Below are positions 1 to 64,000 of a stretch of DNA of 64,000 nt, in pieces (position 1 is the stretch's first letter; each line of letters opens with the position of its first letter). Position numbers and translations under genes: made by a program. Origin of the DNA: an uncultured Gemmiger sp. (GTDB lineage: Bacteria; Bacillota; Clostridia; Oscillospirales; Ruminococcaceae); the NCBI GenBank assembly GCA_944388145.1, contig CALXHQ010000002.1, forward strand, positions 62,001 through 126,000. The letters are read 5' to 3'. The notes under the pieces were generated by a model. The model saw only the letters and a list, made by a program, of their open reading frames with translations, was not told where the DNA came from and did not search any database.

Positions 1-711
1 CAGATCCTCATCCAGCGGCTTGATGGTGGGCATGTTGATGACCCGCACCGCAACGCCCTGCTTTTTCAGCTTGAGGGCGGCTTTGAGCACCTCGCCGGTC
101 ATCAGGCCGGTGGAGATCACCGCCAGGTCAAACCCGTCGGTGAGCTGCTCGCCCTTGCCGATCTCGAAGTGGTAGTTCAACTCATCGTGGAACACCGGCA
201 CCGGCAGGCGGCAGAAGCGCATATAGACAGGCCCCTTGTACCGGTAGGCGGCTTTGACAGCAGCCCGGGCCTCCACATCATCGGCAGGGCAGATCACCAC
301 CATACCGGGGATGGCGCGCATCAGGGCGAAGTCCTCGATGCACTGGTGGGAGGCGCCGTCCTCCCCCACCGACAGGCCGCCGTGGGTGGCGCCGATCTTG
401 ACGTTCAGGTGGGGGTAGCCGATGGAATTGCGGATCTGTTCAAAGGCACGGCCGGCAGCAAACATGGCAAAGCTGGAAGCAAACGGCACATAGCCGAAGG
501 TGGACAGGCCCGCTGCCACGCCGATCATATTCTGCTCGGCGATGCCGCACTCAAAAAAGCGGCTGGGGTAAGCGTCCCGGAACAGGCAGGTCTTGGTGGA
601 GACCGACAGGTCCGAGTCCAGGACCACCAGGTCATTGCAGCCGGCGTCGGCCAGTTCCAGCAGTGCACGGCCGTAGCTGTCGCGGGTGGCGATCATTTTC
701 GGTTCCGACAT
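1..711 (-). CDS. Transketolase, C-terminal subunit (partial, cut by window edge)
   Basis: About 237 residues are visible, starting at the ATG at 711 (MSEPKMIATRDSYG) and running off the left edge. It matches the pyrimidine-binding half of split transketolases: the ECGIAEQNMIGVAAGL stretch carries the catalytic glutamate that activates thiamine diphosphate, and a THGGLSVGEDGASHQ segment follows. It pairs with the subunit encoded just upstream to interconvert pentose and triose/hexose phosphates in the cytoplasm. Its start overlaps the stop of the N-terminal subunit by one base (TGATG), which implies translational coupling and equal expression. The C-terminal end cannot be assessed. DXP synthase shares this fold but is normally one chain. 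Confidence 0.93.
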   Translation of the reverse strand, partial: MSEPKMIATRDSYGRALLELADAGCNDLVVLDSDLSVSTKTCLFRDAYPSRFFECGIAEQNMIGVAAGLSTFGYVPFASSFAMFAAGRAFEQIRNSIGYPHLNVKIGATHGGLSVGEDGASHQCIEDFALMRAIPGMVVICPADDVEARAAVKAAYRYKGPVYMRFCRLPVPVFHDELNYHFEIGKGEQLTDGFDLAVISTGLMTGEVLKAALKLKKQGVAVRVINMPTIKPLDEDL

Positions 712-1571
712 CAGCGCTGCGCCTCCTTCTCCAACACATCATATTCCTGGCGAAGCTCCGCCATGGCCTTTTCATACTGCTCGTCGTTGGGGCCTTTGCC
801 GTGCCAGTCCACGGCATTTTCCATAAAGCTGACGCCCTTGCCCTTGGTGGTGTGCAGCAAAAAGCAGGTGGGCTTGCCGCTGCCGTGGGCGCGGTCAAAC
901 AGGATAAACGCCTGTTCCAGCTCCGTCATCGAGTTGCCGTTGCAGATGATGGTGTTGAAGCCGAAGGCATCCATCTTCTGGTCCAGCGGCTCCGTGGACA
1001 TGACAGTGTTGGTGGCGCCGTCAATCTGCAGGTTGTTCACATCCACCATAATGCACAGGTTGTCCAGCTTGTAGTGGGATGCCAGCATAAAAGCCTCCCA
1101 GCACTGGCCCTCGTTCAGCTCACCGTCACCCAGCAGGGTAAAGACGTTGATGTTGGCGCCCTGCAGCCGGGCTGCCAGCGCCATGCCGCAGGCAGCGGAC
1201 ACACCCTGGCCCAGGCTGCCGGTGGACATATCCACACCGGGCACTGTGTTCATATTGGGGTGGCCTTCCAGATAGCTGCCGTCCTGACGCAGGGTGGTCA
1301 GATCCCGCACCGGGAAAAAGCCCCGTTCCGCCAAAACCGAGTACAGGCAGGGTGCCGCATGGCCCTTGGACAGCACAAAGCGGTCGCGGGTGGGGTCCTG
1401 CGGATTCTCGGTATCCACATTCATAACCTTGAAGTAGAGATAGGTCAGCACGTCGGCGGCGGACAGGCTGCCGCCCGGGTGGCCGCTTTTGGCGCTGTGC
1501 GTGGCCTCAATAATGCCCATACGCACACGGGTCGCAGTCATTTTCAGCTGCAACACTTCAGCTTTTGTCAT
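711..1571 (-). CDS. Transketolase, N-terminal subunit
   Basis: A 286-aa protein equal to the thiamine-diphosphate-binding half of transketolase. Visible landmarks are SGHPGGSLSAADVL near the N-terminus, the SKGHAAPCLYSVLAERG segment, and GDGELNEGQCWEA followed by DVNNLQ, the usual GDG...N metal/diphosphate motif. Length and split organisation are typical of Firmicutes. The start has GGAGGAAG about 6 bases upstream. It is the first gene of a two-gene operon with a promoter about 200 bases upstream and a long GC-rich leader. Role: non-oxidative pentose phosphate pathway, complementing rpe at the other end of the window. Confidence 0.95.
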   Translation of the reverse strand: MTKAEVLQLKMTATRVRMGIIEATHSAKSGHPGGSLSAADVLTYLYFKVMNVDTENPQDPTRDRFVLSKGHAAPCLYSVLAERGFFPVRDLTTLRQDGSYLEGHPNMNTVPGVDMSTGSLGQGVSAACGMALAARLQGANINVFTLLGDGELNEGQCWEAFMLASHYKLDNLCIMVDVNNLQIDGATNTVMSTEPLDQKMDAFGFNTIICNGNSMTELEQAFILFDRAHGSGKPTCFLLHTTKGKGVSFMENAVDWHGKGPNDEQYEKAMAELRQEYDVLEKEAQR

Positions 1572-1899
1572 AACGCTTCCTCCAGATGACCAGGATTTGT
1601 AGAAAGAGAAACGATGAAAGGGCGGCGTCCGGCCCCCGGCACGCCGCAGACGCTGCGCCGCGCGCAGCAGGGCACACAGGCCCGCAAGGTGCCGCCCGCC
1701 CCACGGTCGCCCGGCAACAGGCCGGGCCCCGCCTTTTGGGGCGCTGTGCAGACACCGCTACTTCTGTATTATACACGCAAACCTTGGCATATCGCAACAG
1801 GTTTTTTACAAAAAGTGCAGGCTTTTTGCCGCGAACACGGTCGGTTTTCGCCGAAATAGGGCAGGTTCCTGCCAAATATTGGGAACTGTTCCTTGCGGT
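1572..1899. other. Intergenic stretch upstream of transketolase and downstream of scfB
   Basis: No protein-coding gene is supported here; open frames on both strands lack ribosome sites and family similarity. It holds the transketolase promoter (separate entry), a GC-rich leader of about 190 bases containing a perfect 7-bp hairpin (1709-1715 with 1721-1727), and a small perfect palindrome at 1863-1876 just past the scfB stop that lacks a good T-run. I recognise no riboswitch. Confidence 0.6.
1768..1797 (-). promoter_or_regulatory. Sigma-A promoter for the split transketolase operon
   Basis: Reading leftward: -35 TTGCGA (1797-1792), an 18-base spacer and a consensus -10 TATAAT (1773-1768). 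It is the only good promoter between scfB and the transketolase genes. Confidence 0.7.
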
Positions 1900-3357
1900 T
1901 CAGTCACAGCCGCCGCAGTCGGCGCAGTCACTGCCGGGCACCGGGGCCTCGTCCCCGATGCGGGCGCCGCCCAGCGCCGGGTCCATAGCCTCAGCCACTT
2001 TCAGCATCAGTGCGCACTCGATGCGCTTGCGGAACAGCTTGCAGCCGTACTCGTAAACGCCGTGGATGTCGCCGGTGGCGTGCAGGGCGTTGGCCGCGCA
2101 GCCGCCCGCGCAGTACAGGCGCGCCCAGCAGTCGGCGCAGTCAGGGCGGGCATAGACGTTGCACAGCTTGAACTCGTCCCGCAGGGCGGTGTTGGTCACG
2201 CCGTCCCAGACGTTGCCCAGCTTGTAGGCGGGGTCGCCCACAAACTGGTGGCAGGGGTACAGGTCGCCCCAGGGGGTGACAGCCATGTACTCGGTGCCGG
2301 AGCCGCAGCCCGAGATCCGCTTGTAGATGCAGGGGCCGTGGGCCAGGTCGATCATGTAATGGTAGAAGGTGATGGGCTTGCCCGCCTTCTCGCGCCGGAG
2401 CATATCCTTGGCCAGCAGCTCGTACTGGTCAAACAGCACCGGCAGGTCGGCGTCGGTCAGGGCCTCGGGGCTGCCGGCAGCGCCCACCACCGGCTCCATG
2501 GACAGTTCGGTGAAGCCCAGGTCGTCCGCCATGTGGAACAGGTCGTTGGTAAAGTCGGTGTTATAGTGGGTGAAGGTGCCCCGCATATAGTAGTTTTTGC
2601 CGCCGCGGGCCTTGACCAGCTTTTGGAACTTGGGCACGATGCGGTCGTAGCTGCCGTTGCCGGCCAGGTCCTTGCGGAAGCGGTCGTTGACCTCCTTGCG
2701 GCCGTCCAGCGACAGCACCACGTTGTAGCACTCTTTGTTGGCCCACTCGATCACCTCGTCGGTGATGCCGATGCCGTTGGTGGTCAGGGTGAAGCGGAAG
2801 TGTTTGCCGGCCGCCTCCTCAATGCTGCGGGCGTAGGCCACCAACTGTTTGCAGACCTCAAAGTTCATCAGCGGTTCACCGCCGAAGAAGTCCACTTCCA
2901 GATTGCGGCGGGTGCCGGAGTGCTCCACCAGGAAATCCAGCGCCCGCTTGCCAGTCTCAAAGCTCATCAGGCTGGCTTCGCCGTGGAACTTGCCCTGGGC
3001 GGCAAAGCAGTAGTGGCAGTTCAGGTTGCAGGTGTGGGCCACATGCAGGCAGAGCGCCTTGACCACGTTGGACCGCTTTTTGAAGTCGAAGGCCCTGCCG
3101 GCGTAGGCGTCGGGGGCAAACAGCTTACCGGCGGCGGTCAGCTCGTCGATGTCATCCAGAGCGTCCTGGATGTCGGCCGCCGTTACCTCGGGGTGGCCGG
3201 CATACTTTTTGGCCAGCTGTTCGGCGGCAGCCTCCCGGCTGTTGCCGGCGTCGATCAGCGCGATGGCGTCGTAAGCAAGCGGATCGACGGCGTGCACACT
3301 GCCGCTGTACACATCCACGACAATGTTATAGCCGTTTAACTGAAACTGATGGATCAT
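1900..3357 (-). CDS. scfB: SCIFF thioether maturase, radical SAM/SPASM (ScfB)
   Basis: A 485-aa radical SAM enzyme. The cluster motif CNLNCHYC (Cys110, 114, 117) binds the SAM-cleaving [4Fe-4S] cluster; an N-terminal peptide-recognition-like region precedes it (residues 1-90), and a cysteine-rich SPASM domain follows (about 370-470), with a further Cys-rich tail ending CADCGGCD. In the known family this enzyme installs thioether crosslinks from cysteines to backbone alpha carbons in the SCIFF precursor. The precursor gene lies 139 bp upstream on the same strand. The start at 3357 (MIHQFQLNGYN) is chosen because it has AAGGAG 12 bases upstream and begins where family members begin. A longer in-frame reading to 3618 would overlap scfA. 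Confidence 0.95.
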   Translation of the reverse strand: MIHQFQLNGYNIVVDVYSGSVHAVDPLAYDAIALIDAGNSREAAAEQLAKKYAGHPEVTAADIQDALDDIDELTAAGKLFAPDAYAGRAFDFKKRSNVVKALCLHVAHTCNLNCHYCFAAQGKFHGEASLMSFETGKRALDFLVEHSGTRRNLEVDFFGGEPLMNFEVCKQLVAYARSIEEAAGKHFRFTLTTNGIGITDEVIEWANKECYNVVLSLDGRKEVNDRFRKDLAGNGSYDRIVPKFQKLVKARGGKNYYMRGTFTHYNTDFTNDLFHMADDLGFTELSMEPVVGAAGSPEALTDADLPVLFDQYELLAKDMLRREKAGKPITFYHYMIDLAHGPCIYKRISGCGSGTEYMAVTPWGDLYPCHQFVGDPAYKLGNVWDGVTNTALRDEFKLCNVYARPDCADCWARLYCAGGCAANALHATGDIHGVYEYGCKLFRKRIECALMLKVAEAMDPALGGARIGDEAPVPGSDCADCGGCD

Positions 3358-3496
3358 AATACTGCAAAACTCCTTGGGGCGTTTCAAGAATCGTTCCCCG
3401 GTGCGGCGGTTTGTTCCGCCGGCCGGGGCACACAAAAATTGCCGGAATGCGGATGCATCCCGGCATTTCGCCGTTTTTACGGGTCCAGGGCGAAAC

Positions 3497-3646
3497 TTAC
3501 TCGTTATCGGCCTTCTCGCACGGCTGGTTGGCAATGCCGCAGCTGGTCTTGCAGGCGCTCTGGCAGGAGGTCTGGCACTCGCCGCAGCCGCCGTTCTCCA
3601 GGCTCTTGGCCATATCACGGGTGTTGAGAGAGAGAATGTGCTTCAT
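3497..3646 (-). CDS. scfA: Six-cysteine SCIFF precursor peptide (ScfA)
   Basis: A 49-residue peptide beginning MKHILSLNTRDMAKSLENGG and containing six cysteines at positions 21, 24, 28, 32, 36 and 43. Length, leader and cysteine spacing are those of the 'six cysteines in forty-five' family found almost throughout Clostridia. The N-terminal part is the recognition leader for ScfB; the Cys-rich half receives the thioether crosslinks. A strong promoter lies 38 bases upstream of the start and AAAGGGG precedes the ATG. No dedicated exporter or protease gene is adjacent apart from the divergent MATE gene. The biological role of the mature product is not established. Confidence 0.95.
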   Translation of the reverse strand: MKHILSLNTRDMAKSLENGGCGECQTSCQSACKTSCGIANQPCEKADNE

Positions 3647-3683
3647 TGGAACAGTCACCCCTTTTATCATTTTGATTGGTTTT

Positions 3684-3712
3684 ATTGTACACATTCCCGG
3701 CAGGTTTGTCAA
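3684..3712 (-). promoter_or_regulatory. Strong promoter for scfA-scfB
   Basis: Leftward consensus promoter: -35 TTGACA (3712-3707), 17-base spacer, -10 TACAAT (3689-3684). It stands back to back with a rightward promoter only 22 bp away. Confidence 0.85.
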
Positions 3713-3734
3713 GGCTGACCGGCGTCCCTCTTTC

Positions 3735-3764
3735 TTGACAGACAGCGAAGAACCGCTGTATAAT
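3735..3764 (+). promoter_or_regulatory. Strong promoter reading toward the MATE gene
   Basis: TTGACA (3735-3740), 18-base spacer, TATAAT (3759-3764). The transcript would start near 3771 and immediately meet two terminator-like hairpins. Confidence 0.8.
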
Positions 3765-3804
3765 GGGCCTACAAAATCGGCGCTTTGCCGCTGTGGATCT
3801 TTTT

Positions 3805-3829
3805 TGAGGGGGAGCAGCCCCTCATTTTT
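3805..3829 (+). terminator. Leader terminator hairpin 1
   Basis: Perfect 7-bp stem TGAGGGG/CCCCTCA with a six-base loop, followed at once by TTTTT (3825-3829). It is only about 35 bases after the predicted start of transcription, so it would attenuate the MATE transcript or end a small RNA. Confidence 0.65.
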
Positions 3830-3873
3830 CGCCACACGTTCCCCGACGGTTCGGGGGCGTGTGGCGTTTTTTT
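3830..3873 (+). terminator. Leader terminator hairpin 2
   Basis: A 9-bp outer stem (CGCCACACG/CGTGTGGCG) with an inner CCCCGA/TCGGGG stem, then seven T residues (3867-3873). It abuts hairpin 1. Together they form a tandem barrier between the promoter at 3735 and the MATE start at 4002. Confidence 0.8.
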
Positions 3874-3906
3874 GTGCGCGGAAGCACCCGGTTTTGAATT
3901 TTGCCC

Positions 3907-3979
3907 AGGGCGTATCCGAAAGATTTCCGGCGCTGTTCACTTCTACCGGAGCAACGCTTTTGATGGATCAGATACCCCC
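3907..3979. repeat. Dispersed short repeat, copy 1
   Basis: Bounded by GGGCGTATCCGA (3908-3919) and an imperfect inverse, TCAGATACCCCC (3968-3979). The interior ends with CTTTTGATGGATCAGATAC, closely shared with the copies near 30.05 kb and 63.92 kb. It sits in the leader of the MATE gene and supplies an alternative ATG at 3963. Confidence 0.6.
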
Positions 3980-4001
3980 CGAGATTGGAGCTGTGATTTC
4001 T

Positions 4002-5354
4002 ATGACGCAGGCCGACCAGACCTTCATGAAGCAGCGGCCGGTGTTCCCGCTGGTGGTATCGATGGCACTGCCCATGACGTTGTCGATGCTGGTAAACTCG
4101 CTGTACAACATTGTGGACAGCTACTTTGTCGCCCAGATCAGTGAGGACGCCATGACCGCCCTGTCACTGGTGTACCCGGTGCAGAACCTGGTCAACGCCG
4201 TTACCATCGGTTTTGCCATCGGCGTCAATGCGGTCATCGCCTTCTTTTTGGGGGCGGGGCAGCAGCGCACCGCCGGGCGCACCGCCGGGCTGGGCATCCT
4301 GCTCAACGCGGTGCACGGGGCAGTGCTGACGGTGGCGTGTATGCTGGCCATGCCCGCCTTTCTTGCCGCTTTCACCGATTCGGCCGAGATTTTGGACATG
4401 GGGCTGCGGTACGCAAACATCGTGCTGCTGTTCAGCGTGCCCATCGGCCTGGCCATGGCCTGCGAGAAGATCACCCAGGCAGTGGGGCGGATGACCACAT
4501 CGATGGTCTGCATGCTGATCGGCTGTGTGACCAACATCGTCCTGGACCCGATGATGATCTTTGGCATCGGGCCTTTTCCTGCCATGGGCATCGAGGGCGC
4601 AGCGCTGGCCACCGGCATCGGCCAGTGCGCATCGCTGGCGGCCTATCTTGTCTGCTGGAAGCTCCAGGGCCTGCCTATGCCCTTGTGCCTGACCGGCGGC
4701 GAAACCGGCGGCCTGCGGCTGTGCGGCCGGATGTACACGGTGGGCATCCCCGCCGCGCTGAACCTGGCACTGGCCTCGCTGCTGGTCACCGCACTCAACG
4801 CCATCCTGGCCGCATTTTCCCAGACTTACGTGCTGATTTTGGGCGTCTATTACAAGCTGCAAACCTTTTTATACCTGACAGCAAACGGCATCGTGCAGGG
4901 CATCCGGCCGCTGATGGGCTATAACTACGGGGCCGGCGAATACCGCCGGGTGCGGCAGATTTTTGCCACCAGCCTGGGGCTGATCCTGGCGGTGATGGTG
5001 GCAGGCACCGCCCTGTGCCTGGCCATTCCGGAACAGCTGCTGGGCCTGTTCACTCAGAACAGCGGCACCATCGCCCTGGGCGCCGGTGCGCTGCGCATCA
5101 TCTCCATCGGGTTTGTCATTTCGGGTGTATCGCTGACCTGCTCGGGTGCATTGGAGGGCCTGGGCAAAGGGTTGGAATCTCTGTGCATCTCGCTGTGCCG
5201 GTATGTGGTGGTCATCCTGCCGCTGGCCTTTGTGTTCAGCCGGTTGTGGGGGGCCTCCGGCGTGTGGCACGCCTTCTGGGTGACCGAATGGATCACCGCA
5301 GCCATCGCCTGGGGAATCTACCGCCGGGCCACCCGTTTTGCCCGCGGCAGGTAA
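4002..5354 (+). CDS. MATE family efflux transporter
   Basis: A 450-aa polytopic membrane protein with the twelve-helix pattern and length of MATE exporters. The N-terminal MALPMTLSMLVNSLYNIVDSYFVAQ segment is typical of the family, as is the conserved GYNYGAGEYRRVRQ near residue 310. It probably exports cationic drugs or metabolites using an ion gradient; the substrate is unknown. The start at 4002 has GGAG 11 bases upstream and gives the usual N-terminus. The ATG at 3963 is possible but lies inside a dispersed repeat. It is divergent from scfA, so a link to SCIFF export is conceivable but unsupported. The second MATE gene at 27474 belongs to a different subgroup by sequence. Confidence 0.9.
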   Translation: MTQADQTFMKQRPVFPLVVSMALPMTLSMLVNSLYNIVDSYFVAQISEDAMTALSLVYPVQNLVNAVTIGFAIGVNAVIAFFLGAGQQRTAGRTAGLGILLNAVHGAVLTVACMLAMPAFLAAFTDSAEILDMGLRYANIVLLFSVPIGLAMACEKITQAVGRMTTSMVCMLIGCVTNIVLDPMMIFGIGPFPAMGIEGAALATGIGQCASLAAYLVCWKLQGLPMPLCLTGGETGGLRLCGRMYTVGIPAALNLALASLLVTALNAILAAFSQTYVLILGVYYKLQTFLYLTANGIVQGIRPLMGYNYGAGEYRRVRQIFATSLGLILAVMVAGTALCLAIPEQLLGLFTQNSGTIALGAGALRIISIGFVISGVSLTCSGALEGLGKGLESLCISLCRYVVVILPLAFVFSRLWGASGVWHAFWVTEWITAAIAWGIYRRATRFARGR

Positions 5355-5380
5355 CCGCTTTTTTCCTTTTCTGTATCAAC

Positions 5381-5680
5381 ACCGCCCGGCTTACGCTGTT
5401 GCAGGCCGGGCGGTGCAGCGTGTCAAAGGACTTGACACGCTGCAAAGGGAGGCAACAGCCGCGCACGGCTCTGCCTAACGCGGCTGTTTCCCCCTTTGGA
5501 TTCCCCTTCGACAAAATTTTACGGCAAACCGCGCACTCGTCGCTCTGCTCCTCGCACACAATTTGCCGCAAAATTTCCCTGTCGGTGTCACCGTCGTCGG
5601 CGTATGTCCGCCGACGGCGACGGATTTTGTACTTTCCGGCAGTCTGACCGCCCGGCTTGCGCTGTTGCAGGCCGGGCGGT
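5381..5680. repeat. Hairpin array bounded by a duplicated 34-bp palindrome
   Basis: This non-coding stretch holds five consecutive inverted repeats. The outer ones (5381-5414 and 5647-5680) are direct repeats of one another with a single difference; each is a 10-bp stem ACCGCCCGGC/GCCGGGCGGT with a 14-base loop. Between them are a perfect 12-bp stem (5415-5426/5432-5443), a 10-bp stem (5454-5463/5479-5488) extended by imperfect pairing, a 15-bp stem with one mismatch (5514-5528/5562-5576) and a GC-rich stem at about 5591-5622. It is probably a mobile or dispersed palindromic element, or a structured RNA region. I do not support a gene in it. Confidence 0.75.
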
Positions 5681-5685
5681 ATACT
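5657..5685 (+). promoter_or_regulatory. Candidate promoter overlapping the last array hairpin
   Basis: TTGCGC (5657-5662), 17-base spacer, TATACT (5680-5685). The spacer and -35 lie in the loop and right arm of the terminal hairpin, so the array would place a promoter in front of the gene at 5773. The first hairpin copy lacks the -10. Confidence 0.5.
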
Positions 5686-5772
5686 GTTTATAGAGTTGTA
5701 AACAAATGTGGACGGATTACCCGGTCCGGCCCTGCGGCGCAGGGGGCCGGCCGCGGGCGGGGAGGTGCCGGG

Positions 5773-6639
5773 ATGAAGCGGTTCTTGCGTTGGCTGGGGC
5801 GGCTACTGACCCCCGGCCCCGGCTGGGTGACGCTGCTGACACTGCTGAGCGCCGCCGGCCTGACCCTGACCTTTGCCGAGGGGATGCAGCGCACCCCGCT
5901 GGGGGTGATCAGCTTTGCGCTTTCGGCCTGGACGCTGGCGATGCTGGCCGCCACGGCGGTGCGCGGGCTGCCCCGGTTGTTCCGCCGGGTGGAGGCCCGC
6001 CCACTGGCCGGTCGGCTGATCCACGACGAATATTTTCGGGTGCGCACCGCGCTGGGGGTGACCTTTGCCATCAACGCCGCCTATGCCCTGTACCGGATTG
6101 CCGCGGCGGTGGTGTACTCCTCCTTCTGGCATGGGGCGCTGGGGGTGTACTATCTGCTGCTCAGCGTGGGGCGCATCTATCTGACGCGGCGCATGTCCCC
6201 CGCCCTGCCCCACACCTATGCCGCTGAGCTGAAAGTGCTGCGGGCCACCGGCGTTTATCTGTTGGTTTTGAACCTGAGCCTGATCGCCATCGCCTGGCAG
6301 ATTGTGGAGGAAGGCCATATCTACGAGTATCCCGGTCACCTGATCTACGCCGCGGCAGCGTTTTGCGTCTATGCGCTGACCATGGCGCTGGTCAACACGG
6401 CGCGCTACCGCCACTTTGACAGTCCGCTGCTGGCGGCGGCCCAGTCCATCGCCACCACCACGGCGCTGGTATCGCTCTTCTCGCTGGAGACGGCGCTGCT
6501 CTCCCGCTTTGGCCGCAATGCCGTGCTGGACCGCAACGTGATTGCCGTCACCGCCCTGCTGATCTGCCTGCTGACGGTCTTTCAGTCGGTATTTATTTTC
6601 GTGCGGTCCTGGGTTAAGCTGCGCCGCCTGCACCGCTAG
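5773..6639 (+). CDS. Polytopic membrane protein, function unknown
   Basis: A 288-aa protein with about seven hydrophobic segments, beginning MKRFLRWLGRLLTPG; a basic N-terminus before the first membrane helix suggests a cytoplasmic start. Charged loops follow (for example RRVEARPLAGRLIHDEYFRVRT). I recognise no domain or catalytic motif. The start at 5773 has GGAGG 7 bases upstream; longer in-frame readings run back into the hairpin array. It is followed 81 bp later by the AlkZ-like gene on the same strand, so the two may be cotranscribed. Confidence 0.8.
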   Translation: MKRFLRWLGRLLTPGPGWVTLLTLLSAAGLTLTFAEGMQRTPLGVISFALSAWTLAMLAATAVRGLPRLFRRVEARPLAGRLIHDEYFRVRTALGVTFAINAAYALYRIAAAVVYSSFWHGALGVYYLLLSVGRIYLTRRMSPALPHTYAAELKVLRATGVYLLVLNLSLIAIAWQIVEEGHIYEYPGHLIYAAAAFCVYALTMALVNTARYRHFDSPLLAAAQSIATTTALVSLFSLETALLSRFGRNAVLDRNVIAVTALLICLLTVFQSVFIFVRSWVKLRRLHR

Positions 6640-6720
6640 GCCGCCCCCTGTTTTTCCGCCGGGAATGCCGCAATGGCTGCAAAGCTCTGTCCGCTTCGGG
6701 TTCAAAGGAGGTCCTGCTGT

Positions 6721-7929
6721 ATGTCATTGCCCTGCCTGACATCCGACCAGATTCTGGCGCACCGGATGTCCGCCCATCACCTGGACGCCCCGCTGCCTGC
6801 CGCCGGGCTGCTGGATGCGGCGGGGGCCTGTGGCCTGCAAAATTCGCCCCCGGGCGCCTGGGAGACCGCCGCTTTTCAGCGGGTGGAAGAGCTCAGCATC
6901 ACGGCCCTGCACGAGGCACTGTACCATGACCGGACCCTGCTGCAGGCCTGGAGCATCCGCGGGGTGCCGCTGGTCTTTCCCGCAAAGGACGCAGGGGTGT
7001 TCCTTACTGCGCTGGCGGCCCGCCCCGGCGAAGAGCCCTGGATCTACACCCGGGGAATTCAACTGGCGTTGGACGCTCTGGGAATGGATGCCGGGCAGCT
7101 GCTGCCGCTGGTCTGCCGCGCTGCCCGGGCGCTGGAGCACGACACCGTCCAGAGCAAGGAGACACTGGACCGGTATCTGGCCGACCGGGTGCGGCCGATG
7201 CTGCCGCCGGACCGTCTGCCTGCCTGGGACGCCCCCTCGATGTACGGCAGCCCCGGCCGGCAGACGGTGGGCGGGGCTGTGGTGTCCTTTTTGCTGCGGC
7301 CCTGCAGCTTTCTGGGGCTGGTGGTGTTCGGCTTCCGGCAGGGCACCCACCCCACCTTCACCGCACCATCCCGATGGCTGGGCGCGCCGCTGCCGCCCGT
7401 CAATCCGGACGAGGCAGGGCAGCAGCTGGTGCGGCGGTTTTTGCATTGTTACGGGCCGGCCGGGCCGCAGGAGCTGATCGACTGGCTGGGGTGCAGTCCC
7501 GCCCAGGCACGGCGGCTGTGGGCTCTGGCACTGCCCGATACGGTGGAAGTCATGGCGGCGGGCAGGCGCTGCCGGATGCTGGCTGACGACCTGGACACGC
7601 TGCCCGGGCTGCCTCCGCCCGCCGCCGGGCCGCTGCTGCTGGGCCCCCATGATCCCTACCTGGACCAGCGGGACAGGGACCTGCTGCTGCCGGACCGGCG
7701 GCTGCGCCGCCTGGTGTGGAGATCGGTGGGCAACCCCGGCGTTGTGCTGCAGGCCGGGCGGATTACCGGCGTTTGGAAATGCAAAACCCGGCGGGGCCGG
7801 TTGTGCCTGACCGTGACAATGTGGCAGCAGCCGGATGCAGCGCTGCAGAGCGCTCTCCGGGTGCAGGCGGCACGGTATGCGGCGTTCCGATTGATGGAGC
7901 CGGGCGAATGCGAGATCGGCTGCCTTTGA
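6721..7929 (+). CDS. Winged-helix DNA-binding protein of the AlkZ/YcaQ type
   Basis: A 402-aa protein that fits the HTH_42 / AlkZ superfamily. Landmarks are EALYHDRTLLQAWSIRGVPLVF near residue 60-80, LVRRFLHCYGPAGPQELIDWLG in the middle (one of the tandem winged helices), and the C-terminal DPYLDQRDRDLLL ... GNPGVVLQAGRITGVWK, equivalent to the family's 'GRVVGxW' end. Known AlkZ members are DNA glycosylases that unhook alkylated bases or crosslinks. The QxQ catalytic signature of AlkZ is not obvious here, so activity is uncertain and it may be an AlkX-like paralogue. The start at 6721 has AAAGGAGG 9 bases upstream. Confidence 0.8.
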   Translation: MSLPCLTSDQILAHRMSAHHLDAPLPAAGLLDAAGACGLQNSPPGAWETAAFQRVEELSITALHEALYHDRTLLQAWSIRGVPLVFPAKDAGVFLTALAARPGEEPWIYTRGIQLALDALGMDAGQLLPLVCRAARALEHDTVQSKETLDRYLADRVRPMLPPDRLPAWDAPSMYGSPGRQTVGGAVVSFLLRPCSFLGLVVFGFRQGTHPTFTAPSRWLGAPLPPVNPDEAGQQLVRRFLHCYGPAGPQELIDWLGCSPAQARRLWALALPDTVEVMAAGRRCRMLADDLDTLPGLPPPAAGPLLLGPHDPYLDQRDRDLLLPDRRLRRLVWRSVGNPGVVLQAGRITGVWKCKTRRGRLCLTVTMWQQPDAALQSALRVQAARYAAFRLMEPGECEIGCL

Positions 7930-7999
7930 TCGGAGTGGAAGCAAATTCCAAGGCACGCTCCGGTGCGGCGGGTTTCTCTGTCTGCCGCCGCCCCGTATC

Positions 8000-8028
8000 T
8001 TTACGAACCCCCGCCGCAATGCTATAAT
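8000..8028 (+). promoter_or_regulatory. Promoter for the LTA-synthase-like gene
   Basis: TTTACG (8000-8005), 17-base spacer, consensus TATAAT (8023-8028), 70 bases before the start at 8098. Confidence 0.65.
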
Positions 8029-8097
8029 AGGTTGTCGTTTTTTGCCCACCCGGCCTGCGGCGATGTCCGCGCGGCCCCGTTTGCGGAGGGATCTTCC

Positions 8098-9945
8098 ATG
8101 CAGACGTCCAACACCAAAACCGGATTTTTTGCCCGGGCCGTCCTGCCCTGCCTGCTGGCGGTGGCTGCATCCCTGATTGCCTGGTTCCAGCTGGAACTGT
8201 CCGACGCCGTCACCCTGCCCTATCTGCTGGGGCAGCTGCCGGTGTTCGCACTGCTCAATGCGCTGACGGCCTGCTGCCTGACCGCCCTTTTGTATCTGTT
8301 CACCGGGCGGTGGCACATTTCCACCGGTGCGGCGGGGGCGGTGTGGACCATCCTGGCCATCGTCAACTACTATACCCGTGACCTGCACGGTTCCGCCGTG
8401 ATGCCCCAGGACGTGCTGAACATGGGCACCGCCGCCGAGGTGATGGGCAGCTATACCCTGCATGTGGACGCCAAGGTGGTGTGCATCGCCCTGCTGTATC
8501 TGCCGGTACTGGCCATCGCCTTTTGGCAGGCGCGGCTCACCCGCCGCGGAGGGGCCAAACCCGGCTGGAAGGCCCGTGGCCGGCGGGCGCTGGGCTGTGC
8601 AGTGTACCTGTTTGCGGTGTTGTACTTTGGCTACTTCAGTCCCTGGCCGGTGATGCCCCGGGCCCCTTACGGCTGGAACTGGCAGCCCACCTACTACACC
8701 TGCGGGTATCTGGCCGGCACGGTGCGGGCCACCGCGCTGCTGGCTGACCCGGTCATCCGCCCCGACGGCAATGTGGAGCAGGATGCCGCCGACGCCCTGG
8801 CCCAGCTGGATGCCGCTTCGCCCGCCACCGGCGAGTCGGCCGCCGGGGACTACCCCGACATTGTGCTGATCCTGTCCGAGAGCTTTTACGACATCAGCCT
8901 GGTTACCGATCCCCAGGCCGACGTGGACTATCTGAGCAATCTGCACGGCATCGGCAACAGCATCCAGGGCCATACAGTCTCCCCCCATGTGGGCGGCGGC
9001 ACCAACCATAGCGAGTACGAGATGCTCACCTCCAACTCGCTGATGCTGGCCCCCGCTGTCACCCCCTTCAACTGGCTGAAGCTGGACGGTGCCGAGAGCA
9101 TCGTCAGCCATCTGGAGGACTTGGGCTATGCCACGCTGGCCGCCCATCCCTACACCGGCTCCAACTACAACCGAGATTCCGCCTGGCAGGCGCTGGGTTT
9201 TGACGAAACCCACTTTGCCGAGGATTTTCCCACCCGGGAAACCTACGGCGACCGCCCCTACCAGACCGACTCGGCCACCTACCGGGATCTGGAGGCTCTG
9301 TACGAGGCCATGCCCGCCGACCAGCCCCGGTTCGCCTTTCTGGTTTCCATCCAGACCCACGGCGACTACGACATGAACCCCCCGGAGCTGGATTTGGTCC
9401 ACGCCGCCACCGATTACGGCCGTTATGACGGCGAGGTGGACGAGTATCTGTCCTGCATCTATCTCAGCGACCAGGCCATCGGTGAACTGTGCAACTACTT
9501 TGCCCGCCAGTATGAGCAGACCGGCCGCAGGGTCATCGTCTGCCTGGCCGGCGACCACGCCCCCAGTTTTGTGGACCACATTGCCGACCATGACGGCATT
9601 GCCGACAGCGACCTGTGGCTGCTGGAGCGCAGCACCCCCTATTTCATCTGGGCCAATTACCCGCTGGAAGGGGCCGGCAGCCAGAACCAGGCCGATCCTT
9701 ACAACCGGATGGACCTGTGTGATCTTGCCCCCACCCTGTTCCAGACGGCAGGGCTGCCGCTGCCGGACTACTACCGCTACATTTTGCAGATGAAGCAGCA
9801 GATCCTGGTGCAGACCGGCGGCTGCGATTACATGGACGCGACCGGTACGCTGCGGGCCTATGGCTCCAGCCCGGAGGATGACCGGCTGCTGCGGGGGTAC
9901 TTTGCGCTGGAATACCAGAATCTGACGGTCGGCCGCGGCAACTAA
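8098..9945 (+). CDS. LTA synthase family membrane sulfatase (glycerol-phosphate transferase type)
   Basis: A 615-aa protein with about five N-terminal membrane helices (residues 1-205) and an extracellular sulfatase-fold domain. Domain motifs are DIVLILSESFYD (metal-binding Glu), HVGGGTNHSEYEML with a threonine where LtaS has its nucleophile, and LAGDHAP plus DLAPTLFQTAGL near the end. By family it transfers glycerol-phosphate or a related phospho-group to a lipid or glycan at the outer membrane face. Whether it makes lipoteichoic acid itself or decorates another polymer cannot be told. The start at 8098 has GGAGGG 7 bases upstream. It is a single gene with its own promoter and terminator. 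Confidence 0.88.
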   Translation: MQTSNTKTGFFARAVLPCLLAVAASLIAWFQLELSDAVTLPYLLGQLPVFALLNALTACCLTALLYLFTGRWHISTGAAGAVWTILAIVNYYTRDLHGSAVMPQDVLNMGTAAEVMGSYTLHVDAKVVCIALLYLPVLAIAFWQARLTRRGGAKPGWKARGRRALGCAVYLFAVLYFGYFSPWPVMPRAPYGWNWQPTYYTCGYLAGTVRATALLADPVIRPDGNVEQDAADALAQLDAASPATGESAAGDYPDIVLILSESFYDISLVTDPQADVDYLSNLHGIGNSIQGHTVSPHVGGGTNHSEYEMLTSNSLMLAPAVTPFNWLKLDGAESIVSHLEDLGYATLAAHPYTGSNYNRDSAWQALGFDETHFAEDFPTRETYGDRPYQTDSATYRDLEALYEAMPADQPRFAFLVSIQTHGDYDMNPPELDLVHAATDYGRYDGEVDEYLSCIYLSDQAIGELCNYFARQYEQTGRRVIVCLAGDHAPSFVDHIADHDGIADSDLWLLERSTPYFIWANYPLEGAGSQNQADPYNRMDLCDLAPTLFQTAGLPLPDYYRYILQMKQQILVQTGGCDYMDATGTLRAYGSSPEDDRLLRGYFALEYQNLTVGRGN

Positions 9946-9963
9946 ATAATACACACACGTTTC

Positions 9964-9995
9964 ACCCCTGCCGGTTTTTCCGGCGGGGGTATTTT
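9964..9995 (+). terminator. Terminator after the LTA-synthase-like gene
   Basis: ACCCC-TG-CCGG / CCGG-CG-GGGGT stem with a TTTTT loop, followed by ATTTT, 19 bases past the stop codon. Confidence 0.75.
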
Positions 9996-10104
9996 GATGC
10001 GGGTGCAGCCCGCCCAAAAGGTCCCCCTCCCACAAAGGTAGGCGGGAGTTCTCAAATGGCAAAATGCCCCGAAGAAAAAAGCCCGGCCCTCCCACAGCGG
10101 CAGA

Positions 10105-10134
10105 TTGCACAAAGGCACCCGACTGCGGTACAAT
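10105..10134 (+). promoter_or_regulatory. Promoter for the AraC-type regulator
   Basis: TTGCAC (10105-10110), 18-base spacer, TACAAT (10129-10134), 39 bases before the start codon. Confidence 0.6.
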
Positions 10135-10172
10135 AAAGACAGACATACTTTTGCCAGAAAGAAGGTGCCGCC

Positions 10173-11153
10173 ATGCGGGAAGTGGAGATTGTGGAGCACA
10201 CACAGATTGACGGCCTGCGGCTCTTTTTTGACACAGTGCAGTACCGCACGCCCCATGTCCACCGGGAGCTGGAACTGATCTGGCTGGCGGAGGGCGAACT
10301 GGAAGTGCGCATTGAACAGACCCAGCTGCTGGCCCGCCCCGGCGAGATGGTTCTGTTCCATCCCGGCCAGCTGCATGAATTTCGCGCCGCCGGCAAGGGA
10401 TGCACCTTTTTGTGCGTGCAGGTTTCGCCCGAACTGGTGGAGCGCCCTTTTCCGGCCTTTGCCCGCCTGCGCTTTGATCAGCCCTGCCCCGGCCGGGTTC
10501 TGCCGCCGGACCGGTACCGGCAGCTGGTTGACACCCTGCTGGCACTGGCCGGCAACTATCTTGCCCGCCCGGTGGGCTGCGAACTGACCTGTACCGGCTA
10601 TATCTGCCTGATCCTTGGCACGCTGATGGCGGACATGCCCCATCAGGTGCTGTCCGGCGGAGAGCTGGCCGGCCAGCAGCGCCGCAATGACCGTGCCCTG
10701 CGGCTGATCCGCTATGTGGATGAAAACTATATCCACAAGGTCAATCTTACGGATTTTGCCCGCGCCGAGGGCATCACGCTGGGGTATGCCTCCCACTTTG
10801 CCCGGGAGGCCCTGGGCCAGAGCTTTCAGGACTATGTGGATACCGTGCGCTTCAATGCCGCCTGCAAGCGCATTGCCGCCGGGCAGTCCCGGCTGGTGGA
10901 TGTGTATGCAGCCAGTGGTTTTTCGGATTATCGCTATTTTTCCCGGGCATTTCAAAAGCGGTTCGGCATCACGCCGGAGGCCTACCGCCGGCGTCAGCGC
11001 AGCCCTGTTCTGGAAGAAACGCATATCCACCACAGCCTGCACTCACTGGAGCGGTTCTACTCCCGGGAGAAAAGCCTGGAGCTGCTGGCGCGCTGCGGCG
11101 GCGTTATGGATTCCGCAGGGGCGTCAAAAAACCGCGATTCTACGGCGGAATAG
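10173..11153 (+). CDS. AraC family transcriptional regulator
   Basis: A 326-aa regulator. The N-terminal cupin-like sensor (about 1-160) contains TPHVHRELELIWLAEGELEV, a sugar-binding-type fold; the two helix-turn-helix motifs of the AraC/XylS domain occupy about 175-275 (NLTDFARAEGITLGYASHFAREALG and DVYAASGFSDYRYFSRAFQKRFGITPEAYRR). About 45 further residues follow, longer than usual. It lies directly upstream of, and in line with, the pentose operon, so it probably activates that operon in response to a pentose. This is inference from position; no operator could be assigned. Confidence 0.9.
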   Translation: MREVEIVEHTQIDGLRLFFDTVQYRTPHVHRELELIWLAEGELEVRIEQTQLLARPGEMVLFHPGQLHEFRAAGKGCTFLCVQVSPELVERPFPAFARLRFDQPCPGRVLPPDRYRQLVDTLLALAGNYLARPVGCELTCTGYICLILGTLMADMPHQVLSGGELAGQQRRNDRALRLIRYVDENYIHKVNLTDFARAEGITLGYASHFAREALGQSFQDYVDTVRFNAACKRIAAGQSRLVDVYAASGFSDYRYFSRAFQKRFGITPEAYRRRQRSPVLEETHIHHSLHSLERFYSREKSLELLARCGGVMDSAGASKNRDSTAE

Positions 11154-11355
11154 ATGCCCGATTCTTACATTTTGTCGTGCCTGCGGGCAGTCCCAGCCAG
11201 GTTTTTGCCAAAAAGCACAAAACGCATGATAAAAAACTGTCAAAACGACGAAATGCGGAAAAACAGCAAATTTGTCTAATCCGCACAGCCACTTTGGCAA
11301 GGAAAAGTGCGGCCATACATGGTATACTGGACAGGAAAGTACAGGAGGTGTGTCC

Positions 11356-12843
11356 ATGAAAACCATTGGCATCGACCTGGGCACCTCAGCCTGCAAGCTT
11401 TTGCTTGTGGATGAGGATGGCCGGGTGCTGAACACGGTCACCCGGGAGTATCCCCTCTCCTTCCCCCATCCGGGCTGGAGTGAGCAGGACCCCGCCCACT
11501 GGTGGCGCGCCTGCCGGGAGGGCGTGCCCGAACTGCTGAAGGGCTTTGACGCCGCCCAGGTGGCAGGGATCGGCGTGGGCGGCCAGATGCACGGTCTGGT
11601 GGCGCTGGACGCCGATGACCGGGTGCTGCGCCCCGCCATCTTGTGGAACGACGGCCGCACTGCCGCCCAGGTGGATTACCTGAACAACACCGTCGGGCGG
11701 GACAAGCTCAGTGCCTGGACCGGCAATATCGCCTTTGCGGGCTTTACCGCGCCGAAGCTTTTGTGGATGCGCCAGCAGGAGCCCGACCTGTTCGCCCGCA
11801 TTGCCAAGATCATGCTGCCCAAGGATTACCTGGTGTACACTCTGACCGGCGTACACGCCACCGATTACTCAGATGCCTCCGGCATGCTGCTGCTGGATGT
11901 GGCCCACAAACGCTGGAGCCCTGAAATGCTGGCGCTCTGCGGCCTGACTGAGGCCCAGATGCCCCGCCTGTTTGAGAGCTGGCAGCCGGTGGGTACCCTG
12001 ACCCAGGCCGCAGCCCGGGCGCTGGGTCTGCCCGCCGGGGTGGTGGTTTGTGCCGGCGCGGGCGACAACGCCGCCGCAGCCATCGGTACCGGCACGGTGG
12101 GCGAGGGCCGGTGCAACATCTCCCTGGGCACCTCCGGCACGGTGTTCATCTCGTCGGAGCGGTTCCGCGTGGACCCGAACAACGCCCTGCACGCCTTCGC
12201 CCACGCCGACGGCGGCTACCACCTGATGGGGTGTATGCTCTCCGCCGCATCCTGCAACAAGTGGTGGATGGAGGACATCCTGCACGACAGCGATTACACC
12301 GCCGCCCAGGCGGAGATCCTTCCCGAAAAGCTGGGCCGCAACCATGTATTTTACCTGCCCTATCTGATGGGCGAGCGCAGCCCCATCAACGACACCAACG
12401 CCCGGGCCGTCTTTCTGGGCATGACGATGGATACCACCCGGGCCGATATGACCCAGGCCATGCTGGAGGGCGTTGCCTTTGCGCTGCGGGACAGCGTGGA
12501 GGTAGCCCGCAGCCTGGGGCTGGCAATCCCCCGGTCCACCCTGTGCGGCGGCGGCAGCAGGTCGCCCCTGTGGCAGACGATCCTGGCGAACGTATTGGGC
12601 ATCCCGCTGGACCTGCCGGCGACCGAGCAGGGCCCCGGTTACGGCGCCGCGCTGCTGGCACTGGTGGCCTGCGGCCGGTATGAGAATGTGGCCCAGGTTT
12701 CCCGCAGTATGCTCCAGGTCAAACGGACGGTGGAGCCCGACCCGGCGCTGACCGGGCTGTACAACGAACGCTATGCCGAATTCCGACAGATTTACCCCGC
12801 CTGCAAACCTGTGTTTGCGGCATTGGCGAAAGGAGCTGTGTGA
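11356..12843 (+). CDS. xylB: Xylulokinase
   Basis: A 495-aa FGGY-family kinase starting MKTIGIDLGTSACK (phosphate-binding motif). GVGGQMHGLVALD, the ILWNDGRT segment, the catalytic-aspartate region GAGDNAAAAIGTGT and the C-terminal LCGGGSRSPLWQTILANVLG are those of D-xylulose kinases. It phosphorylates D-xylulose to D-xylulose 5-phosphate with ATP. It is the first gene of a compact six-gene operon that ends in phosphoketolase. AGGAGG lies just upstream of the start. TATACT at 11323-11328 is a possible -10, but a matching -35 is not clear, consistent with an activator-dependent promoter. Confidence 0.92.
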   Translation: MKTIGIDLGTSACKLLLVDEDGRVLNTVTREYPLSFPHPGWSEQDPAHWWRACREGVPELLKGFDAAQVAGIGVGGQMHGLVALDADDRVLRPAILWNDGRTAAQVDYLNNTVGRDKLSAWTGNIAFAGFTAPKLLWMRQQEPDLFARIAKIMLPKDYLVYTLTGVHATDYSDASGMLLLDVAHKRWSPEMLALCGLTEAQMPRLFESWQPVGTLTQAAARALGLPAGVVVCAGAGDNAAAAIGTGTVGEGRCNISLGTSGTVFISSERFRVDPNNALHAFAHADGGYHLMGCMLSAASCNKWWMEDILHDSDYTAAQAEILPEKLGRNHVFYLPYLMGERSPINDTNARAVFLGMTMDTTRADMTQAMLEGVAFALRDSVEVARSLGLAIPRSTLCGGGSRSPLWQTILANVLGIPLDLPATEQGPGYGAALLALVACGRYENVAQVSRSMLQVKRTVEPDPALTGLYNERYAEFRQIYPACKPVFAALAKGAV

Positions 12844-12844
12844 T

Positions 12845-13483
12845 ATGAAGATCGAATCGGTATTTGACCCTGCCTTTGCGGCCTACGGTCATGTGGTGAC
12901 CGGCCTGGAGGAGGCCAAGGCGGAAATTCTCACCGCGCTGGCCGGCACCCCGCTGCCCAAGGCCACCGACTACTGTGCCGAGGACCCGGCCCTGCAGGAG
13001 CTGCCCGCAGCGGCGGAGGTCTGCGAGCACCTGTTCGGCGGCATGCCCTGCCAGCTGGGCTGGTGCAACGGCCACAACACCAAACTCAACTGCCTGGAAT
13101 ACCACCGGGACAGCGAGTTCAACCTGGGCACCGAGGACTTTATCCTGCTGGTTGCCCGGCGGGACCAGATCGAGGACGGCAGACTGGACACCGGCAAGGT
13201 GCGGGCTTTCCGGGTGCCCGCCGGCACGCTGGTGGAGGTTTACGCCACCACACTGCACTATGCCCCCTGCCACACCGACCCGGCCAAAGGGTTCCGCGTC
13301 CTGGTGGCGCTGCCCGCCGGCACCAACACCGCCAAGCCGGATATCGCCCAAAAATCGGGCGAGGACGCCTGGCTGTGGGCCTGCAACAAGTGGCTGCTGG
13401 CGCACCCCGACTCCACCGAAGCTGCCCAGGGCGCAGCCGTCGTGCTGGACGGCGAGAACATCGACATTGCCGGGGACATCTGA
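12845..13483 (+). CDS. DUF4867 family protein
   Basis: A 212-aa protein that I place in DUF4867, a cupin-like family seen beside sugar kinases and fucose-isomerase-type genes. Histidine-rich motifs such as WCNGHNTKLNCLEYHRDSEFNLG and TTLHYAPCHTDP would fit a metal-binding cupin barrel. The RBS GGAG lies in the end of xylB, and only one base separates the xylB stop from this ATG, so the two are coupled. Its conserved location suggests handling of a sugar or sugar acid produced or consumed by the operon, possibly epimerisation or isomerisation. No reaction is established to my knowledge. Confidence 0.75.
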   Translation: MKIESVFDPAFAAYGHVVTGLEEAKAEILTALAGTPLPKATDYCAEDPALQELPAAAEVCEHLFGGMPCQLGWCNGHNTKLNCLEYHRDSEFNLGTEDFILLVARRDQIEDGRLDTGKVRAFRVPAGTLVEVYATTLHYAPCHTDPAKGFRVLVALPAGTNTAKPDIAQKSGEDAWLWACNKWLLAHPDSTEAAQGAAVVLDGENIDIAGDI

Positions 13484-13667
13484 GACGAAGCCGTCTGATT
13501 CGTTGTCCGACGTTTTCGGGTGACATTGCGGGACAGGCCTTCACACCCGCCAAGCCGAGAGGAACGCCCCCCCGGCAGGATGCCGGTAATATCCAAGCCC
13601 CCCGCCCCCAACCATCCGCAACCCGTAAAGCCATATACATTCCACCCAATCATCAGGAGGTAATCCC

Positions 13668-15155
13668 ATGCTGCAAAACATTCCCGAAGTCAAGCTGGGC
13701 ATCGTGGCCGTCAGCCGCGACTGCTTCCCCATCCAGCTGTCCCAGACCCGCCGCGCCGCTATCGTCAAGGCCTGCGCCGACAAAGGCCTGGAAGTCTATG
13801 AGGCATCCGCCACTGTCGAGAACGAGCAGGACATGCTGGCCGCCGTCAAGGAGGTCACCGATGCCGGCTGCAACGCGCTGACCGTGTTTTTGGGCAACTT
13901 CGGCCCCGAGACCCCCGAGACGCTGATCGCCAAATACTTTGACGGCCCCTGCATGTTCGTGGCCGCCGCCGAGGGCGACGGTGACCTGATCAACGGCCGC
14001 GGCGACGCCTACTGCGGTATGCTGAACTGCTCCTACAATCTGGGCATGCGCCACCTGAGCGGCTATATCCCCGAGTACCCGGTGGGCACCGCCGAGGAGA
14101 TCGCCGCCAAGATGGCCGACTTTGTGCCCATCGCCCGGGCGGTGATCGGCGTGAAGAACCTCAAGATCATCTCCTTCGGTCCCCGGCCGCAGGACTTCTT
14201 TGCCTGCAACGCCCCCATCAAGGGCCTGTATGAGCTGGGCGTCGAGATTGAGGAGAACAGCGAGCTGGACCTGCTGGTGGCCTACAAGCAGCACGCGGAC
14301 GACCCCCGCATCCCCGATGTCTGCGCCGACATGGCCGCCGAGATGGGCGAAGGCCGCTACTACCCCGACCTGCTGGCCCGCATGGCGCAGTTCGAGCTAA
14401 CCCTGCTGGACTGGGCCGAGGCCCACAAGGGCAGCCGCAAGTATGTCGCCTTTGCCGACAAGTGCTGGCCTGCCTTCCCCTCCCAGTTCGGCTTTGAGCC
14501 CTGCTACGTCAACTCCCGCCTGGTCAGCCGCGGCATCCCCGTTGCCTGCGAGGTGGATATCTACGGCGCCCTCTCCGAGTACATCGGCATGTGCGTCTCC
14601 GGCGACACCGTCACCCTGCTGGACATCAACAACTCGGTACCCGCCAGCCTGTATCAAGCCGAGATCGCCGGCAAGTTTGACTATCAGCTCACCGACACCT
14701 TCATGGGCTTCCACTGCGGCAACACCCCTGCCTGCAAGCTGTGCAGCGACCGCGCCGTGAAATACCAGCTGATCCAGCACCGCCTGCTGGAACCCGCCGG
14801 CAGCGAGCCCGACTTTACCCGCGGCACGCTGGAAGGCGACATTGCCCCCTCGGACATCACCTTCTACCGCCTGCAGTGCGACAGCGAAGGCCAGCTGCGG
14901 GCCTACATCGCCCAGGGCGAGGTCCTGCCGGTGGCCACCGGCAGCTTTGGCGGCATCGGCGTGTTCGCCATCCACGAGATGGGCCGCTTCTACCGCCATG
15001 TGCTGGTACAGAAACACTACCCCCACCACGGGGCGGTGGCCTTCGGCCATTACGGCAAGCTGCTGTTCGAGGTGTTCAAGTATCTGGGCGTGGCCGACAT
15101 CGGCTACAACCAGCCCAAGGCACTGCCTTACCCCACTGAAAACCCCTGGGGCTGA
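13668..15155 (+). CDS. L-fucose/L-arabinose isomerase family protein
   Basis: A 495-aa protein of the FucI/AraA isomerase superfamily, which interconverts aldoses and ketoses with a divalent metal. Candidate metal ligands by alignment to that family are the Glu in VACEVDIYGALSEY, the Asp in TLLDINNS and the His in VAFGHYGKLLFEV. It lacks the length of classical FucI (about 590 aa) and is not a typical AraA, so the substrate is uncertain. Neighbouring ribulokinase-like and AraD genes argue for L-arabinose to L-ribulose. AGGAGG precedes the start at 13668. The 184-bp gap before it is the largest inside the operon and holds only a small hairpin. Confidence 0.82.
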   Translation: MLQNIPEVKLGIVAVSRDCFPIQLSQTRRAAIVKACADKGLEVYEASATVENEQDMLAAVKEVTDAGCNALTVFLGNFGPETPETLIAKYFDGPCMFVAAAEGDGDLINGRGDAYCGMLNCSYNLGMRHLSGYIPEYPVGTAEEIAAKMADFVPIARAVIGVKNLKIISFGPRPQDFFACNAPIKGLYELGVEIEENSELDLLVAYKQHADDPRIPDVCADMAAEMGEGRYYPDLLARMAQFELTLLDWAEAHKGSRKYVAFADKCWPAFPSQFGFEPCYVNSRLVSRGIPVACEVDIYGALSEYIGMCVSGDTVTLLDINNSVPASLYQAEIAGKFDYQLTDTFMGFHCGNTPACKLCSDRAVKYQLIQHRLLEPAGSEPDFTRGTLEGDIAPSDITFYRLQCDSEGQLRAYIAQGEVLPVATGSFGGIGVFAIHEMGRFYRHVLVQKHYPHHGAVAFGHYGKLLFEVFKYLGVADIGYNQPKALPYPTENPWG

Positions 15156-15167
15156 GGGGGCGCTGAG

Positions 15168-16760
15168 ATGGAAAGCATTCAGGACGCCATCCGCACCGGC
15201 CGCACAGCGCTGGGCATCGAGCTTGGCTCCACCCGCATCAAGGCGGTGCTGATCGGACCCGACCATGCCCCCATTGCCAGCGGCGATTACACCTGGGAGA
15301 ACCGGCTGGAAAACGGGTACTGGACCTACGACCTGGCCGATGCCTGGACCGGGGTACAGGCCGCCTTTGCCGCCCTGGCCGCCGACGTGCAGGCCCGCTA
15401 CGGCCTGCCGCTGGCCACGGTGGGGGCGATGGGCATTTCCGGCATGATGCACGGTTATCTGCCCTTTGACGCCCAGGGCCGCCAGCTGGCAGCCTTCCGC
15501 ACCTGGCGCAACACCTGTACCGGCCAGGCGGCCGGGGCGCTGACCGCGCTGCTGGGCTTCAACATCCCCCAGCGGTGGAGCATCGCCCACCTGTATCAGG
15601 CGGTGCTGAACGGCGAGGAGCATGTGGGCCGCATCGCCTTTTTGACCACGCTGGCGGGGTACATTCACTGGCAGCTTACCGGCAAGAAGGTGCTTGGTGT
15701 GGGCGAGGCCAGCGGCATGTTTCCCATCGCCCCGGATGGCTGCGATTACGATGCCGCCCGCCTGCAAACCGTACAGGCGGAACTGGCCGCCCACGGCGCA
15801 GCGCTGGACCTGCGGGCTATTTTGCCCGAAGTTCTGCCCGCCGGCGCCGCCGCAGGCAGCCTGACGCCGCAGGGTGCCCGGCTGCTGGACCCCACCGGGA
15901 CACTGCAGCCCGGCATCCCCTTCTGCCCGCCGGAGGGGGACGCCGGCACCGGCATGGCCGCCACCAACAGCGTGGCCGCCCGCACAGGCAATGTGAGCGC
16001 GGGCACCAGCGTGTTTGCCATGGTGGTGCTGGAACATCCCCTGAAGGCCGTGCACCCGGAGCTGGACCTGGTCACCACTCCCAGCGGCCGCCCGGTGGCC
16101 ATGGTGCATGTGAACACCTGCACCTCCGACCTGGACGCCTGGGTGGGGCTGCTGGGCCAGATGGCCCAGGCCATCGGCAAACCGCTGACCCGGGACGAGC
16201 TGTACCGGCTGTTTTATCAGCAGGCACTGGCGGGGCAGGCCGACGCCGGCGGTCTGGTGAGCTACAACTGCTATTCCGGCGAGCCGGTGCTGGGGCTGGA
16301 GAAGGGCTGCCCGCTGCTGACCCGCCGCCCGGATGCGCCGCTGACGCTGCCCAACCTGGCCCGCAGCGCGCTGTATGCCGCCATGGCCGCGCTGAAAACC
16401 GGCATGGACATTCTGCTGAAGGACGAGGGCGTGCGGCTGGACCGCCTGCTGGGCCACGGCGGCCTGTTCAAGGTGCCGGTGGCGGGGCAGAAGCTGCTGG
16501 CCGGCGCGCTGGAAGTGCCTGTGGCAGTGATGCAGACCGCCGGTGAGGGCGGCCCCTGGGGCATGGCCCTGCTGGCTGCCTATCTGACGGAAAAGGCCGA
16601 CGGCGAACCGCTGGAGGACTATCTGGCCCGGGTATTTGCCGAGGCAGAGGGCAGCACCATCGCCCCCGACGCCGCGGACAGTGCAGGGTTTGGCCGTTTT
16701 CTGGCCGAGTACCGCCGTGCGCTGCCCGCCGAGCAAGCCGCCGCCCAGGCTTTGCTGTAA
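15168..16760 (+). CDS. FGGY-family carbohydrate kinase, probable L-ribulokinase role
   Basis: A 530-aa sugar kinase with the N-terminal phosphate motif GIELGSTRIKAVLIG, the MGISGMMHGYLPFD segment and GDAGTGMAATNSVAARTGNVSAGTS holding the catalytic Asp region. It is clearly diverged from XylB at 11356, so the operon carries two kinases of different specificity. Because AraD follows 12 bp later, phosphorylation of L-ribulose is the economical guess; L-fuculose or D-ribulose are alternatives. An 18-residue N-terminal extension precedes the fold. It starts 12 bp after the isomerase stop and is certainly cotranscribed. Confidence 0.82.
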   Translation: MESIQDAIRTGRTALGIELGSTRIKAVLIGPDHAPIASGDYTWENRLENGYWTYDLADAWTGVQAAFAALAADVQARYGLPLATVGAMGISGMMHGYLPFDAQGRQLAAFRTWRNTCTGQAAGALTALLGFNIPQRWSIAHLYQAVLNGEEHVGRIAFLTTLAGYIHWQLTGKKVLGVGEASGMFPIAPDGCDYDAARLQTVQAELAAHGAALDLRAILPEVLPAGAAAGSLTPQGARLLDPTGTLQPGIPFCPPEGDAGTGMAATNSVAARTGNVSAGTSVFAMVVLEHPLKAVHPELDLVTTPSGRPVAMVHVNTCTSDLDAWVGLLGQMAQAIGKPLTRDELYRLFYQQALAGQADAGGLVSYNCYSGEPVLGLEKGCPLLTRRPDAPLTLPNLARSALYAAMAALKTGMDILLKDEGVRLDRLLGHGGLFKVPVAGQKLLAGALEVPVAVMQTAGEGGPWGMALLAAYLTEKADGEPLEDYLARVFAEAEGSTIAPDAADSAGFGRFLAEYRRALPAEQAAAQALL

Positions 16761-16772
16761 CGAGGTGACAAT

Positions 16773-17474
16773 ATGCTGGATGAACTGAGACAGAAAGTTT
16801 ATCAGGCCAATCTGGAACTGCCCCGCCGCGGCCTGGTACTGTACACCTGGGGCAATGTGTCGGGCATCGATCGGGAGAAAGGGCTTGTGGTCATCAAGCC
16901 CTCCGGCATTGCGTACGACCAGCTGACGCCGGAATGTCTTGTGGTGGTGGACCTGGACGGCAATGTGGTGGAGGGTGATCTGAACCCCTCCTCTGACACA
17001 AAGACCCATCTGGAACTCTACCGGGCTTTTCCGCAGATCGGCGGCGTGGTGCACACCCATTCCACCTTCGCCGCCGCCTGGGCGCAGGCCGGGCAGGACA
17101 TGCCCTGCTACGGCACCACCCATGCCGACTACTTTTACGGCGCAGTGCCCTGTGCCCGCAGCCTGACCGCAGAGGAGGTGGAAACCGACTACGAGGGCAA
17201 CACCGGCAAGGTCATTGTCGAGACCTTCCGCAGCCGCGGGCTTGACCCGGCGGCGGTGCCGGGGGTGCTCTGCCGCAGCCACGGGCCTTTCACCTGGGGC
17301 AAGGACCCCGCCCAGGCGGTCTACCACGCCGCCGTGCTGGAGGAGATCGCCAAAATGGCGCTGCTGACCCGCCAGCTGAACCCCTGCGCTGCCCCTGCAC
17401 CCCAGTATGTGCAGGACAAACACTATCTTCGCAAACACGGCCCCAACGCCTACTATGGCCAGGGCCGCGGGTAA
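16773..17474 (+). CDS. araD: L-ribulose-5-phosphate 4-epimerase
   Basis: A 233-aa class II aldolase-fold enzyme of normal AraD length. Zinc ligands are the two histidines in [14 protein letters not shown] and the histidine in [16 protein letters not shown] near residue 27 and KPSG bind the phosphate, TTHADYF carries the conserved acidic residue, and the C-terminal NAYYGQ holds the catalytic tyrosine. It converts L-ribulose 5-phosphate to D-xylulose 5-phosphate, the substrate of the phosphoketolase encoded next. It lies 12 bp after the second kinase. Confidence 0.95.
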
Positions 17475-17505
17475 ACCAAACCATTCCACCGAGGGAGGGA
17501 AACCT

Positions 17506-19875
17506 ATGGACAAAATCGAACTGCAAAAAATCAATGCCTACTGGCGGGCGGCCAACTATCTGGCGGCCGGCCAGCTCTACCTGCTGGACAACCCGCTTTT
17601 GCGCCGTCCGCTGACCCGTGCCGACGTGAAAAAGAAAATCGTCGGCCACTGGGGCACCGTGCCCGGCCAGAACTTTGTCTACGTCCACCTGAACCGCATC
17701 ATCAAGAAATATGACCAGGATATGATCCTGATCTCCGGCCCGGGGCACGGCGGCAACTTCTTTGTGGCCAACGCCTACCTGGACGGCACTTACAGCGAGG
17801 TCTACCCCAACATCAGCCGGGACGAGGAGGGTATGCGCCGCCTGTTCAAGCAGTTTTCCTTCCCCGGCGGCATCTCGTCCCATGTGGCGCCCGAGACCCC
17901 CGGCTCCATCAATGAGGGCGGCGAGCTGGGCTACTCCATCGCCCACGCCTTCGGCGCGGTGTTTGACAACCCCGATCTGATCGCCGCGGTCACTGTGGGC
18001 GACGGCGAAGCCGAGACCGGCCCCCTGGCCACCAGCTGGCAGTCCAACAAGTTCCTGAATCCCAAAGGCGACGGCGCTGTTCTGCCGATTTTGCACCTGA
18101 ACGGCTACAAGATCAGCAATCCCACCATCTTCGGCCGCATGACCCACGAGGAGCTGGAGCACTTCTTCCTGGGCTGCAGCTGGAAGCCCTACTTTGTCGA
18201 GGGCGACGACCCGCTGCCCATGCACGAGAAGATGGCCGAGACTCTCGACACCGTGATCGAGGAGATCCACGACATCCAGCGCCGTGCCCGCGCCGGCGAG
18301 GAACTGGGCCATATCCAGTGGCCGATGATCATTCTGCGCACCCCCAAAGGCTGGACCGGCCCGAAGGTGGTGGACGGCAAACCCATCGAGGGCACCTTCC
18401 GCGCCCATCAGGTGCCCATTGACCTGACGCTGGGCACCCCCAACCAGGAGGAGCACCTGGCCCAGCTGGAACAGTGGCTGCGCAGCTACCACCCCGAGGA
18501 GCTGTTTGACGAGAACGGCACCCTGATCCCCGAATTGCAGGCGCTGGCCCCCACCGGCGACCGGCGCATCGCGGCCAACCCCCACGCCAACGGCGGCAAG
18601 CTGCTGCGGGATCTGCGCACGCCGGACTTCCGCAAATATGCAGTGGACATCCCCTTCCCCGGCAGTGTCGAGAAGCAGGACATGATCGAGCTGAGCGGCT
18701 ATGTCCGCGATGTGTTCCAGCTCAACGCCGACGCCAAAAACTTCCGCATCTTTGGACCTGACGAGACAATGTCCAACCGGCTGTACCACTGCTTTGAAGC
18801 CGAGAAGCGGGACTGGAACTCCACCATCGTCCCCGGCGACGAGAACCTGGACCACAGCGGCCGCATCATGGACAGCATGCTGTCCGAGCACATGTGCGAG
18901 GGTTGGCTGGAAGGCTACCTGCTCACCGGCCGCCACGGCTTCTTTGCCAGCTACGAGAGCTTCATCCGCGTGGTGGACTCGATGGTGGCCCAGCACGCCA
19001 AGTGGCTGAAGGTCTGCAACCAGCTGCCCTGGCGGCAGAGCATCGCCTCGCTCAACCTGATTTTGACCTCCAACGTCTGGCAGCAGGACCACAACGGCTT
19101 CACCCACCAGGACCCGGGCTTCCTGGACCACATCGCCAACAAGAAGGCGGACGTGGTGCGCCTGTACCTGCCGCCGGATACCAACTGCCTGCTGTCCTGC
19201 TTTGACCACTGCATCCGCAGCCGGAATTACATCAACGTGCTGGTCACCTCCAAGCATCCGCGGCCTCAGTGGCTGACGATGGAACAGGCGGTCAAGCACT
19301 GCACCCAGGGCGTAGGCATCTGGGAGTGGGCCTCCAATGACGCCGGCCAGGAGCCGGATCTGGTCATGGCCTGCTGCGGCGACACCCCCACGCTGGAGAC
19401 GCTGGCCGCCGTGACCATCCTGCGGGACAACCTGCCGGAGCTGAAGATCCGCGTTATCAACGTGGTGGACCTGATGAAGCTGGAACCCAGCACCAAGCAT
19501 CCCCACGGCCTGACCGACACCGACTATGACGCGCTGTTCACCAAGGACAAGCCCATCATCTTCAACTTCCACGGCTATCCCACGCTGGTGCATGAGCTGA
19601 CCTATGAGCGCACCAACCGCAACCTGAGCGTCCACGGTTACCAGGAGGAAGGCACCATCACCACCCCGTTTGATATGCGGGTGCAAAACGAGATTGACCG
19701 TTTCCATCTGGTCAAGGATGCCATCAAACATCTGCCCCAGCTGGGCAACCGCGGCGCCTACCTGATCCAGAAGATGAACGACACCCTGGTGGCCCACAAG
19801 CAGTACATCCACGAGGAAGGCCAGGATCTGCCTGAGGTCCGCGACTGGAAGTGGCACCTGCCCGAAACCCGCTAA
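17506..19875 (+). CDS. xfp: Xylulose-5-phosphate/fructose-6-phosphate phosphoketolase
   Basis: A 789-aa thiamine-diphosphate enzyme, the expected length for phosphoketolases. Signatures are [46 protein letters not shown], the cofactor motif [15 protein letters not shown] and the C-terminal [16 protein letters not shown]. It splits xylulose 5-phosphate with phosphate into acetyl phosphate and glyceraldehyde 3-phosphate. As last gene of the operon it turns pentoses directly into an ATP-yielding acetyl phosphate and a triose. GAGGGAGG lies just upstream of the start at 17506, and a strong terminator closes the operon. Confidence 0.97.
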
Positions 19876-19899
19876 CCCGATAGTCCTCAAACGCAATTG

Positions 19900-19952
19900 C
19901 CCCGCCCTGCCATCCGGTTGTATGCCGGTTGGCAGGGCGGGGTATTTTTTTT
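19900..19952 (+). terminator. Terminator of the pentose operon
   Basis: Perfect 12-bp stem CCCCGCCCTGCC (19900-19911) with GGCAGGGCGGGG (19931-19942), followed by TA and a run of T residues to 19952. Confidence 0.9.
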
Positions 19953-20109
19953 GCTGTTCACTTTTCAGGCTGCACACCCGGGGCCATAGGGACACCACTG
20001 CGGCATCCCCGACCGCAAAGGCTATGGGGAGGGGGAATGAAGGGTCCTACGCCAATCTTATACATTTTGTATAATTCCATCGTCATATTCCATTTATGAA
20101 TTTGCAGCC

Positions 20110-20142
20110 AAAAACTGCCCGCAGGCACGGACCCGCAGGCAG
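20110..20142 (-). terminator. Terminator of the aminotransferase gene
   Basis: Leftward hairpin CTGCCTGC/GCGGGCAG with one G-T pair, followed by TTTTT, 27 bases beyond the stop at 20169. Confidence 0.7.
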
Positions 20143-20168
20143 AATGTTACAAATGGGGAAGTCCAGAT

Positions 20169-21335
20169 TCAAGCCAGCACACCGCTGGCGGCAATGGCGG
20201 CCACTGCCGCCTGGATCTTTTCCACCGGCATGGTCAGCGCAAAGCGGACGTATCCCTCGCCGGAAGGGCCAAAGCTGGCGCCGGGGGTGCAGATGACGCC
20301 GGCCTTCTCGATCAGCTCCATGCAGAACGCCATGCTGTCGGTGCGGCCGCCGGGCAGCGGCGCCCAGACAAACATGCTGCCGTGGCTGTCGGGCACATTC
20401 CAGCCCACAGCCCGCAGACCGCCGCACAGGGCATCGCGGCGGCGCTGGTATTCGGCACACTGGGCCTTGACGCTGTCCAGCGGACCGGTCAGTGCGGCGA
20501 TCGCCGCCTTCTGGATGGGCAAAAACATACCGAAATCAATCTGGGTGCGCAGCTTTTTGCAGGCAGCCACCACATCCGGCCGCCCCACCAGAAAGCTGAT
20601 CCGCGCGCCGGTGACATTAAAGCTCTTGCTCAGGCTGAAAAACTCCACCGCCACCTCGCTGGCACCGGGGGTGTTGAAAACGCTGCCGCCCACCCGGCCG
20701 TCAAAAATGATGTCGCTGTATGCATTGTCGTGCACCAGCAGGATATCGTGCGCCCTGCAGAAATCCACGATCTGGCGGTACAGCTCCGGGCTGCCCACAC
20801 TGCCCACCGGGTTGGCCGGCAGTGACACCAGCATATACTTGGCCCGGTCAGCCACCTCATCGGGGATGGCGGTCACATCGGGCAGAAAGTTGTTCTCTTT
20901 GGTCAGCTTATAGTACCAGGGCTCGGCGCCGCCCAGCTCGCTGCCGGTCATAAACACCGGGTAGCAGGGGTCGGGCAGCAGCACCAGGTCACCGTCGTTG
21001 CACAGCGTCAGGCCCAGGTGGCCGATGCCGTCCTGGCTGCCGGAAAAGCTCATCACATGGTCGGGGGTCAGCCCCTCCACATGGAAGCGGCGCTTGTAGT
21101 AATCGCAGACGGCCTGCAACATCTCGGGCAGGTCGCGCAGGCTGTACTTCCAGTTTTCATCGTCGGCGGCCGCATCGATCAGCGCCTGCTTGATGTGGGG
21201 CGCAGGCGGAAAGTCCGGCGTGCCCACCGACAGGTTGTAGATTTTTTTGCCCTCAGCCTCCAGCTCCACCTTGCGGTCATTCAGCGCGGCGAAGATCTCA
21301 GGTCCGAACAGGTCCAGACGCTTGGAAAATTGCAT
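20169..21335 (-). CDS. Class I/II PLP-dependent aminotransferase (DapL/AspC-like)
   Basis: A 388-aa fold-type I aminotransferase. The PLP lysine lies in FFSLSKSFNVTGARISFLVG; NPVGSVG, HDNAYSDIIF and the C-terminal YVRFALTMP (carboxylate-binding Arg) are family motifs. The overall pattern (SVGTPDFPPAPHIKQAL, GSQDGIGHLGLTLCN) resembles LL-diaminopimelate aminotransferase-like and aspartate-type enzymes of Firmicutes. The amino donor cannot be assigned from sequence alone. The start at 21335 (MQFSKRLDLFG) has an AGGGGG upstream. It is monocistronic with its own promoter and terminator. Confidence 0.85.
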   Translation of the reverse strand: MQFSKRLDLFGPEIFAALNDRKVELEAEGKKIYNLSVGTPDFPPAPHIKQALIDAAADDENWKYSLRDLPEMLQAVCDYYKRRFHVEGLTPDHVMSFSGSQDGIGHLGLTLCNDGDLVLLPDPCYPVFMTGSELGGAEPWYYKLTKENNFLPDVTAIPDEVADRAKYMLVSLPANPVGSVGSPELYRQIVDFCRAHDILLVHDNAYSDIIFDGRVGGSVFNTPGASEVAVEFFSLSKSFNVTGARISFLVGRPDVVAACKKLRTQIDFGMFLPIQKAAIAALTGPLDSVKAQCAEYQRRRDALCGGLRAVGWNVPDSHGSMFVWAPLPGGRTDSMAFCMELIEKAGVICTPGASFGPSGEGYVRFALTMPVEKIQAAVAAIAASGVLA

Positions 21336-21400
21336 GCAGATCCCCCTCTTTCCCGGTCGGGCGTGCCGCCGGCCGGGTTCAAACAATGGTAACGCCTTTT

Positions 21401-21429
21401 ATTGTACCAGTCCTGTTCACTGGTTTCAA
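21401..21429 (-). promoter_or_regulatory. Promoter for the aminotransferase gene
   Basis: Leftward TTGAAA (21429-21424), 17-base spacer, TACAAT (21406-21401). The spacer contains an inverted repeat CCAGT...ACTGG that could be an operator. Confidence 0.7.
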
Positions 21430-21442
21430 GCACCAAAGCGGC

Positions 21443-21492
21443 AAAAAACGGCAAAACCGGGGCCCGCCTGCGGTTGAGCAGGCAGGCCCCGG
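21443..21492 (-). terminator. Terminator of the thioredoxin reductase gene
   Basis: A 14-bp stem with one wobble pair (21492-21479 with 21470-21457) is followed leftward by TTTT and, after GCCG, a second T-run to 21443. Confidence 0.75.
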
Positions 21493-21518
21493 GCTCAGGA
21501 TATTTTCGCCGGACCGGT

Positions 21519-22451
21519 TCAGTTGGCCGGGTGGGCATCCGCCCAGGCACAGGCAGCCACGGCGGCCACAGTGCCATCGGCGGCGGCGGTGGTCAGCTGA
21601 CGCACCGTTTTGGCGCGGCAGTCCCCCGCTGCAAACAGGCCGGGCACGTTGGTTTTGCAGTCCTCCCCGGCCTGGATGTAACCGGCCTCGTCCAGCTGCA
21701 GCGGCGGGGCAAAGGGCCCGTTGCCCGGCACCTGGCCCACTGCCAGGAACACACCGTCCACCGCCACTTCGATGCGGGCGCCGGTGTTTTTGTTTTCCAC
21801 CGCCAAACCGGTCAGCTTGGGGTCGCCCAGGTACTCGGTCACCACGCTGTTCAGCATCAGCTCCACATTGGGCAGGGCCGTCACCCGGGCGACCAGCGCT
21901 GCCTCGCCCCGGAAGGTGTCCCGCCGGTGGATCAGGATTACCTTTTCACAGATGCCGGCCAGATACTCGGCACTTTGCAGCGCAGCGCTGCCGCCCCCCA
22001 CCACAGCGGTGGTCTTGCCGCGGTAGAAGGCTCCGTCGCACACCGCGCAGTAGCCGATCCCCCGCCCGGTGAGCTGCTGTTCCCGGGGGAGGTCCAGCCC
22101 CCTGTGATGCGCCCCCGCCGCCAGTATCACACTGCGGCAGGCAAAGTTTCCGGCATCACCGGGCACCACAAAGCTGCCGTCCGGCTGGGGTTGCACACCG
22201 GATGCCCGGGCAAAGTGGAATTCCACCCCCAGGTCGGACGCCTGCCTATACAGTGCATCGGACAGGTCCGCCCCTGAGATGGACGCAATGCCGGGATAGT
22301 TTTCCACCTGGGGGGAGGAAGCGATCTGACCGCCGAAGCCCTCACACTCCAGCACAGCCACGCTCTTGCCCGCCCGGGCGGCGTAGATGGCCGCTGTCAT
22401 GCCGGCAATGCCGGCGCCAATCACCAGAATGTCCGCTCTGTGTTCTGCCAT
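21519..22451 (-). CDS. trxB: Thioredoxin reductase-like FAD/NAD(P)H oxidoreductase
   Basis: A 310-aa flavoprotein with the FAD motif VIGAGIAGMTAAIYAARAG at residues 9-27, the redox pair CAVC at 135-138, a second dinucleotide motif AVVGGGSAALQSAEYLA for the nicotinamide cofactor, and the C-terminal GLFAAGDCRAKTVRQL that clamps FAD. Length and order are those of low-molecular-weight TrxB, which reduces thioredoxin. No thioredoxin gene is adjacent. The start at 22451 has AGGAGG 7 bases upstream; an extension to 22481 is rejected for that reason. Confidence 0.93.
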   Translation of the reverse strand: MAEHRADILVIGAGIAGMTAAIYAARAGKSVAVLECEGFGGQIASSPQVENYPGIASISGADLSDALYRQASDLGVEFHFARASGVQPQPDGSFVVPGDAGNFACRSVILAAGAHHRGLDLPREQQLTGRGIGYCAVCDGAFYRGKTTAVVGGGSAALQSAEYLAGICEKVILIHRRDTFRGEAALVARVTALPNVELMLNSVVTEYLGDPKLTGLAVENKNTGARIEVAVDGVFLAVGQVPGNGPFAPPLQLDEAGYIQAGEDCKTNVPGLFAAGDCRAKTVRQLTTAAADGTVAAVAACAWADAHPAN

Positions 22452-22610
22452 GGGAATGCCTCCTTCCCGGCCGGGCGCCAACCCGTCAGCCGGTTGCTGC
22501 CAGGGTTCCGCCGTGCGGTCCGCCCTTTGGGCGGGACGGATGCCCCCTGCTCTTTGCCTTTAGTTTGCCCGATATGAGCCCTTTCCGTCCGTTGCCAGGG
22601 CAACTTTCCT

Positions 22611-23795
22611 TCAATCCCGGGCGTAGATGTCCCGGGTATATACCTTGTGTGGCACGTCAGCCAGCTCGGCGGCGGCGCGGTTGGTCAAAATGATGTCGCA
22701 CTCCGCCTTGAAGGCCGCCAGGTCCCGCTCCACCCGGCTGCCGTAGAACGTGTCCGCCTGCAGGGTGGGTTCATAGACAATCACCGGCACGCCCTGGGCC
22801 TTGATGCGTTTCATCACACCCTGGATGCTGGACTGGCGGAAATTGTCACTGCCGGCCTTCATGGTCAGGCGATAGATGCCCACCACCCTGGGATGGCGGG
22901 AAAGCACATCCTCGGCGATAAAGTCCTTGCGGGTGCGGTTGGAGTCCACAATGGCCTGGATCAGGTTTTGGGGCACATCCCGATAGTTGGCCAGCAGCTG
23001 CTTGGTATCCTTGGGCAGGCAGTAGCCGCCGTAGCCAAAGCTGGGATTGTTGTAATGGCTGCCGATGCGCGGGTCCAGGCAGACACCGTCGATGATCCCC
23101 CGGGTATCCAGCCCTCGGCTGGCGGCATAGGTGTCCAGCTCATTGAAGAAGGCCACCCGCAGCGCCAGATAGGTGTTGGCAAACAGCTTGATGGCCTCGG
23201 CCTCGGTCAGGCCGGGGAACAGGGTGGGGATGTCCTGCTTGATGGCCCCCTGAGCCAGCAGACCGGCAAAGGCCCTGGCCGCCGTCTGGGCGGCGGCGTC
23301 CCCGGCGGGGGCGCCCACCACAATGCGGCTGGGATAAAGGTTGTCGTACAGGGCGTGGCCCTCCCGCAGAAATTCCGGGCTGAACAGGATCTGCTGGCCG
23401 GGGAATTTTTCCCGCACAGAGGCAGTGTAACCCACCGGCACGGTGGACTTGATCACCACCGCGGCGTTCGGGGCATAGCGGCGGGCCAGTTCCAGCACCG
23501 ACTCCACACTGGAAGTATCGAAATAGTTTTTGTGGGGATCGTAGTTGGTGGGGGTGGCAATCACAATCAGCTCGGCGCCGGTATAGCCCGCCTCAGCGTC
23601 GGTGGTGGCCGTCAGGTCCAGCGGACGGTGCGCCAGATAGTCCTCGATCTCCGGGTCGGCGATGGGGGAACGCCGGGCATTGATGGCCTCCACCTTTTCC
23701 GGCAGGACATCCACCGCATGGACAGGGTTGTGCTGGGCCAGCAGTACGCTGATGGACAGGCCGACATAGCCGGTGCCGACAACGGTGATCTTCAT
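22611..23795 (-). CDS. ugd: UDP-glucose 6-dehydrogenase
   Basis: A 394-aa nucleotide-sugar dehydrogenase. The NAD motif [15 protein letters not shown] opens the protein; [18 protein letters not shown], the [18 protein letters not shown] helix and the catalytic cysteine 259 in [16 protein letters not shown] are all present. It oxidises UDP-glucose to UDP-glucuronate for capsule or exopolysaccharide. It stands alone, not in a polysaccharide cluster, which matches short single-gene Ugd arrangements in other Firmicutes. UDP-N-acetylmannosamine dehydrogenase is less likely given the motifs. Confidence 0.93.
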
Positions 23796-23831
23796 GGAAC
23801 AACTTCCTTTCGTGAAATTTCCGGCAGGGGA

Positions 23832-23860
23832 TTGCCCCCGGGCGGCGGGTCCTGTATACT
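23832..23860 (+). promoter_or_regulatory. Promoter for the YhhN-like gene
   Basis: TTGCCC (23832-23837), 17-base spacer, TATACT (23855-23860). Confidence 0.5.
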
Positions 23861-23997
23861 GAAGGAAATATCATCCCCGGCAGGACACCCGCAGGGCAGG
23901 GTGCCGCCCCAACAGGCACGGCACTGTGATCAAGTTGATTATATCCCATCCGACCGCCCATTGCAACGCCGGTCCGGCGGGAGAGGGAGGCAGCAGC

Positions 23998-24669
23998 ATG
24001 ATGGTGATGTTTGCCGCGGCGGGGTATCTGGCTCTGGCAGCGGCGGTGCTGGCCCTGCGGGGGCGGCCCGCCTATCCGGCGGCCAAGGCGATGGCCGGGG
24101 CAGGGTTCTGCGTGCTGGCGGCGGTATGCGCCTGGCAGCAGGGCGGCACACCCTGGCCATGGCCGCTGCCGGCGGGGTTTGCGCTTTGCGCCGCCGGGGA
24201 CGTGGCCATGGGGAGATACAATCTGTACCGGCGGCCCCGGGCGCTGCTTTGGGGGATCCTGCTGTTTGCCGCGGGGCACCTGTGCTTTCTGGCCGGGTTG
24301 GCCCTGCGCCGGCGGCCCGGGGCCGTTCCGCTGGTTTTTGCAGTGGCCGCAGCACTGGCGCTGGCGGCTGCGCTGCACCGGGGCTGGCTGGATATGGGCC
24401 GGCTGGCCCCCGGCGGCGTGCTCTACTGTTTTGCGGTCAGCCTGATGGCCGCCCAGGCGGCAGCGCTGGCGGCGGGCAGCCCCTGCACCGGCACCCTGCT
24501 GTTTGCCGCGGGCAGCGTGCTGTTCTGGGCCTCTGATCTGGTCTTGCTGGGGCTGTACTTTTCCCGGCGGAGGGGCAGCAGGGTACTGCACATTGCCAAC
24601 CTGACCAGCTACTATGCCGGTATGCTGTTGATGGCGCTGAGCATGGCCTGGCCCGCCGGCTTTGCCTGA
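23998..24669 (+). CDS. YhhN/TMEM86 family membrane protein (lysoplasmalogenase-like)
   Basis: A 223-aa protein made almost entirely of about eight membrane helices. The conserved acidic motifs of the YhhN family are present: CAAGDVAMG near residue 65 and LFWASDLVLLGLYF near residue 180, with SYYAGMLLMALS at the end. Characterised relatives hydrolyse the vinyl-ether bond of lysoplasmalogens. Plasmalogens occur in anaerobic Clostridia, so that role is plausible here. GGGAGG precedes the start; ATG codons at 23998, 24001 and 24007 are alternatives that barely change the protein. Confidence 0.82.
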   Translation: MMVMFAAAGYLALAAAVLALRGRPAYPAAKAMAGAGFCVLAAVCAWQQGGTPWPWPLPAGFALCAAGDVAMGRYNLYRRPRALLWGILLFAAGHLCFLAGLALRRRPGAVPLVFAVAAALALAAALHRGWLDMGRLAPGGVLYCFAVSLMAAQAAALAAGSPCTGTLLFAAGSVLFWASDLVLLGLYFSRRRGSRVLHIANLTSYYAGMLLMALSMAWPAGFA

Positions 24670-24807
24670 CCCCGCCGCGGGCGCCAGCTTTGCGCCACGG
24701 GCACTTTTGAGGCGCCATATCCGCCCGGTTTGGCCTGTTTGAGCCCGCATGGGCCGGGAACTTCACGATTTGGTCACGGAATGTTCACAGGAAATCGGAT
24801 AAGCCTT

Positions 24808-24816
24808 TGCTATAAT
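24808..24816 (+). promoter_or_regulatory. Extended -10 promoter of ftsH
   Basis: TGCTATAAT is an extended -10 element 45 bases before the ftsH start. The nearest -35-like hexamer (TTCACA at 24784) is too far, at 21 bases, so recognition would depend on the extended -10. Confidence 0.6.
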
Positions 24817-24860
24817 GGGGGTAGTTCCCCTGAATTTTTGTATGTGAGGAGGAATACTTT

Positions 24861-26840
24861 ATGCAGGAGATCAAGGACAATGACCGCAAGCCGCCCAAGC
24901 GGCCATTGATTTATTATTATGTGGTGGCCGCTGTGGTGCTGCTGCTGCTCAACGCACTGTTTTTCCCCTCGGTGCTGCAGCAGCAGGTCATCGAGGTACC
25001 TTACAGCGCCTTTTTGAACATGGTGGATGAGGGCCAGGTGCAGGAAGTGGCACTGGAAGAATCCAGCGGCCAGCTGGTGTTCACCGCCCAGGTTCCGATG
25101 AGTGAGCTGGAGTCTCTGCAGCAGATCGACGGCGAGGATACCCCGCCTGCCGAGTCGGAAGAGCAGGCCGACGCCGAAATCTATTCCGGCGTGTTTAAGA
25201 CCGGTATCTGGCCGGACGACGGCCAGCGTCTGCTGGAACAGCTGCGCCAGGATGACAACATTACCTTTACCTCCGAGATTCCCACCCAGGCCAACCCGAT
25301 CCTGAGCCTGATCGTCTCCTGGGTACTGCCCATCATCATCTTCTTTGCCATTGGCGAACTGCTGTCCCGCTGGCTGACCAAAAAGATGGGCAACATGAAC
25401 GGGTTGAACAACGCCATGACCTTTGGCAAGTCCGGCGCCAAGGTATATGTGGAACAGTCCGAGACCGGCGTGACCTTTGCTGATGTGGCCGGCCAGGACG
25501 AGGCCAAGGAGTCGCTTTTGGAAGTGGTGGACTTCCTGCACGAGCCGGAAAAGTACGCCGCCATCGGTGCCAAACTGCCCAAGGGCGTACTGCTGGTGGG
25601 CCCTCCGGGCACCGGCAAGACGCTGCTGGCCAAAGCCGTTGCCGGCGAGGCCAAGGTCCCCTTCTTCTCCATGTCCGGCAGTGAGTTTGTCGAGATGTTT
25701 GTGGGCATGGGTGCCGCAAAGGTTCGCGACCTGTTCAAACAGGCCAATGAGAAGGCCCCCTGTATTGTCTTTATCGATGAGATCGACGCCATCGGCAAAA
25801 AGCGCGATGCGGGCGGCTTCTCCGGCAATGACGAGCGGGAGCAGACACTGAACCAGCTGCTGGCCGAGATGGACGGCTTTGACGCCCGCAAGGGCGTGGT
25901 GCTGCTGGCGGCCACCAACCGCCCCGAAAGCCTGGACCCTGCCCTGACCCGCCCCGGCCGGTTCGACCGCCGCGTACCGGTGGAACTGCCCGACCTGCCC
26001 GGCCGCGTGGCTATCCTGAAAGTACACGCCAAGGATGTGAAGCTGGACGGGAATATTGACTGGGAACTGATTGCCCGTGCCACCGCCGGTGCCTCCGGCG
26101 CCGAGTTGGCCAACATCATCAATGAGGCTGCCCTGCGCGCCGTGCGCCAGAAGCGCAGTGCCGTCACCCAGGCCGACCTGGAGGAGAGCGTTGAGACGGT
26201 TATCGCCGGCGCCCAGCGCAAGAATGCGGTGATCAGCCCCAGCGACAAAAAGATTGTCGCCTATCACGAGACCGGCCACGCCCTGGTGGCGGCACTGCAA
26301 AGCCACTCGGCCCCGGTCACCAAGATCACCATCATCCCCCGCACCTCCGGCGCGCTGGGCTACACCATGCAGGTGGACGAGGGCGAGAAGGTGCTGATGA
26401 GCCGCACCGAGCTGGTGAACAAGCTGGCCACCCTGACCGGCGGCCGCAGCGCCGAGGAGCTGGTCTTTGGCAAGGACAACGCCACCACCGGTGCCTCCAA
26501 CGATATTGAGCAGGCCACCAAGCTGGCCCGCGCCATGATCACCCGCTACGGCATGACCGACGAGTTTGACATGGTGGCGCTGGAAACGGTGCAGAACCAA
26601 TACCTGGGCGGCGACACCAGTCTGGCCTGCTCCGACAACACCGCCGGGCGCATTGACCAGATGGTCTGCGACACGGTGCGCCAGGCCCACCAGAAAGCCT
26701 ATGACCTGCTGAAGGCCCACCGGCCTGCCCTGGACCGGCTGGCGGCCTACCTGCTGGAGAAGGAAACCATCACCGGTGAGGAGTTCATGCAGATGCTGGC
26801 CCAGAGCGAGCCCGCGCTGCCCGCGGACAATCACGCCTGA
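24861..26840 (+). CDS. ftsH: ATP-dependent zinc metalloprotease FtsH
   Basis: A 659-aa membrane AAA+ protease. Membrane helices at about 17-36 and 147-165 flank an extracytoplasmic domain. Walker A GPPGTGKT (247-254), Walker B IVFIDEID (about 302-309), the arginine-finger region RPGRFDRR and the zinc site HETGH (469-473) are intact. It degrades misfolded membrane proteins and selected regulators. GAGGAGG precedes the ATG. No hpt, tilS or folate genes, its common neighbours, are adjacent; it appears monocistronic. Confidence 0.97.
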
Positions 26841-26879
26841 TCCCCCGGCGGCGGACGGTTCTTTGCCGGCAATCCCCCG

Positions 26880-26940
26880 TTGACAAAAATACGGTTTCGT
26901 ACTATACTGGTTTTTGGCAGTTGGTACGAAACCGTATTTT
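26880..26940 (+). promoter_or_regulatory. Promoter with perfect 17-bp palindromic MarR-type operator
   Basis: TTGACA (26880-26885), 17-base spacer and TATACT (26903-26908) form a near-consensus promoter. The whole spacer, AAAATACGGTTTCGTAC (26886-26902), is repeated in perfect inverse at 26924-26940 after a 21-base gap. A protein bound to the left arm would block RNA polymerase; binding of both arms could loop or bridge the start site. The adjacent MarR gene makes autoregulation the natural reading. Confidence 0.85.
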
Positions 26941-26979
26941 TTGTATTTTGGCAGCAATGCACCGGAAAGAAGGCATCCT

Positions 26980-27477
26980 GTGACCCATGAAGAAATTTTG
27001 CGGCTGCTGCGCCGGCTGACGTTGGCCACCAACCGGATGGACGGCGCCTATTATCTGTTTGCCCGGCGCCGCGGTGTCAATGAGAATACGCTGGCGCTGC
27101 TGTACGCCATCGACGGCGGCCAGCCCCACAGCCAGAAACAGGTGTGTGAGGAATGGCTGATCCCCAAAACCACCATCAACACCATTGTGCGCCAGCTGGA
27201 GGCTGAGGGCTACCTGACCCTGCGCCATGACGGCCGCGGACGGGAAAAGACACTCTGCCTGACCCCCACGGGCATGGACTATGCCCGCAGCATCCTGGGC
27301 GACATCTACGCCGCCGAGGATGCCGCCATGGAGGCGGCCCTGAAAAAATTTTCCCCCGCGTTTGTAGATGCGCTGGAGGAATACACCGCTGTGCTCTGTG
27401 CGGAGTTTGAGGCCCGCACCGGCGGCGCCCCCAACCCCAAAATTGCAGCAGACGAACAAGGAGACAGGAAAAGATGA
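26980..27477 (+). CDS. MarR family transcriptional regulator
   Basis: A 165-aa regulator with a winged helix at about 50-105 (HSQKQVCEEWLIPKTTINTIVRQLEAEG followed by the wing DGRGREKTLCLTPTG) and dimerisation helices at both ends. It starts at a GTG (26980) with AAAGAAGG just upstream; reading further up would enter the operator. Its stop overlaps the start of the MATE gene in an ATGA, so it and the transporter are one translationally coupled unit. It probably represses the operon until a toxic ligand binds. Confidence 0.9.
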   Translation: MTHEEILRLLRRLTLATNRMDGAYYLFARRRGVNENTLALLYAIDGGQPHSQKQVCEEWLIPKTTINTIVRQLEAEGYLTLRHDGRGREKTLCLTPTGMDYARSILGDIYAAEDAAMEAALKKFSPAFVDALEEYTAVLCAEFEARTGGAPNPKIAADEQGDRKR

Positions 27478-28832
27478 ATCAGCAGACGATGTTTTTGCAA
27501 ACGCCGCCCGCCAAGCTGTTCTTTATGGCGGCGATCCCCGGCGCCATCGGCATGCTGGCGTCAGCGCTCTATCAGCTGGCAGACGGCATCCTGGTGGGGC
27601 AGTTTTTGGACGGCACCGCCTTTGCTGCGCTGAACCTGGCCATGCCCTTTGTCATTATCAACTTTGCCCTGGCCGACCTGATCGGCGTGGGGTCGTCGGT
27701 GCCCATCTCCATTGCACTGGGGCAGGGCCGGGACAAGCAGGCCAACAACTATTTTACCTGCGCCTGCCTGATGATCTTTACCGCCGGCATTCTGGTGGGG
27801 GCAGGGATGTTCCTTGCCTCTCCCGGCCTGATTGCCCTGATGGGCGCCGAGGGGCGCTTTGCCGAGCTTGCCGTACAGTACCTGCGGGTATACGCCCTCT
27901 GCTCGCCGGTGACCACCATCGTTTTTGCCACCGACAACTACCTGCGCATCTGCGGGCAGATCAAGGGCAGCATGTACCTGAACATCCTGATGTCGGTGCT
28001 CAGCGCCGGGCTGGAGTTTTTGTTCCTGGGGGTATTCCACTGGGGCATCTGGGCAGCGGCGCTGGGCACCTGCCTTGGCATGATGGTCTGCGCCGTCATT
28101 GCGCTTGCGCCCTTTGCGCTGGGCCGGATGAAATTGCGCTTTTGCCACCCGCGCTTCAGCCTGGACCTGGTCCGACGCATCGTCAGCTGCGGCCTGCCCA
28201 CCTTTTTGAACAATGTGGCCGGGCGCATCACCAGCATTCTGATGAATATGCTGCTGGTACGCCTGGGCGGCGAGATGGCGGTGTCAGTCTACGGTGTGCT
28301 GATGTACGCCGACGGCTTTATCCAGCCCATTCTGTACGGCACCTGCGATTCGCTGCAGCCGGCAGTGGGCTACAACTGGGGCGCCGGACGGTTTGGCCGC
28401 TGCCGCGCCATCGAAAAATGCTGCATGCGGGCAGCGATGGTTCTGAACGCCGCAGCACTGGTGGTGATTGCCCTCTTCCCCGAGCAGATTGCGGGGCTGT
28501 TCCTCGCCGATGCAGACACCGCGGGCATGGCCATGGCGGCGGGCGCGCTGCGGCTGTTCAGCCTGACCTATCTGACCCGGTGGTTCTCCTTCTGGGTGCA
28601 GAGCTATCTGCTGGCAGTGGAAAAGGCAGTTCCGGCCACCATCATCTCCATCTCCACCGCGCTGATCTTCCCGGTATTGCTGCTGGCGGCGCTGTGGCCG
28701 CTGGGGCTGACCGGCATCTGGCTCAACTTTGCCGGCACTGCCGTGCTGGCGGGCATCCTGGCCGCCATTTTGCTTCGGCGGGAATGGCCCGATCTCTCCC
28801 GGACTGACGCCCCTGTGCAGGCGGACCCTTGA
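27474..28832 (+). CDS. MATE family efflux transporter, MarR-regulated
   Basis: A 452-aa twelve-helix MATE protein. The N-terminal MAAIPGAIGMLASALYQLADGILVGQFLDGTAFAALNL and the central SLQPAVGYNWGAGRFGRCR are family features. It overlaps marR by four bases (27474-27477). By analogy with MarR-MATE pairs it exports drugs, bile-type compounds or other toxic organics by cation antiport. The gene ends 14 bp from the convergent peroxiredoxin-like gene, with no clear terminator between. Confidence 0.92.
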   Translation: MNQQTMFLQTPPAKLFFMAAIPGAIGMLASALYQLADGILVGQFLDGTAFAALNLAMPFVIINFALADLIGVGSSVPISIALGQGRDKQANNYFTCACLMIFTAGILVGAGMFLASPGLIALMGAEGRFAELAVQYLRVYALCSPVTTIVFATDNYLRICGQIKGSMYLNILMSVLSAGLEFLFLGVFHWGIWAAALGTCLGMMVCAVIALAPFALGRMKLRFCHPRFSLDLVRRIVSCGLPTFLNNVAGRITSILMNMLLVRLGGEMAVSVYGVLMYADGFIQPILYGTCDSLQPAVGYNWGAGRFGRCRAIEKCCMRAAMVLNAAALVVIALFPEQIAGLFLADADTAGMAMAAGALRLFSLTYLTRWFSFWVQSYLLAVEKAVPATIISISTALIFPVLLLAALWPLGLTGIWLNFAGTAVLAGILAAILLRREWPDLSRTDAPVQADP

Positions 28833-28846
28833 GCGCCCCGCGGGAA

Positions 28847-29671
28847 TCAATCATCGTAGGGGTCATCCAACAGCCCCTGCAGGAAGGTCTGGGACAGGCG
28901 TGGGGAGTGGTACTCCTTCACGTCGCTGTCATCCCAGTCCTCCTCACCGTCCGCAGGGGTGTCAAATTCCGCGGTTTCCTCTTCCTCATCGGCGAGGTTG
29001 TCCTCCGGGGCGGCCTCGCCATCGTCGTATCCATCCCCGTCCTCCGGGGAAACCGGCGCCGGGCGCAGCCGGCGGGCGGAGCCCGCCTCGGCCTCCTCCT
29101 CGGTGTCGTCTCCCTCTGTGGCCAGCAGGTCCAGTTCATCCAGCAGCTCCTGCATGGCGCCGCAGTCAGCTGGCACATCGGTCAGGCTGTTGCCGTAGTG
29201 GCAGAACAGCACCGTACCGTCCGCGTCCAGGATCAGGGTCAGCGGCATCTGTTGGGCGGCGTGCATCGAAACCTCATAACCGCGGTTGCGTGCCTTTTTG
29301 ATGATCTGCCACGCCTCCAGCGAGCAGGTGCGCCAGAACCCCGTGCGGGTGGGTATGTCCAGATAATCGTAGAGCACGCCCTCCACATCGCACAGAAGCG
29401 GGAACGGCAGGGTGCCAGGCCCAATGCTGGGCGCCAGCCGGGCCGGTTCCGACCGGACCACCATGGCAAAGCCGCCATCCTTCAGCTTGAAATGGGTGTG
29501 GGAATACCGGCTGACAAAGGTGCGGGTGACCGGATGGCCAAAGTTGCTCATGAACACCAGCACCAGCGGTGCCTGCCGGGCCAGCAGCTCCCGAAAGCTG
29601 TTTGCCTCGCTGTACGGCGTGTCATACTGAAAAAAGGGCAGCCGCTCGCCCACCTTGATCCGTTTGCCCAT
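28847..29671 (-). CDS. Peroxiredoxin-like protein lacking active-site cysteines, with acidic tail
   Basis: A 274-aa protein. Residues about 1-195 follow the thioredoxin-fold pattern of AhpC/TSA-like proteins (KVGERLPFFQYDT; LVLVFMSNFGHPVTRTFVSRY; LTLILDADGTVLFCHYG). The expected GCPxCR active site is replaced by GHPVTR at 45-50, so neither catalytic cysteine is present there. The last 80 residues are strongly acidic, low-complexity and probably disordered. I infer a binding or regulatory role rather than peroxidase activity. The start at 29671 has AGGGAGG 8 bases upstream, preceded by a strong hairpin. Confidence 0.7.
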   Translation of the reverse strand: MGKRIKVGERLPFFQYDTPYSEANSFRELLARQAPLVLVFMSNFGHPVTRTFVSRYSHTHFKLKDGGFAMVVRSEPARLAPSIGPGTLPFPLLCDVEGVLYDYLDIPTRTGFWRTCSLEAWQIIKKARNRGYEVSMHAAQQMPLTLILDADGTVLFCHYGNSLTDVPADCGAMQELLDELDLLATEGDDTEEEAEAGSARRLRPAPVSPEDGDGYDDGEAAPEDNLADEEEETAEFDTPADGEEDWDDSDVKEYHSPRLSQTFLQGLLDDPYDD

Positions 29672-29696
29672 GCGGGCCGCCTCCCTCTGCCGCAGT

Positions 29697-29732
29697 GCCC
29701 CGCCCCCTTGCAGAGGGGCGGGGCCGTTTTTT
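29697..29732 (+). terminator. Strong hairpin with T-run on the plus strand
   Basis: 10-bp perfect stem GCCCCGCCCC/GGGGCGGGGC (29697-29706, 29715-29724) followed by CC G TTTTTT on the plus strand. It lies just upstream of the leftward gene at 29671, so it could stop antisense transcription, or, read leftward, form a 5' leader hairpin before that gene's ribosome site. Confidence 0.45.
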
Positions 29733-29768
29733 GCCGGAACCGGTCTGCACCGCAGGCAGCCCGGTATA

Positions 29769-29802
29769 CAAAAATGGGCAGAACCGCCGGGCGGTCCTGC
29801 CC
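29769..29802 (-). terminator. Terminator of the candidate small RNA
   Basis: Leftward 11-bp stem with one wobble pair (29802-29792 with 29786-29776), then ATTTTT. Confidence 0.75.
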
Positions 29803-29961
29803 AAGTCAAATCACAAAAACCCCCGCCCGGCCGTCTGCAGCCAATCAAAACCTACCGCGTGGCAGGTGGGTGCCCTGCGGACGTTTTCATGCTCCCTTCT
29901 TCCGCCCAGGGGCGGGAGGTCTGCAATCCGGCGGCCGACGCCAGGCTCCCTAAATTTGATT
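29769..29961 (-). ncRNA. Candidate structured small RNA (about 190 nt, family not identified)
   Basis: A leftward transcription unit with no open frame. A consensus TATAAT (29973-29968) puts the start near 29961, and a hairpin with T-run ends it at 29769. The 5' and 3' parts pair: TCAAAT with ATTTGA, CGGCCG with CGGCCG, then GCAG with CTGC. Inside are two hairpins: CTCCC/GGGAG enclosing CCGCCC/GGGCGG, and a longer one built from AAAAC/GTTTT, CCGC/GCGG and GCAGG/CCTGC. Size and the long closing stem recall 6S RNA, but I cannot confirm the family. No adjacent gene start suggests a riboswitch. Confidence 0.5.
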
Positions 29962-29967
29962 AGTAGG

Positions 29968-29973
29968 ATTATA
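29968..29973 (-). promoter_or_regulatory. -10 element of the candidate small RNA
   Basis: Leftward TATAAT; the hexamer 17 bases upstream (GGTGCG) is a poor -35, so the promoter call is tentative. Confidence 0.4.
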
Positions 29974-30025
29974 TAAAGCTGCAACAATTCGCACCGCGCA
30001 GGGGGAAATGCTCTGTCAGGTATTC

Positions 30026-30073
30026 AGGGTGTATCTGAAAAATTCCCAGTCCTTTTGATTTATCAGATACCCT
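30026..30073. repeat. Dispersed short repeat, copy 2
   Basis: Ends are AGGGTGTATCTGA (30026-30038) and TCAGATACCCT (30063-30073), an inverted pair differing by one or two bases. Its right arm forms the last two sense codons and stop of the DUF1292 gene. Confidence 0.65.
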
Positions 30074-30395
30074 CTAGTTCAGAATCGTCGATGTCGAACA
30101 TGGCGCGCAGCCGCTCCTCAAAGATACGGCCCACCTCCAGCAGTTCCTCATCGTCATCAACGATGTCCATATACTCACCCTCGTCATCGGTGCCGACGCG
30201 CATGATGATCAGTTCAGCATCCTCGTTCAGGCTGGCGGGGTCCTCCATATAGGGGACAACGGCCAGATAGCGGGTGCCCTTGACCTCGGTTGCATCCACA
30301 ACCTCGAAGGTGCATTCCTGCCCGTCCTCATCCTCCAGGGTGAGAAGATCGGGCGCGGCTTCCTCCAGCATTTCGGGTGTAAGCTCGTCTGCCAT
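30063..30395 (-). CDS. DUF1292 family protein (YrzB-like)
   Basis: A 110-aa acidic protein with the DUF1292 pattern: LLTLEDEDGQECTFEVVDATEVKGTRYLAVVPY followed by ELIIMRV and a C-terminal RIFEERLRAMFDIDD. In Firmicutes such proteins are often next to mrnB/yrrK/yrzL-like genes; here ruvX lies elsewhere. Function is unknown. The start at 30395 has GGAG 11 bases upstream. The end is unusual: the last codons (Glu-Gly-Ile-stop) come from the arm of a dispersed repeat, so the natural C-terminus may have been modified. Confidence 0.85.
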   Translation of the reverse strand: MADELTPEMLEEAAPDLLTLEDEDGQECTFEVVDATEVKGTRYLAVVPYMEDPASLNEDAELIIMRVGTDDEGEYMDIVDDDEELLEVGRIFEERLRAMFDIDDSELEGI

Positions 30396-30497
30396 AGTTT
30401 TGTTTCTCCGTTTCCGGGGCGGCGCCCCCGTTTCTCTTGAGTATAGTTTACTTGTTTTTTGCATTGGCGTCAAGCGGTATCTATTTCTTTTTCAATG

Positions 30498-30506
30498 TGG
30501 TATAAT
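30498..30506 (+). promoter_or_regulatory. Extended -10 promoter for the cyclophilin gene
   Basis: TGGTATAAT matches an extended -10 (TGnTATAAT) about 150 bases upstream of the start at 30654. No consensus -35 is seen. Confidence 0.5.
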
Positions 30507-30653
30507 AGTCTAAACATTTTCATTCCACAGCTGTCTCGGCCGGCGGACGGTTTTTTCGGCCCGCCGGCGCCGCCCGGATCTCCCGGGACGCATCGGGGCA
30601 GTGAAACTCTTTGAGATCGTTCCCACACATCCACGGCCGGAAAGGAGCGCGCC

Positions 30654-31454
30654 ATGGTCCTTCACCCCAAAAAACGATGCCTTGCCCTGGGGCTGGCCCT
30701 GGTGGCAGTTTGCCTGTGCAGCTGCGGCAGCCGCTATTCCCTGCCCAACCGCCCCACTGTGGACAGTACCGAGCGCCAGTTCACCGCGCCGACGGAGGGG
30801 GATCTTATCGCCATCTTCACCACCTCGCTGGGGGAGGTGCGGGCGGTGCTGTACCCCGACGCCGCTCCCATGGCGGTGTACAACTTTGCCGGGCTGGCGC
30901 GCAGCGGCTACTATGACGGTACTGTCATCTGGCGCTGTGAGTACGGCTTTGCGGTGCAGGGCGGCGATGCCACCGGCACCGGTCACAGCGGCGCCACCAT
31001 ATACACCAACAATCCCATTCCGCTGGAGGCGGCCAGCAGTCTGCGCCACTATGCAGGCGCACTGTGCGCCGCCACCACCAAGGGGGACCCCAACAGCGGC
31101 GAAAGCCAGTTTTATTTTGTCACTGCGCTGCCGGACAGCGTGGACAAGGACCTGCAGGCGCAGCTTTCAGCGGGAGGATACTCCGAGGCGCAGGTGGCCG
31201 CCTACGCGGCAGCCGGCGGTCTGCCCTACCTGGACAATACCGACACTGTGTTCGGGCAGGTGTACGAGGGCATGGATGTGGTGGACCGGATGGCCTGTGT
31301 GGACACAGTGCAGAATGAGGACGGCAGCGATACCTACCGCCCCACCGAGGCCGACACCATCACCATTGAGCGGGTGACCATCGCCCGGTATCCCGGCCCC
31401 ACCGCCGCGGAGATCAAGGATCAGATCCAGGCTTCGGCTGAGACCGCACAGTGA
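30654..31454 (+). CDS. Lipoprotein peptidyl-prolyl isomerase (cyclophilin type)
   Basis: A 266-aa protein. The N-terminus is a lipoprotein signal (KKRCLALGLALVAVCLCSC) with lipidated cysteine probably at residue 24. The cyclophilin domain follows from about 50: TTSLGEVRAVLYPDAAPMAVYNFAGLARSGYYDGTVIWR, then GESQFYFVTA and TVFGQVYEGMDVVDRM. It would assist folding of secreted proteins at the outer face of the membrane. The helix-forming insertion AQLSAGGYSEAQVAAYAAAGG interrupts the barrel. AAAGGAG precedes the ATG. Confidence 0.9.
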   Translation: MVLHPKKRCLALGLALVAVCLCSCGSRYSLPNRPTVDSTERQFTAPTEGDLIAIFTTSLGEVRAVLYPDAAPMAVYNFAGLARSGYYDGTVIWRCEYGFAVQGGDATGTGHSGATIYTNNPIPLEAASSLRHYAGALCAATTKGDPNSGESQFYFVTALPDSVDKDLQAQLSAGGYSEAQVAAYAAAGGLPYLDNTDTVFGQVYEGMDVVDRMACVDTVQNEDGSDTYRPTEADTITIERVTIARYPGPTAAEIKDQIQASAETAQ

Positions 31455-31487
31455 CCGCCAGCTCCCCTTTCCCATATTGTATGCAGT

Positions 31488-31521
31488 GCTGCCGGGGTTC
31501 CATACCCCGGCGGCATTTTTT
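31488..31521 (+). terminator. Terminator after the cyclophilin gene
   Basis: Stem CCGGGG/CCCCGG extended by TGC/GCA with a small bulge, then TTTTTT. Confidence 0.7.
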
Positions 31522-31553
31522 GCCAGAGACGGAACAGTTTCTTTGGAGAAAGA

Positions 31554-31600
31554 TTTCGCCCGGTGTTCGGCACGTTTGCCGAACACCGGGCGAAATTTTT
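31554..31600. terminator. Perfect 19-bp convergent terminator
   Basis: A perfect 19-bp inverted repeat (31554-31572 with 31577-31595) with a 4-base loop and TTTTT on the plus side. It lies between convergent genes and can serve the leftward L,D-transpeptidase as well. Confidence 0.85.
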
Positions 31601-31619
31601 GTGCAGTTTTTCAGGCCGG

Positions 31620-32822
31620 TCAGCCGCGGGTTCCCTCGGTCTTATAGTCGGTGCTGTACCCCTGCAGGTCAGTCTCGTTGATGGTGTTGTTCCAGCGGCT
31701 ATCCACCTGGGCGGCATCCCATTCCTCCCAGGCTTCCGGGCTGCGGATGGTGGTGCCGGTCAGGTAACGGTCATCCCAGGGATTTTCCCCATCGGGGTCG
31801 GTGGGGTCCCAGCCGCGGTAGGTTTCGTCGTCCGGGTCGATATAGATGGTGCCGGGCTTGCCCATAGGGCCGGGGTTGGCAGCATCGTCGTAGATAACAA
31901 CCGGGGTACCGATGGGGCAGTTGTCAAAGATCCACTTGACATCCACCACCATCAGACGGATGCAACCCAGTGATGCCTGGGTGCCCAGTTTGTTGAACTC
32001 GACATACTCCAGATCGTCCTTGTGCTGGGTGTAATAGGGCACACTGTGGAACAGGTAGGCATCCCAGATGCGGGTGGCATACTGGCCATAGCAGGGGCCC
32101 GCCAGCAGGCGCCACTGGTAGCTGACCGGCGTGTGGAAGTAGCCGGTGGGGGTATCGGGGCCACCGCTGCAGATCATGGCCATATAGGGCTTGGTATAAC
32201 GGGGATTTTCCGCATCGCCGTCGGAGGCATAGACGGTGACCACACCGGCCTCCCGGTTGACGGCCAACAGGTAGGGGAAACCGTCCTGCACCGTCAGGTC
32301 CAGGTCCTCATACTCGGGGTCGGCCTGCAGGCCCTCCAAAATTTCCACCGCATTGGCGGACCAGGTATCCGGGTCCTTCACCTCGGCGGGATTCAGGGTG
32401 GCATTTTCCCCGTTGCGGGCCATCACCTGGGCAATGCGCTCGGCGGCCGGGTCCGGGGTGGGTGTGGGGTCCGGCGCTGCCGGAGCTGCCGCCTGCTCCG
32501 CCGGGGCATTTCCGCTTTCCCCGGTGGACTGCTGGGTGCCGGTGGTGTGGCTGCCGCCGGGCATGACCTCATCGACGGTGTTGGTGCCGCTGCGGACGAT
32601 CCAGATCGCCGCCAGGATGCAGACCGCCACCGCCATCAGGCAGAGAAGCATCCGCAGAATGGCCGACCGGCGCTGGTCACGGCGGCGTACCGGGGCCTTG
32701 GCCCGGGCATGGCTGCGGGCCTGGCCGGAGTGTTGCTGTGCCGGGGCCGTCCGGCGGGTCTGGCCCTGCCGGGCGCCGGATGCCTGCCGCCGGGGCGGGC
32801 GTCCCTGTTGATTTTGATTCAT
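31620..32822 (-). CDS. L,D-transpeptidase (YkuD domain), membrane anchored
   Basis: A 400-aa protein: a very basic cytoplasmic N-terminus (1-52), one membrane helix (54-76), a Pro/Ala/Thr-rich linker to about 125, and a C-terminal YkuD domain. Catalytic residues are visible as His259 in LFHSVPYY and Cys287 in ASLGCIRL with Arg289. Such enzymes make 3-3 crosslinks in peptidoglycan or attach proteins to it. A ~75-residue acidic tail (DPDDETYRGWDPTDPDGENPW) follows the domain. The start at 32822 has AGGAGG 6 bases upstream. Confidence 0.93.
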   Translation of the reverse strand: MNQNQQGRPPRRQASGARQGQTRRTAPAQQHSGQARSHARAKAPVRRRDQRRSAILRMLLCLMAVAVCILAAIWIVRSGTNTVDEVMPGGSHTTGTQQSTGESGNAPAEQAAAPAAPDPTPTPDPAAERIAQVMARNGENATLNPAEVKDPDTWSANAVEILEGLQADPEYEDLDLTVQDGFPYLLAVNREAGVVTVYASDGDAENPRYTKPYMAMICSGGPDTPTGYFHTPVSYQWRLLAGPCYGQYATRIWDAYLFHSVPYYTQHKDDLEYVEFNKLGTQASLGCIRLMVVDVKWIFDNCPIGTPVVIYDDAANPGPMGKPGTIYIDPDDETYRGWDPTDPDGENPWDDRYLTGTTIRSPEAWEEWDAAQVDSRWNNTINETDLQGYSTDYKTEGTRG

Positions 32823-32966
32823 GGGAAACCTCCTGCTTGTCATAAGACGGAGACGCCCGCCGGAGCGTGCGCCGGAAATGTTACGCTTCCTATTATGTGC
32901 GGGATTTGGCCCGCGGTCAAGTCCTGACAGAAATTTTCAGCCGCCGGCGGGCAAATTTTCGTCTTT

Positions 32967-32994
32967 TTGCCGGGCAGACCGGCCATACTATACT
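32967..32994 (+). promoter_or_regulatory. Promoter for the ferritin-like gene
   Basis: TTGCCG (32967-32972), 16-base spacer, TATACT (32989-32994), 47 bases before the start. Confidence 0.5.
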
Positions 32995-33041
32995 TTGTCC
33001 GGGAGCGCCATCCCGGGCCATGACAGAAAGGAGAATGCCCC

Positions 33042-34283
33042 ATGAATCCCTTTGAGGAAAAGCCCCGCCCGCTGGAGGACGGATTCCTGAGCTGGAAAGA
33101 CCTGGCCCCCGCCCCTTATGACAAGCGGGAGGCCGACCCCTACACCAGGGTGCGCATCATTTTGATGAACGGCACCGAGTTTGAGGCGGTATGGTTCAGC
33201 CACCAGTTCCACCGCCACTGCCAAAACAATGATCTGCGGCGGGAGCTGGCCATTCTGCGCCGGCAGGAACAGCAGCAGCAAAAGCAGATTGCGGCCCTGA
33301 AGCCGCTGGACGAGACGGTGCTGGAGCATACCATCGGCTACGAGCAGCTGGCAGTGGACCTGACCGCCCGCATGGCCCAGTGTGAGCCGGACGAGCAGGT
33401 GAAACAGGCGCTGGATTTTGCCCTGCTGGAGGACTTTGACCACCTGTACCGCTACGCCGACCTGCTGGAAATGGACGAGGGCGTCCACGCCGAGGACCTG
33501 GTGGGCAAATACACCGAGATTATGCCAGCCCGGCCCACCATCGCCCACCACCGCTGGCCGGCGGACTCGGTGAAACCACCCATCCGGAACAAAAAAGCGG
33601 CGCTGGCGACCAAGCTGCATGTGAACATCATCACGGCGGCGGAACAGCAGACGATGAATTATTATATGAACCTGGGCAGCTTTTATCCCAATGACCGGGG
33701 CCGCAAACTGTATACCGAGATCGGCATGGTGGAGGAACAGCACGTGACCCACTACGGCAGCCTGCTGGACCCGGCCTGCAGCTGGCTGGAAAGCCTGCTG
33801 ATGCACGAGTACACCGAGTGTTACCTGTATTACAGTGCCTATGAGACTGAAACCTGCCGCCCGGTGAAAAGGATTTGGGAGCAGCACTTTGCCCAGGAGA
33901 TTGCCCATCTGCACCACGCGGCCCATCTGCTGGAGGTCTACGAGGGCAAACAGTGGCAGCAGGTGATTCCGGACGGCACCTTCCCCGAGGTACTGGCACT
34001 GGGGCCGAACATCGAGTATATCCGGGATGTGCTGGCCCGCACCGTGACGCTGACCGCAAAGGGCGAGGGATATGCCCCGGTGGAACAGCTGCCCGCCGAC
34101 GCGGATTTCTTCCGCTACCAACAGATGGTCAACGGAAAAACCGCCAACGTGACCAGCCACACCGTCATCCAGGATTGTATTGCCGAGAACGGCCAGGATT
34201 ACCGGTTCGAGACGGCGGAAAATCCCATCCCCGCCCTGCGCTGCCGCACCAAGGACAATACCACCCTGGGCCGCAAGGCATAA
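33042..34283 (+). CDS. Ferritin-like di-iron domain protein, uncharacterised
   Basis: A 413-aa soluble protein. I do not recognise a named family, but residues 195-300 show the spacing of a di-iron four-helix bundle: Glu201, Glu231-x-x-His234, Glu256/Glu259 and Glu286-x-x-His289. A coiled-coil-like Gln/Arg-rich stretch lies at about 62-85. The N-terminus (MNPFEEKPRPLEDGFLSWKDL) and C-terminus have no known motif. AAAGGAG precedes the start. Oxygen or peroxide detoxification, or iron handling, would fit an anaerobe, but this is inference. It is monocistronic. Confidence 0.6.
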   Translation: MNPFEEKPRPLEDGFLSWKDLAPAPYDKREADPYTRVRIILMNGTEFEAVWFSHQFHRHCQNNDLRRELAILRRQEQQQQKQIAALKPLDETVLEHTIGYEQLAVDLTARMAQCEPDEQVKQALDFALLEDFDHLYRYADLLEMDEGVHAEDLVGKYTEIMPARPTIAHHRWPADSVKPPIRNKKAALATKLHVNIITAAEQQTMNYYMNLGSFYPNDRGRKLYTEIGMVEEQHVTHYGSLLDPACSWLESLLMHEYTECYLYYSAYETETCRPVKRIWEQHFAQEIAHLHHAAHLLEVYEGKQWQQVIPDGTFPEVLALGPNIEYIRDVLARTVTLTAKGEGYAPVEQLPADADFFRYQQMVNGKTANVTSHTVIQDCIAENGQDYRFETAENPIPALRCRTKDNTTLGRKA

Positions 34284-34298
34284 CTTTATAACGATGCG

Positions 34299-34336
34299 CA
34301 AAAAGGGCGAGCCCTGGCAGGGCCCGCCCTTACGCA
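34299..34336. terminator. Convergent bidirectional terminator
   Basis: AAGGGCG (34303-34309) pairs with CGCCCTT (34325-34331) around an inner GCCCTG/CAGGGC stem. Leftward it is followed by TTTTT and serves ilvE; rightward it follows the ferritin-like gene. Confidence 0.75.
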
Positions 34337-34363
34337 TATTGCAGACTGCAAACCGCGGAACGA

Positions 34364-35443
34364 TCAGAACATTTTCTTGACGGGGACGGTCCAGCCCTTG
34401 GTATCGGGCAGCTTGCCCCACTGGATACCGGTGAGGGTGTCGTACAGCTTCTGGGTCAGGGGACCGATCTTGCCGTCGCCGATCAGGGCCTGCTCGCCCT
34501 TCCAGTCCAGCTCCTTGACAGGGCTGACCACCGCGGCGGTGCCGGTGCCGAACACTTCCTCCAGCTTGCCGTCCCGGGCGGCCTGCATCACATCGGCGAT
34601 GGCCAGCTTGCCCTCGACGACCTCATAGCCCCAGTCCTTCAGCAGTTCGATGATGCTGCGGCGGGTGACGCCGGGCAGCACGGTGCCGGTGCAGGCGGCG
34701 GTGTAGATCTTACCGTCGATCTTGAACATGATGTTCATACTGCCGACTTCCTCGACGTACTTTTTCTCCACGCCGTCCAGCCACAGCACCTGGCTGAAGC
34801 CCTGCTCCTCGGCCAGCTCGCCGGCCTTGATGGAGGCGGCGTAGTTGCCGCCGCACTTGGTAAACCCGGTCAGGCCGGGGGCGGCGCGGATATATTCGTC
34901 CTCAACGTAGATGCGCACCGGGTCCAGACCCTCGGCGTAGTAGGCGCCGGAGGGGGAACAGATGATGCAGAAGATATAATGCTTGGAGGCGTGGACGCCC
35001 AGGCCCACGTCATTGGCAAAGCAGAAGGGGCGGATGTACAGCGATGCGCCGTCCGAGTGGGGCACCCAGTCCCGGTCCACATCCACCAGGGCCTCCACCG
35101 CCTGGGTAAAGTCCTCGACGGGGATCTGGGGGATGCACAGGCGGTCGGCGGAATCCTGGAAGCGGGAGGCGTTGCAATCGGGACGGAACAGCTGGACAGT
35201 ACCGTCGGCGGTGCGGTATGCCTTCATGCCCTCAAAAATTTCCTGCGCATAGTGGAACACTACAGTGGCGGGGTCCAGCGGCAGCGGCGCATAGGGCACA
35301 ATGCGCGGGTCATGCCAGCCCTCGCCGGCGGTGTAATCCATCAGGAACATATGGTCGGTGAAGATCTGGCCAAAGCCGAGCTTGCTCTCATCGGTGGGCT
35401 TGGCCTTGGGGGAAGTGGTGCGGGTGAGCTTGATATCCAACAT
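34364..35443 (-). CDS. ilvE: Branched-chain amino acid aminotransferase
   Basis: A 359-aa fold-type IV PLP enzyme of the longer (BCAT1-like) class. The PLP lysine is Lys196 in FTKCGGNYAASIKAG; EVGSMNIMFKIDG, the GVTRRSIIELLKDWGYEV segment and FHYAQEIFEGMKAYR are family landmarks. It catalyses the last step of leucine, isoleucine and valine synthesis and the first of their breakdown. The start at 35443 has AAAGGAG 9 bases upstream. It is monocistronic with an identifiable promoter and terminator; no T-box was seen in the leader. Confidence 0.95.
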   Translation of the reverse strand: MLDIKLTRTTSPKAKPTDESKLGFGQIFTDHMFLMDYTAGEGWHDPRIVPYAPLPLDPATVVFHYAQEIFEGMKAYRTADGTVQLFRPDCNASRFQDSADRLCIPQIPVEDFTQAVEALVDVDRDWVPHSDGASLYIRPFCFANDVGLGVHASKHYIFCIICSPSGAYYAEGLDPVRIYVEDEYIRAAPGLTGFTKCGGNYAASIKAGELAEEQGFSQVLWLDGVEKKYVEEVGSMNIMFKIDGKIYTAACTGTVLPGVTRRSIIELLKDWGYEVVEGKLAIADVMQAARDGKLEEVFGTGTAAVVSPVKELDWKGEQALIGDGKIGPLTQKLYDTLTGIQWGKLPDTKGWTVPVKKMF

Positions 35444-35573
35444 TCTCGTTCTCTCCTTTGCCGGGATCACCTGCCGCGGGCGCACATCCCGTCCACCCCT
35501 CTATCGCACAAAACAGGTGGCAGGGCGGGCGTTTCCGGTCATTTTTGCAAAAGACAGCAGTCTTTGTTGTTCC

Positions 35574-35602
35574 ATTATACCGCTGTAAACCGGTGAATAC
35601 AA
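35574..35602 (-). promoter_or_regulatory. Promoter of ilvE
   Basis: Leftward TTGTAT (35602-35597), 17-base spacer, TATAAT (35579-35574). Confidence 0.65.
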
Positions 35603-35619
35603 GCCTGCAGCGGCATTTT

Positions 35620-35649
35620 TTGACGCGCCCTTCCGGAACATGCTATAAT
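35620..35649 (+). promoter_or_regulatory. Promoter of the tandem membrane-protein genes
   Basis: TTGACG (35620-35625), 18-base spacer, TATAAT (35644-35649). Confidence 0.75.
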
Positions 35650-35778
35650 GGCGCCAGACTGCCGGTATACCGTCCGCGCCGGGTTTTACAGCCCAGAACG
35701 GCGGCGTTCGGTCTGTATCTATTTTGTATTGTTTTTATGTTTATTACATTTCGTATTATCTCGAAGGGGTTGTTTGTA

Positions 35779-38205
35779 ATGCCAGTGGCCGCATTGCTGC
35801 TCAGCGCCGGGCTGTGCCTGGCAGGCGGGCTGCTGCCTGCCAAGCTGTGCCGGCGCCGGTCTGCCGGGCGGGACTTTGCCGCCGCCGGGGCGGTGTTTGC
35901 CGGTGTGTGGGCGTGGGCCTTCCTGTTTTTTTCAAAGCCGGGGCTGTTTGCGGGGTTTGGCCTGTTCCGGCTCTGCGCGGTGTGCGGTGCGTCGGCGGCG
36001 GGTGCGGCCTGCGTCTGCACGCTGCGCTGCACCGGCCTGCTGCGGGCCGCACGCCGGCGGCTGTTGGCTGCCGCAGCGCTGGTGCTGTGTGCGCTGACCT
36101 TTGAGGTGTTTTTTGGCAATGTGAAGTACTTTGCCACCCACGAATATACCCCCATCCAGCTGTTTGACTATCTGGACGGGGAGCTGTCCCGCAATGCCGA
36201 CGGCAGCGTGGCCCTTTCCGGCGAGAGCACCGTGCTGCATTTTACCGGCATTGACCAGCCGCTGTACAACCTGCAGCTGGAAGGGCTTTCCTTCCATTAT
36301 CCTGAGGCTCCCGCGCGGGAGGCCGCCCAGAACCCGCTGTTCACCATCCGCATTGACGCCGCAGACGAAGCCAATGCCCTTGAGTTCACCGGCGGCAGCT
36401 GGGATGTGGCGGTGCGCGCCCCCCGCAGCTGGAACCGTGCGCTGGATTTTTCCGGCGATGTTTCCAGCATGACCCTTACCGCCGCCCCCTATGACGGCGA
36501 ATACATCTGGTATTCCTTTGACTATACCCTCACCGGCATCACCGCCAATGCGCCCCAGCCGTTTGCATTTTCCTGGCTGCGGTTTGCGGTGGCGCTGGCA
36601 GCCTGCGCCGCGGTGTGGACCTTCCGGCCGGGCAGCAGCCTGTGGCAGATGCGGTATCTGGAAGACCCCCGGCGTTTTCGCCCGGGGGTGCTGGTGTGTG
36701 CCGGCGCTCTGTGCCTGATCGCCTGCCTGACCCCCTTTGCCGACCCGATCAACTCGGGCGTGGCCACCGCCTGGTACAACGCCAACAACTGGGACGGCGG
36801 CAGCCGGGTCAGTTTCACCCGGCATATCAACGACTGGCAGCACGACACCACCAGCCAGCTGGGCTCGCTGGCCAGCTCGCTGCTGGACGGGCGGCTGGAT
36901 CTGGAAATCGACCCGCCTCAGGCTCTTTTGGAGATGGACAACCCCTATGACACCGCCGCCCGCCAGGCACAGGCCCCCGACGCGCTGTGGGATGTGGCGT
37001 TTTACAACGGGCGGTACTACGTCTATTTTGGTGTGGTGCCCTGCCTGCTGTTCCAGCTGCCCTTTGAGGCCATCACCGGCATTTCCGACCTGCCCAACTG
37101 CGCCGGCATGATGGTGATGGCGGTGGCCGCAGTGATCGCCGCCTTCGGGCTGGTACGCCAGGCAGCCAGGCGGTGGTTCCCGGGGGTGAGCGCCGCCGCC
37201 TACCTGTTGGCGTCCACCGCGGTGGCGGGCTGCGGGCAGATGTTCTACCTGCTGTTCCGGGCCAATGTCTACGAGTACGTAATCCTGTGCGGCGCCGCCT
37301 TTGTGATGCTGGCGCTGTGGCAGTGGCTGGCCGCCGCCAACACCCCCGATGACCGGCGGGGCGTGCGCCTTGCCCATCTGATGCTGGGCAGTGCCTGCAT
37401 GGCGCTGGTGGCAGGCTGCCGGCCCCAGATGGAGCTGTTCGCCTTTTTGGCCCTGCCCATCTTCTGGCGGCAGTATGTGACCGAAAAACGTCTGTTCAGC
37501 CGCAAAGGCATGGTGGAATTGGTGCTGTTTGCCCTGCCCTTCGTTCTGGTGGCCGCCGGGCTGATGTGGTACAATGCCGCCCGGTTCGGCTCTCCCTTTG
37601 ACTTTGGCGCCAACTATAACCTGACCAGCAACGATATGACCAAACGGGGATTCAACCCGGGGCGCATCGGTCCCGCACTGTTTTATTATCTGTTGGCCCT
37701 GCCCGGTCTGAAGGCCACCTTCCCCTACGTGTCGGAGCTGCACCTTTACACCAATTACATCGGCCGCACCGTCACCGAGCTGTTCTACGGCGGCGCGGTG
37801 GGCTGCACCCCGTTTTTGTGGATGTTCGCGCTGCTGCCTTTTCTGCGGCGGCGGCTGGCCAAAAAGCGGCTGTGGGGCATAGTAGGCTGGCCCCTGGCCT
37901 GTGCGGTGATGCTCAGTGCGCTGGACGCCGTGATGGCCGGTATCCTCTACCGTTACCAGATGGATTTTGCCCTGCCGCTGCTGTTTGCCGGCGCCCTGTG
38001 CTGGCTGGCTGCCGAGGAGGCGCTTTCCGGCCACACCCCGGCGCTGCGCCCGCTGCAATATACCCTGCGCAGCTGCATGGGCCTGGCGGTGGGCGCCGGG
38101 CTGGTGTATGGGTTCTGCGTGGTCTGCGCCGCCGAGCCCTGGCTGTATGGGCAAAACCCGGCTTTGTACCAGAATATCAGCCGCCTGGTACAGTTCTGGC
38201 TGTAA
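35779..38205 (+). CDS. Large polytopic membrane protein, copy A (GT-C-like, function unknown)
   Basis: An 808-aa membrane protein with about four N-terminal helices (1-110), an extracytoplasmic beta-rich domain (about 115-265), then ten or so further helices. The layout recalls GT-C glycosyltransferases or other lipid-linked sugar enzymes, but I see no clear catalytic motif. NGRYYVYFGVVPCLLFQLP and MWYNAARFGSPFDFGANYNLTSND are distinctive conserved blocks. The start at 35779 (MPVAALLLSAGLC) is chosen because it aligns with the start of copy B; AAGGGG lies upstream. Copy B follows 12 bp later, so they form an operon. Confidence 0.8.
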   Translation: MPVAALLLSAGLCLAGGLLPAKLCRRRSAGRDFAAAGAVFAGVWAWAFLFFSKPGLFAGFGLFRLCAVCGASAAGAACVCTLRCTGLLRAARRRLLAAAALVLCALTFEVFFGNVKYFATHEYTPIQLFDYLDGELSRNADGSVALSGESTVLHFTGIDQPLYNLQLEGLSFHYPEAPAREAAQNPLFTIRIDAADEANALEFTGGSWDVAVRAPRSWNRALDFSGDVSSMTLTAAPYDGEYIWYSFDYTLTGITANAPQPFAFSWLRFAVALAACAAVWTFRPGSSLWQMRYLEDPRRFRPGVLVCAGALCLIACLTPFADPINSGVATAWYNANNWDGGSRVSFTRHINDWQHDTTSQLGSLASSLLDGRLDLEIDPPQALLEMDNPYDTAARQAQAPDALWDVAFYNGRYYVYFGVVPCLLFQLPFEAITGISDLPNCAGMMVMAVAAVIAAFGLVRQAARRWFPGVSAAAYLLASTAVAGCGQMFYLLFRANVYEYVILCGAAFVMLALWQWLAAANTPDDRRGVRLAHLMLGSACMALVAGCRPQMELFAFLALPIFWRQYVTEKRLFSRKGMVELVLFALPFVLVAAGLMWYNAARFGSPFDFGANYNLTSNDMTKRGFNPGRIGPALFYYLLALPGLKATFPYVSELHLYTNYIGRTVTELFYGGAVGCTPFLWMFALLPFLRRRLAKKRLWGIVGWPLACAVMLSALDAVMAGILYRYQMDFALPLLFAGALCWLAAEEALSGHTPALRPLQYTLRSCMGLAVGAGLVYGFCVVCAAEPWLYGQNPALYQNISRLVQFWL

Positions 38206-38217
38206 GGAGGTGCCGCC

Positions 38218-40659
38218 ATGCTGTTGTTGATTTTGACCCTGCTGGCGACCGCCTGCCTCTGCCTGGGTGCCAGTCTGCTGCCTGCGCGGCTCCGGCGCCG
38301 CCCTTTCTCACCCCGGCAGCTGGCGCCGGGGGCCGTGGTGTGGGGCGGCCTGTGGCTGGCCGCGGCGCTGGTGTTTGCCAAACCCGGCCTGACCACCGGC
38401 TTTGACGCTTTCCGGTTCATTGTTCTCTGTGCCGCGGCAGGCTGGGCTTCCGCCTGCGTGCTGGGGGCCCGGCTGCTGCGTTTGGCCCGGGGCCGCTGGC
38501 ACCGTCCCGCCGTGGCGGCGCTGCTGGCGCTGATTGCCCTGGGGTGTGAGGTGTTCGTATTTAACATGAACTACTTCGTCACCCACGGCTACCAGCCCTT
38601 TCAGCTGTTCGCCTATCTGGTGCCGGACGAGGATCAGGTCTGTGACACCGGCGGCATTTTGTTGGAAAATGCCCACCCCGTCATGCATTTTTATGACATT
38701 GACCAGCCCATCTACAATCTTCAGATCGACGCTGCCTTTTACCAGCGGCTGGACGGTCCCAACGAGCATCAGGACCCCCGCCTGCAGCTGGAAGTATCCG
38801 CCAGCGATGAAGCCAACGCCAGCGAGATCACCGGCGGCCGCTGGTGGTATACCCCCGGTGCGCCCCGCACCCGGTGGATCACGCTGGACTTTTCCGGCAA
38901 GGTCTCTTCGCTGTCGCTGCGTGTGACCAATTACACCGCCAACGAGCAGCCCAATTTTAACTGGACCATCCGTGGCATTACAGCCAACACGCCCCGCCCG
39001 ATGGACCTTTCACTCACCCGGTGCCTGGCACTGTTCCTGGTGCTGGGGCTGGGTTGGACCTTCCGCCCCGGCAGCCTGCTGTGGCGGGTACCCTATCTGA
39101 AAAATCCCCGCCGCTGGCGGCCGGCTGTGGTGTCGATCCTGCTGACACTCAGCCTGCTGGCCTGTGCTGCACCGTTTGCTCTTCCGGCGCAGTCCGGCAT
39201 TGCCACGGCCACCTACAACGCAAATGCCTGGGACGGCGAAAGCCCTATCAGCTTTCCGCTGTCGCTGGACCCGGAGCAGGAGCTCGGGAGTTACTGCGGC
39301 CAGCTGGGTGCACTGGCCCGATCGCTGCTGGATGGACGGCTGGATCTGGAGATCGACCCGCCCCCGGAACTGCTGGAAATGGAAAACCCCTATGACACCG
39401 CCGCCCGCCGGATCGCAGCACCGGGCGCGCTTTGGGATACCGCCTATCACAACGGGCGGTACTATGTCTACTTTGGCGTGGTACCTTGCCTGCTGTTTCA
39501 GCTGCCTGCTCAGGCGCTGCTCGGCATCCGCAATCTGCCGCCCTGTTTTGGCATGATCCCCATGGCCATTGCCGCCATTTTTGCCGCCTTTGGGCTGGTC
39601 AAGCAGGCGGCCAGGCGGTGGTTCCCGGGGGTAAGCGCCGCCGCCTATCTGCTGGCCGCCACAGCATTGGCGGGCTTTGGGCAACTTTACTACCTGCTGC
39701 TGCGCCCCTGGGTGTACGAGTATGTGATCCTGTGCGGTGCCGCCTTTGTGATGCTGGCGCTGTGGCAGTGGCTGGCCGCCGCCAACACCCCCGTGGGGAA
39801 ACGTGGCCGGATGATTGCCCATCTGGTGGCGGGCAGCGTCTGCATGGCGCTGGTGGCAGGCTGCCGGCCCCAGATGGAGCTGTTCGCCTTTTTGGCGCTG
39901 CCCATCTTCTGGCGGCGGTATGTGACCAAACGCCGGCTGTTTACCCCCGGGGGAGCCGTGGAGTTTGCGCTGTTTGCGCTGCCCTTTGTGCTGGTGGCCG
40001 CCGGGCTGATGTGGTACAATGCCGCCCGGTTCGGCTCTCCCTTTGACTTTGGCGCCAACTATAACCTGACCAGCAACGATATGACCAAGCGGGGCTTCAG
40101 CGCTGCGCGCATCGGCCCCGCCATCCTGTACTACCTCTTTGCGCCCAACCCGATGTCCGCCACCTTCCCCTATCTCAGCACTATACAGCCCGTCACCAAC
40201 GCGGTGGGCCTTACCATTGTTGAGCAGCATTATGGCGGCCTGTTTGCCTGTTTTCCTTTTTTGTGGATATTTGCACTGCTGCCGCTGCTGCGCCGCCGCC
40301 TGGCCAAAAAGAGACTGTGGGGCATTGTGGGCTGGGTGCTGTTCTCGGCGCTGGCGCTCTCGGTACTGGATGCCCAGATGGCCGGCATCCTTTACCGCTA
40401 TCAGATGGACTTTGCGCTGCCCGTCATGTTTGCCGGCGCTGTGTGCTGGCTGGCAGCTGAAAATGCCATGGAGGATGTCCGCACCGCCCTGCCCGTGGGC
40501 GGACAGCTGCAGCGTATGCTGCGCACCGGTATGCTGGTTGCCGTGGCAGCGGGGCTGGTGTTCGGGTGCTGCCTTTTCTTTGGCGCGGAGCCCTACGTCT
40601 ACAAAAACAACCCCACGCTGTTTGACACACTGACCCGCCTGGTACAGTTTTGGCTGTAA
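38218..40659 (+). CDS. Large polytopic membrane protein, copy B (paralogue of copy A)
   Basis: An 813-aa paralogue of the preceding gene with the same layout: N-terminal helices, an extracytoplasmic beta-rich domain (about 115-265) with the repeated YNLQID/YNLQLE and DEANA blocks, then the multi-helix C-terminal half. The middle and C-terminal halves are much closer to copy A than the N-terminal domain, including a stretch of about 90 identical bases around 40000-40090 (matching 37550-37640). AAGGAGG precedes the ATG. The difference in the outer domain suggests different substrates or partners. Function is unknown. Confidence 0.8.
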   Translation: MLLLILTLLATACLCLGASLLPARLRRRPFSPRQLAPGAVVWGGLWLAAALVFAKPGLTTGFDAFRFIVLCAAAGWASACVLGARLLRLARGRWHRPAVAALLALIALGCEVFVFNMNYFVTHGYQPFQLFAYLVPDEDQVCDTGGILLENAHPVMHFYDIDQPIYNLQIDAAFYQRLDGPNEHQDPRLQLEVSASDEANASEITGGRWWYTPGAPRTRWITLDFSGKVSSLSLRVTNYTANEQPNFNWTIRGITANTPRPMDLSLTRCLALFLVLGLGWTFRPGSLLWRVPYLKNPRRWRPAVVSILLTLSLLACAAPFALPAQSGIATATYNANAWDGESPISFPLSLDPEQELGSYCGQLGALARSLLDGRLDLEIDPPPELLEMENPYDTAARRIAAPGALWDTAYHNGRYYVYFGVVPCLLFQLPAQALLGIRNLPPCFGMIPMAIAAIFAAFGLVKQAARRWFPGVSAAAYLLAATALAGFGQLYYLLLRPWVYEYVILCGAAFVMLALWQWLAAANTPVGKRGRMIAHLVAGSVCMALVAGCRPQMELFAFLALPIFWRRYVTKRRLFTPGGAVEFALFALPFVLVAAGLMWYNAARFGSPFDFGANYNLTSNDMTKRGFSAARIGPAILYYLFAPNPMSATFPYLSTIQPVTNAVGLTIVEQHYGGLFACFPFLWIFALLPLLRRRLAKKRLWGIVGWVLFSALALSVLDAQMAGILYRYQMDFALPVMFAGAVCWLAAENAMEDVRTALPVGGQLQRMLRTGMLVAVAAGLVFGCCLFFGAEPYVYKNNPTLFDTLTRLVQFWL

Positions 40660-40676
40660 CCTCTTGCAAAAAGCAG

Positions 40677-40724
40677 CCCCGCCGCAGCGGCCCGTTTTCA
40701 AGGGCCCGCTGCGGCGGGGTTTGC
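40677..40724. terminator. Bidirectional terminator between copy B and nrdG
   Basis: Long stem CCCCGCCGCAGCGG.../...CCGCTGCGGCGGGG. Leftward it is followed by GCTGCTTTTT, ending the nrdG transcript; rightward it follows copy B with only TTT. Confidence 0.75.
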
Positions 40725-40763
40725 CGTGTGCCTGCCGGCCCTGGCGGGGGCTGCGCATACCGC

Positions 40764-41312
40764 TCACATGTTATGGTCGGCAAAGATGGGGTCGTCCTGC
40801 CACAGCACCGTATGCCCGGCGGCACGGGTGGCATTCATGTCAATAATTCGCTGGTTGGAGGACCCCCGGAACCGCAGCGAGATGTCATACAAATCCTGCA
40901 CAAAGGCCCCATCCACCAGGATGTCGATGTATCCCAGCATCTCGTCGGTAACTTCACAGCGGCTGGGGCTGGGCTGCAGGAGCTCGGTTTCGTAGACATT
41001 GCCGGTGTAGCACCAGATGGTTTTGTGGGGGTACAACACCTTCACATCGTGCAGGAACGGTGCCAGCGCCCGCTGGTTTTCCGGCTCGAAGGGCTCGCCG
41101 CCCAGCAGGGACAGCCCGCTGATATACTCCGGCTGTAAGCTGGCCAGAATCTGATTGCGTACCGCCTTGTCAAAGGGGCTGCCGTAAGCAAAGTCCCAGG
41201 CCACCTTGTTGAAGCAATTCTCACAGTGGCGGCGGCAGCCCGACACAAACAGACTGGTGCGCACGCCGCTGCCGTTGGCGATGTCACAATACTTGATGTT
41301 GGCGTAGTTCAT
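40764..41312 (-). CDS. nrdG: Anaerobic ribonucleoside-triphosphate reductase activating protein
   Basis: A 182-aa radical SAM enzyme with the cluster motif CRRHCENC (Cys26, 30, 33) and LSLLGGEPFEPEN as the SAM-binding GGE segment. Length and motif spacing are those of NrdG. It generates the glycyl radical on NrdD. It is divergent from nrdD across a 592-bp control region with NrdR-like boxes. The start at 41312 has AAAGGAG 8 bases upstream. Confidence 0.95.
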   Translation of the reverse strand: MNYANIKYCDIANGSGVRTSLFVSGCRRHCENCFNKVAWDFAYGSPFDKAVRNQILASLQPEYISGLSLLGGEPFEPENQRALAPFLHDVKVLYPHKTIWCYTGNVYETELLQPSPSRCEVTDEMLGYIDILVDGAFVQDLYDISLRFRGSSNQRIIDMNATRAAGHTVLWQDDPIFADHNM

Positions 41313-41372
41313 GGCCCTGTCTCCTTTTATCCCGCTTGAACCGGTCCATCTTGTTGTAATATACCCGTTCCG

Positions 41373-41388
41373 CCACCATATACTGTGG
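41373..41388. promoter_or_regulatory. NrdR-like box 1 (nrdG side)
   Basis: CCACCATATACTGTGG, a 16-bp palindrome close to the NrdR consensus acaCwATATwGtgt. It lies about 25-40 bases downstream of the nrdG transcription start, in position to repress. Confidence 0.75.
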
Positions 41389-41414
41389 CGCGGGCGGAAA
41401 TTTCTCTGTCTGGC

Positions 41415-41443
41415 AGTATACCAGACCCCGCGCATCGGTGCAA
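41415..41443 (-). promoter_or_regulatory. Promoter of nrdG
   Basis: Leftward TTGCAC (41443-41438), 17-base spacer, TATACT (41420-41415). Confidence 0.7.
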
Positions 41444-41613
41444 GCACCCCCAGGGCAGGAGTGCCACCTTTTGGTCGATGTATCGTATGATTCACAAAAT
41501 CACCCAAATTAGCCAAAAAAAAAGGCTCATTTTCTACACCCTCCCGGCGGCAGCTTATTTTTAGCGTACCGACGTATTTTGAATGACATATCTAGGCATT
41601 TTCAACAGGTTTT

Positions 41614-41629
41614 CCACCATATATTGTGG
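41614..41629. promoter_or_regulatory. NrdR-like box 2 (upstream of the nrdD promoter)
   Basis: CCACCATATATTGTGG, differing from box 1 by one base. A weaker half-match (ACATATCTAG) is centred 31 bp upstream, the usual helical phasing of paired NrdR boxes. Confidence 0.8.
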
Positions 41630-41638
41630 TGCAGTGCC

Positions 41639-41668
41639 TTGACTTTTGCCCTCCGCTGGCGTTAAGAT
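41639..41668 (+). promoter_or_regulatory. Promoter of nrdD
   Basis: TTGACT (41639-41644), 18-base spacer, TAAGAT (41663-41668), flanked by NrdR-like boxes on both sides. Confidence 0.65.
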
Positions 41669-41702
41669 ACTCTTGCACGCAATCGAGAGGCAGCGTCACA
41701 AT

Positions 41703-41718
41703 CCACAATATCTTGTGT
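41703..41718. promoter_or_regulatory. NrdR-like box 3 (downstream of the nrdD promoter)
   Basis: CCACAATATCTTGTGT. A weaker partner (ACAGATATATGCCA) is centred 31 bp downstream, mirroring the arrangement at box 2. Confidence 0.75.
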
Positions 41719-41904
41719 TATGTTCGCCGTTCCGTACAGATATATGCCATTACGAGAGCAAAGGTCCCCAACGAACCGCGCGGCACCGCAAAATTGCTGA
41801 AAAGCAGCCATTGCCGCGTTTCAGGACGACGTTTCCGGCTTTGCTTTCCGACGGGATCGCGCAGATTTGCGGCAGCTTTTCCCTTGACAGATCAGGAGGC
41901 CATC

Positions 41905-44127
41905 ATGAAGATCATCAAGCGCAACGGCAGCGAGGCCGTGTTCGACATCAGCAAAATCATTGCAGCCATCACCAAGGCCAACCACAGTGTGGACGAGGGC
42001 CAGCGCCTGACCCAAGCCCAGATCCTGGCCATCGCCGACAAGGTCCAGAAAGCCTGCGAGAGCCGCAGCCATGCCATGGGCGTGGAGGAGATCCAGGACC
42101 TGGTGGAGGACGGCATCATGGCCGCCGGCGCCTTCGAGGTGGCCCGCCATTACATCACCTACCGGTATGTGCAGGGCCTGCGCCGCACCCACAACACCAC
42201 CGACGACCGCATCCTCAGCTTGATCGAGTGCAACAATGAGGAGGTCAAGCAGGAAAATTCCAACAAGAACCCCACCGTCAACTCGGTGCAGCGGGACTAT
42301 ATGGCCGGCGAGGTCTCCAAGGATCTGACCATGCGCATGCTGCTGCCCGCCGACGTGGTCAAAGCCCACGAGGAAGGCATCATTCACTTCCACGATGCCG
42401 ACTACTTCGCCCAGCATATGCACAACTGCGACCTGGTCAACCTGGACGATATGCTGCAAAACGGCACCGTCATCTCCGGCACCTTGATCGAGAAGCCCCA
42501 TTCCTTCTCCACCGCCTGCAATATCGCCACCCAGATCATCGCCCAGGTGGCTTCCAGCCAGTACGGCGGCCAGAGCATCAGCCTGACCCACCTGGCCCCC
42601 TTTGTGGACATCAGCCGCAAGAAGATCCGCCGGGATGTGGAGAAAGAGCTGGCGGAGCTGGGTGTCCAGCCCAGCGAGGAGAAGATCACCAAGATTGTGG
42701 AGGACCGCCTGCGGGATGAAATCAAGAAGGGCGTGCAGACCATCCAGTACCAGGTGGTCACCCTGATGACCACCAACGGCCAGGCGCCCTTCATCACCGT
42801 GTTCATGTACCTGAACGAGGCCGGCGACAACCAGCGCCTGAAATCCGACCTGGCCATCATCATTGAGGAGATGCTCCGCCAGCGGTATCAGGGCGTCAAG
42901 AACGAGGCCGGCGTCTGGATCACCCCCGCCTTCCCCAAGCTGATCTACGTGCTGGAGGAGGACAACATCCGCGAGGGCACCCCCTACTTCTACCTGACCA
43001 AGCTGGCCGCCAAGTGCACCGCAAAGCGCATGGTGCCCGACTACATCAGTGAGAAGAAGATGAAGGAATACAAGCTGTCCAAGGGCGAGACCGAGGGCCA
43101 CGGCGATGTGTACACCTGCATGGGCTGCCGCAGCTTTTTGACCCCCGACCGCTCCGGCAACGGCTGGAACAACATTGCCAACGCCAAAAATTATGACGGC
43201 AAGCCGAAATATTACGGTCGTTTCAACCAGGGCGTCGTCACCATCAACCTGGTGGATGTGGCGCTTAGCTCCCACGGCGACTTTGACGAATTCTGGAAGA
43301 TTTTTGACGAGCGGCTGGAGCTCTGCCACAAGGCGCTGATGTGCCGCCACAACCGGCTGAAGGGCACCCTGTCCGACGCGGCGCCCATCCTGTGGCAGTA
43401 CGGTGCGCTGGCCCGCCTGAAGAAGGGCGAAACCATTGACAAGCTGCTGTACGGCGGTTATTCCACCATCAGCCTGGGCTATGCGGGCCTGTATGAGTGC
43501 TGCAAGTATATGACCGGCAAGAGCCACACCGACCCGGCCGCCAAGCCTTTTGCCCTGCAGGTGATGCAGCACATGAACGACGCCTGCGCCAAGTGGAAGG
43601 CCGAGAGCGACATTGACTTCAGCCTGTACGGCACCCCGCTGGAATCCACCACCTACAAGTTTGCCAAGTGCCTGCAGAAGCGCTTCGGCATCATCCCCGG
43701 CATCACCGACCGCAACTACATCACCAACTCCTACCACGTGCATGTGGCCGAGCAGATCGACGCCTTCACCAAGCTGAAGTTTGAGGCCGAGTTCCAGAAG
43801 CTCAGCCCCGGCGGCGCCATCAGCTACGTGGAAGTGCCCAATATGCAGGACAACCTGGAGGCGGTGATCCAGGTGATGCAGTTCATCTACGACAACATCA
43901 TGTACGCCGAGCTGAACACCAAGAGCGACTACTGCCAGTGCTGCGGCTACGACGGCGAGATCCGGATTGTGGAGGACGACGGCAAACTGGTGTGGGAATG
44001 CCCCAAGTGCGGCAACCGCGACCAGAGCAAGCTGAACGTTGCCCGCCGCACCTGCGGTTACATCGGCACCCAGTTCTGGAACCAGGGCCGCACCCAGGAG
44101 ATCAAGGACCGCGTGCTGCACCTGTAA
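41905..44127 (+). CDS. nrdD: Anaerobic ribonucleoside-triphosphate reductase
   Basis: A 740-aa class III reductase. An ATP-cone (about 1-95, KIIKRNGSEAVFDISKIIAAI...) is followed by the catalytic barrel. The C-terminal zinc site is formed by CQCCGY and CPKCGN, and the glycyl-radical motif RRTCGYIGTQFW lies at about 714-725. It makes deoxynucleotides without oxygen, the only reductase in this window. The start at 41905 (AGGAGG upstream) gives the normal N-terminus; longer readings run through the regulatory boxes. It is regulated most likely by NrdR. Confidence 0.97.
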   Translation: MKIIKRNGSEAVFDISKIIAAITKANHSVDEGQRLTQAQILAIADKVQKACESRSHAMGVEEIQDLVEDGIMAAGAFEVARHYITYRYVQGLRRTHNTTDDRILSLIECNNEEVKQENSNKNPTVNSVQRDYMAGEVSKDLTMRMLLPADVVKAHEEGIIHFHDADYFAQHMHNCDLVNLDDMLQNGTVISGTLIEKPHSFSTACNIATQIIAQVASSQYGGQSISLTHLAPFVDISRKKIRRDVEKELAELGVQPSEEKITKIVEDRLRDEIKKGVQTIQYQVVTLMTTNGQAPFITVFMYLNEAGDNQRLKSDLAIIIEEMLRQRYQGVKNEAGVWITPAFPKLIYVLEEDNIREGTPYFYLTKLAAKCTAKRMVPDYISEKKMKEYKLSKGETEGHGDVYTCMGCRSFLTPDRSGNGWNNIANAKNYDGKPKYYGRFNQGVVTINLVDVALSSHGDFDEFWKIFDERLELCHKALMCRHNRLKGTLSDAAPILWQYGALARLKKGETIDKLLYGGYSTISLGYAGLYECCKYMTGKSHTDPAAKPFALQVMQHMNDACAKWKAESDIDFSLYGTPLESTTYKFAKCLQKRFGIIPGITDRNYITNSYHVHVAEQIDAFTKLKFEAEFQKLSPGGAISYVEVPNMQDNLEAVIQVMQFIYDNIMYAELNTKSDYCQCCGYDGEIRIVEDDGKLVWECPKCGNRDQSKLNVARRTCGYIGTQFWNQGRTQEIKDRVLHL

Positions 44128-44215
44128 ATTGGATTGTTTCCGATTTCATTTGCTTTTTCCTGATTTACAGGTCATCAGTCGTTCTTTTTCATCCTCGCAC
44201 AAATCCCATCTTTGC

Positions 44216-44271
44216 ACAAAAAATCGGCCTCTGAGGGGCGGTGTTTCCGCTTCCCTCAGGGGCCGATTTGC
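44216..44271. terminator. Convergent bidirectional terminator
   Basis: Stem AAATCGGCC-TCTGAGGG/CCCTCAGG-GGCCGATTT with a T-run of six on the leftward side and TTTGC on the rightward side. It ends nrdD and the isochorismatase-like transcript. Confidence 0.75.
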
Positions 44272-44358
44272 TATCTGCGGTCCTTTTGTGCTACTTAAAT
44301 CTGGTGCGCCGGTTTCGGGTCGGCGGATGCCTGCCGCATGGTTTCAGACGCCGGATCT

Positions 44359-44889
44359 CTATTGATTTTGGTCTTTTTCGTCCAAAACTTCCACTTGGCA
44401 CAGCCGCATGGCAGCCAGGGCGGTCTGGTGGCTTTCGGGGGTGACGCAGGCACAGCAGCCGGCGATGACTCGCACCGGTGTCTCGGGCAGGGTGGCCTTG
44501 AGGAGCAGCGCGTTGCTGATGACACAGATGCCGGTGCAGACGCCGCACAGCGTCACACTGTCGGGCTGCTGGCTACTGCACCAGTGGGCCAGCGCCGTCG
44601 AACCGAAACTGGGCTTGTCAAACACCGGGGCCTTGTCCGACCAGGGGCGCAGGCTGCCGGCGATCTGCCAGCCGTCCGATCCCTTCAGGCAGTGGGGCAC
44701 CGGCAGATTTTTGCCTTCCTGGGTGTTCAGGTAATCGGGGCCGTGGGTGTCCCGGGTGAAGACCACCGGACCGTCCCAGCCCCTGACCAGCCTGACCACA
44801 TCCGGCAGGATGGCCTGGGCCTCCTTTGTGCCCAGTGGGCCGGTGATAAAGTCGTTTTGCATATCCACAACAATCAGCAGGTTTTTCAT
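44359..44889 (-). CDS. Isochorismatase-fold cysteine hydrolase (nicotinamidase-like)
   Basis: A 176-aa protein with the isochorismatase fold: Asp9 in LIVVDMQNDFITG, a lysine in the KPSFGST segment and the nucleophilic cysteine in LCGVCTGICVISNALLLKA. That Asp-Lys-Cys triad and the metal-binding residues fit nicotinamidase/pyrazinamidase-like hydrolases. Nicotinamide deamidation is the most probable activity, but other amidases share the pattern. It is 21 bp downstream of the DUF6320 gene on the same strand and may belong to that operon. Confidence 0.85.
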   Translation of the reverse strand: MKNLLIVVDMQNDFITGPLGTKEAQAILPDVVRLVRGWDGPVVFTRDTHGPDYLNTQEGKNLPVPHCLKGSDGWQIAGSLRPWSDKAPVFDKPSFGSTALAHWCSSQQPDSVTLCGVCTGICVISNALLLKATLPETPVRVIAGCCACVTPESHQTALAAMRLCQVEVLDEKDQNQ

Positions 44890-44910
44890 GGCAGCGCCTC
44901 CTTGGCGGGG

Positions 44911-45573
44911 TTACAGGTGCAGCCGCTTTTGCAGCTCGGTCCAAAGGTCCCGGCCTTTGAAGATAATCAGGCTCAGGCAGGTAATGATGCTGACGATCAG
45001 GCAGATGGTCCAGGCCAGCGGGGCTTCCTCGGGGCTGAGGAAAAAGGCCAGGTAGGGCAGTGCCCCCACCACAATGTTCAACAAAAGGTAAACCAGGCCG
45101 TTCTCGGTAAAGTGGCGGTTGATGTAGGCAAAGATCGAATTGAGCACCAGGGCGGTGGTGCAGAGGATGGGCACCGCGTAGTCCACGCTGAACCGGTGCC
45201 AGCCGGTGGCCCAGTCGCAGAGCACCAGTACCACCGACACCAGCACCAGCGTCTGGAACAGCAGTTTTGGCGCGTTGCGGCGGCGGCGCATCATGGCGCG
45301 CAGCAGCACCAGCACCCCCACCACGCCCAGCACCACCGGAATGCTCCAGTGCACCGGCGTGACCGGCCCCAGCAGGTCGATGGCCACACAGACCACCGCC
45401 GCCGTCAGCAGCACAAATGCCACGATCTTGTAAGCCAGCGAAAAGCGGCGCAGTTCCGGCTCCACGCGGGGGTAGCGGGGCGGTTCGCCCTCCCCCAAAA
45501 GCTGGCTCTGACACAGCGGGCAATAGGCAGGGTCGCCGCCCACATGGATCTTGCAGTTCGGGCAGATTTTCAT
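44911..45573 (-). CDS. DUF6320 membrane protein with N-terminal zinc ribbon
   Basis: A 220-aa protein beginning with a zinc-ribbon (CPNCKIH...CPLCQSQLL, residues 4-25) followed by about six membrane helices. This combination is DUF6320. The gene overlaps the upstream acyltransferase-like gene by four bases (ATGA), so translation is coupled. The fixed association with a condensation-type acyltransferase and an esterase suggests a shared function at the membrane, possibly lipid or ester metabolism. Nothing more specific is supported. Confidence 0.85.
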   Translation of the reverse strand: MKICPNCKIHVGGDPAYCPLCQSQLLGEGEPPRYPRVEPELRRFSLAYKIVAFVLLTAAVVCVAIDLLGPVTPVHWSIPVVLGVVGVLVLLRAMMRRRRNAPKLLFQTLVLVSVVLVLCDWATGWHRFSVDYAVPILCTTALVLNSIFAYINRHFTENGLVYLLLNIVVGALPYLAFFLSPEEAPLAWTICLIVSIITCLSLIIFKGRDLWTELQKRLHL

Positions 45574-46820
45574 CCGGTCACCACCTCGTTTGCATAGAGT
45601 GTCACATCGATGCCCTCAGCGGCGATGCCGGTGAAAAACCGCCGGGCTATGCCGGTGCTCCGGTAGGCCGAGGACAGGCAGATGACCAGCTCTTTTTGCC
45701 AGGAGCAGACACAGGCGAACAGACTGGAGGTGCTGGACATGGCAGCAAATCCCCGCACCCAGGGGGAGAGCTCCGGCGGCGTTTTGATAACGCCCAGGTT
45801 GGACAGGGTGGCGGTGGTATACCGGTCCTGAAAGCGGGTAATGGCGCTGACCACCCGGTTTTTGATCACCAGCGGCACCGGCTTGACAAAAGGCAGCTGT
45901 TCAAACCGCTCAAATCCATCCATGCGTGCTTTGACCCTCTCCTCGGACAATTCCTGTTTGAGGGCAGCGTCAAAGGCGGCAGCCAGGGATTGGGGTGTCT
46001 CCTGGCCGGTGAGCTGCTGCCCCACCCGAATGCTGTTGAAAAAGTTGCGGGCAGTCTCGCTGGGGTAATAGTTGCGCAGATTCACCGGCAGGCTGATGGC
46101 CACCGGGCGGTGGCGTTCCAGCATCGGGGTCTCGGCATAGATGGCCAGCATCAGCCTGGCGCCCAGCCAGCTGGTCAGGGTGACACCGTCTGCCCGGGCG
46201 GCGGTCAGCGCCTGGTCCACGGGCAGGTGTGCTTCAAAAAACTGGGTCTGATCATAGGGCAGGCGGCTGCCCCGGATGCGGCAGGCCCGCCGGGGCAGCG
46301 CTTCCCGACGGGCAGCGGCACCATAAAACTGACGGTAGCTGTCCTGAGCCAGATTGCCGGCGGGGGCCACCGTATCGGGCACCAGGTTGGCCAGCTCGGC
46401 GGGGTGCTGCAGTTTCAGGTACTGGCAGACCAGCGCCTTTAAGAACAAAAGGCCGCCGTTGCCATCGCTGAGGGCGTGGAACATTTCCACATTGATGCGC
46501 GGGCCGAAATAGCTGACCCGGTACAGCAGCTCGTTTTGCAGGTTTGGTCCGTAGACCGGCGCGCAGGGGGGCAGTGCCTCGGGCTGAGCGGCAGGCTGCT
46601 TTTTGGTGGATTCCAGATAATTCCAGAACAGGCCCCGGTGCAGCGTAACCTGAAAGTTGGGGAACTGCCGGGCCGTCAGGTGCAGGGCCTCGTTCAGGCA
46701 GTCGGGGTCGATGTCGGCGTCCAGCGTGCAGCAGACCCGGAATACCCTCGGGTCACGCCGGTTGTTTGAGGCGATAAACAGTTTGGCAACATTGTCCACC
46801 TGGTACCAGGTTCCGGACAT
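45570..46820 (-). CDS. Condensation-like acyltransferase (alcohol acetyltransferase type)
   Basis: A 416-aa protein with the fold of CoA-dependent acyltransferases and NRPS condensation domains. The catalytic histidine motif is VEMFHALSDGNGGLLFLKAL (HxxxDG), and SLPVNLRNYYPSETARNFFN corresponds to the second conserved block. Database names for this family are usually 'alcohol acetyltransferase'; the real acceptor is unknown. The start at 46820 has AAAGGAGG about 8 bases upstream. It lies between the esterase and DUF6320 genes in one leftward operon. Confidence 0.8.
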   Translation of the reverse strand: MSGTWYQVDNVAKLFIASNNRRDPRVFRVCCTLDADIDPDCLNEALHLTARQFPNFQVTLHRGLFWNYLESTKKQPAAQPEALPPCAPVYGPNLQNELLYRVSYFGPRINVEMFHALSDGNGGLLFLKALVCQYLKLQHPAELANLVPDTVAPAGNLAQDSYRQFYGAAARREALPRRACRIRGSRLPYDQTQFFEAHLPVDQALTAARADGVTLTSWLGARLMLAIYAETPMLERHRPVAISLPVNLRNYYPSETARNFFNSIRVGQQLTGQETPQSLAAAFDAALKQELSEERVKARMDGFERFEQLPFVKPVPLVIKNRVVSAITRFQDRYTTATLSNLGVIKTPPELSPWVRGFAAMSSTSSLFACVCSWQKELVICLSSAYRSTGIARRFFTGIAAEGIDVTLYANEVVTG

Positions 46821-46877
46821 AGGCACCCCTCCTTTCGGTGGGGAAATGAGATTGTGTGGTGGGAAGGCGGCGTTGCA

Positions 46878-47855
46878 TCACAGATTGCGCTGCACAAAGC
46901 GGCCGACACTTTCCAGCGCCTGGGCGGCGCGGCGGAGGGGCATTTGCTGGAACACATGCCAGCAGTCCGGATAGATCTCCAGCACAGAATAGATGCCGGC
47001 CTCCAGCAGCTTGTGGTGCAAAAGCTCTGAGTCAGAGCGAAGGATCTCGTTGGTGCCCACCTGGATCAGGGTGGACGGCAGCCCCCGCAGGTCGCCGAAC
47101 AGCGGCGAATAGCAGGGTTTGGACCAGTCGGCATCCGGGCCGGTGTAGGCCTCCCGCACCGAGCGGATATATTTTGCGTCGAGCATAGGGTCGATGTCGG
47201 CGCATTCGGTGTGGGAAAGTCCTGAACAGGTCATATCGGTCCAGGGGCTCATCAGCACCAGCATACGGGGCTGGATGCGGCCCTGCTCCTTCAATTTCAG
47301 GCAGAGCTCCAGCGCCAGGTTGCCGCCTGCCGAGTCTCCGGCCAGGATCACATCCTTGGCACCGAAGCCCAGGTACATCAGGTGGTCCCACACCGCCAGG
47401 GCATCCTGCACCGCAGCCGGAAAGGGATGCTCCGGGGCAAGGCGATACTCGAACGAGAAGGCGTCCAGCCCAGTGTGCAGCGCCAGCTTGCTGGCCAGGA
47501 TGCGGGCATAACCCAACTGGCCGCAGGTATAGCCCCCGCCGTGACAGTAGAGAATGATGTGCCGCCGGTCATGGGCGTAGTCCAGGCGAACCCACTCGGC
47601 GGGAATATGCTTTACACGGGTCTCGTGGGTGGTGACGCCGATGGCCGGGGTGACCAGCCGGGCAAACAGTTCCTGCCCGGCGCGCTGGCGTTCCAGATCC
47701 TCCGGCGAGGTGGACCCGGTGGCAGTGACCGAGTGCACCGCCTTGATGGCCCGCATCATGGGGCCAAGGCGGGTGTCCTCCTGGCTGCGCTGGGGGATCA
47801 GCTTTTTCAGCGCCTCGGTCAGGCGGGCGGGATCATGGTTTTTTTCTTCTGGCAT
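46878..47855 (-). CDS. Alpha/beta hydrolase of the hormone-sensitive-lipase family
   Basis: A 325-aa esterase. The oxyanion motif HGGG lies at 105-108, the nucleophile Ser175 in AGDSAGGNLAL, and the C-terminal histidine in PDCWHVFQQMP. The nearby Asp of the triad is probably within the GTNEILRSDSELL segment. It hydrolyses short-chain acyl esters. Its position 57 bp ahead of the acyltransferase suggests the pair make and break the same ester. The start at 47855 has GAGGT upstream; longer readings into the upstream gap have no ribosome site. Confidence 0.88.
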   Translation of the reverse strand: MPEEKNHDPARLTEALKKLIPQRSQEDTRLGPMMRAIKAVHSVTATGSTSPEDLERQRAGQELFARLVTPAIGVTTHETRVKHIPAEWVRLDYAHDRRHIILYCHGGGYTCGQLGYARILASKLALHTGLDAFSFEYRLAPEHPFPAAVQDALAVWDHLMYLGFGAKDVILAGDSAGGNLALELCLKLKEQGRIQPRMLVLMSPWTDMTCSGLSHTECADIDPMLDAKYIRSVREAYTGPDADWSKPCYSPLFGDLRGLPSTLIQVGTNEILRSDSELLHHKLLEAGIYSVLEIYPDCWHVFQQMPLRRAAQALESVGRFVQRNL

Positions 47856-48096
47856 GGCGGATACCTCATTGGTTTTGGCTGTGGTTTCCGGAGGGCATTG
47901 CAGGGGATGCCGGCAGCGGGCGGAACAATCTGGATTACTATTTGACGTTTGCAGGTGGATTGCAGGGCGGGCGTTCATGCCCGCCGTAGGATGTCGGCAA
48001 AAGCGAAACCCTTCACCCCGCCAGGACGAAAAAAGCTGCGGCCGGCAGGCTGCTGCCAAAAAGGCCAAAAGCCAGCTGTCCGCCCAGGCGAAACCA

Positions 48097-49023
48097 TCAT
48101 TTCAGCTTCGCCAGTACCCGCACCCAGATGCTGCGCCAAACCGGCGGGTGCGCCGCCGGGAAGCAGCACAGCCGGTAAACCTTTTCCCGCGGGGGAAAAG
48201 TTCCCTTTCTGGTATACCACCGGTACAGCACCGGCAGCTGCCGGTTTTTGCCGCCGGGCAGGTGAAAAATACTCACCGGGTCGTTGCAGTAGTTGGTGGA
48301 GACAAAGTAAAACCTGGCCCCCACCCAGTAACGGAAAATGTAGGCATTGGCCGCCCGCACCGGCCGGCCAGCCTGCAAACTGCGGTAGGCCGCCGCGCAG
48401 GTGATGAACTCGTCGCCCTCGTGGGGGCGCAGGCCCTTCTCGTTCATTTTGCGGTAGACCTCGCCGCAGAGGGCCATAAAATCGGCCAGGCGGGCGCGGC
48501 TGCCGGCAATCAGCTCGCCGCCAAAATGGGTCAGCACCGGTGCACCGCCGTACAGGATGCCGTAATTGCGGCTGATGGCCGCCGCCATGGGCTGGCTGGC
48601 CGCATGGGGCACCTGGTACAAAAGCACCGCCTCATCGGCCTCCCGCCACAGGTCGGTATAAGGGTACTGGGTGTAGGTGTCCACATCCAGCATCAGATAA
48701 CGGGTATGGCTGGTGTGGGCCAGCACCCACTCCATGGCACAGAGCTTGTAAAAGGCCAGTGACCATTCCAGCGCCGCGTCCACCCGGTAGCGTTCAAAGG
48801 GGCAGGTCAGCACCTGCACCTCCGCCGCCTGCAGCTGCCCGGCATAGGGCTGGGGCACCGGCGCGTTGGTGACCAGCGCCACATCACAGTCCGGGTTGGC
48901 CAGTTTTGCGCTGGCCAGCGCCACCACAATGCACCGGTAATAGGCATCGCTGCCCAGATTGGCAGCGTCGCCCTCCCGGTGACCTTCCAGCGTGGCGAAG
49001 GCGCCAAAAATCAGGTTGTCCAT
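48097..49023 (-). CDS. Putative glycosyltransferase (nucleotide-sugar transferase fold)
   Basis: A 308-aa protein with a DxD-type motif in YLMLDVDTYTQYPYTDLW (residues about 110-128) and an N-terminal stretch, FGAFATLEGHREGDAANLGSDAYYRCIVVALASAKL, that looks like a donor-binding region. The family is not one I can name, so the assignment is tentative. It follows the TagA-like gene by 36 bp, suggesting both act on the same surface polymer. The ATG at 49023 is preferred over a GTG one codon earlier. Confidence 0.65.
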   Translation of the reverse strand: MDNLIFGAFATLEGHREGDAANLGSDAYYRCIVVALASAKLANPDCDVALVTNAPVPQPYAGQLQAAEVQVLTCPFERYRVDAALEWSLAFYKLCAMEWVLAHTSHTRYLMLDVDTYTQYPYTDLWREADEAVLLYQVPHAASQPMAAAISRNYGILYGGAPVLTHFGGELIAGSRARLADFMALCGEVYRKMNEKGLRPHEGDEFITCAAAYRSLQAGRPVRAANAYIFRYWVGARFYFVSTNYCNDPVSIFHLPGGKNRQLPVLYRWYTRKGTFPPREKVYRLCCFPAAHPPVWRSIWVRVLAKLK

Positions 49024-49059
49024 CACAGTATCCCCTTTCGGTGGGCCGGGCCTGCCGTC

Positions 49060-49809
49060 TCAGCGGTGAAGCAGGTCCTCTTTGGCGGAACGGTACAAAA
49101 AGTACGCGCCATTTTTGGCATAACGCCAAAACTGTTTGGGTTCCTTCCAGATGCGGTAGGCCCACTCCAGGCCTGCCTTGCGCATCCAGACCGGGGCACG
49201 CTGCACCTTTCCGGTCAGAAAGTTCAGCGCTGCGCCCACCGCCAGCACCCGCATACCGGCCAGCTCGGCGGCGTGGCGGGCCACCCAGTAATCCTGCCGG
49301 GGTGCGCCCAGCGCCACCCACAGGTAGTCGGGCTGTGCCTGGCGGATGCGGCGGATGTTTTCTGCCTCCTCTGCCTCGCTCAGCGGGCGGAAGGGCGGCG
49401 CACAGGTTCCTGCCACGCACAGGCCGGGATACTGTTCCTCCACGGCCCTGCGCAGAGCAGCCAGGTTTTCCTCACTGGTGCCGTAAAAATAGTGGCGGGC
49501 GCCGGTGGTTTTGGTGGCGTCCAGCGTAAGGCGCAGCAGATCCGGGCCGCTGCACCGCTCGATGTCCGAGAGTGCCGGGTCCTTCTTTCTTGCCCGTTTG
49601 ACCACCGGCATACCATCCATGGCACACAGGCTCATGCTGTTGAGCACCGCCCGGTAGCTGTCGTCCCGGGCCGCCTGGGACAGGCTGGTCACCGGCGCAA
49701 AGGCGGCGGTGCGGCATTCGCCGGGCTGGAGCGGTGCCGTGATGGCCTGCACCAGCTCCCGCTGTGTGGCGGCACAGTACCGCACGCCGAAAAGTGTGAT
49801 GGTTCGCAT
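49060..49809 (-). CDS. WecG/TagA/CpsF family glycosyltransferase
   Basis: A 249-aa protein of the GT26 family. LNSMSLCAMDGMPVVKRARKK holds the conserved aspartate, FYGTSEENLAALRRAVEEQYPGL and DYLWVALGAPRQDYWVARH are the donor-site blocks, and the C-terminus is a basic amphipathic tail (EWAYRIWKEPKQFWRYAKNG) that attaches to the membrane. Relatives add N-acetylmannosamine or similar sugars to lipid-linked intermediates of teichoic acid or capsule. It lies 49 bp downstream of the IclR gene. Confidence 0.92.
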   Translation of the reverse strand: MRTITLFGVRYCAATQRELVQAITAPLQPGECRTAAFAPVTSLSQAARDDSYRAVLNSMSLCAMDGMPVVKRARKKDPALSDIERCSGPDLLRLTLDATKTTGARHYFYGTSEENLAALRRAVEEQYPGLCVAGTCAPPFRPLSEAEEAENIRRIRQAQPDYLWVALGAPRQDYWVARHAAELAGMRVLAVGAALNFLTGKVQRAPVWMRKAGLEWAYRIWKEPKQFWRYAKNGAYFLYRSAKEDLLHR

Positions 49810-49858
49810 CGTATGCTGTCTCCCGTTTGAAAGTTGGAATCGTATGGGCAAAGGCGGC

Positions 49859-50644
49859 CTATCGCCCCGCCAGGCCCAGGTCGTGCAGGATGTCCACCCG
49901 AGTCTGCAGTGCCAGCGCAGCGATACGCCCCACCCGTTCCTCGGTCATATAGGGCGCCAGGCCGCTGATGGAGAAGGCACTGTCCGCCCGTCCGCTGGGA
50001 CCGGGGATGGCCAGCGCCACACAACGGATGCCCGGCTCATTCTCCTCGTCGTCAATGGCATAGCCCCGGATGCGCACCTGGGCCAGCTGGGCCAGCAGGG
50101 TGTTTAAATCGGTGATGGTGTTGTCGGTGAGCTTGCGGGGGTGGCTTTCCCGCCAGATTTGCTCCACCTCAGCCCGGGGCAGTGTGGACAGGATCGCCTT
50201 GCCTACACCGGTGCAGTACAGTGGACTGCGCAGCCCCACCCGGCTGGACATCCGGGTGGGACCGCTCTCGGTCTTATAGATATAGACGATGTCCCGCGCA
50301 TCCCGGATGACCAGGTGCACCGCCTCGCCGGTGCGCTGGGCCAGCCGCTCCAGATGGAGTTTGGCCACCCCCATGATATCCATGCTGTTGACGATGCCGG
50401 AGGACAACTCAAACATTTTCAGCGTCAGGCGATAATGGCCGGTGACGCTGTCCTGCCGGGCATAGCCCAGCTGCACCAGGCTGGCCAGCAGCCGGTGGGT
50501 AGTGCTTTTGGCCAGACCCGCCTCGGTGGCCAGCCTTTGCAGGCCAACCCCCATCGGGTGGGCAGCCAGCACTTCAATGATGCCAAAAATGCGCGCAACG
50601 CTCTGCACGCCGCCCTGTTCCCGCCCGGTTTCCGCCGTTTCCAT
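49859..50644 (-). CDS. IclR family transcriptional regulator (probable KdgR role)
   Basis: A 261-aa regulator. The winged helix occupies about 10-75 (QSVARIFGIIEVLAAHPMGVGLQRLATEAGLAKSTTHRLLASLVQLGY), and the GAF-like ligand domain follows, with GVGKAILSTLP and the C-terminal GPSGRADSAFSISGLAPYM. Divergent location next to KDPG aldolase and KDG kinase, plus a shared operator, points to control of ketodeoxygluconate metabolism. The start at 50644 has AAAGGGTGG 10 bases upstream; a GTG at 50686 lacks one. Two glycosyltransferase genes follow on the same strand. Confidence 0.9.
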   Translation of the reverse strand: METAETGREQGGVQSVARIFGIIEVLAAHPMGVGLQRLATEAGLAKSTTHRLLASLVQLGYARQDSVTGHYRLTLKMFELSSGIVNSMDIMGVAKLHLERLAQRTGEAVHLVIRDARDIVYIYKTESGPTRMSSRVGLRSPLYCTGVGKAILSTLPRAEVEQIWRESHPRKLTDNTITDLNTLLAQLAQVRIRGYAIDDEENEPGIRCVALAIPGPSGRADSAFSISGLAPYMTEERVGRIAALALQTRVDILHDLGLAGR

Positions 50645-50716
50645 CCGAGCTGCACCACCCTTTTCAAAAATTAACAAATTATTCACAATTTATTCCTGTC
50701 ATCCCACCGGGCGACA

Positions 50717-50733
50717 GTTCCGTATAATGGAAC
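50717..50733. promoter_or_regulatory. IclR-type operator at the iclR promoter
   Basis: GTTCCGTATAATGGAAC, with inverted ends GTTCC/GGAAC seven bases apart, immediately downstream of the iclR -10 and covering the start of transcription. It matches 14 of 17 bases with the site at 50892-50908. Confidence 0.7.
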
Positions 50734-50734
50734 C

Positions 50735-50763
50735 AGTATACCAGCAAAACCGGCTTTTTTCAA
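50735..50763 (-). promoter_or_regulatory. Promoter of the iclR gene
   Basis: Leftward TTGAAA (50763-50758), 17-base spacer, TATACT (50740-50735). Confidence 0.75.
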
Positions 50764-50837
50764 GGGAGTATCCCACCCTGCGGAACAGGGGAAACCAGCT
50801 GCGAATAATTCCTGTTTTATTGTGCAATTTTGCCTGA

Positions 50838-50867
50838 TTGACGCGGGTGAATCCCCTTTGTTATAAT
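50838..50867 (+). promoter_or_regulatory. Promoter of the aldolase-kinase operon
   Basis: TTGACG (50838-50843), 18-base spacer, TATAAT (50862-50867). Confidence 0.8.
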
Positions 50868-50891
50868 GTGGGTAACCGAAAGCGGAACAGC

Positions 50892-50908
50892 GTTCCGCCT
50901 AATGGAAT
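50892..50908. promoter_or_regulatory. IclR-type operator in the aldolase leader
   Basis: GTTCCGCCTAATGGAAT lies about 18-34 bases downstream of the predicted start. It overlaps a second palindrome, GCGGAACAGCGTTCCGC (50882-50898). Confidence 0.7.
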
Positions 50909-50953
50909 GGTAAACCAATCGGAAACCAGTCTTGGTAAAAAGGAGAATGTGGT

Positions 50954-51916
50954 ATGAATTCTGTACTGCAGCGTATCTATGAGATCGGCATTGTGCCCGT
51001 CATCGCCTTCAACAGCGTGGACGAGGCTGTGCCCCTGTGCAAGGCTCTGGTGGCCGGCGGCCTGCCGGCAGCCGAGGTCACCTTCCGCACCGCCTGTGCG
51101 GAGGAGTGCATCAAGAAGATCCACAACGAAGTTCCCGAGATGCTGCTGGGCGCCGGCACCGTGCTGACCAAGGATCAGGCTGACCGCGCCATGGCGGCGG
51201 GCGCCTCCTTCATCGTCAGCCCCGGCTTTGACCCCAACGTGACCCAGTATGTCATTGACAAGGGCGGCCTGATGATGCCCGGCACCGCCACCGCCGGCGA
51301 GATGAGCCAGGCTTACGCCATGGGCCTGGAGTACGTCAAGTTCTTCCCCGCTGAGGCCAACGGCGGCGTCGCCATGCTGAAGAACATGGCCGGCCCCCTG
51401 ACCACCATGAAGTGGATGTGCACCGGCGGCGTCAACGCCAAGAACGTCAACGATTACCTGAATTACGACCGCATCCTGGCCGTGGGCGGCACCTGGATGT
51501 GCAAGGCCGACAAGATCAAGGCCGGTGCCTGGGACGAGATCACCGCCATGTGCAAGGAGGCCGTTGACACCATGCTGGGCCTGGAGCTGGGCCACATCGG
51601 CATCAACTGCGCCGACGACACCGAGGCCATGAAGACTGCCGAGACCCTGGGCGCCCTGCTGAGCATGGCTGTCAAGCCCGGCAACTCCAGCATCTTTGTG
51701 GGCAACAAGGAATTTGAGATCATGAAGAAGCCCGGCCGCGGCACCCATGGCCACATTGCCATCAAGTGCAACAACGTGGACCGCGCCATCTACCACCTGG
51801 GCCTGCGCGGCGTCAAGTTCGATCCGGATTCCCGCAAGGAGAAGGACGGCAAGGCCACGGCCATCTATCTGGCCGACGAGGTTGCCGGCTTTGCCATCCA
51901 CCTGGTGCAGAAGTAA
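50954..51916 (+). CDS. eda: KDPG/KHG aldolase fused to a C-terminal glyoxalase (VOC)-like domain
   Basis: A 320-aa protein. Residues 1-210 are a class I KDPG aldolase with Glu41 and Arg45 (AAEVTFRTA) and the Schiff-base Lys129 (EYVKFFPAE), which cleaves 2-keto-3-deoxy-6-phosphogluconate to pyruvate and glyceraldehyde 3-phosphate. The remaining 110 residues (LGHIGINCADDTEAMKTAETL ... VKFDPDSRKEKDGKATAIYLADEVAGFAIHLVQ) resemble one VOC/glyoxalase repeat. Typical Eda is about 210 aa, so this is a fusion. AAAAGGAG precedes the start. The kinase gene follows 83 bp later. Confidence 0.9.
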   Translation: MNSVLQRIYEIGIVPVIAFNSVDEAVPLCKALVAGGLPAAEVTFRTACAEECIKKIHNEVPEMLLGAGTVLTKDQADRAMAAGASFIVSPGFDPNVTQYVIDKGGLMMPGTATAGEMSQAYAMGLEYVKFFPAEANGGVAMLKNMAGPLTTMKWMCTGGVNAKNVNDYLNYDRILAVGGTWMCKADKIKAGAWDEITAMCKEAVDTMLGLELGHIGINCADDTEAMKTAETLGALLSMAVKPGNSSIFVGNKEFEIMKKPGRGTHGHIAIKCNNVDRAIYHLGLRGVKFDPDSRKEKDGKATAIYLADEVAGFAIHLVQK

Positions 51917-51999
51917 GCCTGACCCCAAAATCGGTATTGCAGCCGGCATAACAGAACAGGAAATCTGCCGGCAAATGATAAATAAGGAGAGTTAACTGC

Positions 52000-53025
52000 A
52001 TGAAAGTCGTTACTTTTGGCGAACTGATGGTCCGTCTGCAGCCCTACAACTACGAGCGCTTTGTCCAGGCTTCCAACCTGGAGTTCACCTTCGGCGGCGG
52101 CGAGGCCAACGTTGCCGTGTCTCTGGCGAACTACGGTGTGGACGCTGCCTTCGTCACCAAGCTGCCCGCCCATGCCATTGGCCAGGCGGCCATCAACAGC
52201 CTGCGCCGCTACGGTGTCGATACCTCCAAGATCGTCCGCGGCGGCGACCGCATCGGCATCTACTACAACGAGAAGGGCGCCTCCCAGCGCGGCTCGGTCT
52301 GCATCTATGACCGCGCCCACTCCGCCATCCAGGAGGCCTCCACTGCCGATTTTGACTGGGACGCCATCTTTGAGGGCGTGGATTGGTTCCACTTCACCGG
52401 CATCACCCCGGCCCTGGGTCCCAACGTGGTGGACATCTGCCGCGAAGCCTGCAAGGCCGCCAAAGCCCACGGCGTCAAGATCAGCTGCGACCTGAACTAC
52501 CGCGGCAAGCTGTGGACCCGTGAACAGGCCCGCGCCGCCATGACCGATCTGTGCCAGTATGTGGACGTCTGCATCTCCAACGAGGAGGACGCCAAGGACG
52601 TGTTCGGCATCGAGGCGGAGGCCACCGACATCTACGCCGGCGAGATCAACCGCGAAGGCTACAAGAGTGTTGCCAAGCAGCTGGCCGACAAGTTCGGTTT
52701 TGAGAAAGTTGCCATCACCCTGCGTGAGAGCCATTCCGCTTCCGACAACGGCTGGAGCGCTATGCTGTACGACGTTGCTTCCAACGAGTACTGCTTCAGC
52801 AAGAAGTACGAGCTGCGCATCATCGACCGCGTTGGCGGCGGTGACAGCTTTGGCGGCGGCCTGATCTATGCCCTGCTGAACGGCAAGAGCACCCAAGACG
52901 CGGTGGAGTTTGCTGTGGCGGCTTCCGCCCTGAAGCACTCCATCGAAGGTGACTACAACATGGTCACCGTTGCCGAGGTGGAGAAGCTGGCCGGCGGCGA
53001 CGGCTCCGGCCGTATCCAGCGGTAA
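52000..53025 (+). CDS. kdgK: 2-Dehydro-3-deoxygluconokinase (PfkB family)
   Basis: A 341-aa ribokinase-fold kinase. FGELMVRLQP, the GGGEANVAVSLANYG sugar-binding block, DLNYRGKLW and the catalytic IDRVGGGDSFGGGLIYALL are present. It makes KDPG from KDG for the aldolase encoded just upstream, so the two genes complete the lower uronate/Entner-Doudoroff branch. AAGGAGAG precedes the ATG at 52000. No uronate isomerase or dehydratase gene is in the window. Confidence 0.92.
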   Translation: MKVVTFGELMVRLQPYNYERFVQASNLEFTFGGGEANVAVSLANYGVDAAFVTKLPAHAIGQAAINSLRRYGVDTSKIVRGGDRIGIYYNEKGASQRGSVCIYDRAHSAIQEASTADFDWDAIFEGVDWFHFTGITPALGPNVVDICREACKAAKAHGVKISCDLNYRGKLWTREQARAAMTDLCQYVDVCISNEEDAKDVFGIEAEATDIYAGEINREGYKSVAKQLADKFGFEKVAITLRESHSASDNGWSAMLYDVASNEYCFSKKYELRIIDRVGGGDSFGGGLIYALLNGKSTQDAVEFAVAASALKHSIEGDYNMVTVAEVEKLAGGDGSGRIQR

Positions 53026-53094
53026 TTCCGGGCCATACCTGCCCGGGGCCGCACCCCTTGATTTTCCCCGTTTACGGTTTACCTTCCAACAGAA

Positions 53095-53130
53095 GAAAAA
53101 GCGACGGTGCGCCCGTCGCTTTTTCTTTTT
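53095..53130 (+). terminator. Terminator of the aldolase-kinase operon
   Basis: 12-bp stem AAAAAGCGACGG/CCGTCGCTTTTT, then CTTTTT. Confidence 0.85.
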
Positions 53131-53150
53131 GCCCCGGCGGTATGGCCGCC

Positions 53151-53180
53151 TTGCCAGTGGCCCGACCCAGATGGTATAAT
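53151..53180 (+). promoter_or_regulatory. Promoter of the hydrolase-ruvX-uppS group
   Basis: TTGCCA (53151-53156), 18-base spacer ending TGG, TATAAT (53175-53180), an extended -10 type. Confidence 0.75.
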
Positions 53181-53236
53181 AGTGGCAATCATAACCATGT
53201 ACCTGCCGACGGCTCTGCCGTGGAAAGGAGATGTCC

Positions 53237-54418
53237 ATGCCTGCCAACCGTTCTGTCCGCAGCCGGCGCCCGGCCCGGCCTTCCCCTGCTGTTGAGCATG
53301 CCCGTGTTCCCAGCGGCGCCGTAAGAGCCCGCGGCCAGCGCCGCATTTTTGCCCTGATGGTGGCCGTGATCTGCATTGCCGCACTGATCTTGTCGGTGGT
53401 GGCTGCTGTACAGATCGTACGGGGTGCCGGCACCGCCAGCCCGGACGATCCATCGGCGGGTGCCGCAGCCGGTACCCTGACCCCCGTGACCACCAATGTG
53501 ACCTTCGCCTCGGCCCGGGGTACCAATCTGCACGCCACCGTAACCGTGCCTGACACACTGACCGCTGCCGCCGGGGAAGCCACCCCCGCGCCCGAGGCGG
53601 CGCCGGCCGCCGCCACCCCGCTGGTGGTGATGTGCCATGGTTTTACCGGCAACCGGGATGGCGACGGCCATTTTCAGCCGCTGGCCGATACCTTGGCCCA
53701 ACACGGCATTGCCAGCATCCGGGTGGACTTTGCCGGCAACGGCGAGAGCGAGGAGCCCTTTACCGCCTACACGCTGGAAAGCATGTACGACGACATTGAA
53801 TCGGCCATCGCCTATATGAAGGGCCTGTACCCCATCGGCGCCATCGGCCTGGTGGGCCACAGCATGGGCGGCCGGGCGGTAACGCTGCACCTGAGCAGCG
53901 CCATCACCGCCGCTGCTTTGTGGAGTCCCGCCAACGGCAACGGATTGGACGGTCTGGAATTTTTGGACCACAGCCCCGAAGCTCGGGAGGAGATGCGCCA
54001 GTCGGCCGCCGAGGCAGGCAGCTACACCCTCTCGGGCTGGAGCACCCCCAGCAGCCCCGGTTCGGTGACCATCAGCACCGAGTTCATTGAGCAGATGGAC
54101 GTAAGCCATCCCGGCGACTACATCCGGGATTACACCGGTGCGCTGCTGGTTGCCTTCAACGCCGGCGACCAGGAGCTGTTGAGCCAGACCACCATCGACG
54201 ATACATTGCAGGCCGCCAAGGATCGGGGCCTGCCCTTCACCGATTTGTCCGCCCAGTTTCCCAACGCCAACCACAACTATCAGTCGGCCGCCGGCGATGA
54301 GGCCGAGACCGCTGCGATCAGTCAGAGCATCGAGGGCCAGACCGCCGATTTTCTCATCGGCGCCCTGTCGGCCCAATCCGCCGACACCGCTGCCGCTTCC
54401 GCCGGCAATGCCGCCTGA
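53237..54418 (+). CDS. Membrane-anchored alpha/beta hydrolase
   Basis: A 393-aa protein with a basic N-terminus, one membrane helix at about 38-60, an Ala/Pro-rich linker and an extracytoplasmic hydrolase domain. Motifs are VVMCHGFTGNRDGDGHF (oxyanion loop), RVDFAGNGESE, and the nucleophile elbow GLVGHSMGGRA. The C-terminal SAQFPNANHNYQ supplies the catalytic histidine. It resembles feruloyl-esterase or acyl-esterase-like hydrolases; substrate unknown. The ATG at 53237 is chosen over 53231, which would sit directly on the AAAGGAG. ruvX begins 18 bp downstream. Confidence 0.85.
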   Translation: MPANRSVRSRRPARPSPAVEHARVPSGAVRARGQRRIFALMVAVICIAALILSVVAAVQIVRGAGTASPDDPSAGAAAGTLTPVTTNVTFASARGTNLHATVTVPDTLTAAAGEATPAPEAAPAAATPLVVMCHGFTGNRDGDGHFQPLADTLAQHGIASIRVDFAGNGESEEPFTAYTLESMYDDIESAIAYMKGLYPIGAIGLVGHSMGGRAVTLHLSSAITAAALWSPANGNGLDGLEFLDHSPEAREEMRQSAAEAGSYTLSGWSTPSSPGSVTISTEFIEQMDVSHPGDYIRDYTGALLVAFNAGDQELLSQTTIDDTLQAAKDRGLPFTDLSAQFPNANHNYQSAAGDEAETAAISQSIEGQTADFLIGALSAQSADTAAASAGNAA

Positions 54419-54436
54419 CCGGAGAAAGGAACCGCA

Positions 54437-54901
54437 ATGAAATGGATCGCTGTTGACTACGGCGAGGCCCGCACCGGTCTGGCCGAGTGCGACCCCGGCG
54501 AGATCATCGTCACCCCCATCACCCCGCAGATCGAGGAAAAGAGTATGAACAAGGCGGCCCAGGCCGCAGCGGACATTGCCCGTGCCCGGGGTGCCGGGGC
54601 GCTGGTGGTGGGTCTGCCCAGAAATATGGATGGCACCGAGGGTGCCCGCGCAGGCAAGTGCCGCCGGTTTGCCGCCCGCCTGGCCACAGCCGCCGGGATA
54701 CCGGTCTACCTGTGGGACGAGCGCCGCACCACCGTATCGGCTGCGGCGATTTTGTCCGGCAATGACGTGTTCGGCCAAAAGCGCAAGGCACGGCTGGACT
54801 CGGTCTCGGCGGCGGTGATTTTGGAAAGCTGCCTGAACTGGCGGCGGCAGCACCCCGGCGAACTGCCGCCCGATGCGGTACGCCCGCAGCCCGCCGAATG
54901 A
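54437..54901 (+). CDS. ruvX: Putative pre-16S rRNA nuclease / Holliday junction resolvase (YqgF/RuvX)
   Basis: A 154-aa RNase-H-fold protein of standard size. Asp7 in IAVDYGEARTGLA, the GLPRNMDGTEGARAGKCRRFA block, WDERRTTVSAA and RLDSVSAAVIL carry the conserved acidic residues. Relatives process the 5' end of 16S rRNA and may act on recombination intermediates. AGAAAGGA lies upstream of the ATG. It is followed 34 bp later by uppS. Confidence 0.93.
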   Translation: MKWIAVDYGEARTGLAECDPGEIIVTPITPQIEEKSMNKAAQAAADIARARGAGALVVGLPRNMDGTEGARAGKCRRFAARLATAAGIPVYLWDERRTTVSAAAILSGNDVFGQKRKARLDSVSAAVILESCLNWRRQHPGELPPDAVRPQPAE

Positions 54902-54935
54902 CTTTACCACGATACAACGCAAAGGGAGAATTGTT

Positions 54936-55658
54936 ATGGAACCCACACGCATCCCCACCCATGTGGCCATCATTGTGGACGGCAACCGCCGCTGGGCACG
55001 CCAGCGGGGTATGTTTGCCAGTTTGGGGCACAAGGCCGGTTTTGAGCGCCTGAAAGAGATCACCCGCTATGCATTGTCCGAATGCGGTGTCAAGGTGTTG
55101 AGCCTGTACGTCTTTTCCACCGAGAATTTTTCCCGCGATGCCAAGGAAGTGGGTTACCTGATGGACCTGTTTGCCAACAACTTCAAGTCCATCGCCGAGG
55201 AAATGAATGAGCGGGACTGCAAGGTGCTGTTCAGCGGCCGGCGGGAGGGACTGCAAAAGCGGGTCTGCGACGCCATGGACTACATGATGGACCTGACGAA
55301 GGAGAACAAGACCGGCATTGTCAATTTCTGCCTGAACTACGGCGGTCATGCCGAGCTGACCGACGCCATGCGGGCCATCGCCGCCGAGGTCCAGGCGGGC
55401 AGCCTGTCCCCCGCCGATATCACCGAGCAGACCATCCAGCACCATCTGTATCAGGATCTGCCGCCGGTGGACTTTCTGATCCGCACCAGCGGCGAGCTGC
55501 GGCTGTCCAATTTTCTGCTGTGGCAGGTGGCCTACGCCGAGTTCTACGTTACCCCCACCCTCTTCCCCGATTTCACAAAAGCCGAGTTCGACACCGCCCT
55601 GGCCGAGTATGCCAAGCGCGACCGCCGCATGGGCGGGAACACCAAAAAGAAGACGTAA
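54936..55658 (+). CDS. uppS: Polyprenyl (undecaprenyl) diphosphate synthase
   Basis: A 240-aa cis-prenyltransferase. Asp15 in IIVDGNRRWARQRG binds the diphosphate, FSTENFSR and the C-terminal DFLIRTSGELRLSNFLLWQVAYAEFYVTPTLFPDF are signature blocks. It makes the C55 lipid carrier for peptidoglycan and teichoic acids. The residue Leu in GELRLSN is slightly unusual but within family range. AAAGGGAG precedes the start. No cdsA or dxr follows, unlike many genomes. Confidence 0.94.
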   Translation: MEPTRIPTHVAIIVDGNRRWARQRGMFASLGHKAGFERLKEITRYALSECGVKVLSLYVFSTENFSRDAKEVGYLMDLFANNFKSIAEEMNERDCKVLFSGRREGLQKRVCDAMDYMMDLTKENKTGIVNFCLNYGGHAELTDAMRAIAAEVQAGSLSPADITEQTIQHHLYQDLPPVDFLIRTSGELRLSNFLLWQVAYAEFYVTPTLFPDFTKAEFDTALAEYAKRDRRMGGNTKKKT

Positions 55659-55863
55659 CGCCTGCGCTGTGGCGGTTCCCTCTGTCCAGGGGGAAGCCTG
55701 CCGCCGTCAGGTCGGTTCTGCCCTCCCCCGCCCGACCGATATGTTTCTGCCGGGATCTTTGCCGGGCGGGACAGCCGAGAGCAGATTCCAATTCATTATA
55801 TTTTCGTATTTTATCCTTATTGTACTATTTTGATTGTGCAGGGCCCGCCCTGCGAGGTGTGTT

Positions 55864-57033
55864 ATGCAATATCGTTGTGACAAGACGGGAACGCGGCTTT
55901 CGGTACTGGGGTACGGCTGTCTGCGGTTTCCCAAAGCGGGCGGGCACATTGACCAGGACGCTGTCACCGCGCAGATTGGCGAGGCGGTGCGCCTGGGTGT
56001 CAACTACTTTGACACTGCCTACATCTACTCTGGCAGCGAGGCCGCTTTGGGCGAAGCGCTGCGCCGCCTGGGCTGCCGGGATCAGGTCTACATTGCCGAC
56101 AAATTGCCCCAATACCTGATCAAGTCCCGCGCCGGTATTGACCGCTGCTTTGCCGAACAGCTGACCCGCCTGGGCACCGATCACATCGATTTTTACCTGA
56201 TGCACATGCTTACCGACCTGGCTGCCTGGCAGAAGCTGTGCGCCCTGGGAATCCGGGAGTGGATTGCCGAGAAGAAAGCCGCCGGCGACATCAGGCGGAT
56301 CGGCTTTTCTTTCCACGGGGACACGGCAGCCTTTTTGCAGCTGCTGGACGCCTACGACTGGGATTTTTGCCAGATCCAGTACAACTACCTGGACGAGCAC
56401 ACCCAGGCCGGCCGCCGGGGGCTGGAGGCCGCCGCGGCCAAAGGGGTGCCGGTCATCATCATGGAGCCGCTGCGGGGCGGACGGCTGATCTCCGGCTTGC
56501 CGCCCGCCGCCCGCAAACGGGTGGCGGAAAGCAATCGCTCCGCCGCCGGGTGGGGCCTGCGCTGGCTGTGGGATCAGCCCGGCGTAACGGTGGTGCTCTC
56601 CGGCATGAACAGCCTTGCCATGGTGCGGGAAAATGCCGCTGCAGCCGCCGATGCTGTCCCCGGCTGCATGACGGCGGAGGAGCACACCTTTGTGGAGGGG
56701 CTGCGGGCCGACCTGCAGGCTTCCATGCGGGTGGGCTGTACCGGCTGCGGCTACTGCCAGCCCTGTCCCGCCGGGGTGGATATTCCGGGGGTGTTTGCCT
56801 GTTATAACCGCGCCGCCACCGAAGGCCGCCATGCCAAAAGCGAATACCTGCGCACCACCGGCCTGCGCCGCAAAGGCACCGGGGCCAGCCAGTGCGTAGG
56901 CTGCGGCAAGTGTGAACAGCACTGCCCCCAGCACCTGCCCATCCGCAGCCTGCTGAGGGAGGCCGCCAAAGAGCTGGAAGGCCCTGTGTACAAGGCCGCC
57001 CGGCTGGGGGTTCGGGTACTGAAGCTGTGGTAA
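55864..57033 (+). CDS. Aldo/keto reductase with C-terminal iron-sulfur domain
   Basis: A 389-aa protein. The TIM-barrel part (1-280) has the catalytic tetrad in YFDTAYIYSGSE, ADKLP and DFYLMHML, lacking nothing obvious. The C-terminus has two ferredoxin-like cysteine clusters, CTGCGYCQPCP and CVGCGKCEQHCP, as in the widespread Clostridial Fe-S aldo/keto reductases. It probably passes electrons between an iron-sulfur carrier and a carbonyl substrate or NADPH. It stands alone after a 205-bp gap in which no terminator or promoter is clear. Confidence 0.9.
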   Translation: MQYRCDKTGTRLSVLGYGCLRFPKAGGHIDQDAVTAQIGEAVRLGVNYFDTAYIYSGSEAALGEALRRLGCRDQVYIADKLPQYLIKSRAGIDRCFAEQLTRLGTDHIDFYLMHMLTDLAAWQKLCALGIREWIAEKKAAGDIRRIGFSFHGDTAAFLQLLDAYDWDFCQIQYNYLDEHTQAGRRGLEAAAAKGVPVIIMEPLRGGRLISGLPPAARKRVAESNRSAAGWGLRWLWDQPGVTVVLSGMNSLAMVRENAAAAADAVPGCMTAEEHTFVEGLRADLQASMRVGCTGCGYCQPCPAGVDIPGVFACYNRAATEGRHAKSEYLRTTGLRRKGTGASQCVGCGKCEQHCPQHLPIRSLLREAAKELEGPVYKAARLGVRVLKLW

Positions 57034-57084
57034 GGTTTCAGCTGAGCGCGGCCCCGAAACTGTGAGCAGGGTGCAATGAGGAAT

Positions 57085-57198
57085 GCTGAAAAGCGGCGAA
57101 TACAAGGTGCACGACCTTGCAATGGCAAGGTTGTGCAACGCAGTAGGTGGTGCTTTTTTTGTCGAATTGGACCGTGCTGGGGATTTTTCAGATACACC
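57085..57198. repeat. Dispersed short repeat, copy 3 (composite)
   Basis: Starts with GCTGAAAAGCGGCGAATACA (57085-57104), identical to 63954-63973, continues through a 13-bp hairpin with one G-T pair (about 57109-57121/57126-57138) and ends with TCAGATACACC (57188-57198), the same end arm as copies 1 and 2. It fills the gap between the reductase and dinB. Confidence 0.65.
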
Positions 57199-57276
57199 AT
57201 AATTTTTCGGCCCCTCCGGCTTCCAACGATTCCCTTCCGATTTTTCATTCATCGCGTCCCAGGGGAGGTGGCTGCC

Positions 57277-58530
57277 ATGACGGTCTGGTTCCATGTGGAT
57301 GTGAACTCGGCGTTTTTGTCCTGGTCTGCATTGAAGCTGCTGCGCGAAGGGCAGCCCCTCGACCTGCGCACCGTGCCCGCCGCCGTGGGCGGTGATGAGG
57401 AAAAACGCCATGGCGTGGTTCTGGCCAAAAGCCAACCCGCCAAAAAGTACGGTGTCCAAACGGGGGAAAGCCTGTTTTCAGCCCGTCTGAAATGCCCGGA
57501 GCTCATTGTGACAAAGCCGGATTTTGACTGGTACGTACAGTGCAGCAAGGGTTTGATCGCCATTTTGCGGGATTACTCGCCCGTGGTGGAACAGTTCAGC
57601 ATTGACGAGGCTTTTGTGGAGATGACCGGCAGCGAGGCCCTGTTTGGCCCGCCGGTACAGGCCGCGGATGCTATCCGGCAGCGGGTGCATCGGGAGCTGG
57701 GCTTTACGGTCAATGTGGGGGTGTCGGTCAACCGGCTGCTGGCAAAGGTGGCCAGCGACTTTACCAAGCCCGACCGCACCCACACCCTCTGGCCGGAGGA
57801 GATTCCTCAAAAGCTGTGGCCGCTGCCGGTGGGGTCGCTGTTTGGGGTGGGGCCCAGCGCCGTGCGCACGATGGACGCGCTGGGTATCCACACGGTGGGC
57901 GAGCTGGCCCATGCCGACCCTGAGGTGCTGCGGCGGGCCTTTGGGGTGCGGGGGGACAGTTTCCGCCGGCACGCCAACGGAATCGAGGGCACACCCCTGG
58001 GCAAGCGGGAAACCAAGGACAACAGCTATGGCAACAGTGTGACGCTGCCCGATGACCTGGCCCGTCCCGAGCAGGCCGATGCCACCCTGCTGGCACTGGC
58101 CGAGTCTGTGGCCGGGCGGCTGCGCACCGATGGCAAGAGCGCCCGCGTGGTGACGGTGCAGCTGGTGGACAATGCCTTTCGCCGCTCCAGCCACCAGGTC
58201 AGCCTGCCCAATCCCACCAACTCCACCGAGCTGATCTACCAGACTGCCCGGCAGCTGATCCGCCAGATGTGGCCCAAGCGCCCGGTACGGCTGGTGGGCA
58301 TCACCTGCGAACGCACCACCGCCGAAAGCTTTGAGCAGCTGGACCTGTTCACCGACGTCCGCCGCACTGACAGGCAGGAGAAACTGGACCGCACCGCCGA
58401 TGCACTGCGCAGCCGCTTTGGCGACAAAGCGGTGGTGCGAGCCCGTCTGCTGGACCCGACCGACAAGCCCACCGCCCCCGGTGCGCTGTCCGCCGCCAAA
58501 GCGCGGGACAAACGCAGGCGCAAACCATAA
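57277..58530 (+). CDS. dinB: DNA polymerase IV (Y-family)
   Basis: A 417-aa translesion polymerase. Asp8 in WFHVDVNSAFLSW and Asp110-Glu111 in FSIDEAFVEM coordinate the metals; Phe13 is the likely steric gate. Helix-hairpin-helix elements (GVGPSAVRTMDALGIHTVGELA), the little-finger domain and a clamp-binding motif QLDLF near the C-terminus are present. It extends primers past DNA damage. GGGGAGG precedes the ATG at 57277; longer readings run through the dispersed repeat. No LexA site was recognised. Confidence 0.93.
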   Translation: MTVWFHVDVNSAFLSWSALKLLREGQPLDLRTVPAAVGGDEEKRHGVVLAKSQPAKKYGVQTGESLFSARLKCPELIVTKPDFDWYVQCSKGLIAILRDYSPVVEQFSIDEAFVEMTGSEALFGPPVQAADAIRQRVHRELGFTVNVGVSVNRLLAKVASDFTKPDRTHTLWPEEIPQKLWPLPVGSLFGVGPSAVRTMDALGIHTVGELAHADPEVLRRAFGVRGDSFRRHANGIEGTPLGKRETKDNSYGNSVTLPDDLARPEQADATLLALAESVAGRLRTDGKSARVVTVQLVDNAFRRSSHQVSLPNPTNSTELIYQTARQLIRQMWPKRPVRLVGITCERTTAESFEQLDLFTDVRRTDRQEKLDRTADALRSRFGDKAVVRARLLDPTDKPTAPGALSAAKARDKRRRKP

Positions 58531-58577
58531 AAAGAAGCAGCCACTGCCCGGTATCCTGTGCGGGTGTGGCTGCTTTT
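58531..58577. terminator. Convergent bidirectional terminator after dinB
   Basis: AAGCAGCCAC (58535-58544) pairs with GTGGCTGCTT (58566-58575) around an inner CCCG/CGGG. T-runs follow on both sides (TTTTG; leftward TTCTTTTT). Confidence 0.75.
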
Positions 58578-58599
58578 GTTGTTGGGAAGAATGGGACCG

Positions 58600-59139
58600 T
58601 CAGGCATTCTGCGCCGGCTCGCCGGCCGCAGGGCTGCCGGGTTCCGGTTCCGGCGTTTCCCCCTCGATGGGGGCTGTGGCGCCGCCGTGGGCGGCGATAT
58701 ACTCCTCAAAATTGGCGAACTTCTGCTTGGGCGGGCGGCGGCTGATCAGTAGCAGGCCGGGGTCCTCGTCCACCGGCTGGCGGCCCCGGCGGCGGGCACG
58801 GGGCTCGGCGTTGCGGGCCGGCTGTTGGGGCACACGGGCAGGCTGCTTTTCGGCCGCCGGGGCAGCACTGCCCCGGCGGCTGCGGGCGGGCTGGGCGCTC
58901 TGGCCTTTTGCACTGCGGGCCGGCTGCTGCTTTTCCGCCGGCAGCGGCTTTTCCGCCCCGGACTGGCGGCCGCGGCGGCTGCCCTGCTGCGTTTTGTTCT
59001 GGCGGGGCTGCTGGGTACGGGACTGAGCCGTGCTCTGCTGGGCCGGGGCCGGCCCGGCGTTTCCCTGGCTCCTGCGGCGGCGACGGCGGCGTGCCGCCGG
59101 GCTGACGCTGGATGACTCGGAATGTTCATTGTTTGGCAT
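58600..59139 (-). CDS. Arg/Gln/Ala-rich disordered protein, function unknown
   Basis: A 179-aa very basic low-complexity protein: a polyarginine stretch (ARRRRRRRSQG) near residue 20, repeated RRG/QPAR motifs to about 125, then an acidic C-terminus containing KQKFANFEEYIAAHGG. It looks like a nucleic-acid-binding or assembly protein but has no recognised domain. It begins with PNNE, as does RnfE of the same operon. The start at 59139 has AGGAAGGG 6 bases upstream and lies 14 bp past the DUF1015 stop, so it is the last gene of the rpe-rnf run. Confidence 0.65.
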   Translation of the reverse strand: MPNNEHSESSSVSPAARRRRRRRSQGNAGPAPAQQSTAQSRTQQPRQNKTQQGSRRGRQSGAEKPLPAEKQQPARSAKGQSAQPARSRRGSAAPAAEKQPARVPQQPARNAEPRARRRGRQPVDEDPGLLLISRRPPKQKFANFEEYIAAHGGATAPIEGETPEPEPGSPAAGEPAQNA

Positions 59140-59153
59140 AGTTTCCCTTCCTC

Positions 59154-60470
59154 TCAAACAGACGGCGTCGCGTTATCCACCAGGCTGCGGCACTCGTTAT
59201 AGTAGCGTTTTTCCTCGGCATGGCCCATGCTGAAGGTCTTGCGGGGCAGCACCCCGCCCAACACCACACCGCGGAACAGATCGGCCTTTTCCAGCGGCGG
59301 CATTACAAGCCCCACGCCCCCTGCTGCGGCCAGGCTGCGCACTGCGGCCTCGCCGTGGATGTAATCCACCCTGACACCGGGGTTATGCCGCAAAAAGTCC
59401 TGCACAAAGCGTTCGACAGTACCAACGGTCAGCGGCTCCACCTCACCGGCAAAGCCCAGCGCTTCCTCCCCGTCGGCCGAAACCAGCGTAAACTGCTGGC
59501 TGGACCCCGGCGACACGCAGATGGTATTGGCCGTGGCCCAAGCTTCCAGTGCAGCGCGCACTTGGGCGGCCCTGGTACCGAACAGCACCCGGTGGATGGG
59601 CTCGATTTCAATGGCGGGGGCGTGCACATTGCAGACCTCCACCAGGCAGTAACGGGCCGGATCGGTCTGCTGTTTGTCCGGCGGGAGCACAGCCTTGCGC
59701 TCCTCCCAATACGCCTTCGCGGTGGCCAGCGAGTGGTTGCCGTCCCCCACCGCCAGCGTCATGGGCGGCTGGCCGGCTGCACCGGGCCAGCGGGCGGCAA
59801 AGGCAGCCGGATCGCCCAGGGCGGTCACAGCGGCTTCAATCCCGGCGATCAGGTCCGGGTCCTCCACCGCCCACCCCCGCAGGTGACCGCCGCCCAGCAT
59901 CAGCTCGCCGTCGTAGAGCAGCGGCAGCCTGTTCTTGACGGCGGCCACCGGTTCAATCAGGGTGCACGCCTCATCGTCGGCCAGAAGCATCACATGGGGG
60001 GTCTCCAGCTCGGCGCCGCGGCGGACCTTCAGCCGGGGCGGGATGCGCTCCACCACCGTGTTCTCGCTGGGGCGGATCGCAGGGTGATCGCCGGGGGCAT
60101 AACTGTACGCCTCCAGATCCACCGCGCCCACCAGACCCTGGCGAACGCTGCCGTCGGCCTGGGTGCGTTCCACATACACAAAACCGTCCACCACGCGGGT
60201 GAGCAGGTGTTTGCGGTAGTCGGCCATGGTACGGCGGATCCTGTCCAGGCGCTGCTCCTCCCCCGGCTGGCCCAGATACGCCTCCGGCAGGACAATGTGC
60301 AGCGTGCTGGCCCGGCCGGCAGCCAGGGCTTCGGCCCGGCGCCAATAATCCGGCTGCGAGGTGAACTGGTCCACCGCAATGCAGGCCCAAGGGTTCAGCG
60401 GCGTGCCCGGGGCCGGCAGCAGGATGCGGGCCGGCAGAAAGCAGGGTGCCGCCTTGTGCAGCGTATCCAT
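59154..60470 (-). CDS. DUF1015 family protein
   Basis: A 438-aa protein of DUF1015, whose signature GDGNHSLATAKAYWEE appears near residue 245. Other blocks are PWACIAVDQFTSQPDYW near the N-terminus, CLVEVCNVHAPAIEIEPIHRVLFG and SMGHAEEKRYYNECRSL at the C-terminus. The family is often linked with serine metabolism or amino acid enzymes, but its biochemical role is unsettled. It is 34 bp downstream of rnfA on the same strand. No paralogue or 3-phosphoglycerate dehydrogenase is adjacent, as is common elsewhere. Confidence 0.88.
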   Translation of the reverse strand: MDTLHKAAPCFLPARILLPAPGTPLNPWACIAVDQFTSQPDYWRRAEALAAGRASTLHIVLPEAYLGQPGEEQRLDRIRRTMADYRKHLLTRVVDGFVYVERTQADGSVRQGLVGAVDLEAYSYAPGDHPAIRPSENTVVERIPPRLKVRRGAELETPHVMLLADDEACTLIEPVAAVKNRLPLLYDGELMLGGGHLRGWAVEDPDLIAGIEAAVTALGDPAAFAARWPGAAGQPPMTLAVGDGNHSLATAKAYWEERKAVLPPDKQQTDPARYCLVEVCNVHAPAIEIEPIHRVLFGTRAAQVRAALEAWATANTICVSPGSSQQFTLVSADGEEALGFAGEVEPLTVGTVERFVQDFLRHNPGVRVDYIHGEAAVRSLAAAGGVGLVMPPLEKADLFRGVVLGGVLPRKTFSMGHAEEKRYYNECRSLVDNATPSV

Positions 60471-60504
60471 GGTGAAAACCTCCCTTATTGGTCCGGCAAG
60501 CGGG

Positions 60505-61152
60505 TCAGCTGATGATTGAATGGCCCACCAAACCGTAGATGGCCAATGCCAAAATGCCGATATAGATCAGCGAGATGGGCATGCCGGTAAAGATGCCCGG
60601 CACGTCCTTGCTGCGCAGGCGGCGCCGGCCCTCATCCACCGCCGCAACGGCAAACAGGTATCCGATGCCGCTGCCCAGGCTGAAGGCGATGGTTTCCAGC
60701 AGGGTAAAGTTCTGGTTGACACAGATCAGGATGGTACCCAGCACGCAGCAATTGTACGTGGCCAGAGCCAGCTGCTCCAGATAAGGGCGGCCAACGCGGC
60801 CGAACAGGTGCAGCAGCAGCCAAACCACCGCCATGGCGATGGTCGCGCAGCTGAGATAGATCAGCGGGCGCAGCGCCAGCGACGGCAGCCAGACGGGCAG
60901 AAATTCCCGCAGCCAGGGCACAAAGCTGGTGCGGCAAAGCCAGACCAACGGCGCCGAGAGCAGCTGCACCAACAGAATGGGCAGGCAGTGGTGCCAGGTG
61001 CGGATATCCCGCGTCTCGACCAGCTTGAACAGCTGCGAAACGCCCATGCCATGGGTAAAAACGATATTCTCGGCAAAGACAGCCATGACTGCATAGGAGA
61101 GAAAATGCAGCACAGCGTCAAATACGCTGAGATCAGCGGCGGCGTTCAGCAT
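60505..61152 (-). CDS. rnfA: RnfA/NqrE-type membrane subunit
   Basis: A 215-aa integral membrane protein with six helices. The middle and C-terminal portion (FSLGSGIGYLFAVAAVDEGRRRLRSKDVPGIFTGMPISLIYIGILALAIYG) matches RnfA, including the charged loop before the last helix. The N-terminal AENIVFTHGMGVSQLF corresponds to the NNFVLxxxLG motif. It would form part of an ion-translocating ferredoxin:NAD oxidoreductase. Its start overlaps the end of rnfE by 20 bases. The cysteine-containing half-channel typical of RnfA is less clear than usual. Confidence 0.8.
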   Translation of the reverse strand: MLNAAADLSVFDAVLHFLSYAVMAVFAENIVFTHGMGVSQLFKLVETRDIRTWHHCLPILLVQLLSAPLVWLCRTSFVPWLREFLPVWLPSLALRPLIYLSCATIAMAVVWLLLHLFGRVGRPYLEQLALATYNCCVLGTILICVNQNFTLLETIAFSLGSGIGYLFAVAAVDEGRRRLRSKDVPGIFTGMPISLIYIGILALAIYGLVGHSIIS

Positions 61153-62068
61153 AGATGTGGCGCACCTCCTCCTCTTTGTAGCGGACATAGGTGTTGGCCA
61201 CGCCGGTCCACAGTGCGGCGATCACGCCCAGCAGCAAAAAGCCGCCGGCGGGCTGGCTGGCAATGGGCAGCGGCGCATCCTGCAAAAGCACATGACCAAA
61301 GATACTGCCCGCGCCCAAAAACTCCCGCAGGGTCCCCACCAGCAGGATGGCGATGCACAGGCCGATGGTGTTGTTGATGCCGCGGCGGAAAGCCTCGCCC
61401 AGCGTTTCCAGATCAGGGTTTTCCATCCGCTTGATGATGGCGGGTTCCACCACCAGCAACGGCAGATAGACCCCCAGCAGCGTCAGGTCGGCGCCGAACA
61501 GATTATACAGGATGCAGTAGGCCGGGATGTACAGGATGGCCGCCGAATAGACGTAAATCACCGGGCGGAAGCGGTTGCCGGTCAGATGGCAGACAGCCAC
61601 CGCCAGCATACGGGTGGTGGTCAGCAGCAGGATGGCGGCGACACACAGCATCAGGGCATTTTCGCCGTTGACGGCAGCCACCACCACCGGTGCCAGGCCC
61701 AACCCCCGCATCATCACAGGATTGTTCAGCCACAGGTGGTCATCGTGCACCCGCTGGGCCAGCTCGGCTTCCGCCTCGGCACGGGTCTTGCGGTGGTGTT
61801 TTTCGGGGCGGGGGACCGGTTCCGGTTTGGGCTGCGGCTCGCCGGCGGCCTCGGTCTCGGCACGGTGGCGGGCCTCCGCTTCCAGCGCAGCCTGCTCGAT
61901 CTCCTCACGGGTTTTGCCCTCGCTGGCAGCGCGGCGGGCACTCTCCAGCATTTCGGGAGAGATCTGGGGGATGATCAGCGTCTGGGGCCCGTCCGCGGGC
62001 TTGCGCTTTTCGGGGCGGGGGGGCTTTGCGCTTTTGGCGCGCGGCTTATTCGATTCGTTGTTTGGCAA
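61133..62068 (-). CDS. rnfE: RnfE-type membrane subunit with an extra N-terminal charged domain
   Basis: A 311-aa protein. The last 185 residues are RnfE-like (NPVMMRGLGLAPVVVAAVNGENALMLC; EAFRRGINNTIGLCIAILLVGTLREFLGAGSIFG), with six helices. The first ~120 residues are highly charged, Ala/Glu/Arg/Pro-rich and probably coiled-coil or disordered, absent from ordinary RnfE. The start is a TTG at 62068 with GGGAGGAG 7 bases upstream; it overlaps rnfD by 23 bases. No ATG is placed suitably. The extension is therefore real unless translation begins internally. Confidence 0.78.
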   Translation of the reverse strand: MPNNESNKPRAKSAKPPRPEKRKPADGPQTLIIPQISPEMLESARRAASEGKTREEIEQAALEAEARHRAETEAAGEPQPKPEPVPRPEKHHRKTRAEAEAELAQRVHDDHLWLNNPVMMRGLGLAPVVVAAVNGENALMLCVAAILLLTTTRMLAVAVCHLTGNRFRPVIYVYSAAILYIPAYCILYNLFGADLTLLGVYLPLLVVEPAIIKRMENPDLETLGEAFRRGINNTIGLCIAILLVGTLREFLGAGSIFGHVLLQDAPLPIASQPAGGFLLLGVIAALWTGVANTYVRYKEEEVRHIYAERRR

Positions 62069-63062
62069 GGCGCTGCTCCTCCCTTCTTGTAAACTTGATG
62101 CGCTCGGCACGGCGGGCGACCATATCCAGCCATTCGGGGATGGCGTTGACCAACAAAAGCGCAAAGCAGAAGCCGGTCTCGTAGTCGCTCATATAGCGCA
62201 TGGCCGCGGCAAAAATGCCCAGCGCTATGCCGTAGATCACCCGGCTGGACACCCGGTTGGGCTGGGTGACCGGCTCGCTGGCCAGGAAAATTCCGCCGAA
62301 TAGCATGCTGCCCGACAGGACGATATACTTCTCCAGATAGATGCGCTGACGCACGAAGGTCCACGGGAAGCTGAAGCGGGGCAGCTCATTGAGGTTGGGC
62401 AGCAGCCAGGGGATCAGCACGCACAGGATCAGATACGGCAGGAAGGTGGACAGTTTGAGGTGCCCGCGGCAGAGCAGCAGCAGGCCGCAGGCCGCCACCA
62501 CCAGGATGGTGGCGGCGCCGATGGGCCCGGCCACGTTGCCGATAACCAGGTTTAGCGTGGTGGCTGTGGGCAGGCCGCCGCTGCTGAGGGTGGCGTTCAT
62601 GCCCGCCGACAGCGCCGCCGAGGAGGCATCCCACAGTGGCAGCGGGGTGCCGGGGGCGGGGTAGAAAAAGACCTGATTCGGCCAGGACAACCCCACCACT
62701 GCCAGCGCCACCGCCGACGGGTGGAAGGGATAGTGTCCCTCGCCGCCGAAGGCTTCTTTGGCAAAGACGGCCACCACCGTACCGGCAATAACCACGTAGA
62801 AGGGCACGCTGGCAGGCAGCAGCATGGTCAGCAGCACGGCAAAGCACTCGCTGGAAGGCTCATGGGACTGGTAACCCTTGGCGTGCAGCGGGGACAGAAT
62901 ACCGTCGCACAGGTAGGCGGCGACGGCGGCCACCAGCGCCAGCAGCGCCGGGCGCAGCCCATAATAATAGCAGCTCATGGCGATGAGCGGCACGCAGCAC
63001 CACAGCACGTCGGCATAATAGCCGTAGTTGGCGCTGCGCTCGATTTTGTGACGTTTTGGCAT
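62046..63062 (-). CDS. rnfD: RnfD-type membrane subunit
   Basis: A 338-aa protein with about ten helices and the RnfD pattern. HPSAVALAVVGLSWP and GGLPTATTLNLVIGNVAGPIGAATIL are the central blocks; a threonine in PTATT is a plausible site for covalent FMN, equivalent to the S(T)GAT motif. FGGIFLASEPVTQPNRVSSRVIYGIALGIFAAAMRY is the characteristic C-terminal block. AAAGGAG precedes the start at 63062. RnfC and RnfG, the usual neighbours, are not present in the window. Confidence 0.88.
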   Translation of the reverse strand: MPKRHKIERSANYGYYADVLWCCVPLIAMSCYYYGLRPALLALVAAVAAYLCDGILSPLHAKGYQSHEPSSECFAVLLTMLLPASVPFYVVIAGTVVAVFAKEAFGGEGHYPFHPSAVALAVVGLSWPNQVFFYPAPGTPLPLWDASSAALSAGMNATLSSGGLPTATTLNLVIGNVAGPIGAATILVVAACGLLLLCRGHLKLSTFLPYLILCVLIPWLLPNLNELPRFSFPWTFVRQRIYLEKYIVLSGSMLFGGIFLASEPVTQPNRVSSRVIYGIALGIFAAAMRYMSDYETGFCFALLLVNAIPEWLDMVARRAERIKFTRREEQRLAKQRIE

Positions 63063-63140
63063 GGCAGCTCCTTTGGCCGGGCAGCCCGGCCGCCCGGACG
63101 GCCCGGGCATTGAACAGAGAAAGCGGGAAAATTTGGCGGG

Positions 63141-63791
63141 TTACAGTGCCCGCAGCCCGGCAACGGCGGCGGCAGGGTCAGCGGCGGAAAATACCATGCT
63201 GCCCGCCACCAGCACATCCGCACCGGCAGCGGCGCACCGGGCGCCGGTGTCCGCATTGATGCCGCCATCCACCGAGAGATGGGGGTGTACCCCCTGCTGC
63301 CGGCAGGCGGCGCGGATGGCCGCAATGCGGTCTACCGCCCCGGGCTGGAAGGTCTGCCCGCCAAAGCCGGGTTCAACGCTCATCACCAGCACCAGGTCCA
63401 CCAGCCCCAGCAGCGGGAAGATGCTTTCCACCGGGGTGGCCGGCTTTAGGCTGATGCCCACCTGCACACCGCAGCCGCGGATGGCACGGATGGCCGCCGC
63501 CGGGTCGTTCACCGCCTCCACATGGAAGGTGATGCAGCTTGCGCCGGCTTTGGCGAAGGCGGCGGCGTACCCCACCGGGTCAGAGATCATCAGATGGACA
63601 TCGTAGAAGGCGCCGGGCAAAGCCTTGTGCAGGCTGGCCAAAACCGGCACGCCAAAGCTGATGTTGGGCACAAAATGGCCGTCCATCACATCAAAGTGCA
63701 GCATGTCCGCGCCGGCATCCAGCACGGTGCGGCACTGGGCGCCCAAATTGGCAAAATCCGCCGCCAGAATCGACGGGCTGAGCTTGGTCAT
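63141..63791 (-). CDS. rpe: Ribulose-phosphate 3-epimerase
   Basis: A 216-aa TIM-barrel epimerase of normal length. SPSILAADFANLG, the metal ligands His32/Asp34 (HFDVMDGHFVPNI), His66 (YDVHLMI), VMSVEPGFGGQ and SVDGGIN are all intact. It interconverts ribulose 5-phosphate and xylulose 5-phosphate. It lies 78 bp upstream of rnfD on the same strand and may head that transcript. GAAAGGAA precedes the ATG at 63791. No clear promoter was found in the 200 bp upstream, where a dispersed repeat sits. Confidence 0.96.
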   Translation of the reverse strand: MTKLSPSILAADFANLGAQCRTVLDAGADMLHFDVMDGHFVPNISFGVPVLASLHKALPGAFYDVHLMISDPVGYAAAFAKAGASCITFHVEAVNDPAAAIRAIRGCGVQVGISLKPATPVESIFPLLGLVDLVLVMSVEPGFGGQTFQPGAVDRIAAIRAACRQQGVHPHLSVDGGINADTGARCAAAGADVLVAGSMVFSAADPAAAVAGLRAL

Positions 63792-63916
63792 AACGGTTCC
63801 TTTCCTCTTCTATTTTGTGCAGTCCGGCAGGATAAATAAGAAATTAACGTTTGCTTTTTCAGATGGTGCTGCGGAAATTGTCTTTTTTGCGCGCACCACC
63901 GCAATTTCTTATTTCC

Positions 63917-63973
63917 AGGGTGTATCCGATCCATCAAAATTGCCGGAAAATTCGCTGAAAAGCGGCGAATACA
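63917..63973. repeat. Dispersed short repeat, copy 4 (may continue beyond the window)
   Basis: AGGGTGTATCCGAT (63917-63930), then a segment whose reverse matches TTTTGATGGATC of copy 1, then GCTGAAAAGCGGCGAATACA (63954-63973), identical to 57085-57104. The two modules occur here in the opposite arrangement to copy 3. Confidence 0.6.
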
Positions 63974-64000
63974 GGGCGCGAAACGGCGGGAATCCTTGAT

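Follow-up and report, generated by a model that had tools for sequence, protein, structure and literature searches.

The locus at positions 29816–30007 (minus strand) of the window, i.e. of the whole 64,000-nt stretch of DNA analysed here, almost certainly encodes the one 6S RNA present in a Gemmiger species, and comparison with related genomes indicates that it is probably transcribed together with the DUF1292 gene upstream of it. In a covariance scan of the entire 64-kb window against Rfam 15, RF00013 (6S RNA) was the sole family above its cut-off, with 59.6 bits against a gathering threshold of 46.4 bits (E = 2.8e-9) over model positions 1–187. The initial annotation had rightly named 6S as the first family to test for a structured RNA in this region; its doubt that the RNA is a 6S RNA is not supported by the RF00013 match or by the compensatory changes described below, which support its reading as a dedicated structured RNA and not a riboswitch. 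For raiA-motif RNA, the other family proposed there for a search, no covariance match above cut-off was found in the 64-kb window, and none of the other five Rfam families listed for 29650–30100 reached its own cut-off. The Gemmiger genome carries one 6S copy according to the Rfam model, and a second copy was dismissed since none was found with this model. Fifty stretches in genomes named as Gemmiger, Fournierella, Anaerofilum or their relatives matched a sequence pattern describing the 3′ portion of the RNA.

The RNA lies in a gap of 391 nt (29672–30062) between two leftward genes, the length of which had been put correctly at ∼390 bp. The elements of the locus are as follows:

30063–30395, minus strand: DUF1292 gene (110 aa), predicted first cistron (PF06949, E = 1.5e-16, 61.4 bits)
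30026–30072 (ends approximate), minus strand: remnant of a repeat element with inverted ends, between DUF1292 and 6S (genome repeat match)
29816–30007, minus strand: 6S RNA, full span of the Rfam model (RF00013 covariance match)
29775–29803, minus strand: intrinsic terminator of the transcript (13-pair stem with 9 G-C pairs, then TTTTTG)

The DUF1292 stop codon occupies 30063–30065, and the terminator, read from 29803 to 29775, is as excellent as had been claimed. The downstream neighbour is a weakly AhpC/TSA-like gene (28847–29671, counting from the ATG at 29671; the mechanical open reading frame extends upstream to a TTG). Immediately before the start of this leftward gene, the plus strand carries a terminator-like hairpin of 10 pairs, all G-C (29697–29724); among rightward genes with a family match, the nearest ends at 28832. 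Also on the plus strand, 33042–34283 encodes a 413-aa protein with no Pfam match above cut-off.

With 55 nt, the distance between DUF1292 and 6S in the window is the longest among the 33 congeners, the others having 3–20 nt. The spacer is not unique sequence, an assumption that was rejected because it matches the ends of a repeated element: the remnant of ∼47 nt corresponds to both ends of an element of ∼164 nt found elsewhere in the genome, with the middle missing. Two longer copies of this element (G000:C25:∼19994–20157 and C2:∼233941–234105) are 93% identical over 165 nt and have inverted ends of ∼20 nt, and further fragments occur in the window near 3957–3977 and 57177–57198. The end of the remnant provides the DUF1292 stop, so that the protein ends in SELEGI compared with SELD, SELE, SELES etc. 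in relatives. Consensus promoter and terminator scans detected neither a promoter nor a terminator in the remnant.

An alignment of the same locus in related genomes, suggested earlier as a check, revealed compensatory changes in 33 congeners and in 25 sequences from across the order, and by this comparison the changes support the 6S fold. The 33 congeners were aligned by sequence only, and RNAalifold returned a consensus of 52 pairs for this genus set. The comparative architecture consists of a closing stem, a central bubble with a hairpin on its 3′ side and an apical arm:

29990–30003, minus strand: closing stem, 5′ strand (consensus helices 1–2)
29821–29833, minus strand: closing stem, 3′ strand (consensus helices 1–2)
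29977–29984, minus strand: inner closing-arm helix, 5′ strand (helix 3)
29835–29842, minus strand: inner closing-arm helix, 3′ strand (helix 3)
29955–29961, minus strand: central bubble collapse helix, 5′ strand (helix 4, consensus fold of 33 sequences)
29843–29849, minus strand: central bubble collapse helix, 3′ strand (helix 4, consensus fold of 33 sequences)
29850–29867, minus strand: 3′ central-bubble hairpin (helix 9)
29868–29950, minus strand: apical arm (helices 5–8)

In the genus set 98.7% of the cells are paired, compared with 95.2% after shuffling and 36–47% (maximum 47.3%) in slid versions. Fourteen pairs changed on both sides (shuffled mean 7.6; 0 of 500 shuffles reached 14) and 69 cells were doubly changed against 17.8 in the shuffled sets, counts that overstate independence because the 33 congeners are mutually related. 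The number of further pair types (33 versus 30.3 shuffled) was reached in 31 of 500 shuffles and is hardly above chance. Clear covariation was observed among the 33 congeners for the column pairs 28/189 (A-U 16, G-C 11, G-U 6), 13/199 (G-C 21, G-U 8, A-U 4) and 165/172 (C-G 25, U-A 8). All lettered cells of the 8 pairs of helix 3 are paired (100%) and 3 of these pairs are doubly changed; the apical arm contributes 8 doubly changed pairs (2, 5, 1 and 0 in helices 5–8), and the 7 pairs of the 3′-side hairpin are 100% paired in the 33 sequences, one of them being C-G in 25 and U-A in 8. Bubble, collapse helix and 3′-side hairpin are among the most conserved parts of the RNA. The collapse helix is invariant across the genus except for one broken cell, so that covariation does not speak for it there and support comes from the order-wide set only. 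The 25 sequences of that set were aligned to the model built from the genus, and in this alignment, which is fitted to the structure and biased towards it, 41 of the 52 pairs are doubly changed (26.2 shuffled), with 227 doubly changed cells (69 shuffled) and 89.5% of the cells paired (71.3% shuffled). For the collapse helix, the same structure-fitted alignment gives 7 of 7 pairs doubly changed, yet 78.3% of the cells paired. The long self-complementary stretch recognized at the outset is indeed strong, although its excess of stability in single-sequence folding is modest (z = −1.99; equal or greater stability in 6 of 200 shuffles).

The initial annotation had placed the RNA at 29769–29973. The first 34 nt of the RNA, among them the entire 5′ strand of the closing stem, fall outside this interval, and the terminator is included as though it belonged to the RNA; with these coordinates, its picture of three successive pairing blocks enclosing two hairpins captured the architecture in part only. 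It had also named a −10 TATAAT. The string is present (minus strand, 29973–29968), but corresponds to nt 35–40 of the conserved RNA, where all 33 congeners carry TAGAAT, TATAAT, TATGAT, AAAAAT or TAAAAT; a promoter of the RNA at this position was rejected, as the string lies inside the RNA and a consensus promoter scan of 29400–30400 gave 0 sites. A free-standing RNA of ∼190 nt outside the 6S family, starting just past this string and ending in the terminator, would make use of two elements that do exist, one of them with a similar string in 33 of 33 congeners. However, helices 1–3 (closing stem and inner helix), which pair with compensatory changes, would lose their 5′ strands if the RNA started at this site, the full Rfam model covers 29816–30007, and no consensus promoter is found at the TATAAT; we consider this alternative hardly credible.

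According to the available parts of two reports (PMC8876501, PMC8414754), 6S RNA mimics an open promoter and sequesters the housekeeping polymerase, which is freed when a pRNA is copied from the bubble. The accessible part of the latter report gives a rule for pRNAs, namely GG at pRNA positions 4/5 or 5/6 and an A beside the start. Its application to the bubble yields one further element:

29962–29975, minus strand: predicted pRNA template in the 5′ central bubble (GG-at-5/6 and flanking-A rule, PMC8414754)

The template would start opposite nt 46 (window position 29962) and includes the TATAAT of 29968–29973. The predicted pRNA, 5′-AGUAGGAUUAUAUA..., fits the GG 5/6 rule and has the A at nt 47, which is no independent test because the start was chosen by that same rule; the candidate pRNA would begin AGUAGGAUUAU. 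A second feature that the consulted part of PMC8414754 describes for lactic acid bacteria, AA at positions 9/10, is absent from the predicted pRNA, which has UA. Blocking of 14 nt at the pRNA site resulted in a collapsed fold with the 3′-side hairpin at −77.5 kcal/mol, compared with −78.3 kcal/mol for the free minimum without the block and −74.9 kcal/mol when CCUAC/GUAGG was forced. As these folding energies are close, a pRNA-driven switch is possible, which is no proof of its occurrence. Taken alone, the free RNA of the window prefers an alternative pairing of bubble and apical arm, with pairing probabilities of at most 0.17 for the collapse helix and at most 0.19 for the 3′-side hairpin.

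The relation to DUF1292 was studied in 61 genomes (the Gemmiger genome itself and 60 relatives). The Rfam model detected 6S in 53 of these, and a lineage model, run on the 8 Rfam-negative genomes and on G053, recovered it in 6 of the 8, in one case partially (G028, model positions 58–140 of 194). The apparent absence of 6S from 8 of the 61 genomes thus mostly reflects a limit of the Rfam model, and both models combined found the RNA in 59 genomes; the two without a match, G002 (86% complete) and G040 (55% complete), gave no DUF1292 match either. A DUF1292 gene lies directly upstream of 6S on the same strand in 52 of the 53 loci L001–L053 (all but G037); of the 6 added genomes, four (G028, G041, G052 and G056) have it there as well, and G047 and G057 do not. 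In the 52 linked loci of the first group the two are separated by 1–20 nt (44 loci) or 55–154 nt (8 loci). Many of the entries L054–L103 represent the same contigs as the G genomes; they were excluded from the counts, and their gaps are approximate. In the wider class, counting only DUF1292 entries on contigs with a listed 6S, the gene was found within 300 nt upstream in 27 of 131 genomes with 6S, belonging to 14 families, and within 6 kb in 5 more, among the matches listed. By sequence comparison, the link is near-universal in the order and patchy outside it, as seen from 56 of 59 order genomes versus 27 of 131 class genomes among the matches listed. Several Clostridia genomes contain two 6S matches and G093 three; the matched genomes of the order have one each, and so do the 27 class genomes with close linkage, among the matches listed. 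In family f43 (G107, G131, G174) DUF1292 is followed by 6S on the same strand at a distance of ∼3.3 kb, which may represent an intermediate or ancestral state, and the 6S of G107 has a promoter-like sequence of its own with a score of 14.4.

Promoters were scored over the 75 nt before 6S with a home-made consensus and single-base shuffles, using a threshold score of at least 10. No consensus promoter was found in the 75 nt upstream of the 6S of the window, the best site scoring 4.0, a value equalled or exceeded in 121 of 200 shuffles (p = 0.605). Together with the comparison, which points to transcription from the DUF1292 promoter, this speaks against the earlier description of the RNA as free-standing. 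The 44 tightly linked order loci have a median score of 4.7, one reaching 10 and 5 having p < 0.05; for the 8 order loci with a wider gap the median is 11.5 and 5 reach 10, and the single unlinked order locus scores 14.6. In the class, 16 of 18 loci with unlinked 6S reach 10 and 14 of 18 have p < 0.05, these 18 genomes being chosen for their high rank by 6S score and not at random, and linked loci reach 10 in 8 of 16 cases with gaps of at least 30 nt and in 0 of 6 with gaps of at most 29 nt. Order and class combined, the score is reached by 1 of 50 tight versus 17 of 19 unlinked loci (Fisher p = 5e-13), or by 0 of 14 versus 9 of 11 when counted by family majority (p = 2.7e-5), a test that excludes linked loci with wider gaps, namely 16 in the class (at least 30 nt) and 8 in the order (at least 50 nt).

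A different picture was obtained upstream of DUF1292, where the window contains a motif that is conserved in the congeners:

30468–30473, minus strand: −35 element TTGACG of the promoter upstream of DUF1292
30445–30450, minus strand: −10 element TAAACT of the promoter upstream of DUF1292, with a 17-nt spacer

All 33 congeners have TTGAC[GT]-N17-TA[AC]ACT ahead of DUF1292, with the top-scoring site there in 31 of them; TTGACN-N17-TANNNT is present in 11 of 19 further members of the order. In a strict scan of the 33 congeners, none had a terminator separating DUF1292 from 6S, and 20, window included, had one behind 6S; outside the genus, one locus (L051) has a terminator between the two. With tight loci that almost all lack a consensus 6S promoter, a conserved DUF1292 promoter and no intervening terminator in the genus, a single transcript is the simplest reading.

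Alternatively, this could be an ordinary 6S gene whose own, non-consensus promoter is hidden within the final part of DUF1292 or the spacer, the linkage being a matter of compact packing. Promoters of 6S are common elsewhere, as in 16 of the 18 unlinked class genomes, and the 5 of 44 tight order loci with p < 0.05 (e.g. TTGACA-18-AAAACT in L043) make a weak promoter within DUF1292 possible in some species. In the genus, however, no high-scoring site is shared, the best site in the window is matched by most shuffles as described above, and the last codons of DUF1292 lack extra conservation at silent sites (0.66 versus 0.64, permutation p = 0.344), which speaks against a promoter hidden there; such a promoter was rejected on these grounds. 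We regard a separate 6S promoter as unlikely, albeit an explanation to be taken seriously.

The best explanation overall, which we hold to be likely from the genome comparison, is that 6S is made through DUF1292 transcription and cut from the message. RNA polymerase would start at the conserved promoter before DUF1292, read across DUF1292 and 6S and halt at the terminator behind 6S, and the 6S RNA would then be cut by nucleases out of the 3′-terminal part of the message. The 6S fold is retained at 186 of 192 positions within the predicted transcript of 664 nt. Once released, the RNA would fold as a promoter-like rod of closing stem, central bubble and apical arm and, judging by its family, should occupy sigma-A RNA polymerase at nutrient exhaustion. 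It would be released when the polymerase uses the 5′ side of the bubble as template for the short pRNA (predicted as 5′-AGUAGGAUUAUAUA...); with this bubble strand occupied by the pRNA, the collapse helix and the 3′-side hairpin could form. One transcript, its processing, polymerase binding and the pRNA start are what we infer from these data. The 6S sequence might instead remain in the message and serve mainly as a 3′ element stabilizing the DUF1292 mRNA, given its location in the predicted 3′ untranslated part and its equal fold inside the longer RNA. But the parts linked to use by polymerase, i.e. bubble, collapse helix and 3′-side hairpin, are among those of highest conservation, and 6S persists in 3 of 59 order genomes where DUF1292 does not adjoin it, rendering this very improbable.

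In E. coli, a gene co-transcribed with 6S (ssrS-ygfA) lies downstream of it, and 6S has its own promoters; the arrangement proposed here differs in both respects. The RNA itself resembles RF00013 6S (SsrS) in its full-model match, closing stem, central bubble, apical arm and single copy, and differs in that no consensus promoter was found directly upstream and in its predicted origin from a protein-coding message. With B. subtilis 6S-1, as described in the available part of PMC8876501, it shares the 3′-side hairpin of the bubble and the potential to form a collapse helix there, whereas the sequence differs and the refolding proposed here derives from consensus and energies alone. A likeness in expression is found in the accessible part of PMC7726162: ssrSB of Bacillus thuringiensis is a 6S without a promoter of its own, formed from a shared ssrSA-ssrSB precursor and possibly processed; in that case the precursor is shared with another 6S gene and, in the present proposal, with a protein gene upstream. 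The 6S RNAs of lactic acid bacteria (PMC8414754, available part) likewise show a conserved neighbourhood, the general consensus structure and a hairpin opposite the 5′ bubble, but they have rarA and uspA as neighbours and an upstream 6S promoter instead of DUF1292 and no consensus promoter. As proposed here, E. coli 6S is derived from longer RNAs by nucleases, with two precursors that are cut with the participation of RNases E and G according to the part of PMC8539372 consulted. In the portions at hand, a Wolbachia paper names internal start sites for 6S, a faecal small-RNA paper reports E. coli 6S, and nothing on 6S of the group of Gemmiger was found in a paper on Ribo-seq contaminants.

The DUF1292 protein is small and acidic. 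A structure model of 94 residues, built from 34 of 52 DUF1292 proteins (mean pLDDT 77.6), gave no structural match in the PDB at E ≤ 0.001, and the sequence gave no PDB match better than E = 0.26. Among the matches listed from the open-licence literature (titles and beginnings of abstracts), neither a link between DUF1292 and 6S nor an order-wide 6S from the tail of a protein message was found. Judged by this literature and by sequence, the RNA is of a known kind and its arrangement with a DUF1292 message is apparently new. A broader and rather doubtful extension would be that 6S in the Oscillospirales, and seemingly also in certain other Clostridia, lost its own promoter and became a 3′-end product of the DUF1292 message, its amount being set by a protein-gene promoter and a nuclease, with DUF1292 as a working partner of 6S or of the polymerase.

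6S is usually regarded as an independently controlled gene. If the proposed origin is true, the supply of 6S in these bacteria would depend on how strongly a protein gene is transcribed and how its RNA is processed. The order-wide linkage also offers a lead to the function of DUF1292.
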